Positions 1-64,000 of a DNA stretch of 64,000 nucleotides are shown in pieces. The notes below the pieces were generated by a model that saw only the letters and a program-made list of their open reading frames with translations, did no database searches and had not been told where the DNA came from. The stretch is taken from positions 186,001 through 250,000 of the forward strand of contig NC_019689.1 of assembly GCF_000317025.1 (NCBI RefSeq), read 5' to 3'. Positions within the stretch are counted from its first letter, which is position 1. Each line of letters opens with the position of its first letter. The stretch is from Pleurocapsa sp. PCC 7327. GTDB lineage: Bacteria > Cyanobacteriota > Cyanobacteriia > Cyanobacteriales > Microcystaceae. The translations under genes and the position numbers were made by a program.

Positions 1-260
1 CAGTCCCATTTTTGAGCCGATTAGCATAATAGCAATAATCACGCTAGTTTGTCAAATATTTTTCTGGCAAGTAAATTTACCCTCTTAGAAGAGAAATGTA
101 GTCACGATTCCGCAAGCCTTAAGTCGAGCTTGTTGCTCTTAGCTCAGTCCAGGTAGTTGTTCGATCGCCCAATCACAAGGTTGCATCGCATCAGCTCCAA
201 TTAAATTTAATTATTTTTTAATAGTTCTGCGATCGACTCAAAATGTAACGAAATGCAAAG

Positions 261-266
261 TATAAT
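261..266 (+). promoter_or_regulatory. candidate -10 box upstream of crtP
   Basis: A perfect TATAAT hexamer lies 50 bases before the crtP start codon, which would give a 5' leader of roughly 45 bases. I see no good TTGACA-like -35 box at the usual distance, so this rests on the -10 alone. The rest of 1-316 is AT-rich and non-coding; nothing else in it is recognisable. Confidence 0.35.
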
Positions 267-298
267 GGAATGACACAATAAACATTCAGCATAAATAG

Positions 299-1750
<1,452 letters not shown>

Positions 1751-1892
1751 GTTGCTTGCCGTGTCATTGATTTTGAATTGTTAATATTCAGATTGCTAAT
1801 CGAATGAGACAATTCTAAATGTTTAATGGCTGAGGAGCGGTCAAACACCATCCTTCACCTCTTAAACGGATAATCGTTCTGAGAAGCGATGA

Positions 1893-2819
1893 ATGCTGCA
1901 ATTGCCTAAACCAACCCCACCCAAAAAACCGCTAGTCTCCCTTTCTGAGTCCTACGAATTCTGCCGCCACATGACGGCAGAATACGCCAAGACGTTCTAC
2001 CTTGGCTCTCTGTTGCTACCAAAAGAAAAACGCAAAGCCATTTGGGCTATTTATGCCTGGTGTCGTCGCACTGATGAATTGGTAGATGGCGTGAAGTCAG
2101 AGTCTACAACTCCAACAACTCTAGAACAATGGGAGCAACAACTTGAGTTACTGTTTGCAGGGCATCCTGTAGACGATATGGATGTAGCTTTAACCGACAC
2201 GGTTAAAAATTTCTCTATCGATATTCAACCCTTTCGAGACATGATTGCGGGACAAAGGATGGACTTAGATCGCAATCGCTATGAAACCTTTGAAGAGCTT
2301 AAACTGTACTGTTATCGAGTAGCAGGAACAGTCGGATTAATTACTAATCCTATATGGGGAATCGGCAATAGCAATAGTACCGTTCCTTGGGAAAGTCAAC
2401 AAAAACTTTATGAACCAAGAGAAGAAGCGATCGCGCTAGGAATTGCCATGCAATTGACTAATATTCTCCGAGATGTTGGAGAAGATGCTCAACGAGGTCG
2501 AATTTATCTCCCTCTCGAAGATTTAAGGCTCTTTGATTACACCGAAGAAGACTTAATGAAAGGCGTTATCGACGATCGCTGGCGTGCCTTAATGCGCTTT
2601 CAAATTCAACGGGCGAGACAATATTATCATCAAGCAGAAAAAGGAATTCGCTACTTAGATTCTCGTTTGCCCGTTTGGGCGGCTTTGATGCTCTATCAAG
2701 GCATTTTAGACGCGATCGAACGCAACCAGTACGATGTTTTCACCAAAAGAGCTTTTGTTTCTAAAGGAGAAAAAATTCTGTCGTTGCCTGTCGCTTGGTT
2801 GAGGGCACAAGTGCTTTAA
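1893..2819 (+). CDS. crtB: phytoene synthase
   Basis: Joins two geranylgeranyl diphosphates head to head to make 15-cis-phytoene, the substrate of the neighbouring crtP product. The 308 residues contain both aspartate-rich motifs that hold the magnesium-diphosphate: DELVD at 61-65 and DVGED at 194-198, the latter within the family hallmark QLTNILRDVGEDAQRGR. The sequence is full length and shows no internal damage. It lies 142 bases after crtP on the same strand. The intergenic stretch has no obvious terminator, which supports one transcript. An alternative as another squalene/phytoene-synthase-family enzyme is unlikely given the crtP partner. Confidence 0.97.
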   Translation: MLQLPKPTPPKKPLVSLSESYEFCRHMTAEYAKTFYLGSLLLPKEKRKAIWAIYAWCRRTDELVDGVKSESTTPTTLEQWEQQLELLFAGHPVDDMDVALTDTVKNFSIDIQPFRDMIAGQRMDLDRNRYETFEELKLYCYRVAGTVGLITNPIWGIGNSNSTVPWESQQKLYEPREEAIALGIAMQLTNILRDVGEDAQRGRIYLPLEDLRLFDYTEEDLMKGVIDDRWRALMRFQIQRARQYYHQAEKGIRYLDSRLPVWAALMLYQGILDAIERNQYDVFTKRAFVSKGEKILSLPVAWLRAQVL

Positions 2820-2894
2820 CCAGCGAGCAGCTATCAGCGATGAGTCATCTGTAATAGCATGAGGAACGCTGGAAAATAACCCGATAAAACTCAG

Positions 2895-3977
2895 TTAACT
2901 CAGTGCCTCGGATAGATAGTCGGCTGTCGATTCGACCAAAGGAATGATATTTTCATAAAGCATGCGTGTCGGACCGATAATGCCCACGCTACCTGCTGGA
3001 TTATCTCCCTGTCGATAAACGGCAGAAATTAAGGTACAAGAACGCATCGATTCTAGCGGATTTTCCGAGCCGATTTTTATACTAACTCGCCTGCTGAGCG
3101 TTTCTGATTCGGGGAATTCAAAAATAATCGGCAAAAGTCGATCTTGTTCCTCTTCTAACAAGTGCAATAAAGTTTGCACTTGTTGCAGTTGAGAGAATTC
3201 TGGCTGTCGCAATACTTCGGAAACTCCATGAATCATAATTGGAATCAATGGAGAATAGTGAAAGCGATGACTTAATTCTTTTAATAACGTTTTTAGGAAA
3301 TTAGCATACCGCGTAAATTCTTGATCGATTTCCTGCCAATCTAAAGTCACTAATTCTGTCAGCGATCGCCTGCGTAATTTACTATTCAAAAAGTTAGTTA
3401 AAATTTGCAATTCTTCTTCGACTCCTTCCAAATTTTCCTGGCTTTCTTCTAATCCCAGATTGGATGTATCCATCAAAACTGATTGAGTTTGATAGCTATC
3501 CGTGACGATAATTAACATTACTTGAGAGGAAGAAACTCGAACGAGCTGTAAGTGACGCAATTGATTGGGAGACGTTTGAGGCATAGTAATTAAAGCAATA
3601 TAACCGCTTAAATTAGCGAGAATTTGCGTCGCCCTTTGCAGAAGAGCCTCATAACTCCACTTCTCCCAATTTAATTGTTGGTTCAGCAGTTGTTCGATTT
3701 TCCGTCCTATTTTCTCATCCGGTACAATCAGTCTGTCGACATAAATTCGATATCCCCAATCCGAAGGAATTCGCCCGGCAGAAGTGTGAGGTTGATACAA
3801 TAAACCTTCTTTTTCTAATCGTCCCAGCGCATTCCGAATTGTCGCCGAACTTAGGCTAAAATTGTACTCTTCAACCAAGGTTTTTGAGCCGACAGGTTCT
3901 GCCGTAGCAATGTAGTGTTGAATCGTTGCTTTAAGAATATTTTGATAGCGTTCTGTTAAGTATGGTCGCTCGATCAT
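2895..3977 (-). CDS. hrcA: heat-inducible transcription repressor HrcA
   Basis: HrcA represses chaperonin operons by binding the CIRCE inverted repeat and is tuned by GroEL. The N-terminus (ERYQNILKATIQHYIATAEPVGSKTL) is the winged-helix DNA-binding domain, with the family signature SSATIRNALGRLEKEGLLYQPHTSAGRIPS at about residues 45-75; the rest is the GAF-like dimer and insertion region. I take the ATG at 3977 as the start; an upstream in-frame TTG would add only five residues. I see no CIRCE element in front of this gene or in the window, so the chaperonin targets must lie elsewhere. It is convergent with crtB, 75 bases away. Confidence 0.95.
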   Translation of the reverse strand: MIERPYLTERYQNILKATIQHYIATAEPVGSKTLVEEYNFSLSSATIRNALGRLEKEGLLYQPHTSAGRIPSDWGYRIYVDRLIVPDEKIGRKIEQLLNQQLNWEKWSYEALLQRATQILANLSGYIALITMPQTSPNQLRHLQLVRVSSSQVMLIIVTDSYQTQSVLMDTSNLGLEESQENLEGVEEELQILTNFLNSKLRRRSLTELVTLDWQEIDQEFTRYANFLKTLLKELSHRFHYSPLIPIMIHGVSEVLRQPEFSQLQQVQTLLHLLEEEQDRLLPIIFEFPESETLSRRVSIKIGSENPLESMRSCTLISAVYRQGDNPAGSVGIIGPTRMLYENIIPLVESTADYLSEALS

Positions 3978-4252
3978 ACGGTATAGCAACAAAGAAACAG
4001 ATTTTTTTAAAAAGGTTATCCAATGAATTTTCGTCAGTATAACTGGTTAAGTACTAAAAATGTAAACCCCACAGATATATTCCCTCTTTAAGATAACTTT
4101 TCCAACTGTGGAGGTCGAGTAAAGAAACTTTCTAAGGGCGGAGGATAGAGGAACCTGGGAGAGTTAAGAGAAGCGTGGGTAGGGGTGGCGACTGGGAGAG
4201 GGGAACACTGGCACAAGAGGAAGAAGAGGAACGAGGCAAACTACTAACCACT

Positions 4253-4319
4253 GTACGGGCGGGTTTTTGATCCTAAGTGTTGATAAATTTCTAGCATTTT
4301 TAGATAAACTCGCCCCTAC
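4253..4319. repeat. MITE-like short inverted-repeat element
   Basis: Arms GTACGGGCGGGTTT (4253-4266) and AAACTCGCCCCTAC (4306-4319) are reverse complements at 12 of 14 positions and flank a 39-base AT-rich core. The GTAGGGGCGGGTTT type of arm is a familiar dispersed repeat in cyanobacterial intergenic DNA. The 463-base gap 3978-4440 holds this element and, at 4360-4380, a run of the heptamer TAATGAC; I see no convincing gene there. Confidence 0.6.
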
Positions 4320-4440
4320 TAACTCATCCCCAATCCCCAATACTTTCATCCTTTCATCAAATGACTAATGACTAATGACCAAGAGGTTTACCTTTAAAAT
4401 CGAATCACTGGTAACTGCCTTGTGTCTTCACTTCCGCCTT

Positions 4441-4773
4441 CTAATATCGAGGCACGTTGGGATCGACTAAAAGAGAATAGGCATCGATCCCGCCGGCAAC
4501 GTTTTTAACATTGGTAAAGCCATGATTTTGTAACCACTGGCACATCTGAGCGGAACGCACGCCATGGTGGCACATTACTAACGTTTCAACATCGGGATCG
4601 AAGCGCGTCTTAATTTGTTGTGACCATTGTTCGTATTGACTGAGAGGAAGTACCTCAAATCCTTCGAGAGAGGCTATTTCCACTTCTTCGGGTTCTCTCA
4701 CGTCAATCAATTGCAATTGGGAATCTCGTTTGGCAAGACGTAGTGCCAATTCTTCAACGCTAATTTGGGACAT
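4441..4773 (-). CDS. rhodanese-like domain protein
   Basis: Single-domain rhodanese of 110 residues, probably a cytoplasmic sulfur-transfer protein carrying a persulfide. It has the CH2A-type motif QLIDVREPEE at residues 21-30 and an active-site loop CHHGVRS with catalytic Cys68, as in the GlpE/PspE group. I prefer the ATG at 4773: GGAG is placed six bases before it, whereas the ATG at 4785 has a purine run only two bases away. The specific sulfur acceptor cannot be told from sequence. It is monocistronic in appearance, divergent from the DUF3352-type gene. Confidence 0.9.
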   Translation of the reverse strand: MSQISVEELALRLAKRDSQLQLIDVREPEEVEIASLEGFEVLPLSQYEQWSQQIKTRFDPDVETLVMCHHGVRSAQMCQWLQNHGFTNVKNVAGGIDAYSLLVDPNVPRY

Positions 4774-5023
4774 CGATCGCTCCATAACCTTTTTGAGAAG
4801 ATACTTCTATAGGAATATTTGTTAATAGATTAGCAAATGGAAAGAGCGATCGCGCCCCAAGCAAGGTATGCTAGACCATTGGAAGACCTAAAATACCAAT
4901 TCGCAATTGACAATTAGTCAGCAGCGCTGGGTATCAGGCTCCCTCAAGGAGCATCTTTAGCGCTCTTTTTTAGCAATGGTATAACCCAAATCAGTGACAA
5001 CCGATAACTGATAACTGATAGCC

Positions 5024-6709
5024 GTGAAACTTCGCTCTTTTTTGCTCGTTCTTGCCACCGTTGCCGTCGTGCTGTTAGCTATTGCTGGCGGGAGTTTGTA
5101 TTGGATTTTGGCTCAAAGTCCGCTCCCTTTGGTCAAAGGAGGAGTGACAGACCAACCAACGGCGGCGATCTTCGTTCCCAAACAAGCCCCCGTAATGGTG
5201 TCGCTGTTGGTCAATCCCGATCGCCTGGAGTCCTTTGCACAATTAACCGCCTATCCCAAAAACCGACGGCGATCGCGCGGCGAGATAGAACAAGTAGAAA
5301 GAAGTTTATTAGCCAACACGGGTTTGGACTATCAAAAAGAAATTCGACCCTGGATTGGGGATGAAATCACCCTCTCGGTCACTTCTCTCGACTTCGATCG
5401 CGATCCGGCTAACGGAGTGCGACCGGGCTATTTACTCGTGGTGAGAACGAAAGATCCGGAACTGGCGCGGGAGTTCCTCCAATTATCCTATTCCAAACAG
5501 GCGATCGCGGGCACTTTCGATCTCGTTTTTGAACGATACAAAGGAATCGATCTCATTTACAAGCGACCCCTGCAACCCCCGCTAAAGACCAGTTTTCTTG
5601 CCAGTGCCGTCGTTGGCGATTTCGTTCTCTTTGCCAACGATCCCAAAGTGTTGCGAGATGCCATTAACAACGTTCAAGTAGCAGCTCTCAACTTAAAAAA
5701 TTCTCCCTATTATCAGGAAGCTCTGCAAACCATCCTCGAACCTCGAATCGGCGTTGTCTACGCTAACCTTCCTGCCGTTTCTGCCTGGATCGCCAATGCT
5801 CCCGCGCCAGAAACCCCCGAAGTGCGACAGATACTTACGGTAGCCCTATCGCTGAAGTCCCAGGGATTGGTTGCTCAGACGGCACTTATCGGCGTAGCGG
5901 GAGCGGAAAACCAAGCGCCTGCGTTAGCCGCACCCGTGGGAGCTTTGGCATACGTCCCCGGCGACGCGATTTTGACGGCGGCGGGGACGAATTTAAAGCA
6001 GTTTTGGACGCAAATCGAGACGGGATTAGAACCCGATAGTCCACTTCAGCAAATTTTCAATCAAGCGCTTAACCTCCTGCAAGAACCTCTAGGAATTAAT
6101 TTGCCTCAAGAAATTTTTGATTGGGTTCGAGGCGAATATAGCCTCGCTCTGGTACCGCACCCCAATGGAGGCGAACCGGATTGGATCTTTATTGCCGAGA
6201 AAACGGCCGATGCGAATGCTGACGAAGCGATCGCACATTTAGATGCGCTGGCAAAAGAACAAGGATATAGCGTTGGCAATTTGCCCCTACTAGATAAGAC
6301 TGTCACTGCATGGACGAAACTATCGACTTCTGCTGGGAAAGGATTGGATAGTTTGGCGCGTTTGCAGGCAACGGTCAGCGGAGTCCATACGAGCGTCGAT
6401 AAATACGAGATTTTTGCTACTTCTGTGGAAGCGATGGCAAAAGCCTTGCAAGATGCAGAACGTTCCCTAGTCAATAGCCAAAAATTTCAACAAGCAATTT
6501 CTGCCTTGCCAACCGAAAATGATGGTTATTTCTATATCGATTGGAATCAAAGCGAACCAATTCTCGACGAAAAATTTCCCCTGGTTCGCGTCGTTGAATT
6601 GGCTGTCAAACCGCTGTTTAAAAACTTGCGATCGCTCACGATTAGCAGTCAAGGCAGCCAAAATAGTATCCGTCGCGCGACTATCTTTTTTAATCTAGGA
6701 GTCAGGTAA
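5024..6709 (+). CDS. DUF3352-type exported or membrane-anchored protein
   Basis: A 561-residue protein with a strong N-terminal hydrophobic segment (about residues 5-27, LLVLATVAVVLLAIAGGSLY) acting as signal or anchor, followed by a large soluble region predicted to lie outside the cytoplasmic membrane. The layout (PTAAIFVPKQAPVMVSLLVN after the anchor, later YVPGDAILTAAGTNLKQFW) matches the DUF3352 family that is widespread in cyanobacteria and has no established function. The predicted start is GTG with a short leader. A terminator-like hairpin follows at 6755-6788. Confidence 0.8.
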   Translation: MKLRSFLLVLATVAVVLLAIAGGSLYWILAQSPLPLVKGGVTDQPTAAIFVPKQAPVMVSLLVNPDRLESFAQLTAYPKNRRRSRGEIEQVERSLLANTGLDYQKEIRPWIGDEITLSVTSLDFDRDPANGVRPGYLLVVRTKDPELAREFLQLSYSKQAIAGTFDLVFERYKGIDLIYKRPLQPPLKTSFLASAVVGDFVLFANDPKVLRDAINNVQVAALNLKNSPYYQEALQTILEPRIGVVYANLPAVSAWIANAPAPETPEVRQILTVALSLKSQGLVAQTALIGVAGAENQAPALAAPVGALAYVPGDAILTAAGTNLKQFWTQIETGLEPDSPLQQIFNQALNLLQEPLGINLPQEIFDWVRGEYSLALVPHPNGGEPDWIFIAEKTADANADEAIAHLDALAKEQGYSVGNLPLLDKTVTAWTKLSTSAGKGLDSLARLQATVSGVHTSVDKYEIFATSVEAMAKALQDAERSLVNSQKFQQAISALPTENDGYFYIDWNQSEPILDEKFPLVRVVELAVKPLFKNLRSLTISSQGSQNSIRRATIFFNLGVR

Positions 6710-6754
6710 AGGATAGGGAACTAATGCCAACGTTAGAATTCCTGAAACAACTAG

Positions 6755-6788
6755 GAGCGATTTCTTCAACAACGCGATCGCTCTTTTT
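6755..6788 (+). terminator. probable rho-independent terminator
   Basis: GAGCGAT (6755-6761) pairs with ATCGCTC (6777-6783) and is followed directly by five T residues. It sits 45 bases after the DUF3352-type gene. The stem is only seven pairs and overlaps a HIP1 site, so the call is moderate. Confidence 0.55.
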
Positions 6789-6813
6789 AGTCAAGTAAAT
6801 TTTGACCGTGCCT

Positions 6814-7482
6814 TTAGCTAGAAAATGTCCGATAGCGCCATTTATTAAGCTGCCAAGACGCGATCGCTGACGGACTTTGCAACTCTGCCACTTGACTTTT
6901 CAGTCTAACGATCAGTTTAGCTTGTTGTTCGCACTGCTGTTGCAAATTCCCATAACTTTCTGCTTTTTCTTTGGCTAGCTTTCGCTCAAAGGCTAACTGA
7001 TTTTGTAAGTAGCTAATATCTCGCTCCTTGACTTCCAACTGCTGTTGTAAATAGCTAATATCCCGCTCCTTGGCTTCCAACTGCTGTTGCAGTGCCTCAT
7101 AGCTTTCTATCCGTTCTTTGGGGAGTTTTTGCTCGACAGCCAATCGCTCTTGTAACTCTTTAATCATACGGTCTTTGGCTTCCAACTGCTGTTTGAGCAG
7201 ATCGCTTTCGTCTGCTGGCGCTGTTTTTGCAGGAATCTGGTCGCTGGAAGTATCGACAGAATTTGCTTCGCTGGATTCAACTGTTGGCGAGTCGCTTGCG
7301 TGCGATCGCACTTTCTGTTTTTCTTCAGCTTTGTCTGAGGCTGGCTTTTCACCATTGGCATTAGGCACGGTCTCAAAACCCATCAAAGCCATCCAGCTCA
7401 TCCACACTCGAGCCATTGCTTCAGTCCAAGACTGAGCGGATTCTTTGGCTGCTTTATTCCAAAAAGCCATATTTTTTTCCAT
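6814..7482 (-). CDS. coiled-coil protein with 14-residue repeats
   Basis: A 222-residue protein of unknown function. The first 40 residues (KAAKESAQSWTEAMARVWMSWMALMGFE) form an amphipathic, Trp/Met-rich helix, then a Ser/Thr/Glu-rich linker to about residue 90, then a long coiled coil to the C-terminus. In the coil the unit QLExKERDISYLQx occurs twice in tandem at near-identity, with looser copies on both sides (QLEAKDRMIKELQE), visible also as repeated DNA at 7000-7190. The start has an excellent AAGGAGG five bases before the ATG at 7482. There is no signal peptide, so it is cytoplasmic or peripheral. The helix-plus-coil design suggests a scaffold; this is inference. Confidence 0.75.
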   Translation of the reverse strand: MEKNMAFWNKAAKESAQSWTEAMARVWMSWMALMGFETVPNANGEKPASDKAEEKQKVRSHASDSPTVESSEANSVDTSSDQIPAKTAPADESDLLKQQLEAKDRMIKELQERLAVEQKLPKERIESYEALQQQLEAKERDISYLQQQLEVKERDISYLQNQLAFERKLAKEKAESYGNLQQQCEQQAKLIVRLKSQVAELQSPSAIASWQLNKWRYRTFSS

Positions 7483-7691
7483 ATATCCCTCCTTATAGAT
7501 CCGATTGCGAGTCTATTTAAGATGCAAAAAACGGATTTTGCTAGTTCTCCTTTGCCTTCATTTATAGCTCGTTATGCCAACCAGTATCTCTCGAACTCGA
7601 ATAGAGTTTTCTATCCTTAGTTTAACTTTTATTATTTTTTACAAAGGCGAGATTTTTTTATGATTATGCTTTTAGAAATTACTCTTTGCTA

Positions 7692-7835
7692 AAGACGAAG
7701 CCAGTCGCGATCGCGACGGCAAATCTAGGAACTCCCGATCGCGCCAAAGCTAAGATGGTTGGAGCGACCGATTATCTGACGAAACCTTTTTCTCGTTTGG
7801 AGTTTCTCAAAATATTTTCTAAATACTCATTTTAA
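7692..7835 (+). pseudogene. remnant of a response-regulator receiver domain
   Basis: Reading the plus strand from about 7692 gives TKPVAIATANLG and then DRAKAKMVGATDYLTKPF, ending FLKIFSKYSF and a stop at 7833-7835. This is the last third of a CheY-like receiver domain: the invariant Lys-Pro before the final helix is present, but the phosphoacceptor half and any start are missing. It is all that can be recognised in the 388-base gap between the coiled-coil gene and the DedA gene. Confidence 0.6.
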
Positions 7836-7870
7836 TTAAACTTTTCAAAAACGGGAGATCTACCTTCTCT

Positions 7871-8500
7871 TCATCCTCCAGCCTGTTGTTTCAGTTTGCG
7901 AGATCCTCGCCAATAGGTTACGGTAACCCAGGCTACGACCAACAGCAGAGCCAGAATTCCAAATTGGGTAATTCCATGTACCAATTGATGCAAAGGAATT
8001 AATCGTCCGCAGAAAAACGATAAAGTTACCATAATCGATGCCCAAATAGCAGCTCCACCAAAATTACACAATAAAAATTGCGAGTAGGGCATTTGAGCGA
8101 TTCCCGCCATTGGTCCGGCAAAAATCCGCAACAACGTGACAAATCGACCGAAAAATACGGCTCTAGGAGCGTTGAGACCGAACTGTTTTCTCGCTTTTTC
8201 TAGTTGGTGTTCGTGAATGTTAAAAAAGCGTCCCAACTGCAATAAAAATTGCCAGCCACCGCTCCTGCCGATCCAGTAACCTAAATTATCGCCAAAAACC
8301 GCTCCTGCGATCGCGCTTGCCAGCACAAGCCAGTAGTTTAACTCCCCACTCCCCGCTAAGAAGCCTCCAACTATAGTGATTGTCTCGCCAGGAATGGGAA
8401 TCCCCATATTTTCTAAAGCGATCCCAATAAAGACAGCCCAATAACCGTATTGACTTGCAAATTCCTGGATGTTATCTAGCGACAAAAGCTCTAATGACAT
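7871..8500 (-). CDS. DedA family membrane protein
   Basis: A 209-residue polytopic inner-membrane protein of the DedA/SNARE-associated (VTT) family, whose members act in membrane-lipid recycling and envelope homeostasis. The signature region ALENMGIPIPGETITIVGGFLAGSG is at about residues 28-52, followed by GDNLGYWIGRSGG and the conserved FFGRFVTLLRIFAGPMAGIAQMPYSQFL. Four or more hydrophobic segments follow. Full length for the family. Transported lipid not predictable. Start ATG at 8500. Confidence 0.92.
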   Translation of the reverse strand: MSLELLSLDNIQEFASQYGYWAVFIGIALENMGIPIPGETITIVGGFLAGSGELNYWLVLASAIAGAVFGDNLGYWIGRSGGWQFLLQLGRFFNIHEHQLEKARKQFGLNAPRAVFFGRFVTLLRIFAGPMAGIAQMPYSQFLLCNFGGAAIWASIMVTLSFFCGRLIPLHQLVHGITQFGILALLLVVAWVTVTYWRGSRKLKQQAGG

Positions 8501-8609
8501 TTAAACCGTTCTTTACAAAGGTTTACTTCTTATCACATCTTGACGCGATCCAGGCATAAGTGTCAATTTCAAAGAAAAAGGAAGAAGGAAAAAATTTTGC
8601 CTTTTACCT

Positions 8610-8858
8610 TTAAGTTGGTATTGGTTCGCCGGGGCGAAGTTTTGCCCATTTGCCAGTTTCGCGCAAGAAACTGTTGCAGCCGACAACATCCCACTCCATT
8701 TCAATGTATTCGCCTTTAGTACGAATATTGACGTTGATAGTAGGTTCGTTTGGCTCGAAATCAGGATTTTCGGTTAAATGGGGTTGTTGATGCTGATGTT
8801 CTACCGAGTGGTAAGTTTGGCAGCGATCGATAAAGTAGCAGTTCACACAAATACACAT
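8610..8858 (-). CDS. ycf34: Ycf34 family protein
   Basis: An 82-residue protein beginning MCICVNCYFIDRC with four clustered cysteines, then TYHSVEHQHQQPHL and the conserved PTINVNIRT core. This is the Ycf34 family of cyanobacteria and red-algal plastids; Ycf34 of Synechocystis was reported to bind an iron-sulfur cluster and to affect photosynthetic electron transport. The N-terminal cysteines at positions 2, 4, 7 and 13 fit cluster binding. It is divergent from the nucleotidyltransferase gene with a 111-base gap. Confidence 0.9.
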   Translation of the reverse strand: MCICVNCYFIDRCQTYHSVEHQHQQPHLTENPDFEPNEPTINVNIRTKGEYIEMEWDVVGCNSFLRETGKWAKLRPGEPIPT

Positions 8859-8969
8859 GGCTCTAACTCGATCCCACTTTTTTGTTAATCTAGCTCAGGC
8901 AAGCCATTGATGACCAACTCTTTAGATTGATTTTTGTAAAGTATTGATTTTTCTAAAGTTCTGAATTGA

Positions 8970-10208
8970 ATGTTCTGGCAAAAAAAATTAGCGCTTTTAC
9001 TTGGGAACCATTTGCCTTTCAGTATAGATTGTCTGCCGCCGACGGCTTGTCTGGTTGGTGGTGCGGTACGCGATGCGCTGCTAGATCGCCAAAGAGATTA
9101 TTTGGACTTAGACTTTGTTTTGCCAGAATTAGCGGTAGAGGTGGCACGAAGAATTGCCGAGCACTATCGAGCTGGATTCGTCGTCCTAGACGAACAGCGT
9201 CGGATTGCTAGAGTAGTCTTTAAACAGGGGACGGTAGATTTTGCCCAGCAGGAAGGAGACAGCCTAGAAACCGATTTACGACGACGGGATTTTACCATTA
9301 ATGCGATCGCTTACAATCCCCACCGACAGGAGTTAATCGATCCGCTAGGGGGATTAGTCGATCTAGAGCAAAGAAAGCTGAGAATGGTGTCGCAAGGCAA
9401 TCTTAAAGACGATCCCCTGCGTTTATTACGAGCTTACCGCCAAGCTGCCCAACTGAATTTCACCATCGAAGCAACTACGAGAGCAACGATTCGTCAATTA
9501 GCGCCTCTGCTGGGCACAATAGCGGCAGAAAGGGTACAAAACGAGTTGGGGCATTTACTGGCTCATCCCAGCAGAGGAAATATTTGGTTGGCGGCAGCTT
9601 GGGAAGATGGGTTGCTCAAACCTTGGCTTAAAAATACAACGGCAGAAAAATTACAACAAGTCGAAAGGGTAGAACGGTCGGCTGACATCTTGCCAGATCT
9701 CGTTAATAAACCCTTTTCCCTATCTCCAGAAACCATCGAGATGGCAAAGCTTGCCTGCTTGTTGGCTTCTAATCCAGAAGAAGCCGAAATGGAGCTAGTT
9801 AAATTAAAGTACTCTCGCGCCCATATTCGGACGATTACAACGGCTTTAAAATATTTGCCTCAATTGCAGCAGAATGCTACTTCTATGAGCCTTAGAGAGC
9901 AATATTTTTTCTTCTTAGGCGTGGGAGACGTTTTTCCAACTTTAGCGTTGTTAGCCATGGCTGTAGGAGTCGATCGCGATGCAATTGCCATGCTAGCTAA
10001 TCGCTATTTCGATAGGAGCGATCCCGTTGCTCATCCCAAGCCATTAGTTAAGGGTCACGACTTGATAAAACATCTTGGCCTTGCATCTGGTCCGGCGATC
10101 GGCAAATTACTCACTGAGCTGCAAATAGCCTACATCGAAGGCAAAATTTCCACGGCTGGAGAAGCATTGCATCTGGCTAAGATTCTCTTGCAATCTAACA
10201 ATTTTTAG
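8970..10208 (+). CDS. CCA tRNA nucleotidyltransferase / poly(A) polymerase family
   Basis: A class II nucleotidyltransferase of 412 residues that adds CCA, or part of it, to tRNA 3' ends, or acts as a poly(A) polymerase. The catalytic head is clear: LVGGAVRDALLDRQRDYLDLDFVLPE at about residues 28-53, containing the two metal-binding aspartates (DLD), then RRDFTINAIAY and DPLRLLRAYRQAAQLNF, the nucleotide-selecting neck. The C-terminal half is the helical body. Cyanobacteria often carry more than one family member with divided tasks, and the exact activity (CCA, A-only or poly(A)) cannot be read from sequence, so no symbol is given. Confidence 0.88.
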   Translation: MFWQKKLALLLGNHLPFSIDCLPPTACLVGGAVRDALLDRQRDYLDLDFVLPELAVEVARRIAEHYRAGFVVLDEQRRIARVVFKQGTVDFAQQEGDSLETDLRRRDFTINAIAYNPHRQELIDPLGGLVDLEQRKLRMVSQGNLKDDPLRLLRAYRQAAQLNFTIEATTRATIRQLAPLLGTIAAERVQNELGHLLAHPSRGNIWLAAAWEDGLLKPWLKNTTAEKLQQVERVERSADILPDLVNKPFSLSPETIEMAKLACLLASNPEEAEMELVKLKYSRAHIRTITTALKYLPQLQQNATSMSLREQYFFFLGVGDVFPTLALLAMAVGVDRDAIAMLANRYFDRSDPVAHPKPLVKGHDLIKHLGLASGPAIGKLLTELQIAYIEGKISTAGEALHLAKILLQSNNF

Positions 10209-10324
10209 ATATATGGAGCATTCGATTGAAAGATAAACTTAGACTGACTACTATATCAATTTCGTTAAGGTGGAAATTATGTAGTATTTAAAGAATCCTA
10301 ACAGCAGAAAGATGAACTTTTTTT

Positions 10325-11512
10325 ATGAGAATATTAGTAGCCAGCCATACCTATATCGTCGATCTTAATTGCGAAAAATTAAGAACTTTGGCGCACCTAG
10401 AACCAGGAGTTGAAGTAACTGTCGTTGTTCCGAAGCGATGGCAACCGGGTGGCGTTCAGAACCGAATTATTGAAACCAAAGCTTGGAGCGATCGCAGTTT
10501 TCGCGTCGTTCCTATCTCAAATTTCAGTCAAAATAATCAGGGATTGCTGACTTTTGGAACGGATATTATTGAATTACTAAAACAGTTTAGACCGCAAATT
10601 ATTCAAGTCGAACAAGGAGCGAAATCCTTTGCCTATGCTCAATTAATTACACTCAATCGCTTGTTAGGATTGAAGGCAAAAAATGTTTTCTTTACTTGGT
10701 GGAATCTTCCCTATCAATCCAAATTTCCTGTCTCAGTTTTAGAAAATTACAATCTCGCTCATACTGATGGACTGGTTGCTGGCAATCTAGATGCTGCCGA
10801 GATTCTGCGGGATCGTGGCTATAAAAAAGCCGTAACAGTCATGCCTCAACTCGGAGTAGACGAACGGCTATTTTCTCGTCGTCTCCAACCCGAATTAGCT
10901 TCTCAATTAGGGATTAAATCTGAGGAATTTGTTGTTGGATTCGTAGGACGTTTCGTCCCAGAAAAAGGGATCTTAACGCTAGTTAAAGCCTTGACAGGTT
11001 TACAAGAATTGCCCTGGAAGCTGTTGTTATTAGGAAGAGGAAGTCTCAAAGAAACAATTATTACAGAGGCTAGCAAGGCAGGAATTCAAGACAGATTAAT
11101 TATTCTAGAAAGTGTTCCTCACCATGAAGTTCCTTGCTATATTAATTTAATGAATGTGCTGGTTTTGCCATCAGAAACAACCGATCGATTTAAGACGCTA
11201 ACGGCTGCTGGTTGGAAAGAACAATTCGGTCATGTTTTGATTGAGGCGATGGCAACTAAAATACCAGTAATCGGTTCTAATTCTGGGGAAATTCCTAATG
11301 TTATTGGCGAGGCAGGTTTAGTGTTTCCCGAAGGCAATTTTGAAGCATTACGCCATTGTATTCGGCAGATAATAGAACGCCCAGAATTGTCGCAGAAGTT
11401 AGCTTGGATGGGATATAAAAGAGTCATGGAAAACTATACTAATAAAGCTTTAGCTCAACAATTATTAGCTTTTTATAAAAAGCTTTTAGTAGCTAGAGAA
11501 GAAAATCTCTAA
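10325..11512 (+). CDS. glycosyltransferase family 4 protein
   Basis: A GT-B fold transferase of 395 residues using a nucleotide-sugar donor. The N-terminal half starts MRILVASHTYIVD; the donor domain has VVGFVGRFVPEKGILTLVKAL at about residues 201-222 and the E-x7-E motif region EAMATKIPVIGSNSGEIPNVIGEAG. No membrane segment, so it acts on the cytoplasmic face. The acceptor is unknown; surface polysaccharide or glycolipid synthesis is the usual role. It stands alone between the nucleotidyltransferase and pyk. Confidence 0.88.
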   Translation: MRILVASHTYIVDLNCEKLRTLAHLEPGVEVTVVVPKRWQPGGVQNRIIETKAWSDRSFRVVPISNFSQNNQGLLTFGTDIIELLKQFRPQIIQVEQGAKSFAYAQLITLNRLLGLKAKNVFFTWWNLPYQSKFPVSVLENYNLAHTDGLVAGNLDAAEILRDRGYKKAVTVMPQLGVDERLFSRRLQPELASQLGIKSEEFVVGFVGRFVPEKGILTLVKALTGLQELPWKLLLLGRGSLKETIITEASKAGIQDRLIILESVPHHEVPCYINLMNVLVLPSETTDRFKTLTAAGWKEQFGHVLIEAMATKIPVIGSNSGEIPNVIGEAGLVFPEGNFEALRHCIRQIIERPELSQKLAWMGYKRVMENYTNKALAQQLLAFYKKLLVAREENL

Positions 11513-11685
11513 TTTCAACTCAATTTTAGGATTAACGAATCATTTCAAAATTAGTGTGTTTGCCGATAAAATTGCTTGTCGGCGAATTAATTTAAGTATT
11601 TTATCTAAAGATTTCAATTAAAATAAAATGCGATCGCATCATAAAAAATATATATAGCGATCGCTATTTCGCCAAAAGAGTACTT

Positions 11686-13110
11686 ATGAAACCTCTAATG
11701 CACCGTACTAAGATTGTTGCTACTATTGGTCCGGCGAGTAGTTCTCCAGAAATCCTCAAGCAAATGATCCAAGCTGGGATGAATGTAGCGCGGTTAAATT
11801 TTTCTCATGGAAGCTATGAAGAACACGCCCGTAGGGTTTCGTTGCTGCGTTCCGTTTCTCAGGAGTTAGAGACTCCTATAACATTACTTCAAGATCTTCA
11901 GGGACCTAAAATCCGAGTAGGCGAACTGCCCGACGGTTCGATTCCCCTCAACGAGGGCGAGTCTCTCACCTTAGTTCCAATCGCCGAATTTACCGAGCAA
12001 CCCAATACCATACCGATAGACTACCCCTATCTCGCCCAAGAAGCCGAACCAGGAGCGCAAGTATTGCTTGATGACGGTTTATTGGAATTAAGGATCGAAA
12101 AAATTCAAGGGAATACCCTTATTTGTCAAGTTATCGACGGGGGAATCCTTAAAAGTCGTAAAGGAGTGAATTTACCCAGCGTAGATTTGCGTCTACCGTC
12201 GATGACTCAAAAGGATAGAGCAGATCTCGAATTCGGACTATCTCAGGGAGTAGATTGGGTTTCCTTGAGTTTCGTTCGCAAAGCAGAAGATCTTCGCACG
12301 CTCAAAGAATTTTTGGCGGCAAAAGGAGCAAGTGACCTGCCCGTTATCGCCAAAATAGAAAAACCTCAGGCGATCGCAAACTTAGAAGCTATTCTAGAAG
12401 AGTGTGACGGCTTGATGGTGGCGCGGGGAGATTTGGGCGTAGAAATGAGTCCCGAAAAAGTGCCGATGTTGCAAAAGCGGATTATTGGGATGTGCAATCG
12501 CAAGAACATTCCAGTCATTACGGCAACGCAGATGCTCGATAGTATGATTCGCAATGCCCGCCCCACTCGCGCCGAAGCTAGCGATGTGGCTAATGCTATT
12601 GTGGACGGAACTGATGCTGTCATGCTATCAGGAGAGTCGGCAGTGGGCGATTTCCCGGTTAAATCGGTAGAAATGCTCGTCAAGATTGCCAATGAAGTCG
12701 AAAAAGACATTCAATTCGTCAATCATCCACCAGCAGAAACTGACGAAACCCACGCCTTGAGCGAAGCCCTCAACGCTATTGACAAAATTCTCAATCTGCG
12801 CTACGTGGTTACCTTCACCACTACAGGCTATACGTCTCGAATTGCTGCGGGAGAGCGCCCTAGAGCGCCAATAATGGCTTTTACGTCCAATCCCAAGGTA
12901 TACCACCGCTTAAACCTGATTTGGGGAGTCATGCCTATCCTGCTCGAACACGAGATGGAGTCCTTTGAAGATTTGGTCGAGCAAGCTGAAACTTATTTAA
13001 TTCAACAAAATTTAGCATCTGTTGGGGATTGCATTTTGATTATGGCAGGAATTCCCACACAAAAACCAAAAGGAACTAACTTTCTCAAAATTCACAAGCT
13101 TGGTCAGTAG
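11686..13110 (+). CDS. pyk: pyruvate kinase
   Basis: Converts phosphoenolpyruvate and ADP to pyruvate and ATP. The 474 residues carry the N-terminal [16 protein letters not shown], the substrate-binding [10 protein letters not shown], the active-site helix [17 protein letters not shown] with its catalytic lysine, and [17 protein letters not shown]. The length fits the short bacterial type with an allosteric C-terminal domain and no extra PEP-utiliser domain, unlike some cyanobacterial isoenzymes of about 590 residues. gpmA follows 39 bases later, suggesting cotranscription of two adjacent glycolytic steps. Confidence 0.96.
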
Positions 13111-13149
13111 CTAGCAAGCAATGACTAGATAACCAAAGACTTTTGACAA

Positions 13150-13845
13150 ATGGCAAAACTCATTCTCATCCGTCACGGTGAAAGTATCTGGAACGCTGCC
13201 AACAAATTTACAGGTTGGGTTGACGTTCCCTTAAGCAGGCGAGGTCGTGCAGAAGCAACGATTGCCTCCGCGAAATTAAGACACTACCGGGTAGATGTCT
13301 GCTTCACCAGTCTCTTAGTTCGGGCAATGGAAACGGCAATCCTCTGCCTGACTGAATATGAAGAAATCTGCGGTGGAAAGACTCCTATTTTTCAACACGC
13401 AGCAGACGACCCAGAATGGCACGGCTGGGATAAATATGAAGGCAATCCCAATGAAGAACTGCCCATTTTTCTCTCTCAGGCACTAGACGAACGCTATTAC
13501 GGTCAGTTGCAAGGCTTGAATAAAGCCCAAACTGCCGAAAAGTATGGCAAAGAAAAAGTACGCGAGTGGCGGCGTTCCTACTATACCTCACCTCCAGGCG
13601 GAGAGAGTTTAAAGGATACGCAAAAACGAGTTATTCCTTACTTTACCAGTCGCATTCTCACCCATATCAAGCACGGCGATACAGTGCTAGTGGCGGCTCA
13701 CGGCAATTCCTTGCGTGCCATGATTATGAAACTGGAAAATCTCAGTCCCGAAGAAGTCCCCAATCTCGAACTTGTTACTGGCGTTCCTATTGTCTACGAA
13801 CTCGATTCTGAAGCGAATGTTATCGATAAAGCAATTTTGAATTAG
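13150..13845 (+). CDS. gpmA: 2,3-bisphosphoglycerate-dependent phosphoglycerate mutase
   Basis: Interconverts 3- and 2-phosphoglycerate through a phosphohistidine. The phosphoacceptor motif LIRHGESIWN is at residues 5-14 (His8) and the second catalytic histidine is in VAAHGNSLRA. The insertion DERYYGQLQGLNKAQTAEKYG is characteristic of dPGM rather than of the broader histidine-phosphatase group. It lies directly after pyk, two glycolytic steps apart in function. The 231-residue length is normal. Confidence 0.95.
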   Translation: MAKLILIRHGESIWNAANKFTGWVDVPLSRRGRAEATIASAKLRHYRVDVCFTSLLVRAMETAILCLTEYEEICGGKTPIFQHAADDPEWHGWDKYEGNPNEELPIFLSQALDERYYGQLQGLNKAQTAEKYGKEKVREWRRSYYTSPPGGESLKDTQKRVIPYFTSRILTHIKHGDTVLVAAHGNSLRAMIMKLENLSPEEVPNLELVTGVPIVYELDSEANVIDKAILN

Positions 13846-13971
13846 TTTCCTGTCAGATAAGACATGAAGGATTTTCAAACATTTTCCCCAGAAAAAAAAA
13901 GATTGCGATCGCCTGCAATTTTAAAATCGGTTTTGGCACTTAGCGATCGCGCTCTCTTTTAAAATTTTTAA

Positions 13972-15645
<1,674 letters not shown>

Positions 15646-15702
15646 GCGATTGGCGCAAAGCAGGGAACGGAGACGCAGGAAAAATCTGCAACTCCTATCC
15701 TG

Positions 15703-18129
15703 TTAATCTTTTCGAGAGGCGGGAGGGGCTGGGGGAGTAAAAGTAGAAGCAGGAGGGGGAGCTGCTGGAGCCGTCGTCGGTTGGGGAGCGGGAGTCGGAA
15801 CAGGAGCGGGTTCTGGTGCTCGATTGACTGGCACGGGCGCTACCCGACGAGAATATCCCGATCGCGATTGCCGAGGGCGATAAACTCTTCGTTCCGGTCG
15901 AGCGTAGGTAGCGGTGCTTCTACTGCGTCGCAAACGCTGTCTCCTTCTAGGGACGCTAGCTTCACCCACAGCACCGACTCGTTCGCCATCCGGGTTAGTT
16001 GCCGTGGTGTAATTATAATAACTGCGCCTGGGCTTAATTGGTTCGGCTTTGATGGTTCCTTGGCGACCCTCTATTCGACCGGGAAGATCTGGAAAAGATT
16101 CGCTAGGTATATCTTCAGTCGCTTCTAACATAAATTGCCGCCAGGTAGCCGCCGCCGTACTGCTTTGACCCCAAGTGGCTTGATTATTGTCGTTACCCAG
16201 CCAGACTCCGGTCACTAATTGAGGGATATAGCCAACGAACCATAGGTCGCGAGCTTTGTCAGAGGTGCCCGTTTTCCCCGCTACGGGTCGCCCGATTTGG
16301 GCAGCAACGCCGGTTCCGCCATCGACCACCCCTCGCAACATCCAGGTTACGATCGCTGCCGTATCCGGATCGATCGCTTCTTGAGCTTTAAAGTTCGCTT
16401 GATAGATAATCTTTCCCCGGCGATCGAGAATGCGACTAATTCCGTAAGGAGGTTGGCGAACGCCTCGATTGGCTAGCGTGCCATAAGCGCTGGTCAGTTC
16501 TAGAAGATTGACTTCGGACGCGCCCAAGGCAAGCGAATAGGTGGGGAAAAGCTTCGATTCGATGCCCATTTTTTGGGCGATTTTGATAATTGGATTCCAA
16601 CCGACCTCTACCAGCACCCGCACGGCTACGACATTAAGCGAGTCAGAAATCGCGTTGCGCATAGAGACTTGAGCGCCGCTATACCTGTCGCCGTAGTTTT
16701 CTGGTTTGTAGCCATCGACGACGTATTCCGCGTCTGGAAAACGACGATTGGGCGAAAAACCCGCCGCGATCGCCGTTGTATAGACAAAGGTTTTAAAGGT
16801 CGAACCGGGTTGGCGTTTGGCTTGCGTTACGCGATTGAATTCATTTTTGCCAAAATCCGTTCCTCCAACCATTGCTTTAATTTGACCGTTGCGGGGATCG
16901 ATGGCAACAATAGCCGCTTGCTCGAAACGCTGCCATTTGCCATAGCGCTCTACGGTTCTCTCGATGGTTTCTTCGGCATGTTTCTGCCAGCGAGGGTTAA
17001 GCGTCGTTTCGACGACGATTCCTCCCGCCTTGAGTACCTCTGGAGATACGTACTTGGGAAGTTCTTTTTGAATGTATTCGGTAAAGTAAGGCGCTTTCCG
17101 TTCCAAACGCTTCAGCTTGCCTTGCTTTACTTCTAAAGGCGAGGCGATCGCCGCTTCGGCTTCTTGGGCTGTAATCAACCCTTGAGCTTGCATCTTTCTG
17201 ATAACTTGATTTCTACGTTCCTTGGCGGCTTTAGGATTGTCTAGCGGCGAATAAACGCTGGGAGCTGGAACGATTCCTGCCAGCGTTGCCGCTTCCGCCA
17301 GGGTTAGTTCGCCTACGGGTTTGCTAAAATAAACCCAGGCTGCGTCGGCAATGCCATACGCGCCCGACCCCAGATACACGAGATTGAGATAGCGCTCTAA
17401 AATTTGCTCTTTATCAAAATTTTCCTCAATTTTTTTTGCCAGTCGCATTTCTTTGAACTTGCGTCCGACGTTGCGCTCTTGGTTTAAGAATGTGATGCGA
17501 GCTAGCTGCTGGGTAATGGTACTGCCTCCCTCTACCACTCCCCCGGCTTGCAGGTTGGTAACGACGGCTCTGGCAATGCCCAAGAGATCGACTCCCTGGT
17601 GTTCTTGAAAGCGGCGGTCTTCGCTGGCAATAAACGCTTTGCTAACGCGATCGGGAATTTGCCATATTTTTAGTTTTTCGTGAGTCACCGGACCGATTTC
17701 TTGCAATATCGTGCCATCGGCTGCTTCGATCGTTATCGTTCCTGGCGGAGTATAGGTCAAGATTTCATCTACCGAATCCGGCAATCCGCTTTCTATATAG
17801 TACGCTCCCGCACCAAGCGCGATCGCGCCGCCGCCCAGGGCAACCCCCGTACCTATCAAAAACCAAAATCTGGGACGACGATGGCGAAAAACTCCTTGAG
17901 AAAGTGCTTTGAAACGACTGGAAAAATTAGCCAACAGGACGGGAAGACGAAACGATTTAGTTCTTCGTTTCTGTTTTTTTGAGGTGGGTTTTCGTCGCCT
18001 CTGTGGGTTAGGTTGAGGAGGGGAAGGCGATTCCGAGCGAGTTTCGGAGTTAGACTCCAATTTCTCGGCGCTCGCGCGAAGAGATTGACTCAACCGTTTT
18101 TTTGCCTTGGGGTTGAATTTTTTGAACAC
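15703..18129 (-). CDS. class A penicillin-binding protein (PBP1A family)
   Basis: Bifunctional cell-wall synthase with glycosyltransferase and transpeptidase activities on the periplasmic side. A basic, Ser/Arg-rich cytoplasmic tail (1-85) precedes one membrane anchor (about 88-110). The GT51 domain has the catalytic glutamate in ASEDRRFQEHQG (Glu170) and GGSTITQQLAR; the transpeptidase domain has STFK at 443-446, SLN at 497-499 and KTGTS further on. The last 100 residues are low-complexity Arg-, then Pro/Ala-rich. It is convergent with pgm. Its start lies close to the IS630 remnant, but the coding sequence is intact. Confidence 0.95.
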   Translation of the reverse strand: MFKKFNPKAKKRLSQSLRASAEKLESNSETRSESPSPPQPNPQRRRKPTSKKQKRRTKSFRLPVLLANFSSRFKALSQGVFRHRRPRFWFLIGTGVALGGGAIALGAGAYYIESGLPDSVDEILTYTPPGTITIEAADGTILQEIGPVTHEKLKIWQIPDRVSKAFIASEDRRFQEHQGVDLLGIARAVVTNLQAGGVVEGGSTITQQLARITFLNQERNVGRKFKEMRLAKKIEENFDKEQILERYLNLVYLGSGAYGIADAAWVYFSKPVGELTLAEAATLAGIVPAPSVYSPLDNPKAAKERRNQVIRKMQAQGLITAQEAEAAIASPLEVKQGKLKRLERKAPYFTEYIQKELPKYVSPEVLKAGGIVVETTLNPRWQKHAEETIERTVERYGKWQRFEQAAIVAIDPRNGQIKAMVGGTDFGKNEFNRVTQAKRQPGSTFKTFVYTTAIAAGFSPNRRFPDAEYVVDGYKPENYGDRYSGAQVSMRNAISDSLNVVAVRVLVEVGWNPIIKIAQKMGIESKLFPTYSLALGASEVNLLELTSAYGTLANRGVRQPPYGISRILDRRGKIIYQANFKAQEAIDPDTAAIVTWMLRGVVDGGTGVAAQIGRPVAGKTGTSDKARDLWFVGYIPQLVTGVWLGNDNNQATWGQSSTAAATWRQFMLEATEDIPSESFPDLPGRIEGRQGTIKAEPIKPRRSYYNYTTATNPDGERVGAVGEASVPRRRQRLRRSRSTATYARPERRVYRPRQSRSGYSRRVAPVPVNRAPEPAPVPTPAPQPTTAPAAPPPASTFTPPAPPASRKD

Positions 18130-18199
18130 GTTACCTTCTCAAGCGATCGGGACTGGTAAGATTCCAGTGTCGAGCTGTCTAGTACCGCTTATCATAGCT

Positions 18200-19159
18200 C
18201 ATTTTTTGAGAAGCGAAAGCAAGCCTTACAACAAGGACTGCAACCGGCAACGAACCCAAGAAAGAGCCGAAGCTTTGAGCTTAAGCGCCCAAGGGTGGAA
18301 AGTGTCGGAGATTGCCAGTCATCTTAACCGTGCATCGAATCCAGTCCGCCAAACATTTTACCGATGGTTAAGTCAAGGAAGAGAGGGATTATTTGATGCA
18401 CAGCGTTCGGGGAGAGCCAAGAAATGGAAAGAAGAAGAGCTAAAGTTATTAGAGACCGGTCTTTCTGAAGAACAAAGAACCTATAATAGCCGTCAACTTT
18501 CAAAAAAAAAAAGACTGGCGAGGGAAAAGAACGAAAGAAAGTTTAAAGAGAAACCAAAATCCCCAGCAAAAAGCGAAAAAGGTAGCCGAATTGGAAACGC
18601 TGAAACGCCATGAAGAAGAAGGGTTAGCGAGATTAAAATATTTAGATGAAGCCGATTTTTGTCTTTGGAGTCCAGTCAGCTATAGCTACCTAAAAAAGGG
18701 CTGGCCGAAAGAAATAAAACAGACGAAAACAAGAGGAAGAAGACTGAGTATCCTGGGCATTTTTGAAAAAGATTGGAGTTTTGAGTCTAGATTAGTTTGA
18801 GGAGGAGTCAAGAGCGATGTCTACAGAAAAATCCTGGACTGGCAAGCCAACAAAGCTCGAGAGCATCTACAGAAAACTGGAGAAATAACCGCGCTCGTTC
18901 CAGACAACTATTCGGTTCACCCAAGCCAAAAAATTCAACTAAAAGAACTGGAGTAGCAAGAAAAAGGATTAGAGTTTTTCTTTCTTCCTATAGTCCCGAA
19001 CTCGAGCGAATTGAACCAGAGTGGCGTCAATTGAAAACTCATGCCTTAGCTGGAAGGATGTTTGAGGATGAATTTGATTGAGCACAAGCAATCATTCAAG
19101 CCATTGAATCTAGAAGCAGAAAAAACAATTGTGATGGTCAGCGATTTCGTTTTAATTAA
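18200..19159 (+). pseudogene. decayed IS630-family transposase
   Basis: Pieces of one DDE transposase appear in order in shifting frames: a helix-turn-helix part (AEALSLSAQGWKVSEIASHLNRA) to about 18505; a break at an eleven-base A run (18503-18513) with some residues missing; then LARLKYLDEADFCLWSPVSYSYLKKGW with the first Asp; an in-frame stop near 18798; ITALVPDNYSVHP with the second Asp; another stop near 18956; and, in another frame, YSPELERIEPEWRQLKTHALAG with the catalytic Glu. The C-terminus ends at 19159. No intact frame remains, so it cannot move itself. Clear terminal repeats were not found. Confidence 0.8.
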
Positions 19160-19441
19160 ATAACGAAGCCAGAAAAGATTGAGCTCAGAAATTATTCAAT
19201 CTTGTTGGTTTAATTCTGCCTACCTACTTACTATAATAATTAACGATTGAAAATAATTACTTTTGATATTCCTCCACAAACTGCATTCGTAAGCGATGAA
19301 ACAAGTACAAACAGTGATGCTGTATGTCAACAAAAGGGCAAGTCCATCCAAACCACCGCCATCATTGCCGATAGCCAATCGAAGAAGTTTTCTGTGGCTC
19401 GATGGGAATCAGTCAGATAACAGGTAGGTTAGCCATCGCAG

Positions 19442-20011
19442 TTAAAGAATTCCTCCCAAATCCAACACAAAACCTGGCAGTACATTCTCTCCATCCAACT
19501 GAGTTGGGTTGGTTAAAACTTCTACGGGTTGTCCGATTCTATAAATTTCCACGGTTTTGAGCATCGGGTCGAGCAACCATCCCAATCGCACCCCATTATC
19601 GAGATATTCTTGCATTTTGTTTTGCAGTTCTTTGAGGCTATCCGATGGAGATCGCAATTCGACGACAAAATCTGGGGCTATGGGAGGAAACGTTTGTCTT
19701 TGTTGGTCGGTTAAATTTTCCCAGCGAGAACGTTGTATCCAACTAGCATCGGGAGAACGGAAAGCACCACTAGGCAATTGAAACATGGTTGAAGAATCAA
19801 AAGCTACGCCCGTACCGTCTTTTTTTGCCCAAACCGTCAATTGAGCTGTCAGCCAACTATTTCTCATTCCGCTTTCTCCACCCGTGGGCGACATGACAAC
19901 TAATTCTCCTCGCGCGGTCAGTTCTAGTTTGGCATCGGGATTGGCATAACACAGTTGGGTAAACTGTTCGGCGCTCAAATGAATGACTGGTTCTAACTTC
20001 AACGTAACCAT
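19442..20011 (-). CDS. Uma2 family endonuclease-like protein
   Basis: A 189-residue Uma2 (DUF820) protein, a PD-(D/E)XK nuclease-fold family heavily expanded in cyanobacteria and of unknown physiological role. The core is visible: SPTGGESGMRN, FRSPDASWIQRSRWE, then PDFVVELRSPSDSLKELQNKMQEYLDNGVRLGWLLDP, supplying the acidic, Glu and Lys positions of the fold. The start ATG at 20011 precedes a normal N-terminus (MVTLKLEPVIHLSAEQF). It lies between two decayed elements but is itself uninterrupted. A second Uma2 gene is at 47166. Confidence 0.88.
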   Translation of the reverse strand: MVTLKLEPVIHLSAEQFTQLCYANPDAKLELTARGELVVMSPTGGESGMRNSWLTAQLTVWAKKDGTGVAFDSSTMFQLPSGAFRSPDASWIQRSRWENLTDQQRQTFPPIAPDFVVELRSPSDSLKELQNKMQEYLDNGVRLGWLLDPMLKTVEIYRIGQPVEVLTNPTQLDGENVLPGFVLDLGGIL

Positions 20012-20251
20012 CGCGATTGCTCCAGACAGGTTATCGACAAATCAAGACTCATGAAACCGATAAGCGGACAAAACCCCGTTCCCGGATAGAACAAATATAC
20101 CATAAGGCGAGGGGATGTAAAAGAAGGCATCATTCTCTTACATCCGATTAAAACTATGATTAAAATACTTTTGTTCCTTTCTCCGCTCCTCGTATAAGCT
20201 AAATATATACTTAGAATCAATAAAGCATAGATAATCCAAAAGGAGATCGTT

Positions 20252-20494
20252 TTGTCTACTAATATCGGCAAATGGAGCAATAGTTTGGGGTTAAGGATAC
20301 CTGGATAGGTAGCCGAACAAATTCATCTCAACGAAGGGGATGAAGTTACCTTTTCTGTTGAAGGCTCCCGATTAGTTGTTACACCAGTTCGTCGCAGGAA
20401 ATACACGCTTTCTGAACTCCTCGATGGGATGAGCGAGGAGAATTTACACTCGGAAATCGATTGGGGAGAGCCAATGGGGCGAGAAGTATGGTAG
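20252..20494 (+). pseudogene. mazE-like antitoxin with an internal stop
   Basis: A TTG start at 20252, six bases after AGGAG, opens STNIGKWSNSLGLRIPG, the AbrB/MazE swapped-hairpin DNA-binding start. TAG at 20306-20308 then interrupts the frame, which otherwise continues without shift as VAEQIHLNEGDEVTFSVEGS and ends SEIDWGEPMGREVW at 20492. A single base change restores the reading frame, so the inactivation looks recent. The stop codon overlaps the ATG of the broken mazF-like gene, the usual antitoxin-toxin overlap. Confidence 0.75.
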
Positions 20495-20797
20495 AAGAAT
20501 ATATTCCCAGCAGAGGAGATATTACGAGAGCAGGCAGGAGTTCGTCCGGCTTTAGTCATTTCGCCATAAGCTTACAATCAGATTTCTCATTTGGTTGTGG
20601 CTTGTCCAATTACCAGCCGCCTCAAAGGATAGCGATTTCAAGTGCCTCTCCCTCAAGGACTGACAACTTATGGGGTAGTTTTATCCGACCAAATTCGCGT
20701 ATTTGATTGGCAAGTTAGAAATGCTCAATTTGTCGAAAACGCTCCCCAAGAGTTGATTGATGAAGTTTTAGCTCGATTAGCACCTTTAGTAACGTGA
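20488..20797 (+). pseudogene. mazF/pemK-like toxin, deleted and frameshifted
   Basis: The ATG at 20488 gives VEEYIPSRGDI, the usual start of a MazF/PemK endoribonuclease, but about 14 residues that normally follow are missing and the frame changes. In the new frame one reads EQAGVRPALVISP, a stop, AYNQISHLVVACPITSRLKG, another stop, and VPLPQGLTTYGVVLSDQIRV to a final stop at 20797. The catalytic framework is broken in three places. It overlaps its antitoxin remnant by seven bases, showing that this was a complete type II toxin-antitoxin pair. Confidence 0.75.
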
Positions 20798-20844
20798 GCG
20801 ATCTCAATGCCCAAAAGTAACGTGAGCGATCTCAATGCCCAAAC
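20789..20844. repeat. 28-bp tandem duplication
   Basis: The unit starting GTAACGTGAGCGATCTCAAT occupies 20789-20816 and again 20817-20844, identical except for the last base. The first copy contains the stop codon of the mazF remnant, so the duplication arose at the end of that gene. Confidence 0.85.
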
Positions 20845-20925
20845 TCTTAAATCTAACCCTTAAAAGCTATCGCCCCATCTCTTGAACTTCTCTGCAATCT
20901 GCTCTTGTTCCAAAAATTCCGATAC

Positions 20926-22032
<1,107 letters not shown>

Positions 22033-22099
22033 CTAATCTAGGATAATAAGAGATCGTGTGTCTAACTCCTGCTCGGACCAGGTTAAGACATCAACCAAA

Positions 22100-22133
22100 A
22101 GCAGAAAAATATTTTCAGAATTGATTTTCTGCT
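22100..22133 (+). promoter_or_regulatory. hairpin in the rplU leader
   Basis: AGCAGAAAA (22100-22108) and TTTTCTGCT (22125-22133) form a perfect nine-pair stem with a 16-base loop, ending 31 bases before the rplU start. Ribosomal-protein leaders often carry structures that bind the product; whether this one does is inference. Confidence 0.4.
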
Positions 22134-22164
22134 ACCTGTACGGCAATTTACTGGAACTAGAGAA

Positions 22165-22599
22165 ATGAGTTACGCAATTATTGAGACTGGCGGTAAGCAA
22201 CTACGGGTAGAACCGGGTCGCTTTTATGATATCGAACTCCTTCCTGTCGAAGCAGATGGTAAATATACCATAGACAAAGTTTTACTGGTAAACCACGATG
22301 GCGAAGTCACCATCGGTCAGCCTTTCGTCGAAGGCGCGATCGTAGAAGGTACGGTAATGAGACATCTGCGAGGACGGAAAGTCATCGTCTACAAGATGAA
22401 ACCAAAGAAGAAAACCCGTAAAAAGCGGGGACATCGCCAGGAACTTACTCGCCTGATGATTGATTTGATCGGTCTTAATGGAACGGTCATCGCCTCTGCA
22501 TCCACCCAGGCACAGACAGCAGCAACACCCGCCGAAGAAAGTTCTGCAAGCGAGTCTGAGACCCAAGAAACAACCAAAGCCTCAGCGAAAAAAAAATAA
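22165..22599 (+). CDS. rplU: 50S ribosomal protein L21
   Basis: Large-subunit ribosomal protein that binds 23S rRNA. The N-terminus [24 protein letters not shown] and the basic [23 protein letters not shown] are diagnostic. It is 144 residues, about 40 longer than a minimal L21, because of an Ala/Ser/Glu/Thr-rich C-terminal tail ending in lysines, a feature seen in other cyanobacterial L21 proteins. rpmA follows 43 bases downstream, the conserved rplU-rpmA pair. Confidence 0.97.
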
Positions 22600-22642
22600 A
22601 ATAGATTTGGAATAGTCAAGTAGGAAATTAAAGTAAGAAACT

Positions 22643-22918
22643 ATGGCTCATAAGAAAGGAACTGGTAGTACTCGTAACGGGCGCGACTCCAATGCCAAAC
22701 GCTTAGGGGTTAAGCGCTATGGCGGTCAGTTGGTCAAAGCTGGTAACATTCTCGTTCGCCAGCGCGGGACTAAATTTCATCCCGGAAACAATGTCGGTAG
22801 AGGCAGCGACGATACTCTATTTGCTTTAGTCGATGGGATCGTAACTTTTGAATACAAAGATAGAAGCCGCAAGAAAGTCAGCGTTTATCCTGTTGCCCAG
22901 GAAACTACGGTAGCCTAA
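22643..22918 (+). CDS. rpmA: 50S ribosomal protein L27
   Basis: Large-subunit protein whose N-terminus reaches the peptidyl-transferase centre. It reads [28 protein letters not shown] and [17 protein letters not shown], the invariant L27 core; the N-terminus starts directly at the mature form without the cleavable extension seen in Firmicutes. 91 residues, normal length, cotranscribed with rplU. Confidence 0.98.
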
Positions 22919-22930
22919 AATAGGCGTTGT

Positions 22931-22956
22931 AGGGGCAGGTTGTGAAACCTACCCCT
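22931..22956. repeat. hairpin repeat after rpmA
   Basis: AGGGGCAGGTT (22931-22941) and AACCTACCCCT (22946-22956) pair over eleven positions with one mismatch and a four-base loop. No T run follows, so it is a weak terminator at best. The GTAGGGGC-type arm resembles the repeat at 4253-4319. It lies 13 bases after the rpmA stop and may stabilise the mRNA end. Confidence 0.55.
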
Positions 22957-23003
22957 CATCAGTCGGAGACAATCGCGGAGACTAAGACTACTAAAAGCTG
23001 GAT

Positions 23004-23840
23004 CTAACTTGCGATCACGGCTGGAGGATTAGTTTGAGAAACAACTGGTTGGCGAGTTTTCAGATTAAAGCGGAATCCATGGGGCAGAACGTGCAATTCG
23101 ACTCCACACACAGCTATGGGTTCGTCTTTTAGCACTTTATCTAAATTATTATAAGTTGCTTCAGATTCATCCACAATCGTAACAGAGCCGCGCCCGACCA
23201 CTCTCACTTCATCGCCATTGACGATTATTGCCGTATCCTCGTCGATGCCGAATCCTAAATCGGCGGGCTGCTGGACTAGCGCTGCGATTAAGCGTCCTAG
23301 CCGTCCGCGTTGGGCAAAGTGCTGGTCGATAACAATCCCCGGTAAAAAGCCCATACCCGGTTCCATTTCTACCACATCCGCACGGGGGTTAGTTTCGGAG
23401 TCGCCTTCTATAATCATGACATCGGGCATCATGGCAGCTCCCGCACTCGTACCGCCTACGACCATTCCTTGGGTATGCCGTTGATGAAGTAACTCGTCGA
23501 GTTTAGTGCCTTTGATATATTCAATAATGCGAGCTTGATCTCCTCCCGTAAAAAATACCCCCGTTGCCTTCTCGATAATTTCTAAATTTTCTGGGCGTTC
23601 GGCATCATCGCGACGTTCGGTATCGACAACGCGCACGTCTTCAACACCCAGTCGCTCGAATATGTGCATATATTCTTCTCCGACTTCACCGGGTAAGCTA
23701 GTTGCAGCGGTTAATACAGCAATCCTAGCTTTAGTTCCTCCGGCGCGGCGCACAAACTCGCGCAAGACATTACAATCTCCGCTTTTGTCCTCTGCACCGC
23801 CAATAATCACCAATTCCCCCCGATGGCTTTTTTCTTCCAT
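23004..23840 (-). CDS. cphB: cyanophycinase
   Basis: Serine-type exopeptidase that degrades cyanophycin, the Asp-Arg nitrogen reserve polymer, to beta-Asp-Arg dipeptides in the cytoplasm. The catalytic nucleophile lies in GGTSAGAAM (Ser132), with the family features LVIIGGAEDK near the start, FFTGGDQARI at 96-105 and DQHFAQRGRLGRL. The 278-residue length matches characterised cyanobacterial enzymes. Cyanophycin synthetase (cphA), often next to cphB, is absent here: the downstream neighbour is rpmA and upstream is a 668-base non-coding gap. Confidence 0.95.
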   Translation of the reverse strand: MEEKSHRGELVIIGGAEDKSGDCNVLREFVRRAGGTKARIAVLTAATSLPGEVGEEYMHIFERLGVEDVRVVDTERRDDAERPENLEIIEKATGVFFTGGDQARIIEYIKGTKLDELLHQRHTQGMVVGGTSAGAAMMPDVMIIEGDSETNPRADVVEMEPGMGFLPGIVIDQHFAQRGRLGRLIAALVQQPADLGFGIDEDTAIIVNGDEVRVVGRGSVTIVDESEATYNNLDKVLKDEPIAVCGVELHVLPHGFRFNLKTRQPVVSQTNPPAVIAS

Positions 23841-24508
23841 AGAATCCTCTTATCAAGTTATCAGTTACTAGCGACCGATAATTATTGCACGGGCCTAGGA
23901 TTTTTGTCTCCGTACAGTTGTTTAATTTAGGTCGCACTGTATCTGTGAAGCGATCGCTCCTTTATCGCTAGAAATTTTTCAAAAAACTAGAACAACTTAA
24001 ATTATAGAAATAGTGCGGTTTTGGCTGAGTCCGCCAATAGTCATAAATTTTTCTGGCAATGAAAATCACAGCTTTCTATCTTTTCTATCTAAAGATAGAA
24101 GAAAAAAAGTGAAATTTTTTGATTTTTCTCCATGATTTGTCTTTCTAATCAGCAAACATACTACATAGCAATCCTAAATCATTTGTGAATGTAGTGCGGA
24201 AAGCGAAGCGTGTCCGTAGTACATATGTCCCGATCGCGAGCGAAAGCTCTCCCGCATTACAATTTTTATGAATCAACTAGAATTGCCATATTTCCCAATC
24301 GGCTTGCTACACGCGCTACTACTAAAAAATAGTCAAGATTTGTATCCTACTGTATAAAAACAATCCGGCGATCCTTGTAATTTTGAAGGGTTTGTTAGCC
24401 TAAGAAAGGCAATATAAAGGTTTTTTCAGAATGGCTCTGTTGGCTTAAATTTTCTAAAACTTTAGATATTGCGCCTATCTACGGGATTAGCTCCTAAGTA
24501 TATCTTCA
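23841..24508. other. long intergenic region between cphB and the sensor kinase
   Basis: No ORF here looks like a gene. It holds a perfect eight-base palindrome with a two-base centre (TTCTATCT at 24083-24090, AGATAGAA at 24093-24100) and the inverted-repeat element 24190-24261. The last 250 bases are the AT-rich leader of the kinase gene, with no recognised riboswitch. Confidence 0.5.
24190..24261. repeat. 72-bp inverted-repeat element
   Basis: TGTAGTGCGGA (24190-24200) is nearly the reverse complement of TCCCGCATTACA (24250-24261). The interior contains shorter mirror segments (AAGCGAAGCG and GAGCGAAAGCTC). No coding potential; the form fits a small non-autonomous mobile element. Confidence 0.5.
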
Positions 24509-27500
24509 ATGCTAGAACTGTTGCAAAACTTTTTTTCTTCTAGACAGTTTATTCCTCATGGTCACTGCTACCTCTGGAAGTTGGAGATAGTATGGCTCCA
24601 CCTGTTGTCGGATTCCCTAATCGCGCTAGCTTATTATTCCATTCCGATTATGCTGGTCTACTTCGTGCGCCAGCGACGAGATGTTCCCTTTAAGAGAATT
24701 TTCTGGATGTTTAGCGCCTTTATTACTGCCTGCGGCACGACTCATATGATGGAAGTTTGGACGCTCTGGCATCCGACCTATTGGCTTTCCGGAACAATTA
24801 AAGCGATTACAGCATTGGTTTCTCTCTACACTGCCTCAGAACTGTATCCCTTAATTCCCCAGGTACTTTCCCTACCGAGTCCCGAACAATTAGAGATTGC
24901 CAACCGAGCGCTAGCTGAGAAGATCGAAGAGCGCCAGCAAGCAGAAGCCGAGATCCGCAAGCTTAATGCCGACTTAGAACAACGAGTTAGCGATCGCACT
25001 GCCGAGCTTGAGGCTGTTTCACTAGAAGCCCAGAATTATGCTGCCCAACTTGTATTAGCAATGGATATTGCCCAAATGGGAGCTTGGAACTGGGATATGA
25101 AAGCCAATAAAGTCGAATTGACGGTTCGAGGCAGACATATTTTTGACTATAACGACACAGAAGAAGTTACCTATGAAAATTGGAAAGAGCGAGTGCATCC
25201 TAACGATTTAGAGCGAGTTGAAGCATTAGTTCAAAAAGCTTTGAACGATAGAGAAGACTATAAAGCGCGGTATCGGGTAATTGGGTCGGATGGCAACGTG
25301 CGCTGGGTGGATGCATTAGGGCGATTCTACTATGATGCCGAGGATCGTCCGGTGCGGATGATTGGTGTCGTTTCTGATATTAGCGATCGCAAGCTGGCCG
25401 AGGAAGCCCTCAAAAAGAGCGAGGAACGCTATCGGGTGCTAGCCGAAAACATTCCGCCAATGGTTTGGATTGCCCGTCCCGATGGGGTTGTGGAATACTT
25501 AAACCAGCGCTGGCTCGACTATACAGGACTGCAACCGCACGAAACCCTAGGGTGGGATTGGCAGCAAGTTCTGCATCCCGACGATCGCCTCTTGACTTTC
25601 CAGCAGTGGACGACCAGTCTGGCGAGTGGCAACCCCTATGAGGTTCAATATCGCTTGAGACGCTACGATGGCGAGTATCGCTGGCACATCGGGCGGGGCA
25701 TTCCCATCCGCGACGATCGCGGGGTCATTACTTATTGGTTTGGAACCTGCACCGATATCGACGATCGCATGCGTGCCGAAGCCGTCCTGCACGAAAAAAT
25801 GACAATCCTGAATGCAGTCAATCAAGCCACGACCACCCTAATCTTTGCCAAAGATTGGCAGGGGCGCGTGCTGATGGCTAATCCAGAGACGCTCCGCTTG
25901 ATGGGCAAGTCGGAAAATGAAGTTCTCGGTCGCACGGACGTGGATTTCCAGATCGACCGCGAACAGGCACAGCAGATTATGGAACACGATCGCTCGGTGA
26001 TGGAAACCGGGCAGGTGCAAGTCTTCGAGGAACAATTGAGCTTGCCCGAAGGAACGCGCACGTTTCTGGCGACCAAATCGCCTTATCGAGACGAACGGGG
26101 CAATGTCATCGGCACGATCGGCGTAGCAACCGATATCACCGAGCGCAAGCGAGCTGAACGAGAGTTGCAAGAGAGCGAACGTCGCTATGCTACCCTCGCC
26201 CAACTATCACCCGTCGGGATCTTTCGCTGCGATCGCGAGGGCAACTGTATTTATGCCAACGAGCGCTGGCTCGAAATCGCCGGACTCTCGTCCGAAGAAG
26301 CACGCGGCACGGGTTGGAAGGGCGCGCTTCACCCCGACGATCGCGAGCGAGTCATTAATGAATGGAAGCAAGCGGTTGAAGAAGGTCAGCCTTTTTATTC
26401 GGAATATCGCTTCCAACGCCCCGACGGAACGATTAGCTGGGTATTGGGACAAGCACTGCCCGAAACTGAAGCCGACGGTCAAGTTATTAGCTATGTCGGA
26501 ACGATTACCGATATCACCGATCGCAAGCAAATAGAAGATGCATTGCGCCAGAGCGAGGAAAAGCGTCGATTAACACTAGCTTTAACTCATATCGGTAGTT
26601 GGGATTGGAATATTGAGGAAAATATCTTAACTTGGAACGAAAACCATTTCCGGTTGCTGGGATTGCGACCAGGAGAAATAGAAAGCAGCTATCAGACGTG
26701 GCGCGATCGCGTTCACCCCGAAGATGTCGAACGGGTCGAGCAAGCCCTTGCCCGTGCCGTGGTCGATCGAGCCGATTTTGAAGCCGAATACCGCATCATC
26801 TACCCGAATGGAACCGTTCGTTGGCTGATGAGCAAAGGTCGGGGGCTTTATGACGAGCACAGAAAGCCAATACGGATGCTTGGGGTAGTTTTCGACATCA
26901 GCGATCGCAAGCAGGCGGAGGAAGCGCTGCGAGAAAGCGAAGACCGTTTCCGGCGTTCGATTCTCGATGCGCCGCTCCCTATCATTCTCCATGCCGAAGA
27001 TGGAGAAGTCTTGTTCGTTAACCGTATCTGGACAGAAATAACAGGCTACGCACCAGAAGATCTTCCCACGATCGCCGATTGGACTCAACGCGCCTATGGA
27101 GAACGCTCACAAGAGGTCAAAGCTATCATCGATCGCCTTTACAGCTTGGACAGATCGGTCAGAGAGGGAGAATTTACCATCAGAACGCGCACGGGAGCGA
27201 CCCGCATTTGGGACTTTTCTTCTGCTCCCTTGGGCAAACTGCCCGATGGCAGGCATTTGGTCATCAGTACGGCACTTGACGTGACCGGACGCAAGCAAAC
27301 CGAAGAAGCGCTGCGAGAGAGCGAAGAACAATATCGCATGACCTTCGATTTGGCAGCGGTTGGCGTTTGTCACGTGGCTCTCGACGGTCGCTGGCTACGA
27401 TTTAATCAAAAAATTTGCGAAATCACAGGCTATAGCTGTGTGGAGTTGATGGGGATGACCTATCAGGAAATTATCCATCCAGACGACTTGGAAACCGATC

Positions 27501-28459
27501 GCAATTACGTTCGTCAGTTAGTAGCTGGAGAGATTCCCAATTTTTCGATGGAGAAAAGATACATCCGCAAAGATGGCTCTACCGTTTGGGTCAATCTCGC
27601 CGTTTCGCTAGCCCGCGAAGCCGTTTCCGGCGACGGTAGCGGTCGCCTGGGAAGACCGAAATACACGATCGGAGTCGTCGAAGACATCAGCGATCGCAAG
27701 CAAGCCGAACTCCAGCTTCAGCAACAAGCAAGCGAACTCAGCCAGTTGAACGCAGCCTTGACGCAAACAACTTCCCAGTTAGCAAAACGCAATCAAGAGC
27801 TGGATCGCTTCGTCTACGTCGTCTCGCACGACCTGAAGGCACCGTTGCGAGCGATCGCTAATCTCTCTCAATGGATCGAAGAAGACCTCGAAGGGCAATT
27901 GCCCGAAGAAAACCAATACCAGATGGAGCTTCTGCGGCAAAGAGTCTATCGCATGGAGAGCCTCATCAACGGATTACTACAATATTCTCGCGTCGGTCGT
28001 AGCGAAGTTGCCACAGAAACCGTGAACGTTGGCGAACTGCTTGACGAGGTACTCGATTCCCTTGCTCCTCCAGCTACTTTTACCATCTCCGTGCCACCCC
28101 AGACGCCGACAATCGTCGCTAAACGGCTGCTTCTCACCCAAGTATTTGCCAATCTGATTGGCAATGCCATCAAACACCACCATCGTCCCGACGGGCGCAT
28201 CGAGATTACTGCTACAGAAAAAGGAGATTACTATGAATTTGCCATAACCGATGACGGACCCGGCATCGCTCCCGAATATCACGAAAGGATTTTTGGCATC
28301 TTTCAAACGCTCAAAGCCAATCACTCTCATGAAAGCACCGGAATCGGTTTATCCATTGTTAAAAAAATTATTGAAACCGAGGGGGGCGAGATAGTCCTGG
28401 AGTCAGAGTTAGACAAAGGAGCGACTTTCCGCTTTACTTGGCCCAAGTCAAAAAGTTAA
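24509..28459 (+). CDS. ethylene-receptor-like multi-PAS sensor histidine kinase
   Basis: A 1316-residue membrane sensor kinase. The N-terminus (about 25-120) has three transmembrane helices matching the plant ETR1 ethylene-binding domain, with Asp35 in SDSLIALAYYSIP and the copper ligands Cys75 and His79 in ACGTTHMMEVW. A coiled coil (about 135-175) leads into seven PAS/PAC units spanning roughly 180-1075, each closing with a DISDRK-like motif. The kinase core has HisKA with phosphorylatable His1107 (VVSHDLKAPLRA) and a HATPase domain with DDGPGIAPEYHERIF and STGIGLSIVKKIIE. No receiver domain or adjacent response regulator is seen. Synechocystis has a related ethylene/light receptor; the ligands of these PAS domains are unknown. 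Confidence 0.92.
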   Translation: MLELLQNFFSSRQFIPHGHCYLWKLEIVWLHLLSDSLIALAYYSIPIMLVYFVRQRRDVPFKRIFWMFSAFITACGTTHMMEVWTLWHPTYWLSGTIKAITALVSLYTASELYPLIPQVLSLPSPEQLEIANRALAEKIEERQQAEAEIRKLNADLEQRVSDRTAELEAVSLEAQNYAAQLVLAMDIAQMGAWNWDMKANKVELTVRGRHIFDYNDTEEVTYENWKERVHPNDLERVEALVQKALNDREDYKARYRVIGSDGNVRWVDALGRFYYDAEDRPVRMIGVVSDISDRKLAEEALKKSEERYRVLAENIPPMVWIARPDGVVEYLNQRWLDYTGLQPHETLGWDWQQVLHPDDRLLTFQQWTTSLASGNPYEVQYRLRRYDGEYRWHIGRGIPIRDDRGVITYWFGTCTDIDDRMRAEAVLHEKMTILNAVNQATTTLIFAKDWQGRVLMANPETLRLMGKSENEVLGRTDVDFQIDREQAQQIMEHDRSVMETGQVQVFEEQLSLPEGTRTFLATKSPYRDERGNVIGTIGVATDITERKRAERELQESERRYATLAQLSPVGIFRCDREGNCIYANERWLEIAGLSSEEARGTGWKGALHPDDRERVINEWKQAVEEGQPFYSEYRFQRPDGTISWVLGQALPETEADGQVISYVGTITDITDRKQIEDALRQSEEKRRLTLALTHIGSWDWNIEENILTWNENHFRLLGLRPGEIESSYQTWRDRVHPEDVERVEQALARAVVDRADFEAEYRIIYPNGTVRWLMSKGRGLYDEHRKPIRMLGVVFDISDRKQAEEALRESEDRFRRSILDAPLPIILHAEDGEVLFVNRIWTEITGYAPEDLPTIADWTQRAYGERSQEVKAIIDRLYSLDRSVREGEFTIRTRTGATRIWDFSSAPLGKLPDGRHLVISTALDVTGRKQTEEALRESEEQYRMTFDLAAVGVCHVALDGRWLRFNQKICEITGYSCVELMGMTYQEIIHPDDLETDRNYVRQLVAGEIPNFSMEKRYIRKDGSTVWVNLAVSLAREAVSGDGSGRLGRPKYTIGVVEDISDRKQAELQLQQQASELSQLNAALTQTTSQLAKRNQELDRFVYVVSHDLKAPLRAIANLSQWIEEDLEGQLPEENQYQMELLRQRVYRMESLINGLLQYSRVGRSEVATETVNVGELLDEVLDSLAPPATFTISVPPQTPTIVAKRLLLTQVFANLIGNAIKHHHRPDGRIEITATEKGDYYEFAITDDGPGIAPEYHERIFGIFQTLKANHSHESTGIGLSIVKKIIETEGGEIVLESELDKGATFRFTWPKSKS

Positions 28460-28481
28460 TGCAGATTTTTGCGAATTAGTA

Positions 28482-30326
28482 TTATTCATCAGTTACCTTC
28501 TGCGATGGCGGCATACCCTTTAGGGAAATCAGCGCTTCCATAACCAATTTAGCAACGGGTGCTGCGACAGTAGAGCCAAAGGTATTTTCGCCCTTGGGTT
28601 CGTCCACAATGACAAGAATGACGTAGCGAGGAGATTCGACCGGAAAAATTCCCACAAAGCTGGTAATTTTGGCACCGGGAATATAGCCTCCACCCGCGCC
28701 CGCTTTTTGGGCCGTTCCTGTTTTTCCGGCGATGCGATAGCCGGGAATTCGAGCGGGTTTGCCCGTTCCGTCAGTTACGACGGTTTCCATCATTTCTACA
28801 ACTTCTCGGCTAGTCTTGGACGAGAAAATCCGATGAGTCTTAAAAGAAGGTTGCCAGTGGAGATGTCCTTTAGCATCGACTAATCCTCGCACCACGTGAG
28901 GCGTGACCAGCTTGCCGCCATTAGCTAGGGCGCCATGTAGCTGAACTAATTTTATCGGAGTTAGGGAAAAGCCTTGACCGAAGGAAGCGGTGGCAGCTTC
29001 AATCGCCTTGGCACTAAATTCGGATTTGCTTTTGAGAGATCCGGCAACCTCGCCGGGGAGATCGATTCCTACTCTTTTTCCGAGTTCGAGTTTCTGGAGA
29101 CTTTTGTAGTAATCTTTGCGGCTAAGTCGATTCATGATTTGAATCATGGCGATATTGCTAGAAGTTTGCAAGACTTCCGCTATACTCAACGAGCCAAATT
29201 TCTCTCTAGTGGCATTGTAGATCTCCCAGCCATCGACAGTAATCGAGCCAGAGTCATAGAAGCGACTGTTGGGTTCGATCGCACCTCGCTCTAGCGCGAT
29301 CGCGATATTGATTGGCTTAAAGGTCGAACCCGGTTCGTAGCGATCGGCAACCGTCCAATTTTTAAACAGTTCGACTTGGGAGCGATGGTACTGATTGGGA
29401 TTAAAGATTGGCTCGCAAACGAGCGTTACCAGAGAGCCATCGGTTGCATCCATAACGATAACCGCACCTCGTTTGGCATGATATTTTCTCAGTTGTTGCT
29501 TTAGAGCAGAACGAGCTGCTCTTTGCAGGCGCAGGTCAATAGTAAGTTGCAACTGCAAATGGTCGAAATTCAAGAGATTTTTGGGCAGATAGGCTGGCAC
29601 GATCGTCCCATCTCTAGAACTTCTAAGCGAGAAGCTCGTCGAGCTTCTCTCTAGCAACAGTTGCTGGCTGCTTTCGACTCCCGCCTGACCTTTATACTCG
29701 CGATCGACGTAACCTACCGCTTCAGCAGCCATTTCTTGTTGCGGATAAAAACGGGAATAGCGTTCTTGCACGTCGATGCCATTAAAATTTAGTTTCTTGA
29801 TTTTCTCGGCGATATCTTCCGTCAAACTCCCAGAAAGGAGAATTCCCGTTTTTTGTTGTCCAAACTGCTCTAGCAGGTTTTGCTCGGTCGTGTCTCCTAA
29901 AGACTGGGCAAGCTTGGTTGCAACTTCCTCTTTTGGTGACTCGAACAGTTTCGGATGCACGAAAAGGCTATAAGTTAGCCGACTGGTGGCGAGCGCGTTT
30001 CCTTGGCTATCGACGATCGTCCGTCGAGGAATGTAAGGACGGACTTTTATGACTTGCTGCTGTCTGGCTTTTTGCCGCAGCTCGTCGCCTTGAACGACTT
30101 GTAACTGATACAGCCTCCATCCCAAGCCGACACATCCGGCTACCATAACTCCCCAAACGAGAAGTAACCTGACCTTCGGTAACTTAGCAGGGTTGAGTTC
30201 GGTTTTGGCTTTGGAAGGAGAGCGACGGGAATTCTGACGGGGAGAAGGTCTTTTTTTGTGTGATGGTTGTTTTTTCGCGGGATCTCTGGCTCTTGAGAAT
30301 GTGACTTTGGAGGTTGAATCAGTCAT
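28482..30326 (-). CDS. ftsI: class B penicillin-binding protein, FtsI/PBP3
   Basis: Septal transpeptidase that crosslinks peptidoglycan at division. A basic cytoplasmic tail (1-50) and one membrane anchor (52-70) precede the PBP dimer region (RPYIPRRTIVDSQGNALA) and the transpeptidase domain with STFK at 334-337, SSN in LQTSSNIAMIQI and KTGTAQ. 614 residues, normal. It ends the minus-strand run after the small FtsL-like gene, the usual ftsL-ftsI order in other bacteria. A class B elongation enzyme is the alternative; the FtsL-like neighbour favours FtsI. Confidence 0.93.
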   Translation of the reverse strand: MTDSTSKVTFSRARDPAKKQPSHKKRPSPRQNSRRSPSKAKTELNPAKLPKVRLLLVWGVMVAGCVGLGWRLYQLQVVQGDELRQKARQQQVIKVRPYIPRRTIVDSQGNALATSRLTYSLFVHPKLFESPKEEVATKLAQSLGDTTEQNLLEQFGQQKTGILLSGSLTEDIAEKIKKLNFNGIDVQERYSRFYPQQEMAAEAVGYVDREYKGQAGVESSQQLLLERSSTSFSLRSSRDGTIVPAYLPKNLLNFDHLQLQLTIDLRLQRAARSALKQQLRKYHAKRGAVIVMDATDGSLVTLVCEPIFNPNQYHRSQVELFKNWTVADRYEPGSTFKPINIAIALERGAIEPNSRFYDSGSITVDGWEIYNATREKFGSLSIAEVLQTSSNIAMIQIMNRLSRKDYYKSLQKLELGKRVGIDLPGEVAGSLKSKSEFSAKAIEAATASFGQGFSLTPIKLVQLHGALANGGKLVTPHVVRGLVDAKGHLHWQPSFKTHRIFSSKTSREVVEMMETVVTDGTGKPARIPGYRIAGKTGTAQKAGAGGGYIPGAKITSFVGIFPVESPRYVILVIVDEPKGENTFGSTVAAPVAKLVMEALISLKGMPPSQKVTDE

Positions 30327-30404
30327 TGGTTGTTGTTTGTTTGTTACTGGTTATTAGTTATTTGGAGAAAATTTTTTGCCAACTAACTACTAACCACTAA
30401 CAAT

Positions 30405-30899
30405 TTAGTAGGCTACGGGAGTTTTACCGATGATGGGTTTATATTTAGCAGTCGCTTTTTGAGGTTGGCTTCGAGAAGGCACGGGTGTTGGAGAAAGAAA
30501 GACGATTTGACCCGGATGAAGATTAGCGAGTCCTGTTTCCGGTTTTTCGGCTTGTTGGGCGAGTTGGTTTTTTATCGTTTCGTTCATCGCTGTTAGATGA
30601 CGTTCGTGTCGCTGCAAAGTTTCTAATTTTTTATACTCCTGACCCCAGATCCTCGGAGTATAAACGCTCCAGGCATAAACTCCCAATACGGAAGCTACCA
30701 GACAAAAAGCAATTCCAGATGACAGCTTTTGTAGGAATAGGAGCGATCGCCATTGAGAAGACAATCGACGCGATCGCGGGGGCAATGGTTTGACGTTTTG
30801 CCGCAACGCTGGCGAAGCAGCCAAAGGGCGAGTCGCTTTGTGGGAACGAGAATTTCTCGGTAAAGTTGCCGATCTTTTAGAATGATTATGCAAAGACAT
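30405..30899 (-). CDS. FtsL-like bitopic division protein (candidate)
   Basis: A small protein of about 164 residues with an FtsL plan: a basic cytoplasmic tail of about 55 residues, one hydrophobic segment (SSGIAFCLVASVLGVYAWSVY) and a periplasmic helix rich in Leu/Glu/Gln (KLETLQRHERHLTAMNETIKNQ) that would form a coiled coil, then LHPGQIVFLSPTPVP. It lies 78 bases upstream of ftsI on the same strand. I favour the ATG at 30899, with AGGG before it; upstream in-frame starts at 30938 and 30950 would lengthen the tail. Sequence identity with known FtsL proteins is low, so the call rests on topology and position. Confidence 0.65.
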   Translation of the reverse strand: MSLHNHSKRSATLPRNSRSHKATRPLAASPALRQNVKPLPPRSRRLSSQWRSLLFLQKLSSGIAFCLVASVLGVYAWSVYTPRIWGQEYKKLETLQRHERHLTAMNETIKNQLAQQAEKPETGLANLHPGQIVFLSPTPVPSRSQPQKATAKYKPIIGKTPVAY

Positions 30900-30997
30900 A
30901 TCCGACCCTGCGGTTAATGGTGTATATTTTAGGGGCATTATAACCGTCAAGAGTCGGAATTCAGAATTTAAGTTTCCTTGAGTCTTGTTAAAATTCT

Positions 30998-32371
30998 TCA
31001 GAAAAAGCGCGAGAGAATTAAATAAATCAAGCGAAAAATTGCTGTAATTGCGATCGCGGTTGCTCCTCCCAAAACGGCAATAATCGCGACAACCGAAATG
31101 GCTAACCCGCCCCGCAGGGCTGGGATCGACATGAGTAGGAATGTCAGAACTGCCAAAATTGGTAAATCCTTGCCCTCAATTCCCCGGCGATATAGCGTAT
31201 AAATCAGTCCTCCCAAGCACATTCCCCATAAACCAAGAGCGATACCGGGGAAAGGCAATAAGCTGGTAAAAGCAATGTACGATAAAGCCCCTTCAAATCC
31301 CATAAAAGCTGCACTACCAAGCACTTCTAGCAAGGAAAAAGGCTTTCGCGTTGACAGTGCAGCGGGAGGTAGATTGGCGGGAGTGGGTTTTCCTTGCCGA
31401 GATCCCGCTTGGACGAGCGAGGGTCGATCGAGGGCATTGAGGACATCCTGGGCTGACTGAAAGCGATCTTTAGGGGTTGGTAAGAGCATGCGATCTAAGA
31501 TGGCAGCCAAGGAATCGCTCACTTGCGGGGCATGAGTCCGCCAATTCCAGCCATGATGATAAGAATCGTAAAGTTCCTCCGGTTTTTTCCCCGTCAGTAA
31601 ATTCAGACAAGTGGTAGCCAAGGCATATAAATCGGTCGAGGGATACACTTGAGAACCCGCCATCTGTTCGGGCGGCGCAAATCCCATCGAATAAATCCCT
31701 GTAGATTTTCCCGACGGCGTGCTGCCTATTGCCTGTTGCTTGACAGCACCAAAATCGAGCAGATATAAACGCCCGTTGCGATCGCGCATGATATTAGAAG
31801 GTTTGATATCTCGATGGATCGAGCCATTTTCGTGAACGAATTTGAGAACCTTCAGCATTTCTATCAGGAGATGGCGGATTTGGGCTTCTGAGAATTGTCC
31901 TTGGGCAGTCAGTTCTTCTTCTAACGTTTGTCCGTCAATAAATTCCTGTACTAAATAAAAAAATCGATCTTGTTGACCGCTAGACCGATTGAGAGCGATT
32001 AACGGAAAAAAGGCATATAAATCGGGGATTTGCTCGTGTCGGTTGCCTAAGTTTTCTAGTACGATGGCTTCCCTCTCAAACAGGTTCTGGGCAATTTCTA
32101 GCTGCTGCTGATTTAAATTTCCGCTAGGCTGAAACTGTTTGACAACGCACGATCGCAGGGTGGGAGAAAAGCGATCGCGAGCCAGATAGGCTGCCCCAAA
32201 TCCCCCCTGTCCCAACAATCGTACCGGAATGTAATGCCCGCCCAAAATTAGCGGCATACCGCAGCTAGTACAGTATTTCTGCTGGACGCTTTTTAGCGTT
32301 GAGGGATCGTCGAGATCGGCAAAAAGATTTTTAGGGCGAGGACAACCCGGACGAGTGCAAAGAATTTCCAT
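30998..32371 (-). CDS. serine/threonine protein kinase with N-terminal zinc ribbon
   Basis: Hanks-type kinase of a form common in cyanobacteria: an N-terminal four-cysteine ribbon (CTRPGCPRPKN and YCTSCGMPL), then the kinase with glycine loop LLGQGGFGAAYLARDR, catalytic loop HRDIKPSNIM, metal-binding LLDFGAV in place of the usual DFG-A, and GFAPPEQ. After about residue 345 come a linker and four or so hydrophobic segments, so it is anchored with the kinase on the cytoplasmic side. I start at the ATG at 32371 (MEILCTRPGC), the family start. It lies just upstream of the FtsL-like gene, hinting at a link to division or wall synthesis; inference only. Confidence 0.93.
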   Translation of the reverse strand: MEILCTRPGCPRPKNLFADLDDPSTLKSVQQKYCTSCGMPLILGGHYIPVRLLGQGGFGAAYLARDRFSPTLRSCVVKQFQPSGNLNQQQLEIAQNLFEREAIVLENLGNRHEQIPDLYAFFPLIALNRSSGQQDRFFYLVQEFIDGQTLEEELTAQGQFSEAQIRHLLIEMLKVLKFVHENGSIHRDIKPSNIMRDRNGRLYLLDFGAVKQQAIGSTPSGKSTGIYSMGFAPPEQMAGSQVYPSTDLYALATTCLNLLTGKKPEELYDSYHHGWNWRTHAPQVSDSLAAILDRMLLPTPKDRFQSAQDVLNALDRPSLVQAGSRQGKPTPANLPPAALSTRKPFSLLEVLGSAAFMGFEGALSYIAFTSLLPFPGIALGLWGMCLGGLIYTLYRRGIEGKDLPILAVLTFLLMSIPALRGGLAISVVAIIAVLGGATAIAITAIFRLIYLILSRFF

Positions 32372-32456
32372 GGATGCATAAATCCAATTCGCAATTCGCA
32401 ATTTTTATCCCATTAGTTATTAATTGTGAACTGTGAACCGACAAATGCCAATTAAC

Positions 32457-33458
32457 TCAACCTCCTGCCCCATTGGCAGCTACTTCTTTGTAATGCTCGC
32501 TATCGTGGGATAGCCGTTCGATATTCAAATACTCTGGGTGGCTAGAAAACTGAGGCAGTACCTCCCGGATAAATGCTTCTGCTGCTTTAGAACGGTAGCG
32601 ATTGGGATTGATCGCCACAGAGAGGGTACGTCTGACTTCAACGTCTCTGATGGGGGCAATGTGAAGTACGCCCATTTGTAATTCTTTCTCAATAGCTGTC
32701 ACGGAGACGAAGGCAGCACCCAATCCGGCTTGAACGGCATTTTTAATCGCTTCGATAGAATTCAGTTCCATTTCGACTTTTAAGCGCTTGGTATCTATAT
32801 CGCAGCGACTCAAAACTTTATCGATAACTTTACGGATGGTCGATTGTGAATCTAGGGTAATAAATTTGAGTTTATACAAATCTTCTTTTTGAATCGTGTC
32901 CACTTTTGCCAGGGGATGAAAAACGGGCAGGATTAGCGCCAATTCATCTTCGGCATAGGGAATGATTTTAAGGGTTTCTTGGAGTTCTGGGGGAACCTCG
33001 CCGCCGATAATTGCCAGATCGACTTGTCCGTTGGCTACTCCCCAGGAGGTACGCCGCGTCGAGTGAACTTGCAATTGAACCGTAACATCGGGATATTTTT
33101 GCCGAAATACCCCGATCATGCGCGGCAGCAAGTAAGTTCCCGTCGTTTGAGACGCACCGACGATTAAGGTGCCTCCCTGAAGATTTTGCAAATCTTCGAT
33201 CGCCCGACAAGTTTCCTGGCAAAGGGTGATGATTTTTTCTCCGTAGCTGAGTAGCAAGTATCCGGCTTCTGTTAGTTGGGCTTTGCGTCCGCCGCGATCG
33301 AACAGCGGGACGTTCAATTGTTTTTCGAGGTTCTGAACTTGCAAGCTAACGGCAGGTTGGGAAACATACAGAGTATCGGCTGCTCTCTTAAAACTTCCCT
33401 CGGCGGCGATCGCTTTAAGAATCCGAAGTTGATCTAAGGTAAAAGGAATATCAGACAT
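32457..33458 (-). CDS. rbcR: LysR-type regulator, RbcR/Ycf30 type
   Basis: A 333-residue LysR transcription factor of the RbcR/Ycf30 group that controls carbon-fixation genes in cyanobacteria and algal plastids. The N-terminal winged helix reads [33 protein letters not shown], and the effector domain has the group-specific [25 protein letters not shown] and [17 protein letters not shown]. Ligands of relatives are Calvin-cycle or photorespiratory metabolites. CmpR and NtcB are alternatives within LysR, but the conserved start and effector region fit RbcR best. Its target operons are not in this window. Confidence 0.88.
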
Positions 33459-33739
33459 AGAACATTTGAAACAAAGAGTATGGAGTCAGCAGACAACCAA
33501 CAATCACAAAGCCAATGGGTCTACATAATTGAGCGAGTCTAGCAGAATCGAACTAGCTACTATCTGGCAGGACAGCTAACCCGCTCCCAGTAACAGATAG
33601 AGTTTTACTTATTACACTTCCTTCGCGAGAAGGATTTTACTTGACAGTAGCATAATAAGGGGATCAAATTTCCTTTAGGATAATGAATAAGTAAAACGTA
33701 ACAAAGGACTATCTTTAATTTATCTATAGATAGAAATTA

Positions 33740-34456
33740 ATGGTTAACTGGGATTGGTTGACGTCGAGTCATTGGGTTATGTTGGGATTGCTGTTGGGAT
33801 TTGCGATCGTCCACAGCGGTTTAGCGGCTTTGCGACCTTGGGGAGAACGAAAAATTGGGGCTAGACTCTATCGCGTATTTTTTGCGCTAGTCAGTATTCC
33901 GCTAGCAATCATTCTCATTATCTATTTTTTCAATCATCGCTATGATGGTTTAATTCTTTGGCAGGTACAAAACGTGCCAGGAATATCGGTTTTTGTCTGG
34001 ATAATGTCGGCAATTTCTTTTCTCTTTCTCTATCCCGCTACTTTTAATTTGCTCGAAATTGCTGCTATTCAAAAGCCTCAAGTTCATCTTTACGAAACCG
34101 GAATTATTCGGATTACTCGTCACCCACAAATGGTTGGGCAAGTTATCTGGTGTATCGCTCATACTTTGTGGCTGGGAACGAGTTTTACGCTGGTGACTTC
34201 TCTGGGACTGATCGCCCATCACTTGTTCGCCGTTTGGCACGGAGATCGTCGCCTATATCAACGCTACGGCGAAGCTTTTGTTGCTCTCAAGGAAAGGACT
34301 TCAACAATTCCCTTTCTTGCTATTCTCGACGGTCGTCAGACTCTTAAATGGCAGGAATTTATTCGTCCAGCCTATCTGGGCGTTCTTGGATTTATCTTGC
34401 TATTTTGGTGGGGACATCCTTGGCTAATTCTGGCAATAGCTAGGGTTAATTGGTGA
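33740..34456 (+). CDS. NnrU family membrane protein, candidate 15-cis-zeta-carotene isomerase
   Basis: A 238-residue polytopic protein with about five or six hydrophobic segments. The conserved features of the NnrU/Z-ISO family are present: AIVHSGLAALRPWGERKIG near the N-terminus, RITRHPQMVGQVIWCIAHTLWLG and GLIAHHLFAVWHGDRRL, supplying the histidines that coordinate haem in the plant enzyme. Z-ISO makes the light-independent isomerisation between phytoene desaturase and zeta-carotene desaturase. Denitrification NnrU is the alternative name, but no nitrogen-oxide genes lie nearby and the organism makes carotenoids by the plant route. A small hairpin follows at 34500-34516. Confidence 0.8.
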   Translation: MVNWDWLTSSHWVMLGLLLGFAIVHSGLAALRPWGERKIGARLYRVFFALVSIPLAIILIIYFFNHRYDGLILWQVQNVPGISVFVWIMSAISFLFLYPATFNLLEIAAIQKPQVHLYETGIIRITRHPQMVGQVIWCIAHTLWLGTSFTLVTSLGLIAHHLFAVWHGDRRLYQRYGEAFVALKERTSTIPFLAILDGRQTLKWQEFIRPAYLGVLGFILLFWWGHPWLILAIARVNW

Positions 34457-34673
34457 TTTTAGCAAAATTTTCTCCAGTTAGTCGAACTTATAATACAGTG
34501 TTTTACTCTGTAAAACCCAAAATTTGAGGCTAAGCCAATAAAAATGAGTGAATTCGCCGATCTTAATGCAATTGCTGAAAATAGCTTTGCCACGCGATCC
34601 CAATTGGTTGTAGCATGATTCAACAAAGTCTTATATCAAAACTTAAATCTTTCGATAACAAATTTTTTCGATT

Positions 34674-35015
34674 ATGATGCTGTCAGCGAATGAAAAAACT
34701 TTTTCTAAAGTCGTTTTAGAGTCTTCTCAACTCGTTCTCGTTCATTTTTGGGCACCTTGGTGCGGTTTATGCCGCTTAATCGTGCCATCACTGCTTAAAT
34801 TTCAGTCAGAATCAGCCGGACAGATGCAATTAGTGGGAATCAATGCCGATGAAAATCTCAAATTAGCCAATACTTATCGTCTTAAAAGTCTGCCAACGCT
34901 GATTCTCTTTGAAAAAGGACAGATAATTTACCGACTTGAGGGTTTTAATGGACGCGACGAACTACAGCGAAATCTAAATTTGCTTGCATCTAATTTTTGG
35001 GTTAAATCTGCTTAA
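34674..35015 (+). CDS. thioredoxin-like protein with CGLC active site
   Basis: A 113-residue thioredoxin fold protein: SQLVLVHFWAPWCGLCRLIVPSL, cis-proline loop SLPTLILFEKG. The active site is CGLC instead of the canonical CGPC; a Leu for the Pro usually makes the disulfide less reducing. Cyanobacteria have a divergent thioredoxin class (TrxC type) with this change, and I think this is one. It has no signal peptide, so it is cytoplasmic. Its transcript is closed by the strong hairpin at 35041-35077. Confidence 0.88.
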   Translation: MMLSANEKTFSKVVLESSQLVLVHFWAPWCGLCRLIVPSLLKFQSESAGQMQLVGINADENLKLANTYRLKSLPTLILFEKGQIIYRLEGFNGRDELQRNLNLLASNFWVKSA

Positions 35016-35040
35016 CAAAACAAGTAAAAAAGAAAAAGGG

Positions 35041-35077
35041 AATCCCCCGAACGAGAACTAAATAAATTCGGGGGATT
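35041..35077. terminator. bidirectional terminator between convergent genes
   Basis: AATCCCCCGAA (35041-35051) and TTCGGGGGATT (35067-35077) form a perfect eleven-pair stem with a 15-base loop. It separates the thioredoxin gene (plus) from the ABC permease gene (minus), which end 26 bases before it and 17 bases after it. U runs on either side are weak, but stem strength and placement fit shared termination. Confidence 0.7.
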
Positions 35078-35093
35078 GTCAAACACGGCAGTA

Positions 35094-36857
35094 CTAAGAA
35101 CTAGCGATCGCCCGCTTGTAAGAGTCAGACAACAAAGCTTTTGTCTCCGACTCGGCAGCTTTTCGCAACTGTCTGGTAATCTGGAAGCTAACAAGTCCGA
35201 TCGCCAGCCATTGCCCCAACAGCGACAGGCAAAGCGTCGTCGTGCTGACGTAATCGACCGCCCAGACTGAAGCTAGAGAAAAGAGACCGAATGCAGCTAT
35301 TCTGCTCGGGTCGCCGCTGCTAAAGAGAGCCATAATGGCTAAAGGCAAGAAAATCAGCACAGTGACCGTCGCCGATGCCCAAATCGTTCTTTTTTGACTC
35401 TTCATCATTAGCATCAGTTGAGCGATCGCAGCGTAAATCAGGATCGTCCCCAAATCGAGCAGCACCCCTGCCAGAAGGCGAAGCTTGTGGTCTTCGAGGG
35501 GAAATAGAAAGATCGAAGGGACGATGAAAGACGTGACAATTAATAAATTCAGCGCGATCGCAACTGTAGAAGGACTTTTGTCTCCCCAGATTAATTCTTT
35601 GAGCAAGTGGCGACGATCTCGACTCATCTGATGACGATATCTTACCCAATCTTGCAGTGTCTGGCGATGGGGACTCAAACCTGCCATCAAAAGCAAGAAC
35701 AGAAGTAATACAAAAGCTTGCAACATCAAGAAGTTCTCGTAGAGTTGATAGGATTCGGTCGTTTGTAAGGTAAATCCGAGAATCATTGCTGCAAAACAGC
35801 CAGAAATCGCATAACTTTGTCCCTTACTCCACAGCATAGCTAGCGGATTGTGGAAACGGCGTTTTAGTCCCTGTGCGATCCAGTAAATCCACAATCCATA
35901 GTTGACAAGCATAAAACCAACGCCAGTCCAAACATTGCGCCAAAGCGATTGCCCGTACCAAAGCAAATTGTTTAGCCCCCCACCCGATTGGTAGGCATTT
36001 TCTAACGCTAAATAGCCAACTGTTTTTGACGGGAGAAAAGTAGCATGAACCAGATAGGGCAAGACAGTACCGGGATAGAGTAAAGCTAACCAATCAAAGG
36101 GAGTATGAGTTGCTACAGTCCCTAACCTAACAAAATTCGTTAAGCACAACAGGAAAAACAAAACAACCCCGCTACCCAACCAAGCTTGAAAACCTCCCAA
36201 CCCAGTCGTAACGAGTCCGAACAACAAAGCAGCACTCCAGAAGAAAACGCAGCTTGTTGCTAAAACGCCATAGAAACCCAAGATCGCTCCCAAAGAAATG
36301 CGTGCGGACAATCCTGCAACTAGGTGCAAAGGCAGTGCCAGTACCACTGCTAGGCACAATACCACTGGCACCCCTAGCATTTTCCCCAAGAGAATAGTTT
36401 TGGCAGACTGAGGACTGAGGCGGATAAAATTGAGCGTTCCCCGCCTCTCTTCCTGAGACAAGTCAGCAATGAGCATCCAGGTTCCTGCTACCAGTAAAGC
36501 AAAAATGGCGATAAAACTCAAACAGACAAATATATCTAGCCACCACAGCTGCCAGTTGAGCATCCAGTTGCCCAGCAAGTCTTTGACGCAGAAGTTATCG
36601 CTACTGTGGGGATAGGGAGTGTAGCCATTCCAATCCATCGGGGGACTGCCAATGCAGTAGCGATTGAATAGATCGTTTGTTGTTAGGTTGGCGCTAACCG
36701 CAGGAAGAGATGCTCGATAGTAGAAATAGACTAATAGCTGTACTACCAGAGAAATTCCAGAAGCGATGACGAGATTGCGAGGTTGCAATCGTCCTTTGAG
36801 TTCTCGAAACAGTTGAGGATTGATCTCGCCCAAGCGATCGATTAACGTTGATATCAT
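35094..36857 (-). CDS. ABC-2 type transporter permease
   Basis: A 587-residue membrane subunit with about twelve hydrophobic segments in an ABC-2-like arrangement. The region DLSQEERRGTLNFIRLSPQSAKTILLGKMLGVP is the conserved cytoplasmic stretch that contacts the ATPase. It lies downstream of the ATP-binding gene (37256-38206) on the same strand and is its obvious partner. A relic of a second, related permease sits between the two. Substrate not predictable; such systems export lipids, peptides or polysaccharide precursors. Confidence 0.85.
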   Translation of the reverse strand: MISTLIDRLGEINPQLFRELKGRLQPRNLVIASGISLVVQLLVYFYYRASLPAVSANLTTNDLFNRYCIGSPPMDWNGYTPYPHSSDNFCVKDLLGNWMLNWQLWWLDIFVCLSFIAIFALLVAGTWMLIADLSQEERRGTLNFIRLSPQSAKTILLGKMLGVPVVLCLAVVLALPLHLVAGLSARISLGAILGFYGVLATSCVFFWSAALLFGLVTTGLGGFQAWLGSGVVLFFLLCLTNFVRLGTVATHTPFDWLALLYPGTVLPYLVHATFLPSKTVGYLALENAYQSGGGLNNLLWYGQSLWRNVWTGVGFMLVNYGLWIYWIAQGLKRRFHNPLAMLWSKGQSYAISGCFAAMILGFTLQTTESYQLYENFLMLQAFVLLLFLLLMAGLSPHRQTLQDWVRYRHQMSRDRRHLLKELIWGDKSPSTVAIALNLLIVTSFIVPSIFLFPLEDHKLRLLAGVLLDLGTILIYAAIAQLMLMMKSQKRTIWASATVTVLIFLPLAIMALFSSGDPSRIAAFGLFSLASVWAVDYVSTTTLCLSLLGQWLAIGLVSFQITRQLRKAAESETKALLSDSYKRAIASS

Positions 36858-36940
36858 TGTTTGCTATTCCTCACGACTAGAAAAATAACCATCTAAAAAA
36901 GACACAAAGCGAAGGGTTCTCTATCTGCGATCGCTAGTTA

Positions 36941-37125
36941 CTAATAATAGTTTCCTTGAGCCAGCAAAGCTTTTGTGCCCGACTCTCCTGCTTTTTGCAA
37001 CTGTTGAGTCATTATTTGGAAACCCAGTAAAGTAATAACTAACCATTGACAGACAACATTGTTGTCGTGGCAGATTCGGTTGCTACTCCTGGAAGACACG
37101 AGAGCAACCAAACCCAGATTAACTC
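36941..37125 (-). pseudogene. C-terminal relic of a second ABC permease
   Basis: On the minus strand this stretch reads QWLVITLLGFQIMTQQLQKAGES followed by GTKALLAQGNYY and a stop at 36941-36943. It aligns with the end of the adjacent intact permease (QWLAIGLVSFQITRQLRKAAES, ETKALLSDSYK). In a neighbouring frame just upstream, ATESATTTMLSV matches that protein's VDYVSTTTLCLSL. Only the last 50 or so residues are left. It lies between the ATPase and the intact permease, where a second permease gene would have been. Confidence 0.75.
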
Positions 37126-37255
37126 ATTTATATTAGTTTCTCTCAATAGAGAAGCAATATAGCAATATTCATCCTTTATCATTAGACCTCTTGCATAAAT
37201 GTTTTTTCTGACGCAAAGGATTCCGCTAAGTTAATGGCTTTTGCCAGAAGTTTAT

Positions 37256-38206
37256 TCAAGAAACTTGCTTGTGTCCGAGTTTGAGGAAAATAGATTCCAA
37301 ATCTTCGGCGGTACAGTGAAACTCTTTCAGAGGAATTCCCGCAGCGACAAGCGATCGCAACAATTCGGCACTCTCTTCATCTCCTCCAGAAAAATCGATT
37401 CGCAAACTATTTTTTTGAGACAAAACTTCCCAACCTTCTACGCAGGGATGATTTTTTAACTCTCCCTTTAGCGCTTCTAAGTCTCCCAAGGTTGATATAA
37501 CAATTTGCTGGCGCGATAGACGCTCATACAACTCTTGTAGCGAAGCACTTTCAACCAGAAAACCCAGTTCCATAATCCCCACCGAAGAGCATAATTCTGC
37601 TAGATCGCTGAGAACGTGGGAGGAGATCAAAATGGTCATGCCTGCTGCTTGCAAAACCTTGATAATTTCCCGAAACTGCATCCGCGCGATCGGATCTAAA
37701 CCAGAAACAGGTTCGTCGAGTAACAGTAAAATCGGTTCGTGAATAATCGTGCGTGCCAAACTCAGGCGTTGTTTCATCCCCCGCGAGAGAGTGGCAATGA
37801 GACTGTGGCGCTTGCTGGTTAGTTGGACTAATTCCAGTACTTCCTGCAAGCGACGGCGACGGTGAGGTTGTCTAAGTCGATAAAGTCGTGCGAAGTAGTC
37901 TAAATAATCCCAAACCGTCAGATCGTCGTATAGAGGAAAGTCGTCGGGAAGATAACCGAGGCGCTGTTTCAGTCGTGGATTGCTGTCATCGCGCAGCAAG
38001 CGATCGCCGTGGATATAGATTTCTCCTATAGTCGGTTCCTCTGCTGCTGCCAGCATTCGGATCAGAGTGGTTTTTCCGGCACCATTAGGACCGATCAGTC
38101 CGTAAACTTCTCCGCTCTCAACCCGTAATTCTATGTTATTTACGGCGATGTACCGATCGAATTGTTTGGTCAGTCCGTAGGTTGCGATCGCCAGTTCCTG
38201 TCCCAT
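37256..38206 (-). CDS. ABC transporter ATP-binding protein
   Basis: ATPase subunit of 316 residues with Walker A GPNGAGKTTL at about 38-47, Q-loop in LGYLPDDFPLYDDLTVWDYL, signature LSRGMKQRLSLART, Walker B LLLLDEPVSGLDP and the switch histidine in ILISSHVLSDLAEL. The C-terminal 90 residues form the extra domain seen in ABC-2 exporters. It lies upstream of the permease on the same strand, with about 400 bases between them that contain the permease relic. Confidence 0.93.
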   Translation of the reverse strand: MGQELAIATYGLTKQFDRYIAVNNIELRVESGEVYGLIGPNGAGKTTLIRMLAAAEEPTIGEIYIHGDRLLRDDSNPRLKQRLGYLPDDFPLYDDLTVWDYLDYFARLYRLRQPHRRRRLQEVLELVQLTSKRHSLIATLSRGMKQRLSLARTIIHEPILLLLDEPVSGLDPIARMQFREIIKVLQAAGMTILISSHVLSDLAELCSSVGIMELGFLVESASLQELYERLSRQQIVISTLGDLEALKGELKNHPCVEGWEVLSQKNSLRIDFSGGDEESAELLRSLVAAGIPLKEFHCTAEDLESIFLKLGHKQVS

Positions 38207-38541
38207 CCAACTTCCCCTTAAAAACGTCGAAATATGCCAACTGAATCGATTACAGCCAGCTTAGCCTTTTCCTCAACGACTTGTCAGAGAATTTCCAAAA
38301 TTGAAACGAGCGGGAATCGTAGAGATGTTCCCTAAAACGTCCCTACTCGAAACAAAAATTTATGAAAATTATACGTACAGAATACTAATGTGAGAATTTG
38401 CTAGAGAGATTCTATTATGAGAATTTGACAATATTGAGCAATTGTGTCTGTGTTAATCTGAAATAACATACCCTAAAATTAGGTGTTGATAAAAATTATA
38501 CACTTTGCCTCCCAAGTTATACGCGATGGAGACTAACACAG
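38207..38541. other. 335-bp intergenic region, divergent promoters
   Basis: Separates the minus-strand ABC operon from the plus-strand coiled-coil/OmpA/GTPase cluster, so it should carry both promoters. TTGACA occurs at 38425-38430, but no good -10 box follows at 16-18 bases. AT-rich; no ORF, repeat or known RNA recognised. Confidence 0.4.
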
Positions 38542-39177
38542 ATGAGTGACATTGCCAAAGAACAGATGAGAGACAGACTGGGCAACATCGACCAAATTCG
38601 CAATTTATTATTCGGAAAACAGATTGAAGAATACGAACAACGATTTAAAAGTTGCGATAGCCGCCTCGACAAGCTTGAATCAGACCTGGCCGGTTTTCAA
38701 TTAGAAATCCGCGATCGCCTTACTCAGCTTCAAGAATCTCTCTCTAGTGAAATCCGCTCTAGACTTGATTCTCTTGAGAAGAAACTCAAGTATTTTAGTT
38801 TAACAACTCACGAAGAAACTAGCAAACTTCAACAGGCAGTTAACTTGACCGATCAAAAAATTTCTCAAGGAGTCGAATCCCTGGATCGAAAATTTAACCA
38901 TCAAGCCAATTTTTTAAAAAATGAAATAGCTCAAACTAGAGAAAAATTAGAAGGAGAATTTCAATTCTTAAAAACACAAATTTTTGCCGAACTTGAGAAA
39001 GGAATGTCAGAACTCAAAGATGGCAAAGTTTCTCGGGTAGATTTAGCAGAAGTTTTATTTGAATTATGTTTAAAGATTAAAGGAACTGAATTCGTTCCCA
39101 ACCTAAAAGAAGCGGCAGACAATCACGTCCAAGCAGATTTTTTGTTGCCAGAGCAATCAGAAGAACAAACCCATTAA
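38542..39177 (+). CDS. coiled-coil protein at the head of the OmpA/GTPase cluster
   Basis: A 211-residue soluble protein, almost entirely heptad-rich from about residue 25 to 165 (EQRFKSCDSRLDKLESDLAG, RSRLDSLEKKLKYFSL, EFQFLKTQIFAELEKGMSEL), then a short conserved-looking tail (GKVSRVDLAEVLFELCLKIKGTE). No signal peptide or membrane segment. I do not recognise a named family. It lies 138 bases before the OmpA gene on the same strand; the N-terminal half of that protein also has coiled-coil character, so the two may interact. Function unknown. Confidence 0.7.
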   Translation: MSDIAKEQMRDRLGNIDQIRNLLFGKQIEEYEQRFKSCDSRLDKLESDLAGFQLEIRDRLTQLQESLSSEIRSRLDSLEKKLKYFSLTTHEETSKLQQAVNLTDQKISQGVESLDRKFNHQANFLKNEIAQTREKLEGEFQFLKTQIFAELEKGMSELKDGKVSRVDLAEVLFELCLKIKGTEFVPNLKEAADNHVQADFLLPEQSEEQTH

Positions 39178-39315
39178 TCTGATACCAATTTGAAAAATTT
39201 TGGCTACAGATAGATTTTTCAACCCTTTATGGGATTGGTCTTTCTCAATCCTTTCATCCAAAATCTAAAATCCAAAATGGTATGAGTGACGGAAAGCGAG
39301 ATCGGGTAGCAGAAT

Positions 39316-41403
39316 ATGGCGCGATCGCAAGAAAATTCGTCTAGTAAAAAATCTGAATCCGCTAACTCCAATCCAGAAGCAACAGACTCGTTAGAGGAGT
39401 TAATCGCTTTACTGAACGATTTGGGATTAGCAAAGGAGGATTTAAATAAGTTTTCTACTTCTTCAAAACAACAAGCCAAACAACAGCCGCAGTCAAATCC
39501 TTCAAACCTCCTGCCTGACAATCCCGACTTATTATCTTTGCATCGGGCAGTCGTCGAGCTAAAAGAAAAGTTAGAAAGGCTAGAAAATCAAGTTTACGAA
39601 CCAACAGATTTAATTAATCCCCTTCTCCCCTTAATTACAGAACTGCTCAATATTAAATCGATAGAGTCGCAAGAATCCCTGCTCAAAGCTCTCATTCCGA
39701 TTATTGACGAGGTGATTCAACAGCGATCCGGGCAGGATTTCCAGAAAATGGGAGAGGCGATCGCGCCTGTTCTGCCGACGGCAATTGCCCATGAAATTAA
39801 AAATTCGCCCACAGAAATAGCCAAAGCGATCGCTCCAGAAATGGCGATCGCTATACAAGAACAAATTCGACTCGATCCCGGTGCGATCGCAACAACTCTG
39901 GGGCCGCAAATGGGCGAAGCGATCAAAAATCAAATCAAGGTCGAACAGAATGCGATGGTGGATGCCCTCTATCCCGTCATCGGCAGCACCATCTCTAAAT
40001 ACATGGTCGAACTCGTTAAATCCATCAACGAAAAAGTCGAATCGGCTTTCAGTTTTGAGGGAATCAAACGCAAAATTCGCGCCAAGCTTCAAGGTGTCTC
40101 AGAAGCCGAACTAATTCTCCAAGAAGCCATTAACTATGAAGTGCAGGCAGTTTTTCTCATTCACAAAACGTCGGGTTTAGTCATCCGCGAACTTCATCCA
40201 TCTTTGGAGTTGAGGCTGGAAGCTGATATGTTGGCGGGGTTGCTAACGGCTATCCGCAGCTTTGTCAACGAATGTATCGTACAGCCAGGAGAAGTATCCG
40301 AACTCAACCAAATCGAATACGATGCCTCCACCATCGTTCTAGAAGTTGCGGGCTACTGCTACATCGCCGCCGTCATCAGGGGTTCGCCCTCCAAACGCTA
40401 CATGCAAAAACTCCGAAAAACCCTCGGTCAGATTGTCCTTAAATACGGCAAGTTCATCGCTGCCTACGATGGCGATCCCGCAGCGATTCCCAATTCTATA
40501 GAACCGCTGCTAGAAAAGTTAACTAGAACTGAAGCACAAGAGAAAGCCTCTAAGCCGCCCTATGCTCTGCTAGCGATCCTCGGTGCCATAATTTTTTTCT
40601 GGGGATTCGTGCTTTATCGAGGCAGCGTTGCCAATCGCATCGAAGCTAAAACCAGTGCTGCTTTGGATGCTGCGCCAGAATTATCTATCTATCGGATCTC
40701 TCCTGAGATGCATTGGGATAAATTGACGCTCGCCGGAAGAGTTCCCAATCAATATCTAAAAGACAAAGCCGGAAAAATCGCCAGCCAAGTCGCACCAAAT
40801 CTTAAAATAGACAATCAAATTATCGCCGTAGAAGTCCCAGCCGATCCCGTACTAACCGCAGGAGAGATAGAAAGAGTCGCCTGGATTTTTAATCAAAAAG
40901 AAGGCGTGGCGATTACTGCCCATCACGATTACAACACCAAGACAGTCACGATTGAAGGAATCGTACCCGATCGCAGCGCAGCCGAACAAATTACCCAGGT
41001 ATTCAAAAACATTCCAGGCGTTGAAACCGTCACTAATACAGTACAGATTCGACCGATTCTTGAGACTCGCATTTACTTTGAATCGGGTTCGACTAAATAT
41101 AGTTCTCCCGACACCGCCGATCGCCTCAGAGCCATTCGACTATTTCTCGATCGCAATCCAGGGGTTCATCTGAGGATTATCGGTCATACCGATGATACGG
41201 GAGATCGACCCAAAAATCAGGATTTGGGTATCCAACGCGCTCGCCTTGTCCAACAGGCATTGATTGCCGAGCAAATCGAACCTTCCCGATTACACGTTTC
41301 TGGCAGTGCCGAACTTCCTCCCGGCGTTACCCCAGATCGACCTCTATGGTTAAGCCGTTGCGTCCGCTTTGAAGTCTTTATTCCTTCCCCAGGCGATCGC
41401 TAA
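39316..41403 (+). CDS. OmpA family protein with cytoplasmic roadblock/longin-like domain
   Basis: A 695-residue protein with an unusual topology. There is no signal peptide: residues 1-410 should be cytoplasmic, with a charged low-complexity start, an Ile/Ala/Pro-rich helical repeat region (120-235) and, at 276-395, a block (VQAVFLIHKTSGLVIRE, LEADMLAGLLTAIRSFV, TIVLEVAGYCYIAAVIRG) that resembles roadblock/longin folds that dock small GTPases. One membrane helix (about 416-435) follows, then a periplasmic BON-like region (440-580; VTIEGIVPDRSAAEQITQVF) and an OmpA peptidoglycan-binding domain (583-690; IYFESGSTKY, IIGHTDDTGD, GIQRARLVQQAL). A Ras-like GTPase gene follows 137 bases later. The roadblock/longin assignment is by eye. 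Confidence 0.85.
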   Translation: MARSQENSSSKKSESANSNPEATDSLEELIALLNDLGLAKEDLNKFSTSSKQQAKQQPQSNPSNLLPDNPDLLSLHRAVVELKEKLERLENQVYEPTDLINPLLPLITELLNIKSIESQESLLKALIPIIDEVIQQRSGQDFQKMGEAIAPVLPTAIAHEIKNSPTEIAKAIAPEMAIAIQEQIRLDPGAIATTLGPQMGEAIKNQIKVEQNAMVDALYPVIGSTISKYMVELVKSINEKVESAFSFEGIKRKIRAKLQGVSEAELILQEAINYEVQAVFLIHKTSGLVIRELHPSLELRLEADMLAGLLTAIRSFVNECIVQPGEVSELNQIEYDASTIVLEVAGYCYIAAVIRGSPSKRYMQKLRKTLGQIVLKYGKFIAAYDGDPAAIPNSIEPLLEKLTRTEAQEKASKPPYALLAILGAIIFFWGFVLYRGSVANRIEAKTSAALDAAPELSIYRISPEMHWDKLTLAGRVPNQYLKDKAGKIASQVAPNLKIDNQIIAVEVPADPVLTAGEIERVAWIFNQKEGVAITAHHDYNTKTVTIEGIVPDRSAAEQITQVFKNIPGVETVTNTVQIRPILETRIYFESGSTKYSSPDTADRLRAIRLFLDRNPGVHLRIIGHTDDTGDRPKNQDLGIQRARLVQQALIAEQIEPSRLHVSGSAELPPGVTPDRPLWLSRCVRFEVFIPSPGDR

Positions 41404-41540
41404 AAGACTCCTCTTGCTAATTTGGAATTTTAGATACGCAGACTCGATAAAATAAAAAAATTACGGGAATTTCCCCATCTTAAGACGACATGCAAGTTAA
41501 ACTTTTATAAACTTATAAAAGTTCCTATCTGATTGTTGAT

Positions 41541-42083
41541 ATGTCCGTCATCTCTAAAAAGATTTGTTTCATTGGCGACTACGGGGTTGGCAAAACGAGT
41601 TTAATTCGTCGTTTTGTAGACCGACAGTTTAGCGATCAATATTTGTCAACGCTTGGGGTAAAAATTTCGCGAAAGCTAGTCGAAATAGCAACTCCGAAGG
41701 GGATAGAACGGCAGAAAGTCCAATTGCTGATCTGGGATCTCGAAGGACGAACCAAATTTCATGCGATTACTTCGAGTTATTTGCAAGGAGCAACCGGAGC
41801 GATTATTGTCGCCGATCTCAATCGTCGGGATACGATCGCACGCATCCGGGAACATGTCGAATTAGTTTCTCGTGCCAATCCCAAAGGAATTAGCGCGATC
41901 GTAGCCTTGAATAAATCGGATCTTTTTGACGGAGACGAGTTGGAAAATCTCTCTGAAATTGCTCGATTTCAAGACCATCCTCACATTCTCCCCACCTATA
42001 TCACTTCTGCAAGGACGGGCGAAAACGTCGATGAAATCTTCCAAAAATTAGCCCACCGTATGTTAGAAGGCGTAACTGTATAG
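41541..42083 (+). CDS. Ras-like small GTPase
   Basis: A 180-residue stand-alone bacterial GTPase of the Ras/Rab/Arf type. P-loop GDYGVGKTS at 12-20 (Lys18, Thr19), switch I around STLGVKI with a candidate Thr, G3 DLEGR at 66-70, G4 NKSD at 124-127 and G5 TSAR. The catalytic Gln usual after G3 is replaced by Arg (DLEGR), so GTP hydrolysis may need a partner. It sits between the OmpA protein and the CBS-GGDEF-EAL gene, 24 bases from the latter, suggesting one signalling unit. It has no lipidation motif. MglA-type polarity GTPases are the nearest functional comparison; this is inference. Confidence 0.9.
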   Translation: MSVISKKICFIGDYGVGKTSLIRRFVDRQFSDQYLSTLGVKISRKLVEIATPKGIERQKVQLLIWDLEGRTKFHAITSSYLQGATGAIIVADLNRRDTIARIREHVELVSRANPKGISAIVALNKSDLFDGDELENLSEIARFQDHPHILPTYITSARTGENVDEIFQKLAHRMLEGVTV

Positions 42084-42107
42084 TCGAGCAACCTAAGCTG
42101 TATCTGT

Positions 42108-44309
42108 ATGACTCTAGACAAGGCGATCGACAAAAACCCCCCGATTGTTTCTGCCCAAGCGTCAGTAAAAGAAGCGATCGCGCTGATGGAACAAACGCAA
42201 GTCGGTTGCGTCTTGGTCGTCGAGCAGCAAAAGTTAGTCGGGAGCTTGAGCGAACGAGATGTCCTCAAATTAATTGCCTCAAGACAAGATTGGCAAGAAA
42301 TCGCGATCGCCAAAGTCATGACTCGAAACTTGGTTAGGCTTTCCGTCAAGAATGTAGCGGATCTTTCCTCTCTACTGCACCCATTGCGCCAGCATTGCCT
42401 CGAATATCTACCCATTGTGACCGAAGATAATCGAGTTTTCGGTCTCGTTACTCGTGCGAAGCTCCTAGAAAGCTTACCGCCCGAAATCACCAACGCGATC
42501 GATACGAATGCCCGACTCAGGCAAGAACTCGAAGCTTATCGGGAGATAGAAGAAGAACTGCGGACAAACGAACAAGCACTGCAACTCAACCAAAATCGCT
42601 TAGACAGCATCCTCAGTTCGATTGAAGATGTCGTTTGGTCGATAGAACCCCATAGCTTGCAGTTACTTTTCCTCAACACGGCAGTCGAGCAGGTTTACGG
42701 TCGCAAACTGGCAGAGTTTATTGAAAATATCGAACTGTGGCGAGAAGTCATTCATCCAGAAGATAAAGAACGGGTAGAAGAGGCACTCAATGCCTTGTAC
42801 TCCACTGGCAGAGAAGAATTAGAATACCGAATTTTATTACCTGACGGCGAGATCCGCTGGATTCGCGTTCGCTCCCGTCTAATTACCGATGAAGAGGGCA
42901 CGCCTGTCCGCATTGATGGCATTACTACTGATATCACAGATCGTCACAAAATTCAAGAGCAATTGCGGCACGATGCCTTTCACGATGGACTGACAGGTTT
43001 ACCCAACCGGAATTTGTTGCTCGATCGCCTCAAGCAAACCATTCGCCGCAGCCAACGACGAGATGGCTATCGCTTTGCCTTGCTCTTTTTAGACCTCGAT
43101 CGCTTTAAAATTGTTAACGACAGTCTCGGTCACGTATTCGGCGATCGCCTCTTGGTTTCCGTCGCCCATCGCCTGGAAAAATGTCAGCGTGCCGGAGATA
43201 CAGTGGCTCGTTTTGGAGGCGACGAATTTGTCATTTTGCTTGAGGAAATAGCCGATGCGAACGACGCGATTCAAATCGCCAATCGCGTCCAAAATGCCTT
43301 AAAAACGCCCATTATTATTGATAATCAGGAAATATTCGTCGCCGCTAGCATTGGCATCGTTATCGGCAATTCTAGAACTTACCCCAATCCCGAACAAGTG
43401 ACCGATCTGTTGCGAGACGCGGATATCGCCATGTATCGGGCTAAGGCTCGCAGTCAGGGAAACTACGAAGTATTCGATCCCTCGATGTATACTTATGCTC
43501 TCAAGCGATTGCAGTTAGAAAATGACCTGCGCCGAGCGCTCGCTCGCACGACTTCGCCAGAGGCAACCCAGCCGGAATTTTCCGTTTACTATCAGCCAAT
43601 TTTTTCGATCGCAACTCAGCAAATTGAAGGCTTCGAGGCGCTCGTCCGCTGGCAACACCCAGAAAAGGGGACGATCTCGCCAGTCGATTTTATCGCGATC
43701 GCAGAAGAAACGGGGCTGATCGTTCCTCTCGATCGCTGGGTTTTAAAGACGGCTTGCTACCAGTTACGCGCTTGGCAAGCGCAATTCCCAATGCCCGCAC
43801 CGCTGACTGTAAGCGTCAATCTCTCTGGCAAGCATTTTTACCAGCCTGGTTTAATCGAATTTCTCGATCGCGTTCTTGAGGAAACGGGTTTAGACGGCAG
43901 AACTTTAAAGTTAGAGATTACTGAAAGCATCGTGATTGAAAATACCGAAGCGGCAGCAATTATGCTCAAGCAACTGAGGGAGCGCCAGGTTCAAGCCTGC
44001 CTCGATGATTTTGGCACGGGCTATTCGTCTTTAAGTTATCTGCACAGTTTCCCGTTTAACACGTTAAAGATCGATCGCTCTTTCATCAAACAATTGGGCA
44101 TGGAAGAAGAAAACGATGAAATTGTCAAGGCGATTGTTAATTTGGGTTTAATCCTGGGAATGAATGTCGTTGCCGAAGGCGTAGAAACCCCAGAACAAGT
44201 GGCGCAATTGAAAGACTTGAACTGTCATTACGGGCAAGGGTATTGGTTCTCCAGACCGATGAACGGTGAAGCCATGACCGAGTTTTTGCTCGGCGCGATC
44301 GAGAGTTGA
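42108..44309 (+). CDS. CBS-PAS-GGDEF-EAL cyclic-di-GMP enzyme
   Basis: A 733-residue cytoplasmic protein combining a tandem CBS pair (about 5-125; ALMEQTQVGCVLVV, LVGSLSERDVLKLIA), a PAS/PAC unit (about 160-285), a diguanylate cyclase domain with intact GGDEF at 370-374 and an inhibitory RxxD site (Arg362-Asp365) five residues upstream, and a phosphodiesterase domain with EAL at 510-512 and DDFGTG. Both catalytic motifs look complete, so it may make or break c-di-GMP depending on signals; CBS domains often bind adenylates and could sense energy state or a cyclic dinucleotide. It follows the GTPase gene by 24 bases, almost certainly in one operon. Confidence 0.93.
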   Translation: MTLDKAIDKNPPIVSAQASVKEAIALMEQTQVGCVLVVEQQKLVGSLSERDVLKLIASRQDWQEIAIAKVMTRNLVRLSVKNVADLSSLLHPLRQHCLEYLPIVTEDNRVFGLVTRAKLLESLPPEITNAIDTNARLRQELEAYREIEEELRTNEQALQLNQNRLDSILSSIEDVVWSIEPHSLQLLFLNTAVEQVYGRKLAEFIENIELWREVIHPEDKERVEEALNALYSTGREELEYRILLPDGEIRWIRVRSRLITDEEGTPVRIDGITTDITDRHKIQEQLRHDAFHDGLTGLPNRNLLLDRLKQTIRRSQRRDGYRFALLFLDLDRFKIVNDSLGHVFGDRLLVSVAHRLEKCQRAGDTVARFGGDEFVILLEEIADANDAIQIANRVQNALKTPIIIDNQEIFVAASIGIVIGNSRTYPNPEQVTDLLRDADIAMYRAKARSQGNYEVFDPSMYTYALKRLQLENDLRRALARTTSPEATQPEFSVYYQPIFSIATQQIEGFEALVRWQHPEKGTISPVDFIAIAEETGLIVPLDRWVLKTACYQLRAWQAQFPMPAPLTVSVNLSGKHFYQPGLIEFLDRVLEETGLDGRTLKLEITESIVIENTEAAAIMLKQLRERQVQACLDDFGTGYSSLSYLHSFPFNTLKIDRSFIKQLGMEEENDEIVKAIVNLGLILGMNVVAEGVETPEQVAQLKDLNCHYGQGYWFSRPMNGEAMTEFLLGAIES

Positions 44310-44394
44310 CTTTAAGATTATGCAGATTTTCAGAATGTGTTATTTTATTAGGAAGTCCAGAGTAAGTCAGCCTAATCCCTCGCGCGATCGTGCA

Positions 44395-44516
44395 AAAAGT
44401 TACTTGAAAGATCGAGCAGGAACGGGGGAACCAAACCTGGGGCGAACCTTAGAAGGTCAAGGGGGACATCTCTCAGTCCTAGCCCGTCAGCTAACCTCGT
44501 CGGCATTGAGAGGAGA
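44395..44516 (+). promoter_or_regulatory. ydaO/yuaA-type c-di-AMP riboswitch
   Basis: The plus strand holds the conserved blocks of the ydaO-yuaA aptamer in order: CGGGGGAACC near 44423, GGGGCGAACC at 44439-44448, and CCCGTCAGCTAACCTCG from 44483, closing with GGCATTGAGAGGAG. The last two blocks are the most diagnostic of this class, which binds two c-di-AMP molecules and usually turns genes off at high ligand. The next convincing gene downstream is the ArsB/NhaD-type transporter at 44929, and c-di-AMP riboswitches typically control ion or osmolyte transporters. The 412-base stretch between them holds only weak small ORFs; I could not pick out the expression platform. Confidence 0.85.
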
Positions 44517-44928
44517 TTGAAGAGGCAGAATTTCAACTTTTGCCCTCATCAGCATTCCTGGTTGGTACTGCTCTGTGTTGTCGTACCTACTTTTAATAAT
44601 TGAGGGTAGCTTATATGAACATGCTAACGCTTGCCATTGCAGGTCAAGGCGCGTGGAAACCTATAATCCGAATAGGACGAGATTCTATTTCATTCGATGC
44701 ATTGAAGTCAGCGATTTCCTGGGGAAGCGCTTTGCCGATCGCTAATCCTATTAATAAAATACTCATGCTACCCAGAGTTGTAATTATTTCTAAAGCAAAT
44801 CGTTCGTCCAGTTTTATTAGTATCAAATAAATAGTTAAACGGTTATTTATGCTGGTAGGACGTAAAGAATTTTTGGTTAAATAGTCCTCCGATATATGTT
44901 TTTGTCGATCTTACAGTTTGAGGGAGCA

Positions 44929-46266
44929 ATGGAATTACACGCGATCGTTGCAGCTTCGGTTTTTACTGGTGTAATCGTTATCATTATGTTTGAGTGGTTA
45001 CACCTGACAGTTGCTGCATTACTAGGCGCATTAATTTTAGTTTTTGCCCATGTCATGACCCTATCAGAAGCAATAGGCTATATCAGTCGAAGTTATGCGA
45101 CATTAGCTTTGTTTTTTGGGGTTATGGTCTTGGTTCGTGCTTTTGAACCGACTAAAATTTTTGAATATTTAGCCATGCAAATGGTGCTGATTGCTAAAGG
45201 TAGCGGGAAACTATTGCTTTTGGGAATCGTAGCTATTACTACGCCTATTTGTGCGGTTTTACCCAATGCTACTACGGTAATGCTATTAGCGCCTTTAATT
45301 CCCCCAATTGCTCAAGATATTGGCGTAGATTTTGTTCCTTTACTCATCTTGATGGTATTTGTGGCTAACAGTGCTGGTTTATTGACGCTAGTAGGCGATC
45401 CGGCGACGTTTATCGTCGGAGATTCTGTCAATATTACCTTTACAGATTACCTAAAAAACTTGAGTTTAGGAGGCGTGTTAGCCGTTGTGTCTGTTGTTGC
45501 AATTATGCCTTTTTTATTCTCAAAAATTTGGCAAACTAAATTTGAAAATTTAGAGCAAATACCGCACCCAAAAATTAATCATCCCAGAGTATTAGCGGTG
45601 GGAGGAATAATTGTTTTATTCGTTCTCATCTTTTTTGTTATTGGCGAGGAAGCTTTGCCAATTCCTATTCCTCCCGCTGCCGTAGCATTATTAGGTGCGG
45701 CTTTAGCTTTGTTATTAGCTCATCAGACTAAAATCGATACTGTTCACAATATTTTGCGAGATGTAGATTGGAGTACTTTGCTCTTTTTTATGTCTATTTT
45801 TGTCTTGATTGGCGGACTAGAAAAAACAGGAATTGTTAGTAATTTATCAAGATTATTAGCAATAATTTTAGGACAAAATATTGCCTTGGGTGCGATTCTT
45901 TTAATCTTCGTTGTTGGGATATTATCCAGCGTCGTTCCTAATATTCCTCTGGTCGTAGCGATGGTTCCCTTACTCAAGGAGTACCTTGTCAATGTCGGAT
46001 ATGTCGGACAGAATGTGCTCAATAATAATTTTGACGGGCAGTTGCCACCTGAAGTTTTACCGCTTTTCTACGCGATGATGTTTGGGGCAACGTTAGGAGG
46101 AAATGGAACGTTAGTCGGTGCTTCTTCTAACATTGTTGCAGCAGGAATTTCAGAACAACACGGGAAAGTTATTTCCTTCAAAACATTTCTGCAATATGGA
46201 ATACCCGTAATGGGAGTGCAATTGCTAACATCGGCATTATATATCACAATTTTCCATCTGATTTAG
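44929..46266 (+). CDS. ArsB/NhaD/SLC13-type ion transporter
   Basis: An integral membrane transporter of about 445 residues with ten to twelve hydrophobic segments, in the ion-transporter superfamily that includes ArsB, NhaD and CitMHS. The two half-repeats are marked by AVLPNATTVMLLAPLIPPIA and ATLGGNGTLVGASSNIVAAG, with LTLVGDPATFIVGDSVNITF between, the substrate and ion-binding loops of the family. I place the start at the ATG at 44929 (MELHAIVAASVF), preceded by a GAGG stretch; an in-frame ATG at 44896 lacks a ribosome site. The upstream c-di-AMP riboswitch suggests a role in sodium, potassium or osmolyte balance, but the substrate is not determined. Confidence 0.88.
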   Translation: MELHAIVAASVFTGVIVIIMFEWLHLTVAALLGALILVFAHVMTLSEAIGYISRSYATLALFFGVMVLVRAFEPTKIFEYLAMQMVLIAKGSGKLLLLGIVAITTPICAVLPNATTVMLLAPLIPPIAQDIGVDFVPLLILMVFVANSAGLLTLVGDPATFIVGDSVNITFTDYLKNLSLGGVLAVVSVVAIMPFLFSKIWQTKFENLEQIPHPKINHPRVLAVGGIIVLFVLIFFVIGEEALPIPIPPAAVALLGAALALLLAHQTKIDTVHNILRDVDWSTLLFFMSIFVLIGGLEKTGIVSNLSRLLAIILGQNIALGAILLIFVVGILSSVVPNIPLVVAMVPLLKEYLVNVGYVGQNVLNNNFDGQLPPEVLPLFYAMMFGATLGGNGTLVGASSNIVAAGISEQHGKVISFKTFLQYGIPVMGVQLLTSALYITIFHLI

Positions 46267-46282
46267 CAGCAAAGCGCATCCC

Positions 46283-46885
46283 ATGCATTTGAGGTTTTCT
46301 CAAGATATCGAGGCAATTTTAAAGCGGTTAGCAACTCATCCAATAACGCTGCAAGATATTTTAGAGGAAACCTCCGAACGAGGATTTAGTTTAATAATTT
46401 TTCTGTTGGCTCTACCTTTTTTATTTCCCATGCCGCCTGGATTGCCAGGTATTATAGGTCCAGCATCGATTTTATTAGCAGGACAAATGGCATTGGGAAG
46501 GCATAAACCTTGGTTACCTAAAAGAATTGCTCGTTTTCGTTTTCCTCAAAAGATTGCACTACAACTGCTATCAAAACTGAAACAAATTACCAAAATTATT
46601 GAAAAAATTACTCGTCCTCGATTGGCGATCGTAGCTAATAATCGCTATATTTGGAGAGTGAATGGACTTTTAATTGTATGGCTGACGATTTTGTTAATAT
46701 TGCCAATTCCCGGTACTAATCCTTTGCCGACCATCGGTATTTTACTGCTGAGTGTAGCGACTTTGGAAGCCGATGGTTTATTAATGTGTATTGCCTATTT
46801 GTGGAGTATTTTGATTACTGGTTTGATTATCTTCCTTGGCTACTCCCTTCTACAAACGTCTATTCTAATAATTAATATTAATTGA
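46283..46885 (+). CDS. ExoD family exopolysaccharide protein
   Basis: A 200-residue membrane protein with three or four hydrophobic segments. LEETSERGFSLIIFLLALPFLFPMPPGLPG at about residues 27-56 is the signature of the ExoD family, first tied to exopolysaccharide production and alkali tolerance in rhizobia. It starts 16 bases after the transporter stop, so both genes are probably under the same riboswitch, which would fit pH or ion stress. Biochemical function unknown. Confidence 0.88.
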   Translation: MHLRFSQDIEAILKRLATHPITLQDILEETSERGFSLIIFLLALPFLFPMPPGLPGIIGPASILLAGQMALGRHKPWLPKRIARFRFPQKIALQLLSKLKQITKIIEKITRPRLAIVANNRYIWRVNGLLIVWLTILLILPIPGTNPLPTIGILLLSVATLEADGLLMCIAYLWSILITGLIIFLGYSLLQTSILIININ

Positions 46886-46920
46886 AGAATTCTAGTTGAG
46901 TGACAAAACTCAAATCGCCT

Positions 46921-47010
46921 TCACCCCAACCCCTCTCCCCGAGCGGGAGAGGGGCTTTCAACTTAAGACTTTTGCCTGAAGTCCCTTCGCCTCTTGTGGG
47001 AGAAGGGATT
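46921..47010. repeat. CCCCTCTCCC palindrome repeat
   Basis: A perfect ten-pair hairpin (CCCCTCTCCC at 46930-46939, GGGAGAGGGG at 46945-46954) is followed by a second stem (TCCCTTC at 46982-46988, GAAGGGA at 47002-47008). The same CACCCCAACCCCTCTCCC motif occurs in opposite orientation at 50016-50060. This is a dispersed palindromic repeat of a type abundant in cyanobacterial intergenic DNA; it may also end the transporter-exoD transcript. Confidence 0.7.
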
Positions 47011-47165
47011 TAGGGATGAGCAAACAAAGATTTGTCAGTCAACCAGGAAGAATTTTATAAACAAAATGAGAATAATGAGACAGCCAATCGATTTTCACAG
47101 GCTATCCCAAAAGTATAGAATATCATGTTGAGCGTAGCGATCGCGAAGCAAAACACTTATCCAAC

Positions 47166-47717
47166 ATGACCGTAACCGTTGCTAAATGGACAATAGATGA
47201 GTATCATCGCATGATTGCGGCGGGGATATTAACCGACAGGCGCGTAGAACTGCTGAAGGGAGAAATTGTAGAGATGCCCCCTGAAGGAGAATCCCACGCC
47301 TACTTTAGCACCGAAGCGGCGGAATATCTAATTCGGTTATTGGGCGATCGCGCTATGGTGCGAGCGAGCAAACCGATTACGCTTCCTAACGATTCCGAAC
47401 CCGAACCCGATCTCGCGATCGTGCAACGGTTGGGACGCGAATATCTAGAGCATCACCCTTATCCTGAAAATATTTTTTGGCTGATTGAATATTCGGATTC
47501 CAGCTTAGAGAAAGACTTGGAAACGAAAAGCAAAGTCTACGCCGAGGCTAACATCCTTGAGTACTGGGTAGTCAATCTTAAAAAGAGACAACTGATAGTA
47601 TTTCGAGATCCTCAAGATGGAGAATATGGTTCAAAGTCCACGCTTACTGGAGGAACAGTTTATCCATTAGCATTCCCAAATGTAGCTGTATCGGTAAATT
47701 CAATTGTTAGCACATAA
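47166..47717 (+). CDS. Uma2 family endonuclease-like protein
   Basis: A 183-residue Uma2 (DUF820) protein. N-terminal KWTIDEYHRMIAAGILTDRRVELLKGEIVEMPPEG is the typical family start; the PD-(D/E)XK core is SEPEPDLAIV, then IFWLIEYSDSSLEKDLETKSKVYAEANILEYWVV. No partner gene is near. Intact, unlike the neighbouring toxin-antitoxin remnant at 20252. Role unknown; the family is proposed to include transposon-derived nucleases. Confidence 0.9.
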   Translation: MTVTVAKWTIDEYHRMIAAGILTDRRVELLKGEIVEMPPEGESHAYFSTEAAEYLIRLLGDRAMVRASKPITLPNDSEPEPDLAIVQRLGREYLEHHPYPENIFWLIEYSDSSLEKDLETKSKVYAEANILEYWVVNLKKRQLIVFRDPQDGEYGSKSTLTGGTVYPLAFPNVAVSVNSIVST

Positions 47718-47957
47718 TCATAATGATGTTTGCTTCGGATTTCTCTTTGTCGGGCGGGATGTTGCGTTATAAAAAATATTTATTTCTTAAATAATTCCCG
47801 TCTAGCGTAGGGAGAATTTTTATTGATGACTACTGATGGATCTCGATCGCCTCGTTTTTCTGATAAGGCAAGACTAAGAGTAGATGTAGCGATCGAGACC
47901 GATCTGATTAACTGTCTATAAGCTCAAGCTTGGATTTATTTATCAGGATTAAAAACA

Positions 47958-48173
47958 ATGTCGGCAGCAAAACCCCTTCAAGGAATAGAGTTAATTAACT
48001 GCGCTCGAGCCAATGCCAAGCTGGGTTTAGAAACCGCTACCTGGCAATGTGGATACGGTGATGATCCCCAACTTTTTCTACAAAATCTTCAATTTGCTTG
48101 TCATAGAATTGGAATAGATATTGAGCACTTAAAAATCGGACGTTTCGATCGCAGAACGACAAATCGTTCCTGA
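47958..48173 (+). CDS. small conserved cyanobacterial protein
   Basis: A 71-residue soluble protein. KPLQGIELINCARANAKLGLETATWQCGYG with DDPQLFLQNLQFACHRIGIDIE resembles a small family I have seen only in cyanobacteria; no function is known. Two cysteines (in INCAR and QCGYG) and a third in FACHR are spaced regularly. The start has a purine-rich stretch shortly before it. It stands alone, 240 bases after the Uma2 gene. Confidence 0.6.
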   Translation: MSAAKPLQGIELINCARANAKLGLETATWQCGYGDDPQLFLQNLQFACHRIGIDIEHLKIGRFDRRTTNRS

Positions 48174-48410
48174 GTAGCCAGAGAATAAAAAATAGCATTT
48201 TGGTTTATCCGTCTAAAGATAGAACTAAAAAACTAGGGATTTAACTTATGTCTGTCTAAAGTTAGAGCGCGTTTTGTTAAGGAGGCTTTTCGCGCGATCG
48301 AGTTAATTAACTATTCCTTAGGATTGAAAAAAAGTCATAAAAAAGGAAGATGTGCGAATATAGCAATTCCTATAATCTTGAGAAAGAAATGAAAATAAAG
48401 TGAAGGATTC

Positions 48411-48620
48411 ATGCATTTGTTAATAGAAACTTACACCAATACTCCCCATTTTCCAGTGGCAGCAACATTGTCCTTGATAGTGGGATTTATTGCTGCTACA
48501 ACGATTGGATCTATCGCTTGGTATAACTCTAAGCGTCCTGTAGGTTGGGAAAATAAAGAACGTCCCGATATCGTACCCGAACTCGATACCTCCGATACGA
48601 TGCCCAAGATCGAGCAATAG
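48411..48620 (+). CDS. small single-span membrane protein
   Basis: A 69-residue protein with a short N-terminus (MHLLIETYTNTPHFP), one strong hydrophobic helix (VAATLSLIVGFIAATTIGSIAWYN) and an acidic tail with RPVGWENKERPDIVPELD. The form is that of thylakoid or plasma-membrane accessory subunits; it may belong with small photosystem II assembly proteins such as Psb35, but I could not confirm that. It is 45 bases before the next gene on the same strand, so probably cotranscribed with it. Confidence 0.7.
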   Translation: MHLLIETYTNTPHFPVAATLSLIVGFIAATTIGSIAWYNSKRPVGWENKERPDIVPELDTSDTMPKIEQ

Positions 48621-48665
48621 AAAAACTTATTTTCGATCGCAAACATTTTCTAGGAGCAATTTATC

Positions 48666-48980
48666 ATGAAACCAGAAGCAAAAACTAACGAAAATTACGA
48701 TGCGCACATCATTCCCGCTGAAACCGCAGCACGCGAGGAAAGAGAGGGAGAAAACTTTAAGAAAACCCCCAAACCAGAGAAAGAACTCGACACTACCAGA
48801 GGATATACTGTAGACAAAGAAGGACTCCTAAACAACTATGCGATCGAACCTGAAATGTATTATGAAGAACCTGGCGATCGCAGAGAAATCGAAGAAGCGG
48901 AAAAAGCCGAACGCGCTCAAGAGTTAAAAGAAATCAACGAAGAAGGCGGACAAGGTAGAAAAGGGCAGGGAGTTATCTAA
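48666..48980 (+). CDS. highly charged hydrophilic protein
   Basis: A 104-residue protein, more than half Glu, Lys, Arg, Asp and Asn, with no hydrophobic segment and little predicted fold; LEA- or hydrophilin-like in composition. A recognisable central piece is RGYTVDKEGLLNNYAIEPEMYYEEPG. The AGGAGC eight bases before the ATG supports the start. It is followed by a clear terminator at 49035-49061. Function unknown; stress protection is a guess from composition. Confidence 0.65.
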   Translation: MKPEAKTNENYDAHIIPAETAAREEREGENFKKTPKPEKELDTTRGYTVDKEGLLNNYAIEPEMYYEEPGDRREIEEAEKAERAQELKEINEEGGQGRKGQGVI

Positions 48981-49034
48981 GTTCAATGCCTGTGAGTCTA
49001 AATAGCTTCGTCTATGTCTGAGAGATTGATATGC

Positions 49035-49061
49035 AAGCCTAGCCCATGTGCTAGGCTTTTT
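49035..49061 (+). terminator. rho-independent terminator
   Basis: AGCCTAGC (49036-49043) pairs perfectly with GCTAGGCT (49050-49057) over a six-base loop, followed by a T run. It ends the transcript of the two small genes at 48411-48980. Confidence 0.88.
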
Positions 49062-49081
49062 AATTGAAAGATAAAAATTTT

Positions 49082-49915
49082 TCAGAGCGAACGAGTAGCG
49101 ATCGCGCCGGTTGTAAACGTTGGAGATTTGCCCTCCAAACAATCGATAAAAACAGTCATGTCTTGCATTTGTGCTGCGCCAAAAATCGTCGCAAAAGAAA
49201 TATCAGCAGCATCTCGTCCCGTACCGATGCGAATCATTCCCTCTAGAGGTGCAAGGCGAGTCGGATCGAATAGATACCAGCGATCGCCCAAATAAGCCTC
49301 AAAAACTGCATGGAAATCCGGCGGTTGTAGCTGATGTGAATATACTGACACAAATCGTGCAGGAATGTTTAAGGCACGACAGAAAGCAATCCCCAAATGG
49401 GCAAAATCCCGACAAACTCCAGCTCTTTCCGTTACGATGTCGAAAGCAGAAGTCTGGGAATTCGTGCTTCCCGATAAGTAAGTAACATTGTCATAAATCC
49501 AGTTGCAGATTGCAGTGACTCTAGAATAGCCGGGTTGTAGCTTGCCAAATTCTTGTTGTGCCAAACGCATCAAGCGATCTGATTGGCAGTACCGCGACGG
49601 AAACAAATAATGCAACTTATCTAGGGGTAACTCCGCAGGCGCAACTTCAGCAATCGAGTTAGGATCTTCGTCGAGGTAAGATAGTTCGACAGTTGCCTGA
49701 TAGGAAACTTGTAGATCGCCTTCTGGTGCATTTACCCGAAGATATCGGTTCTCAAGCACAGGAGAAATATATTCTTCATAATCCAGCGACGGTTCAAATT
49801 TTATGGTTTCCTGAAGAATATTTTGATAGTTGTTTTTAGCCGCACAAATATTGAAAATTAAAGTACTAGGTGCGGAAATGCTGTAATTTAGCTGACATCC
49901 AAGATTGAATTTCAT
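49082..49915 (-). CDS. transglutaminase-like cysteine peptidase family protein
   Basis: A 277-residue protein with an N-terminal beta region and a transglutaminase-like core. The catalytic triad is visible: Cys168 in RAGVCRDFAHLG, His202 in PPDFHAVFEAYLG and Asp217 in WYLFDPTR. No signal peptide. Bacterial members act as cysteine proteases or amide hydrolases; the substrate is unknown. It is convergent with the charged small protein and separated from it by the terminator at 49035. Confidence 0.9.
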   Translation of the reverse strand: MKFNLGCQLNYSISAPSTLIFNICAAKNNYQNILQETIKFEPSLDYEEYISPVLENRYLRVNAPEGDLQVSYQATVELSYLDEDPNSIAEVAPAELPLDKLHYLFPSRYCQSDRLMRLAQQEFGKLQPGYSRVTAICNWIYDNVTYLSGSTNSQTSAFDIVTERAGVCRDFAHLGIAFCRALNIPARFVSVYSHQLQPPDFHAVFEAYLGDRWYLFDPTRLAPLEGMIRIGTGRDAADISFATIFGAAQMQDMTVFIDCLEGKSPTFTTGAIATRSL

Positions 49916-50015
49916 AGACTGCGAACCGTTTTTTGTTTAAGCTTTGCAAGTGTTTCTCGGAAAAAAAGTAGCGATCGCTTGGGTTATACCAATTTTCATT
50001 AGTCGCGATCGACAT

Positions 50016-50060
50016 CCTTCTCTCCTCTCCCAAATTGGGAGAGGGGTTGGGGGTGAGGGC
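50016..50060. repeat. CCTCTCCC palindrome repeat, inverted copy
   Basis: CCTCTCCC (50024-50031) pairs with GGGAGAGG (50037-50044) and is followed by GGTTGGGGGTGAGGGC, the reverse complement of the arm seen at 46921-46939. Second copy of the same repeat family, lying between the transglutaminase and GH13 genes. Confidence 0.65.
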
Positions 50061-50142
50061 AATCAACCATCTCTGTCATTACTTTTGAACAATGGTATTA
50101 AAAAGCGATCGAGCTACAAATGTTACTTACGATTCTTTGCAA

Positions 50143-51795
50143 TTATTGCCAAACGAATACTTTTGCTTCATACTCTGGCAAATCGATGAGAATATTGTCG
50201 TCTCCAGACTCAATATCGTAGTCACCCGTCCACTCGTGCCAAGTACCGTTAGCCGGAAAATGGGGAACTTGGTAGCCAGCGAGATAGTTGTCTGAGAAAC
50301 TTGCCACGACAACGATACGAGATCCTTCATCGTTCCAACGAGTGTAGGCGAGAACCTTTGATTCCGGATCTTCGTGGAAGAAGTCAATATTTTCAGTGTA
50401 GAGGGCATGATTATTTTGGCGCAGGTGAATCAAGCCTTTGTAATATTCAAAAAAACCGCGATTGAGAGCGTTTTCTAATAAAGACCATTCAATTTTGCTT
50501 TTTTCGATGGTTTTGGGCTTATACTCGCCAAATTCTTCGCCCATCCAAATCATGGGAATTCCTACGGCTGTCATCAATAAAACAGCCGCCAGCTTAACTC
50601 GTTTGAAAGCCGCCTCGTCAAAGATATCGCGATTGGCTAGTTCTACCATCAAGCGATCGTGGTCGTGGTTAGTCACATAATTGACGATATTAGTCACTCC
50701 CATAAACCCTTGACGCTTGCCATCGATCGCATCTTTAAGTCTCTCTAGATCGAAGGTGTCGCCGCAAACGTGTTCTTTGACAGCATGGTAAAAACTCTCG
50801 TGCCAGCAGCCATCCATTGGACCGTCGAGGTTGGTGATGTTAGGGGTTTCGGGAATGTGTTCGGCAATATTATAGAAAGGCTTCATTCCTGCCGTTTTCT
50901 TGGCTTCTTGGACGATCCAATTCATGAAGTCATAGTTGGCAATTTGTCTTGCCGCATCATAACGGATGCCATCGATGTGGTATTCCTCGATCCAAAAGCG
51001 TACCGTATCGCCGATAAACTGCCATGCAGGTTTAACATCTAAGTTTTCGTCGTAGTGTTCGTAGTTGAATTCGGGTCCCCAGTTGTTGTCGGGATCGCGA
51101 GGAGAGTGGTGATACCAGTAATCGTGGTCTATCTGCGTTAAGGAACTTTCTGCCTCTGAGTGGTTATAGATCCCGTCGATGATGACGCGAATGCCTCTGG
51201 CATGACATTCATCAATCATTCGTTTCAACTGTTCTGTCGAACCATAGCTAGACTCGGTGGCGAAAAAATGGCGGGGATTGTAGCCCCAACTGTAGTCGCC
51301 GGGATACTCTTTAAGGGGCATTAACTCGATCGCATTGATACCTAGTTCGCACAGATAATCGAGTTTTTCAATAACGTGCTTGTAAGTGCCTCGCGGATTG
51401 GGATCGTCTTCGCCGCCGGAAAAGTCGCTAATATGCATTTCATAGATAACTAATTCATGGTCGGGAGGCAATGGTTTGTCGTCGTGCTGCCACACGTAGG
51501 TATCAACTATTTTCTGACCGTTTTTAATGCAGATAACGCCATTTTGGTTTGGTTCGTCAACATCCGTGGCATAGGGATCGATGACATCTACCCATTGGTT
51601 GGGTTCAAAAAACCAGCTTTTTGAGCGAATGCGGAATTTGTATTGATAGCTGCCATCTTCTAGTTCGACGTTGGTTCGGAAATAACCTTTGTCATCTTTT
51701 TCCATGGGAATGGCTTCCCAGTTAGAAAAAGAGCCAATTAAAGCAGCTTCCTTATTGTAAGGAGCAAATAATTTAAATTCAATTAAGTTTGCCAT
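50143..51795 (-). CDS. GH13 alpha-amylase family enzyme with CBM48
   Basis: A 550-residue glucan-active enzyme: an N-terminal CBM48-like beta domain (5-85; FSNWEAIPMEKDDKGYFRTNVEL) as in branching and debranching enzymes, then a GH13 barrel with ELMPLKEYPGDYSWGYNPRHFFA, nucleophile Asp280 (IRYDAA), acid Glu312 (YNIAEHIPE) and third acid Asp378 (TNHDHDR). The complete triad argues for activity. It is shorter than GlgB and GlgX; the specificity (hydrolase, branching-like or trehalohydrolase-like) cannot be fixed here. Monocistronic in appearance. Confidence 0.9.
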   Translation of the reverse strand: MANLIEFKLFAPYNKEAALIGSFSNWEAIPMEKDDKGYFRTNVELEDGSYQYKFRIRSKSWFFEPNQWVDVIDPYATDVDEPNQNGVICIKNGQKIVDTYVWQHDDKPLPPDHELVIYEMHISDFSGGEDDPNPRGTYKHVIEKLDYLCELGINAIELMPLKEYPGDYSWGYNPRHFFATESSYGSTEQLKRMIDECHARGIRVIIDGIYNHSEAESSLTQIDHDYWYHHSPRDPDNNWGPEFNYEHYDENLDVKPAWQFIGDTVRFWIEEYHIDGIRYDAARQIANYDFMNWIVQEAKKTAGMKPFYNIAEHIPETPNITNLDGPMDGCWHESFYHAVKEHVCGDTFDLERLKDAIDGKRQGFMGVTNIVNYVTNHDHDRLMVELANRDIFDEAAFKRVKLAAVLLMTAVGIPMIWMGEEFGEYKPKTIEKSKIEWSLLENALNRGFFEYYKGLIHLRQNNHALYTENIDFFHEDPESKVLAYTRWNDEGSRIVVVASFSDNYLAGYQVPHFPANGTWHEWTGDYDIESGDDNILIDLPEYEAKVFVWQ

Positions 51796-52458
51796 AGGTT
51801 TTCTCGGTGAATAATTTACAAAATCATTTGATTTGAATTACGCTACTTTAGGTTGTAGCGACTTTGAAGATGTTACAGTTTGATTTTTTTCCGGTTGATA
51901 TAGCCAAAATCTTTCGAGTTTAATTGGCTCGTTTTTAGACAGATATTTTTTGTAGGCTATGACAAATTTATCGATTTTAATCATAGTTTTCTGTGTTTTT
52001 TAAACTAGAGATTGCCAATTAGTAATAGCAATTGGCTCGCGATCGTCAACGATTAATTACTAACAAAAATCGACATAAAGTTTAGCCAGTCAATTAACCG
52101 AGTTCATCATTAATAACAATAATTATATTTTTGGATGTTAATAGCACCTCTCTTGCGAAAGAAATTCTAATTAAAAATTTATTTCTTAAGATATATTTTT
52201 AAATACCAATGCGATTGAGATGTTTCGCTTCGCTCAACATGACACTTGATACGAGACTTTTTAGAAAGCCACTCAAGAGACTAGCGAGCATAGAAATAAA
52301 TTTCTATGCTCATAGGTTAAATTCTAGAGGCGAGAACTATTAAATAAAAAATCCATTGAAATTGAGCGATTGAGAGCGATTGAAATCGCTGCCTTATAGG
52401 TAAAGTCGTCTTTAGACAACTAGAAAGGAGGTATTTTTATACCTTATATCTACACTCC
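51796..52458. other. 663-bp intergenic region with palindromes
   Basis: No gene is supported. It contains a short repeat GAGATGTTTCGCTTCGCTCAACATGACA at 52217-52244, similar in layout to 47126-47160, and the palindrome chain at 52286-52421. A strong AAAGGAGGT at 52422-52430 has no start codon behind it. Confidence 0.5.
52286..52421. repeat. palindrome chain, copy 1
   Basis: Perfect palindromes with two-base centres follow each other: GAGCATAGAAAT (52286-52297) with ATTTCTATGCTC (52300-52311); AGCGATT (52375-52381) with AATCGCT (52384-52390); and, with one mismatch, AGTCGTCT (52404-52411) with AGACAACT (52414-52421). The layout parallels the chain at 56393-56517. Confidence 0.65.
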
Positions 52459-53220
52459 TCAAACAATACCAATCACTCCCGCCACGCCTCCGCCAACCGC
52501 AGCCGCAGCCGAAATCAAAGCGGTCAAGAACAGCCACCAAGCGGCTGTCGCGGCTGCTTTACGGGTTTCTTCCATTTGTCGCTGCGTTTCTCGCTTGACT
52601 TGTTCGAGGCGAAGTTGTGCCTGTTGTTGAAGACGTTCCGCCTTTTGGAGGATGCGATCGCGAGTGCCTTCAATTTGTCCGATAATGCGTTGGGCATCCT
52701 CTTTGGAAATATCTGGGCGCGAACTGAGGATGGCAACTAGAGTATTGCGATCGATTTGGGAGAAGCGATCGCGCAACGCTTCAAATCCCGCTTGCGGATC
52801 GTCAAACAAGGTGCGCAAGTCACCCTTGATCCCTTCGTAATTGAGTTCGGGACGTTCTAAGCTGTTGAGATAGTCGCGGATTTTAAGGAAAATCCCGTCG
52901 ATAATGGATTGAATCCGGTTTTGGATGCTCTGCAACTGGATGAGGAACCGATCGCGAACGAGAAAAATTTGGTCGATAATACGATTGACCTCCGCTTCGG
53001 AAATATCTCCTCGTTGGGATAGCAAGGCAACCAAAGTATCTCGGTCGAAGTGAGCGAGGCGCTCTTTCAAACTCTCTACCCCAGCGCGACGGTCGTGGAG
53101 CAATAACTGGATGTCTCGCTGAATGCCTTCGGGATTGAGTTCTTCTCTGTCGGTAGAGCGCAGGTAATCGGCGATCGCATCTCTAAATTCCCGCACCTGC
53201 CGCTGAGTTCGCCTTGCCAA
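52459..53220 (-). pseudogene. repeat membrane protein, C-terminal segment
   Basis: The 253-residue last piece of a broken gene running 55166 to 52459 on the minus strand. It carries repeat units 6 and 7 (IADYLRSTDREELNPEGIQ to EVNRIIDQ; IRDYLNSLERPELNYEGIK to AQRIIGQ), a basic coiled coil (QQQAQLRLEQVKRETQRQM) and a C-terminal hydrophobic helix (WWLFLTALISAAAAVGGGVA). The in-frame TTG at 53220 is not a real start: the unit before it continues in another frame. Function unknown. Confidence 0.7.
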
Positions 53221-53879
53221 GCGGCGAGGAGCTCTCGCGAAGCTGCGCCCTGCACTTGGTCGATAATTTGGTTGACTTGTTCTTCGCTGAGATCTTCCCG
53301 TTGGCCGAGCAACTTCACCAAGGTATCTCGATCCATCATTGCCAAACGGTGTCTAATCGCCTTGGCACCAGCTTTCGGGTCTTCTAGCAGTCGGGTTAAG
53401 TCTCGCTTAATCCCTTCGGGATTGAGTTCTTCCTTACCCGTAGAGCGCAGGTAATTTTCAATCGCTGAGGTCGTTTTCTCGTACTGCTCTTTTGCTTTCC
53501 CAGTCAGTTGTTGGGGCGCGTAGCGAACGCGAGTCCAAGTTCTTTCGACGCGATCGACAATTTGCGCGGCTTGTTCTTGGCTGATGTCTTGACGCTGAGC
53601 GAGTAACTGCACTAGCGTATCGCGATCGAAGTGAGACAGGCGCTCTCGTAAGACTGCCGCTCCTGCTTGGGGATCGTGCAACAGCAATTGTAGCTCTCGT
53701 TCGATGGCTTGGGGATTGAGTTCTTCTTTGCCCGTATCTCGCAGATAGGACTGAACTTTGAGCCATTGCTGCTCGGCTTTGATTTTAATAGCTGCCTGCT
53801 GCTCTTGCGCTTCCTGGAGAACCCGCTCCCGTGCTATTTCTAGCTCGCTGGACTGCTCCTGGATCGGCTTCGGGGTCAT
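53076..53879 (-). pseudogene. repeat membrane protein, middle segment 2
   Basis: Carries repeat units 4 (VQSYLRDTGKEELNPQAIE to QAAQIVDRVE) and 5 (IENYLRSTGKEELNPEGIK to QVNQIIDQVQ). Both ends run out of frame: the first 13 residues overlap the previous segment in a different frame, and after about 53240 the reading passes into nonsense while the neighbouring frame resumes the protein. The units are 65-75 residues with the pattern YLR-x-T-x-KEELNP, LL-x-DP-x-AG, FDRDTLVxLL, Q-x-DIS. Confidence 0.7.
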
Positions 53880-54597
53880 AGAGCAAGTCTCGGAATTCTC
53901 TCCTTAAGTTTTCTGGCTGTAGTTGCCAGGGGTTGGCGTCGAGCAAATAATGTTCGATATCCCCTCTCACTGGGCTATAAGTCGTTTCGCTGCCTGCTAA
54001 CTGGGCAACTTTCTGCGTCTGTTCCCCTACCTGGTCTTTGAGCTTATTAAGCTGAGCGAGAATTTTTTCGACATCTAAATCGGAGAGATCTGTCCGTCCC
54101 AGTACCATTCCTAATAAGCTATTAAAACCCAGGGTCATCGCTTGCGCGAGCGGTTCCGATTGCTCCTTGGAAGGTTCAGAATTGCGGCTTTTGCGGGTTT
54201 CCTGGATGAGAGTATCGAGTTTTTGACTCAGTTCGCTTCCCAATAATTGTTCGCGGGTAGCCGACTGAAGATAATCGCCAAGTTCTGAGAAGGAATTTTT
54301 TTGGCGCGATCGCTTCACCTTGGTCTTCCAGGCAAATTCGAGGCGATCGGCAATGCGATTCACTTCTGCGTCGGACAAATCGCTGCGGCTTCTAATCAAA
54401 TCGACAAAAGTCTGTCTGTCAATACTTGTAAGGCGATCGTCATCTATTTCTTGCAGCCTCGGATCGGCAAGTAAATCTTCCAGGTCGGCATAAATCCTCT
54501 GCCAGTTTAATTCTGGAGGTCGCAGTGCTTCCAAATAATCCTGAAGGTTTTCCCGCAGGCTTGCCGCATCGAGTCCCGTTCCCAGTTCTCGACGCAC
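53785..54597 (-). pseudogene. repeat membrane protein, middle segment 1
   Basis: Carries units 1 (LQDYLEALRPPELNWQRI to DAEVNRIADRLE), a divergent unit 2 with a Ser/Glu-rich insert, and the first half of unit 3 (IEHYLLDANPWQLQPENLR to LLYDPEADPGAV). Unit 3 then stops: the expected 'DRxTLV...' half is missing and the frame changes, which suggests a deletion of about 100 bases between repeats together with a shift. The reading frame upstream of 54597 continues as SSPTVEAAAAAV, so the listed ATG/GTG start is not a true N-terminus. Confidence 0.7.
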
Positions 54598-54614
54598 TGC
54601 TGCCGCCGCTGCCT

Positions 54615-55166
54615 CTACCGTAGGACTACTTGTTTGTTAACCGCTTTTCTGCCAATCGCAGCCGTCGCCGTGCCTAGCAAGGCTTGAAACCCAGAAGTCG
54701 CCGCGTTGACGAGCGATCCGACGAAAGACCCGACGGTGGTCGAACTTGCCCAAGCCATCAAACAGAAATAAATTGCCCAGATCGTTAATCCCACGATCGC
54801 GCCCGAAGCGGGTGAAATATACAAGCCCAGCCTTACAGCAAGCAGGCTGGCAAAAAATAGGGCGATCGTGACGCTGACGAGCGTTCCCAGCCCTACAGTC
54901 CAGCCAATTTTATTAATCGTGCTGCCAATACTGTCAGATTTCTCGTGAGATTTGGAGGACGAATCCCCTCCCCTGGCTAGGGAAATCCCAGCAGCTATGC
55001 CGAGATTGGTTAGCAGTAGCTGAAAGGCAAACGCGAGTGCTACTCCGGCTACCAAAGCCGCAAAAAATTGTGCGCCGTTAAAGACTAAAGCTGGTGTAAC
55101 TGGGGCTTGGGCTAGCAAAGATGGTGAAATATTTAGTCCTGTCATTATTAAACTGCTGGAAAACAT
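54615..55166 (-). pseudogene. repeat membrane protein, N-terminal membrane segment
   Basis: The 183-residue start of the broken gene: about four hydrophobic segments (FFAALVAGVALAFAFQLLL, IGWTVGLGTLVSVTIALFFA, ASGAIVGLTIWAIYFCLMAW and a glycine/alanine-rich one), then a stop at 54615. Just before the stop, the adjacent frame reads SSPTVEAAAAAVRREL into the repeat region, so a one- or two-base indel near 54620 separates membrane and repeat parts. The true start is either 55166 or the internal ATG seven residues on (MTGLNISPSLL). Confidence 0.7.
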
Positions 55167-55356
55167 AGGATTTTTGGTCTAATTTCTATGGCGTTTGGGG
55201 TTGCGATCGCAAAGATGCGATCTCTGACTGGAAATACTTTGCAGCTTGAAGTTAAATCTTAATTAACCCTTTGCGATCGACTATGACAAAGTTCTAGCCA
55301 GAGGATAGGAAGTTGCTTTCTAGCAAAAGTGGTGTCGCTCTAGCTAATTTTTCTGC

Positions 55357-55518
55357 GGCGTTGCCTAAATGCGGGATGAATTTTATTTGGTTATGCTAAG
55401 TGCAGTGAACCGAAACGAAGCATCTGTCGGTATTCTTCAGTGCACAGAGCCTGCCCGAATCGCCAAGTGCGAAGGGTTCCGCTCACAATGACAAATCCTC
55501 CCTAAATTTAGCAACGCC
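55357..55518. repeat. MITE-like element with terminal inverted repeats
   Basis: GGCGTTGCCTAAAT (55357-55370) and ATTTAGCAACGCC (55506-55518) are inverted copies differing by one inserted base. The 135-base interior has no ORF but contains AACCGAAACGAAGCATCTGTC and GAAGGGTTCCGCTCACAATGAC, arms of a familiar cyanobacterial dispersed repeat. It fills most of the 391-base gap after the repeat membrane protein. Confidence 0.6.
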
Positions 55519-55557
55519 TCTTCTGCAAGCTATGAAAAACTAAAACTCTTATCCGAA

Positions 55558-55950
55558 CTACTGTGGTAGCTCTTTATTCATAGATGTAGAATTCATAGTT
55601 GCTGGGTATTTTTCCGCAAAATATTTGCTAATAAACGTGTTGACAAAGGATAAAATTACCGGACCCAGTATAAAAGCTAGCAAGCCACTGACCCGAAATC
55701 CAGGAATGAGCACTGAAGCCAGCCAAAAACATAAGCCATTGACCACCAATGAAAAACTTCCCAAACTTACGAAATTAAGTGGCATAGCGAGAGCCGACAG
55801 GACTGGTTTAACAGAAGCATTAACCACACCAATTGCAGCCGCGGCAATTAAAGCAGTCGGAAAGTTAGCTAAATCTACTCCTGGAAAAATTATGTCAACG
55901 ACAAGTAAGCTCAGAGCAGTAGCCAATAATGTTAATAGGTTGCCAAGCAT
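55558..55950 (-). CDS. YvlD/phage-holin family membrane protein
   Basis: A 130-residue integral membrane protein with four hydrophobic helices (LLTLLATALSLLVVDIIFPG, ALIAAAAIGVVNASVKPVL, GSFSLVVNGLCFWLASVLIPGF, LLAFILGPVILSFVNTFISKY). This is the YvlD family, often annotated as 'phage holin family protein', though nothing phage-related is nearby. Length is standard. AAGGAG lies shortly before the ATG. In other bacteria yvlD belongs to envelope-stress operons; function unproven. Confidence 0.88.
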   Translation of the reverse strand: MLGNLLTLLATALSLLVVDIIFPGVDLANFPTALIAAAAIGVVNASVKPVLSALAMPLNFVSLGSFSLVVNGLCFWLASVLIPGFRVSGLLAFILGPVILSFVNTFISKYFAEKYPATMNSTSMNKELPQ

Positions 55951-56180
55951 AACTTCTCCTTCAAATTCACAAAAAGTAACATCCAGATTTTATTTTGAAT
56001 AGCATCAATATACTAAACCAATCAACCTCGTGCTTCTCCAGCGAGATAGATTTTCAGCCAATAATCAAAGAGATGTAGCCGATTTTTTTTATAAGTTCTC
56101 TTTCTCAAGATAGAGGCAGTTGCTTTCAATTATTGAGAGCATATATCTATAAAATTGTTAGGCAGGAAGATTACCAAAAG

Positions 56181-56357
56181 ATGAGACTCGTACAAGTTAT
56201 CCTAGCTATATTGTTGCCTCCTGTAGGTGTATTCCTAACAGTTGGAGCCGGTCCGACTCTTTTGATTAATATTTTATTAACTCTTCTAGGCTGGCTTCCC
56301 GGTGCTATTCACGCACTTTGGGTCGTTTCTAAGCAGTCAGACAGAGCTACCGTTTAG
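56181..56357 (+). CDS. YqaE/Pmp3 family membrane peptide
   Basis: A proteolipid-like protein of 58 residues with two hydrophobic helices: VQVILAILLPPVGVFLTVGAGPTLLINILLTLLGWLPGAIHALWVV, the exact Pmp3/YqaE layout with the double proline and the GW-x-PG-x-IHA motif. Members stabilise membrane potential and respond to salt or cold stress. The ATG at 56181 gives the family N-terminus (MRLVQVILAILLPP); the longer reading from 56133 adds 16 unrelated residues. Confidence 0.9.
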   Translation: MRLVQVILAILLPPVGVFLTVGAGPTLLINILLTLLGWLPGAIHALWVVSKQSDRATV

Positions 56358-56390
56358 GATTTATCGATATAGTAGCCAGTAGCCAGAGTA

Positions 56391-56517
56391 GCCAGAGAAT
56401 AAATTCTCTGTCTAAGATGTTAAAGCATCAACGCCTAGAACTAAAGTTCTAGGCTCAAAGCTCAACTCGATTAAAATCGACTGAAATTTCTATCGGGTCT
56501 TCTTTAGAAGACTTTTT
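56391..56517. repeat. palindrome chain, copy 2 (five palindromes)
   Basis: Within 127 bases: CAGAGAAT/ATTCTCTG (56393-56410), GATG/CATC (56416-56429), GCCTAGAACT/AGTTCTAGGC (56433-56454), TCGATT/AATCGA (56467-56480) and GTCTTCT/AGAAGAC (56497-56512) followed by TTTTT. The four longer ones have arms separated by exactly two bases, AA or TT. The last hairpin with its T run could act as a terminator on the plus strand for the Pmp3 gene. Confidence 0.75.
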
Positions 56518-56792
56518 CGCTCGGACAGGAAATTAATGACAAAAGCGGTTGTTGAAAATGGTGCAAGATCTCAGTTTAAACGGGCTTTATATTTAGGTTA
56601 CAAGAAATCTATTGCTTAGTGCGATCGAGTCAGAATAAAATAACGCTCGCAGAAATTGATTTAGAATGCAATAATTACATATTTTCAGAAGTTACTAGCA
56701 ATAAAAAATTTTCGAATTGCCCGATAAATATTCTCCCGAAATGGATTGGATGTTACCCAGATTAAACGTAGTAATCTGGGTAATTTTTCTGT

Positions 56793-57581
56793 TTATTCTT
56801 CTTTGTCCTTATCGCGAAAAGCTTCGATTAGGGATTTCCAAAGGTCTCGCAAAATTTGTTTGATTTGCCGTTCTTTTTGGGCAACCGTACTTCCTGCTTC
56901 ACTGAGTTTGGTTTCAAATTCTGTACGCTTTTGTTCTACTTTGTTGGTGAAAACTTTTGGATCTTCTTTGGTACGTTCGTACCAAACTTTTGCTTCATCT
57001 AAATAATGCTTTACTTCATCAAAACGTTCGCCATAACGTTCTGCTAAATTAGCTTGTACGATCGCTAATTGAGCTTTAAGTTGAGCGTAGCGCTTCTTCA
57101 AGATAGCAACTTCTTCACTATCTCTGATAGTATTAATCGCTGATTCTATACTATGTTTTATCTTTTCCGATCGCTCTTGTCCCGTCTCTTTTACTTCGCT
57201 AAGAACGCCTTCAATTTGTTCTTGCAGTTCTTGCTCTTCGCAATCTAGTTTCGCTTGTAGCTGTTTAACTTCTGTTTGAGTTTGGGAAAGTGCTTGACGT
57301 TTCGAGCGGCTAACTCCTTCAATAACTCCTTCTATAGCGGCAGTTATTTCTTCTTGGATTTCTTCTCCTTTTTCTTGAAAGGATTCGATTATTGCCGTAA
57401 TTGCTTCTCGAATAAAAGACCGAATTTCTCCAGAGCCTTCTTTAACTTCCGAAGCTGCTTGCGCTACCGCAGCGCGAATAATTTCTCGAACATGTTCGGC
57501 TCTAGTTTTTCCTTCTTGTTTTGCTTTTTGAAGCGCTTGTTGAAGATTGTCTGTAATTTTTTCTTTGGTTGTTTGAGACAT
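56793..57581 (-). CDS. DUF6781-like coiled-coil protein
   Basis: A 262-residue hydrophilic, helical protein: KEKITDNLQQALQKAKQEGKTRAEHVREIIRAAVAQAASEVKEG, then SFQEKGEEIQEEITAAIEGVIEGVSRSKRQAL and a long coiled coil to a C-terminal ILRDLWKSLIEAFRDKDKEE. The repeated 11- and 18-residue helical periodicity is like that of LEA or apolipoprotein-type proteins. I believe it belongs to the DUF6781 family; function unknown. An identical 27-base palindromic repeat lies on both sides of it (56391-56417 and 57631-57657). Confidence 0.75.
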   Translation of the reverse strand: MSQTTKEKITDNLQQALQKAKQEGKTRAEHVREIIRAAVAQAASEVKEGSGEIRSFIREAITAIIESFQEKGEEIQEEITAAIEGVIEGVSRSKRQALSQTQTEVKQLQAKLDCEEQELQEQIEGVLSEVKETGQERSEKIKHSIESAINTIRDSEEVAILKKRYAQLKAQLAIVQANLAERYGERFDEVKHYLDEAKVWYERTKEDPKVFTNKVEQKRTEFETKLSEAGSTVAQKERQIKQILRDLWKSLIEAFRDKDKEE

Positions 57582-57630
57582 GATTAATTCCCCGACGTAG
57601 AAAGTAGAAAGAAAGCTATTTTTAATTTTA

Positions 57631-57657
57631 GCCAGAGAATAAATTCTCTGTCTAAGA
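57631..57657. repeat. palindrome chain, copy 3 (partial)
   Basis: The 27 bases from GCCAGAGAATAAATTCTCTG to TCTAAGA are identical to 56391-56417 in sequence and orientation. It lies 50 bases upstream of the DUF6781-like start. The rest of the gap up to 58042 is AT-rich and shows no gene or known RNA. Confidence 0.75.
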
Positions 57658-58042
57658 GGCTAAAGTTCGTCTTATAGGACTTTATCAAACCAGAATGAAG
57701 TATCATCGGCTAACGCTAATGTCAGCAATCTTGTTTTCTTGCTCTAAATTTTTAGCTATCTTAAAATTGATTTTTGTAAATTGATTTCACGAATTTTGCA
57801 ATTCATTTCTACTATTTAGGTTAACTTATTTATTTCCAAATCATTTGCCGTTCTATAGAAAAATCTGTCTTGGGACATACCGCCTACATCTAAGGATAGA
57901 TTAGATTTTTTGATTTTAGATTCTAATCGTGCAATAAAAATTTAATTTCTATAAACAAAAATGTTAAAAAAGTAACTTTTCTCTCTAGAGAAAGATAAAT
58001 AAAGAATGAGTTTTTGTTAGCTTATATGACCAGACATGAGTC

Positions 58043-58465
58043 ATGGCAGATCTTGAAGATAACATCCAACAAGTTAAAGAAGCTATCACCCAAGCTTTTC
58101 CCAAACCGCCAGGGTTAAAAGAAAAATCCAGCGCGAATGCCCTCAAAGATCGTCTGGATTGGGGCGAGCCTGTATTGACGACTATTGACGTGCGCGATCG
58201 CGAAGCTTTTAATTGCGAGCGTATTACAGGAGCAATGTCCATGCCACTAGACGAGTTAGTCGAACAAGCACAAGGCAGTCTCGAACCCGTGCGCGATATT
58301 TACGTTTACGGCGAAACCAACCAAGAAACTGCTGAGGCTGCATCTCGCCTGCGGGAGGCGGGTTTTAGAAATGTAGCCGAACTTGAAGGAGGACTTCCTG
58401 GTTGGAAAGCGATTTCGGGATCGACTGAAGGACAAGCGTTTAACGCTGCTTTTAGCGAGCAATAG
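58043..58465 (+). CDS. rhodanese-fold protein lacking the catalytic cysteine
   Basis: A 140-residue protein with a rhodanese fold: LTTIDVRDREAFNCERITGAMSMPLDEL, then IYVYGETNQETAEAASRLREAGFRNVAELEGGLPGWKA. Where active rhodaneses have Cys in the loop after the fourth strand, this protein has YGETNQE, so it cannot form the persulfide; the only Cys (NCER) is elsewhere. It probably binds or regulates rather than transfers sulfur. The lipoprotein gene follows 57 bases downstream. Confidence 0.88.
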   Translation: MADLEDNIQQVKEAITQAFPKPPGLKEKSSANALKDRLDWGEPVLTTIDVRDREAFNCERITGAMSMPLDELVEQAQGSLEPVRDIYVYGETNQETAEAASRLREAGFRNVAELEGGLPGWKAISGSTEGQAFNAAFSEQ

Positions 58466-58522
58466 TTGCTAGCCGCTACCTTCACCCTGCACCAAGAAAT
58501 CTAAGCATTTCGGAGAATTCCC

Positions 58523-59026
58523 ATGAACAATACGACCGCATTTGTAAAACGTTTACGATTAGCACGAGTTTTAGTTGTCTGTTTGGCAGGAATTATCTTA
58601 TTCATCAGTACGGCTTGCACTCAGTCGCCTTCTGTTAGTAATTCTAAATTGGGTGCCGATAAAGATACGACTCCCTATGAGCTAAGGACACCTCAAGCAG
58701 AGCATCTCAAAGAAAGCTATACTACCGAACCTCGTCGAGGGGAAATGAACGCAGTAGAGTTCGGAACTGACGAACTCGTTAACCAATCCCAGCGAAATTT
58801 GCAGAAACGCGCTGCAACTCCTGCTGAAGCTGTTGACAATTTACTCAGAGAAAGAGAATCTGCGACTCAAACAGCAGAAGATAAATTAGAAAAAGCTTCT
58901 GAAAGGGTCGGTAGCTCTGTAGAAGAGATGAAAGAAGGCGCTGAAAGAGGCTTCAGAAATTTGCAAGAAAATGTTAAATCTGCCGCCGAGGATGTCTCGG
59001 AAAATATCCAAGAAGCTGTCCGTTAG
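58523..59026 (+). CDS. small lipoprotein, DUF6658-like
   Basis: A 167-residue exported lipoprotein: basic N-terminus, hydrophobic core (VLVVCLAGIILFIS) and lipobox STAC with lipidated Cys32. The mature part is hydrophilic with LRTPQAEHLKESYTTEPRRGEM and an amphipathic helical C-terminus (ERVGSSVEEMKEGAERGFRNLQENVKSAAEDVSENIQ) with 11-residue periodicity like LEA proteins. It resembles the cyanobacterial DUF6658 family. A terminator follows at 59076. Confidence 0.8.
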   Translation: MNNTTAFVKRLRLARVLVVCLAGIILFISTACTQSPSVSNSKLGADKDTTPYELRTPQAEHLKESYTTEPRRGEMNAVEFGTDELVNQSQRNLQKRAATPAEAVDNLLRERESATQTAEDKLEKASERVGSSVEEMKEGAERGFRNLQENVKSAAEDVSENIQEAVR

Positions 59027-59075
59027 ATTTCTCAATAAGAAAACTTACTTGTTTTCGCATTCCCGATAAATCCTT

Positions 59076-59113
59076 GCTACGATCGACGTTAAGTTTGATC
59101 GTAGCTTTTTTTT
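59076..59113 (+). terminator. rho-independent terminator
   Basis: GCTACGATC (59076-59084) pairs perfectly with GATCGTAGC (59097-59105), followed by eight T residues. It ends the rhodanese-lipoprotein transcript, 50 bases after the lipoprotein stop. Between it and 59395 I see nothing further. Confidence 0.92.
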
Positions 59114-59395
59114 ATTTTTCTTTACTAAAGTTTACTATTCTTAAGCAAATTTTATTTACAATAATATCTCGAAGCAAGCAAATTTCCTCTATCATTAGTA
59201 AGATTTTTGAAAACCTTAATTTCTACTACTAGAAAGATGTGTATAGATTGCTACCAAACATAGATTATTAATAGCTGGAATAAATCATGGTTTCCTAACA
59301 ATTGATAGGGGATCGCTAGGTTTTTTACAGCTTTTCTCAATAATTAATCAATCAAAAATCATTTTACTTATTGAATTTAAAAAACATTAAAAATC

Positions 59396-59590
59396 ATGAG
59401 CAACTGTCCCATATGCTCCGCAAAAATTCTCCGGCATGTTAGCAGCCATCGAATTTACTGGTATTGTCCGCAATGCCACGAAGAAGTGCCGGATTTGAGC
59501 GAATTTTCGACTCTAAAAACAAGCGAGCTATTGTCTTCTTCCCAAGACTATCAAAAACGCGCGATCGCGAAAGCTAAATTCGATTCATAA
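59396..59590 (+). CDS. small zinc-ribbon protein
   Basis: A 64-residue protein with two CPxC knuckles, CPIC at 4-7 and CPQC at 29-32, joined by a basic-aromatic loop (KILRHVSSHRIYWY), then DLSEFSTLKTSELLSS. The four cysteines make a compact zinc ribbon. Small proteins of this kind are frequent in cyanobacteria near transport or stress genes; partner unknown. Confidence 0.75.
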   Translation: MSNCPICSAKILRHVSSHRIYWYCPQCHEEVPDLSEFSTLKTSELLSSSQDYQKRAIAKAKFDS

Positions 59591-59617
59591 ATTAAAATAT
59601 TGCCTAAGTAAGGAATT

Positions 59618-59666
59618 GCTGGTTCAAACGTCAGCCATTGAGAACGGCGCAGATGTTTGAACCAGC
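59618..59666. repeat. long inverted repeat after the zinc-ribbon gene
   Basis: GCTGGTTCAAACGTC (59618-59632) and GATGTTTGAACCAGC (59652-59666) are complementary at 14 of 15 positions with a 19-base loop. No T run follows. The rest of 59591-59932 holds AATTCGCAATT-type short repeats (59790-59815 and 59865-59900) and no gene. Confidence 0.65.
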
Positions 59667-59932
59667 GAATGTCTTGAGAAGAGGGTAGATTGCCTGCTAG
59701 GGCGACTAGAAACGTAATACCATTTCTAAAAAAGAACGCTACAGATGCTCGAGGAAAAAGCCTTACACCCAGAGCTGCTGACTAATTGATAATTCGCAAT
59801 TGATAAATTCGCAATTAAAATATAAAAACATTGAATTTCTAGCTAGAATCCATCTCTATTTCCTAATTGCGAACTGAATAATTGCCAATTACGAATTGGT
59901 ATAATGCCCACGGATCGCAAGCCAAGAGGGAA

Positions 59933-60478
59933 TCATGATTGTTTCGGGTTGATTTTCGCTAAATTGTCAATTGCTGATCCGTGGAGAACCTCTCCATCAC
60001 AGCTAAAACGAGCACCATGACAAGGTCCGAGTGCGATCGCGGCTTCGACTTCGGCTTCGATTTTTTTTAAATCTTCCGGAAATTCTGCAAACGTATAGGC
60101 GCTTTGACGGCTAAAATCGCACTCTATTTGTTCTTCTTCCACGAATTGAGCAACGCGATCGATCGCCGCCTGATTAGACTCAGCATAGATACGGGCTTTT
60201 TCTTTGCCCAATTGTTCGATTATATCGGCATAGATGAGTTGGTGAAGAGAGGTCACTTTAGCCGTTGTATGACCGCTCCTTCCCATTGCAATTTGCTTGG
60301 ACTCAATGACGGCAACGGTTTTTCCCGCTCGCTTGAGTAGCGTAGCAGCCGTCAGACCAGCGATACCAGCTCCTACGATCGCCACATCTACCAATAGATT
60401 ATCGACAAAAGGTGAAAAGTTATTTTCAGGTGTTGAGTCTATCCAGTAGGAGACAGGTTTTCCAGAAAGAATAATCAT
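59933..60478 (-). pseudogene. FAD-Rieske oxidoreductase with large internal deletion
   Basis: A 181-residue reading frame whose first 150 residues are the N-terminus of a DadA-like FAD oxidoreductase (DVAIVGAGIAGLTAATLLKR, GRSGHTTAKVTSLHQLIYAD) and whose last 30 are the end of its fused Rieske domain (PCHGARFSCDGEVLHGSAIDNLAK). Full-length relatives have roughly 500 residues. The junction at about 60028 is in frame, so roughly 320 residues, including the rest of the FAD domain and the first Cys-His pair of the Rieske cluster, are gone. The product could be made but should not be an active enzyme. Confidence 0.8.
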
Positions 60479-60693
60479 GAAAATTTAGATGAAAAATTGG
60501 TTTACCCGTCCAATTTTGCTGAGGAATCCCGCTTATCTTCATCTCTCTAGCGGTGTAATCTTGCTATGGCATAAAACAAGCTAAGAATTATATCCATAGA
60601 GTTAATTTTTATTTAATGTCTCTATCCAATAGGAGAGGCGATCGCGCTTTCTAATTGCTAGTCTAAAATTTGTAGATCCTACGAGCAGAAATT

Positions 60694-62022
60694 GTGAATG
60701 TTACTCTATTAGAGCAAGCCAAGCAACTCCAAGAAACCTTGGTTGATTTTATCTATGACACAGAGGGAGAATTAGCAGTCGCACTAGAAAAATATGCTGC
60801 TGAGAATAGCAACAAAGAACGCTACGACATCAAACAACAAAACTTAATTATCGATACTTTTATTACAGAAGGGAGAGTTGGAGAGCAAACCCCGCTAGAG
60901 CTATTTTTAGAAAACGAGCCAAATTTAACAGAAAGCGATCGCGCCTTAGTCAATAATTGGAAGCGCAGTTTTACGGGTTTATTTGAAATTATCCAAACGA
61001 TTCCCAATGGGTTGGAGTTAATGAATTGGTTGACTGCCAAACATTACAACGTCTACCCCAATGCTCGAATTTCTGAAGCAGAGATGGCACGGTGGCAACC
61101 GGGAGAAATTCTATTGACTCGCATTGCACCGATTGGCGATCGCGACTGGATGATTTTTAGCGATTGTATTCCTAAAGGAAAATTGAGCCAACCTAAGTTA
61201 GCCGTTGCCATTGGCGAATTCAAAAAAAACTACAAAGAGTATCTTTATAGCGACGCACCAGAATTATTAGAACAAGCTTGGGAATCGGTAGCGCGATACC
61301 ATCAAGAATTTGTTGACTTTTTTGGCAGCGATCGCATTACCCTTTCTGGCAGCAAACTCAATACTAAACTCGCCGAACTCCAGTCAAAAATGAGCCAAAA
61401 AATTCTAGCATCAGCAGGAATCGATCCCTCTAAATCCCTTCAAGAAGTTATGCAAGAAGCGGGGGCAAATGAAGAAGCGATCGCTGAAGCAGCAGCAGAA
61501 CTCGGTACTGACTCAGAAGCAGTTACCGAAGCAATGAAAAGTCAAGAAAAACTGGCAATGGTTACTCCGAAAGTCGAGTTACCCCCAGAAATTAAAACAG
61601 CCGAACAAGTAACGGCTTTTTCCCATCCCAAATGGGGTCAAATGTTCATTCCAACCTACACAAAATTTCAGGCAATGCTGGAAGCAGAAGACCCACTCAG
61701 CCAAGAAAATTGCACGTTTCTCGTTCGCAAATATTTAGAAGATCCTCAGATTAACTTTTTCATTTGGCAGCAACTCAAAAAGCAATATCCAACTCAACTA
61801 GAAAAAGTCTTACAAACTGTGTTAGATCGTCGAGATTTTAATCTCGATCGCGATTTAGAAGCCACACTTAAGGAATTTAATAAATTTCCAGAAACCGAGT
61901 TACCAGAGACAGCCAGCGTCCCTCAACATTTACATAATTTATTTGAAGAAGTGGTAGTACAAGTAAGTAAATCTAAGTCCAAGGGGAAGAAGAAACAAAA
62001 AACAGCAAAAGGCTTTAAATAG
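60694..62022 (+). CDS. conserved cyanobacterial protein of unknown function
   Basis: A 442-residue soluble protein starting at GTG. I recognise no named domain. Visible features: an N-terminal acidic helical region, a middle part with LMNWLTAKHYNVYPNARISEAEMARWQPGEILLTRI and IGDRDWMIFSDCIPKGKL, a low-complexity Glu/Ala stretch (NEEAIAEAAAELGTDSEAVTEAM) at about 265-290, and a lysine-rich end (SKSKGKKKQKTAKGFK). The layout fits a conserved cyanobacterial family, possibly nucleic-acid associated given the basic tail; this is only inference. Confidence 0.75.
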   Translation: MNVTLLEQAKQLQETLVDFIYDTEGELAVALEKYAAENSNKERYDIKQQNLIIDTFITEGRVGEQTPLELFLENEPNLTESDRALVNNWKRSFTGLFEIIQTIPNGLELMNWLTAKHYNVYPNARISEAEMARWQPGEILLTRIAPIGDRDWMIFSDCIPKGKLSQPKLAVAIGEFKKNYKEYLYSDAPELLEQAWESVARYHQEFVDFFGSDRITLSGSKLNTKLAELQSKMSQKILASAGIDPSKSLQEVMQEAGANEEAIAEAAAELGTDSEAVTEAMKSQEKLAMVTPKVELPPEIKTAEQVTAFSHPKWGQMFIPTYTKFQAMLEAEDPLSQENCTFLVRKYLEDPQINFFIWQQLKKQYPTQLEKVLQTVLDRRDFNLDRDLEATLKEFNKFPETELPETASVPQHLHNLFEEVVVQVSKSKSKGKKKQKTAKGFK

Positions 62023-62079
62023 TAGTGTTTTTGTTATTTTTAGCAGTGCGAGCATCTTGCTCGCGTCTGGGATTTAGGA

Positions 62080-62961
62080 TTAGGATATGCTGACATTCAT
62101 AGCCGATTTGGCTTGAGCTAGTTCGCGAAGACGACGAATGCGCTCTTGTGTTGGGGGATGAGTTTGGAAAAGAGACTGCAAACCTTCAGCAGAAAGTGGG
62201 TTGATAATCAGTAGAGGAGAAAAAGCAGGATTGCCATTCATAGGCACTTGGCGACCGACTAATTCCAGCTTTTCCAAGGCTCTGGCTAGCGCAATCGGAT
62301 TCTCCGTGATTTCTGCTGACCCGCGATCGGCTGCAAACTCGCGGGTACGGGAGATAGCTAGCTGAATTAGCGTCGCTGATATCGGTGCGAGAATAATTAA
62401 GAACAATATCCCTAAAGGATTTCCGTCTCGACGGTCATCTCTAGTGACTGGGCCATAAAGCGCCCCGAAACTGAGAATTCGTCCGACGAAAGTGATTGCC
62501 CCAGCTAAAGTAGCTGCTACTGCTTGAGTAAGCGTGTCGCGGTTTTTAATATGTGTTAACTCGTGAGCAATTACGCCACTCAATTCTTCAGGGGAGAGAA
62601 GTTGCAAAATTCCCTGAGTGACAGCAACTGCGGCGTGTTCCGGATCTCTTCCCGTGGCAAAAGCATTAGGGGTTTGAGTAGGAACGACAAACAAAGTTGG
62701 CATGGGAAGCCCAGCTTTATTGGCTAAAGAAGCAACCAAGTCATAAAGTTCTGGCGCTTCCTGACGAGCCAAAGGTTGAGCGCGATAAGCCATTAAAACG
62801 GCTTTGTCGGAATAGTACCAGGAACCAAAACTACTAATAGCTGCAAAAGCTAGACCCATGAATAGTCCTTGTTCGTTACCTGTTAAGTAATAACCAGCTA
62901 ATACTAAAATTCCGCTTAGTAGTCCGAGTAAGGCAGTTGTTTTAAGTTGATTTACTAACAT
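62080..62961 (-). CDS. htpX: HtpX-type M48 zinc metalloprotease
   Basis: Membrane-bound protease that cuts misfolded membrane proteins on the cytoplasmic side. Two N-terminal hydrophobic segments (about 10-50) precede the catalytic motif HELTH at 133-137 (His133, Glu134, His137), and the third zinc ligand is the Glu in REFAADRGSAEIT. The 293-residue length and ALxRALEKLE fit HtpX. It starts with ATG at 62961 after an AT-rich leader. A chromosomal housekeeping gene in most cyanobacteria. Confidence 0.95.
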   Translation of the reverse strand: MLVNQLKTTALLGLLSGILVLAGYYLTGNEQGLFMGLAFAAISSFGSWYYSDKAVLMAYRAQPLARQEAPELYDLVASLANKAGLPMPTLFVVPTQTPNAFATGRDPEHAAVAVTQGILQLLSPEELSGVIAHELTHIKNRDTLTQAVAATLAGAITFVGRILSFGALYGPVTRDDRRDGNPLGILFLIILAPISATLIQLAISRTREFAADRGSAEITENPIALARALEKLELVGRQVPMNGNPAFSPLLIINPLSAEGLQSLFQTHPPTQERIRRLRELAQAKSAMNVSIS

Positions 62962-63236
62962 AGTTATCGAATCTTATTTATATACAGCGATGCTAAATAG
63001 ATTGCTGTAGCTCGGTTAAAAGTGAGAAAAACTTATACTTTCCTCTAGTTTAACTCGCTCGTTCGATTCTAAAAACTCTATCAAAAGGAAGACTCGCGAC
63101 CAAGATGGTCGCATTACTGAGTATTCTGGTCATTGAAACGGATTGAATATAATTGGGCGATCGCAGATTGATATAAAGCATAGGGGCGATGCTTTGCGAT
63201 CGCCCCTATGAGTGAGAATTAAATTTGAAACTACTT

Positions 63237-64000
63237 TCAGGGTAAAGTTCCCAAAGTTACGTTAACCGAGTCGGTGGAACCGTTAATCGGGTCGGTTGGT
63301 TGGCTGATTGGATCTTTCGGCTGACTAATTGGGTCAGTCGAACCTAAATTGCCAGAGATAGCATCAGCGACAGTCCGAGAAACAAAATCCTCAATAGAAT
63401 TGGTTATGTCATCGATAGTCTCCTGTGGAATCTCGACATCTGTAATAGCATTGACAAAATCGCGAATGGCATCGGCTAAAGGATCTTCTAGCTGAGCCAC
63501 CGCATCGATGCGAGCGCCACCAATGTCGGTTCCTGCCAGAGACTCGTTGCCTAACAGCGAGGCTAATTCTGGCGAGACTAGCAGATCGCTTCCAGCAATG
63601 GTGAGGTTCTCTCCGTCAAAGTTAGCCGTCTCCGGGTCACCCAGGTCGAACAGAATCTCATCGGTGTCAAGGGTATCAGCGATAAAGAAACCGCTAGCAG
63701 TATCGGTATCCCGACTGGGGTCGAAGCCAATCGAGAAATCGCCGACCGTCCCCAATCCCTCAAAGGTCAGAGAGCCAGAGTGTTCGATGGTTCCATCGAC
63801 GGGAGTAAAACCATTTTCTTGGGTAAAGGTAAAGTCAGTCTTTGGCGTAATCTCAAAACCAACTGCTGGTGCGCCTTCGGGAAAGCTTTCAGTGTTGGGT
63901 TCTGCGGCATCGGTTTGCGTTAGTTTAAGGTTGGCATCGGCGAGGACGCTCTCGTCGAGAAATACGCTCGTCAATCCAGATTCTACTTCAAAAACCTCTT
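63237..64000 (-). CDS. surface/secreted beta-rich protein, partial
   Basis: The reading frame is open to the window edge: before the listed residue 1 one reads EVFEVESGL, so the gene begins beyond 64000. The 254 visible residues are acidic, poor in Lys and Cys, with TIEHSGSLTFEGLGTVGDFSIGFDPSRDTDTASGFFIADTL, a motif of cyanobacterial surface or calcium-binding type proteins, and a C-terminus with three GSTDPISQPKDP-like imperfect repeats. Function unknown; exported by composition. Confidence 0.7.
   Translation of the reverse strand, partial: EVFEVESGLTSVFLDESVLADANLKLTQTDAAEPNTESFPEGAPAVGFEITPKTDFTFTQENGFTPVDGTIEHSGSLTFEGLGTVGDFSIGFDPSRDTDTASGFFIADTLDTDEILFDLGDPETANFDGENLTIAGSDLLVSPELASLLGNESLAGTDIGGARIDAVAQLEDPLADAIRDFVNAITDVEIPQETIDDITNSIEDFVSRTVADAISGNLGSTDPISQPKDPISQPTDPINGSTDSVNVTLGTLP

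What the first reader, a model, noticed from the sequence alone, without database searches (positions are those of the whole stretch)
38542..44309. Possible transenvelope GTPase switch tied to c-di-GMP
Four plus-strand genes in a row encode a coiled-coil protein, a protein with a long cytoplasmic part (including a roadblock/longin-like block at residues 276-395), one membrane helix and a periplasmic OmpA peptidoglycan anchor, a Ras-like GTPase, and a CBS-PAS-GGDEF-EAL enzyme only 24 bases from the GTPase. Roadblock and longin folds are the usual GTPase regulators in MglA/MglB-like systems, so the GTPase could be docked under the membrane at a cell-wall anchor and report to c-di-GMP. OmpA-family proteins rarely have such a large cytoplasmic half. 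The GTPase has Arg where Gln usually follows DxxG, so hydrolysis may depend on the partner. I do not know of a described system with this makeup.
Basis: partly seen in the sequence, partly recalled or inferred. Interest (0 to 1): 0.82.

Follow-up and report, generated by a model that had tools for sequence, protein, structure and literature searches.

The report
Envelope-anchored Ras-type GTPase signalling operon
Four neighbouring cyanobacterial genes form a small-GTPase signalling operon, already described from genomes in 2014 as the Rup Group 1 system, in which a cell-wall-anchored membrane protein carries a GTPase-partner fold that I did not find named in the literature searched, and in this lineage the usual output protein is replaced by a different c-di-GMP enzyme.

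Summary
Four plus-strand genes encode a coiled-coil protein, a helical/longin–TM–BON–BON–OmpA protein, a Ras-like GTPase, and a CBS–PAS–GGDEF–EAL enzyme 24 nt downstream. The makeup is not undescribed: it matches the 'Rup Group 1' neighbourhood (Wuichet & Søgaard-Andersen 2014, PMC4316618), known from genomes only. In 148 genomes of the order, strong matches to GTPase and OmpA protein co-occur almost perfectly (82 both, 4 one only, 62 neither), and 79 of 98 GTPase places lie within 600 bp downstream of the OmpA gene. (2) The output slot is modular: a shared unannotated N-terminal domain (FPEL-type) is joined to histidine kinases, GGDEF or class III cyclases. (3) No such domain was found in the window's genome; a CBS–PAS–GGDEF–EAL enzyme stands there, as in two other genomes. 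So c-di-GMP is this lineage's likely output, not the system's fixed output. No interaction, GAP/GEF activity or signal has been shown. I rate it a variant of a known system for which I found no experiments.

The parts
38542..39177 (+). coiled-coil cytoplasmic protein (gene 1, 211 aa)
   Evidence: a homologue in 42 of 49 loci that hold genes 2 and 3
39316..41403 (+). transenvelope protein (gene 2, 695 aa): disordered/helical N-part, longin-type domain, TM helix, BON x2, OmpA
39661..40128 (+). helical segment of gene 2 (residues 116-271) with A-P-E-[MI]-x-x-A-I-type repeats
   Evidence: secondary structure of the model, (block pLDDT mostly 53-72); alignment
40135..40524 (+). longin/roadblock-fold domain of gene 2 (residues 274-403)
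   Evidence: model of residues 240-405, pLDDT 85.6; Foldseek and VIA-align matches
40561..40626 (+). single membrane helix of gene 2 (residues about 416-437)
   Evidence: hydropathy maximum 2.23 at 416-434; helix in model
40687..41055 (+). two BON domains of gene 2 (residues about 458-580)
   Evidence: Pfam BON 1.5e-14, 2 stretches; Foldseek OsmY/DolP
41071..41385 (+). OmpA-type domain of gene 2 (residues about 586-690), presumed peptidoglycan-binding
   Evidence: Pfam OmpA 8.8e-11; Foldseek to Pal/OmpA chains; R641 invariant in the 35 aligned sequences
41541..42083 (+). Ras-like GTPase (gene 3, 180 aa): G1 GDYGVGKT, G3 DLEGR, G4 NKSD
   Evidence: best solved-structure matches are Rab1 and Rab43
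42108..44309 (+). CBS-CBS-PAS-GGDEF-EAL enzyme (gene 4, 733 aa); RxxD, GGDEF, EAL, DDFGTG motifs present
   Evidence: orthologue after the GTPase in L033 and L116
42108..42467 (+). CBS pair of gene 4 that stands where many other operons have the FPEL-type N-terminal domain
   Evidence: Pfam CBS, 2 stretches; no FPEL-domain match in the window's genome at E <= 1e-5

Best explanation
This is a lineage variant of the Rup Group 1 GTPase system. Inferred working: the OmpA/BON periplasmic part anchors the inner-membrane protein to peptidoglycan and senses envelope state. That state is passed through the TM helix to the cytoplasmic longin domain and helical stalk, which, with the coiled-coil protein, bind the Ras-like GTPase and set its GDP/GTP state. 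The loaded GTPase then controls the neighbouring output enzyme, here the CBS-PAS-GGDEF-EAL protein, and so the c-di-GMP level. Shown here: gene order, domain content, longin/roadblock fold by prediction, near-perfect co-occurrence of genes 2 and 3 in the order sampled, and different output genes in the same slot. Inferred: every contact, the direction of signalling, and the GAP or GEF role.
For: Co-occurrence and adjacency of genes 2 and 3 (82/1/3/62 of 148 genomes; 79 of 98 places within 600 bp). The coiled-coil gene was found in 42 of 49 loci that hold both genes 2 and 3 (loci chosen for holding the genes). Longin fold: pLDDT 85.6; VIA Z 12.8 TRAPP complex chain 2j3t_D (taken as Trs23 from its length), 12.5 Sec22b, 10.9 Asgard roadblock, 10.7 MglB; Foldseek matches include Mon1-Ccz1, TRAPP and Ragulator entries, several with a GTPase in the entry title. 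The GTPase is the only strong Ras match in its genome (100.5 bits; the next is 28.7), and its best solved-structure matches are Rab GTPases. Gene 4 orthologue in the same slot in L033 (24 nt) and L116 (52% identity). Gene 4 motifs present. No plus-strand terminator-like site in the three gaps between the genes. The 2014 paper reaches the same four-part makeup.
Against: No complex could be modelled (single chains only). A shared fold shows no function; longin domains also serve in SNAREs (passage of PMC10933270). In G043, which has genes 1-3, the gene-4 orthologue lies on another contig and a NeuB gene follows the GTPase. The gaps between genes 1-2 and 2-3 are about 140 nt, so co-transcription is not certain. 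19 of 98 GTPase places lack an OmpA gene within 600 bp upstream, and 11 lack one within 5 kb. The sequence profile of the longin domain matched no solved structure and Robl_LC7 matched only 1 of 59 members, at E 0.17. Terminator-like sites in the region are no fewer than in shuffles (11 vs 7.2), so their absence from short gaps says little.
Confidence: 0.55

Rival explanations
1. Genes 1-3 are a conserved GTPase module, but gene 4 is only a neighbour, so there is no GTPase to c-di-GMP link in this organism.
For: The gene-4 orthologue is apart from the GTPase in G043; relatives of its CBS-linker part are widespread in the order (110 of 148 genomes at E <= 1e-10); gene 4 lacks the FPEL-type N-terminal domain.
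Against: An FPEL-type protein is the next same-strand ORF in 35 of 57 GTPase loci, and the next ORF overlaps the GTPase by 4 nt in 11 of the 42 loci (recounted). The same gene-4 orthologue is adjacent in the window, Hydrococcus and G015, which carries another family label. G000 and G015 both lack FPEL domains.
Confidence: 0.3
2. The system is a spatial or polarity device like MglA/MglB: the wall-anchored longin protein marks a place in the envelope and the GTPase recruits machinery there, the second-messenger enzyme being local cargo.
For: Longin/roadblock plus small GTPase pairing as in MglA/MglB (VIA Z 10.7 to MglB); anchored platform with coiled-coil partner.
Against: Signalling enzymes rather than known motility or scaffold proteins fill the scanned output slots. 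Genes further out in the relatives were not annotated, so a link to motility genes was not tested.
Confidence: 0.2
3. The output protein's N-terminal region, not the OmpA protein, is the GTPase-activating part, giving a glutamine in trans (the 2014 proposal).
For: Two Gln positions (Q122, Q126) are at least 90% conserved in the 23 FPEL-type domains aligned; the paper reports an invariant Gln in the outputs' N-terminal region.
Against: 5 of 85 GTPase genomes showed no FPEL domain, the window's among them; the window GTPase lacks its own Gln as well; 9 of 58 relatives keep a Gln after the G3 motif, several beside FPEL outputs.
Confidence: 0.15

Closest known systems
Rup Group 1 small-GTPase system (Wuichet & Sogaard-Andersen 2014, PMC4316618)
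   Same: Ras-like GTPase lacking the G3 glutamine; coiled-coil protein; protein with a domain of unknown function, TM helix and OmpA domain; signal-output gene (GGDEF/EAL or histidine kinase); known in Cyanobacteria
   Different: In the window the FPEL-type N-terminal domain of the outputs is absent and a CBS pair stands in its place; the 'unknown' domain is given a longin-type fold here; class III cyclases and a Ser/Thr kinase are added as outputs
MglA/MglB polarity switch (Myxococcus, Thermus)
   Same: small GTPase with a roadblock/longin-fold partner (VIA Z 10.7 to MglB)
   Different: The GTPase has DxxG instead of MglA's TVPGQ/GTPGQ and no insertion between G1 and G2; the partner is a transmembrane, OmpA-domain protein and matches longins better than roadblocks
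Actinobacterial conservon (Cvn; AGPS)
   Same: GTPase + roadblock-type partner + signalling enzyme in one operon
   Different: MglA-type GTPase, membrane histidine kinase, separate MglB homologue, no OmpA anchor named (PMC4316618 section 18 read; PMC13343842 passages seen)
TRAPP and Mon1-Ccz1 longin GEFs for Rab GTPases
   Same: longin domain's best matches include TRAPP and Mon1-Ccz1 chains; GTPase best matches Rab1
   Different: eukaryotic multi-subunit vesicle machinery; no evidence of GEF activity here; fold similarity alone

Membership tests
Rup Group 1 system | Ras-superfamily GTPase of eukaryote-like G1-G5 pattern | tested here: met
   Pfam Ras 6.8e-29; GDYGVGKT, DLEG, NKSD, SA
Rup Group 1 system | no Gln after DxxG in G3 | tested here: met
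   DLEGR in the window; but 9 of 58 relatives do have Gln, so the feature is not strict in this sample
Rup Group 1 system | neighbouring coiled-coil cytoplasmic protein | tested here: met
   gene 1; homologue in 42 of 49 loci with genes 2 and 3
Rup Group 1 system | neighbouring protein with conserved domain, TM helix, OmpA domain | tested here: met
Rup Group 1 system | output gene: GGDEF/EAL or histidine kinase | tested here: met
   gene 4 GGDEF 3.7e-46 and EAL 1.4e-75
Rup Group 1 system | output protein's N-terminal region with an invariant Gln | tested here: not met
   no FPEL-domain match in the window's genome at E <= 1e-5; gene 4 has CBS domains instead. That the FPEL domain is the paper's N-terminal region is inferred; its logo was not seen. 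Hence filed as a variant
Rup Group 1 system | GTPase falls in the Rup Group 1 clade of the 2014 tree | not tested
   the paper's sequences were not at hand
MglA/MglB | G3 motif TVPGQ or GTPGQ and insertion between G1 and G2 | tested here: not met
   DLEGR; 19 positions from K18 to T37 as in Ras (MglA motifs from PMC4316618 passages; Ras spacing recalled)
longin/roadblock fold | alpha/beta fold b-b-a-b-b-b-a(-a) matching solved longins or roadblocks | tested here: met
   Z 12.8 over 124 residues, rmsd 3.0
longin/roadblock fold | longin rather than roadblock permutation | tested here: inconclusive
   longins lead (12.8 vs 10.9) and are aligned to model residue 166, but a helix also precedes strand 1
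OmpA_C-like peptidoglycan-binding domain | Pfam OmpA match and conserved D...R residues | tested here: met
   8.8e-11; GHTDDTG...NQDLGIQRARLV; binding itself not testable
GTPase activation (GAP or GEF) by gene 2 | stimulated hydrolysis or exchange | not testable with these tools
   needs purified proteins

The most novel reading that the evidence does not exclude
A Rab-like bacterial GTPase works with a TRAPP/MglB-like longin regulator that is itself bolted through the inner membrane to the cell wall, so envelope strain or growth sets the GTPase state. The GTPase drives interchangeable outputs (His kinase, c-di-GMP, class III cyclase, Ser/Thr kinase), and in this lineage the output has been swapped for a CBS-gated c-di-GMP enzyme without the supposed glutamine donor.
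Probability: 0.3. Interest if true: 0.78.

Novelty: new variant of a known kind. Interest (0 to 1): 0.52.

Why it matters
Rup Group 1 operons were reported in 2014 in several phyla, and the paper says no member had then been characterised experimentally. Finding a longin-type fold in their 'unknown' domain names a concrete candidate for the missing GTPase regulator and extends longin/GTPase pairing to a transenvelope bacterial protein, which bears on how such pairs arose before eukaryotes. The window's lineage lacks both the G3 glutamine and the FPEL domain that I take to be the proposed glutamine donor, so it is a natural test of the 2014 in-trans hypothesis. The shared N-terminal domain on different outputs makes effector specificity directly testable.

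Tried and rejected
Sequence routes to the fold failed: the longin-domain profile matched no solved chain at E <= 10, and Pfam gave only weak matches (Robl_LC7 in 1 of 59 members at 0.17; DUF6831 in 4 at best 0.001, not pursued). Only structure comparison showed it. I considered that the FPEL domain might be a second longin: profile comparison with the longin alignment gave probability 0.3%. Its likely PAS nature is unproven: PAS_9 matched 1 of 23 members at 0.023, Rv1364c chains (recalled as a PAS domain) matched at E 0.5, and the profile comparison with neighbouring PAS domains aligned only 13 linker residues.

Comparing distances of genes 1, 2 and 3 over 40 operons gave correlations 0.85-0.88. 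I do not count this as evidence of contact, since operons inherited together give the same. Promoter-like sites were no more frequent than in shuffles (10 vs 9.4). The one genome-contig scan returned only 2 loci. The phylum-wide search with the longin profile found matches in 34 of 292 genomes, a far lower share than in the window's order (98 of 148 with the whole protein), so the system is patchy in the phylum; I used it to pick further loci. Phage and E. coli collections were not searched.

The FPEL co-occurrence is partly circular because the profile was built from proteins mostly beside the GTPase; of the 7 FPEL genomes without a strong GTPase, G129 has a weaker one next to its FPEL protein (L091). 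The 42 loci and later loci were chosen mostly because they hold the genes. Output types were read for 36 of 57 FPEL-bearing ORFs in the loci.
Full report
WHAT IS THERE. The four genes are at the stated coordinates and in one orientation. Gene 1 (38542-39177) is a 211-aa coiled-coil-like protein. Gene 2 (39316-41403, 695 aa) has a poorly ordered N-terminus, a helical segment with repeated A-P-E-x-x-x-A-I motifs, an alpha/beta domain at residues 274-403, one hydrophobic helix at about 416-437, two BON domains and an OmpA domain. Gene 3 (41541-42083) is a Ras-like GTPase with intact G1 and G4 and Arg after DxxG. Gene 4 (42108-44309) is CBS-CBS-PAS-GGDEF-EAL with RxxD, GGDEF, EAL and DDFGTG motifs present (reading these as signs of activity is from general knowledge). 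No plus-strand terminator-like site lies in the three gaps. The window is part of a 4,986,817-base genome; the nearest named relative found is Hydrococcus rivularis NIES-593 (95% identity in gene 2).

IT IS ALREADY DESCRIBED. Wuichet & Sogaard-Andersen 2014 (PMC4316618; sections 16 and 18 read, other passages seen) describe Group 1 Rup GTPases. They lack the G3 glutamine and neighbour a coiled-coil protein, a protein with an unknown domain often followed by a TM helix and OmpA domain, and an output protein (GGDEF/EAL or histidine kinase) whose N-terminal region holds an invariant glutamine. The paper states that no Rup member had been characterised. In the open-access library, only this paper used the term for GTPases (2 papers, the other on stem-loop sequences). 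Searches for later work on this gene set showed nothing relevant in the rows listed (two searches listed 12 of 29 and 15 of 56). Most subscription papers are not in that library.

CONSERVATION. In 148 genomes of the order, relatives of gene 2 were found in 98 at E <= 0.001 and of the GTPase in 91 at E <= 1e-10. Keeping only the strong places (91 and 98), 82 genomes have both, 1 gene 2 only, 3 the GTPase only and 62 neither. 79 of 98 GTPase places have gene 2 within 600 bp upstream, 8 more within 5 kb, 8 have none on the same contig and strand, and 3 are far apart. Gene-1 homologues were found in 42 of 49 loci holding genes 2 and 3. In a phylum sample the longin profile matched 34 of 292 genomes, so the system is patchy; 6 of 7 sampled genomes of the window's own family other than itself lacked the GTPase at E <= 1e-10. 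A second, diverged class of the operon occurs in cyanobacteria (L085-L090) and on a Mesorhizobium plasmid (L114), where the annotated genes are hypothetical, OmpA family protein, Rab family GTPase and adenylate/guanylate cyclase. The longin-domain profile still matches there (135 bits).

THE UNKNOWN DOMAIN IS LONGIN/ROADBLOCK. Residues 240-405, folded with 58 relatives, gave mean pLDDT 85.6 and pTM 0.74 with strands and helices, after two leading helices, in the order b-b-a-b-b-b-a-a. The 50 Foldseek rows shown (of 923 with E <= 10) are, by title, adaptor, TRAPP, Mon1-Ccz1, SNARE-longin, Ragulator, CPLANE, COPI and roadblock entries: AP-1 sigma 2.8e-4, Mon1-Ccz1 4.0e-4, TRAPPII 6.8e-4, Ragulator 1.0e-3, a Streptomyces roadblock 2.3e-3. 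VIA-align gives a TRAPP chain (2j3t_D, taken as Trs23 from its length) 12.8 over 124 residues at 3.0 A, Sec22b 12.5, VAMP7 12.4, an Asgard roadblock 10.9 and MglB 10.7. The full-length model (pLDDT 71.0, pTM 0.34) independently hit a clathrin-adaptor chain (4p6z_S) at 3.9e-5, besides OmpA and BON structures. Longins score about 2 Z units above roadblocks and cover the last helix, so I call it longin-type, but a helix before strand 1 keeps the permutation open. Papers seen in passages say longins and roadblocks are circularly permuted relative to each other with a similar way of binding GTPases (PMC3521125; orientation also PMC10933270), and that longin/roadblock domains occur in bacteria (PMC4917890 table). 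The new point is therefore this protein, not the existence of the fold in bacteria. I found no paper joining longin to OmpA; one search's 10 listed papers of 50 look unrelated by title, and (12 of 15 listed) showed no paper on a bacterial longin by title.

THE OUTPUT SLOT IS MODULAR. Many proteins after the GTPase share an unannotated N-terminal domain of about 140 residues with an FPEL-x-G-x-E motif and two Gln positions at least 90% conserved. The next ORF after the GTPase carries it, on the same strand, in 35 of 57 GTPase-bearing loci; in 15 the next same-strand ORF is something else, in 6 the next ORF is on the other strand, and in 1 it is the CBS type (loci overlap in part and were chosen for the genes). 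The domain is found in 87 of 148 genomes; 80 of these also have a strong GTPase, 7 do not, and 5 GTPase genomes showed none. Of 36 such proteins scanned (of 57 in the loci; not all directly after a GTPase), 17 carry a histidine kinase, 8 GGDEF (one with a Ser/Thr kinase), 8 a class III cyclase and 3 no catalytic domain. None showed EAL at the thresholds used. This differs from the paper's 'typically' diguanylate cyclase/phosphodiesterase or kinase, perhaps by sampling. Some operons have other proteins in the slot, for example Hpt and receiver-kinase proteins in L034.

THE WINDOW'S VARIANT. The window's genome showed no FPEL domain. Its gene 4 has a CBS pair. The same orthologue follows the GTPase in H. 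rivularis (24 nt) and in G015 (52% identity, L116), a genome with another family label that also showed no FPEL domain. In G043, which shares G015's family label, the orthologue (59%) lies on another contig and NeuB follows the GTPase. In G042 and G084 no FPEL domain was found either; in G042 a Ser/Thr kinase is the next ORF, and in G084 a 678-aa protein that I did not scan follows an HNH-type ORF. This suggests that the output was exchanged more than once while genes 1-3 stayed; no tree was built to prove it.

ARG AFTER DxxG. In 58 GTPases of the other loci the residue is His in 25, Ser 10, Gln 9, Glu 9 (8 of them second-class), Asn 2, Gly 2 (degenerate copies) and Arg 1; the window and Hydrococcus also have Arg. 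Because the window lacks both this Gln and the FPEL domain, the idea that the output protein lends a glutamine cannot hold for it in the form proposed, unless a linker Gln of gene 4 serves or the FPEL domain is not the region meant. The longin protein is the better candidate regulator, but this is inference.

VERDICT. Real, conserved in its order, previously described in outline, with no experiments found in the literature I could search. The added value is the fold of the unknown domain, the modular output domain and the lineage-specific output. The mechanism stays a hypothesis.

Noticed in passing
L092:8851-9420 (-) and L097:9615-10196 (+): A second GTPase copy whose P-loop and NKxD motifs are degenerate (GDGLVxDxS, NQxD), directly followed by an FPEL-type histidine kinase: a likely pseudo-GTPase kept with its output.
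   Followed up: partly
L094:10086-10847 (+): Tandem GTPases: the first has altered G1 (GESEVGKNS) and G3 (WSITGH) and a C-terminal extension, the second is normal.
   Followed up: partly
L085-L090: Second operon class: coiled-coil gene in most, shorter longin-TM-OmpA protein, GTPase with Glu after DxxG, a protein of about 340 aa (shorter ORFs in L085 and L088) with a weak guanylate-cyclase match, and a HATPase protein of about 370 aa; Pfam read in L086 only.
   Followed up: partly
L118:9720-11756 (+): A Ser/Thr protein kinase (679 aa) is the next ORF after the GTPase in a genome where no FPEL domain was found.
   Followed up: partly
L076:6864-8888 (-): Ser/Thr kinase, FPEL-type domain and GGDEF in one protein after the GTPase.
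   Followed up: no
L065:7232-8374 (-): A NeuB-SAF (sialic-acid synthase-like) gene directly follows the GTPase where the output gene is expected.
   Followed up: no
outside the window, G000:C1:334098-334352 (-) and 3257034-3257267 (+): Two Robl_LC7 roadblock matches (233- and 219-aa open frames) although the genome has only one strong Ras-type GTPase.
   Followed up: no
35094-38206: ABC transporter permease and ATPase genes on the minus strand, divergent from the operon; also upstream in Hydrococcus (L033). Within five ORFs upstream, the other 41 loci showed only one weak ATPase match (L081).
   Followed up: no
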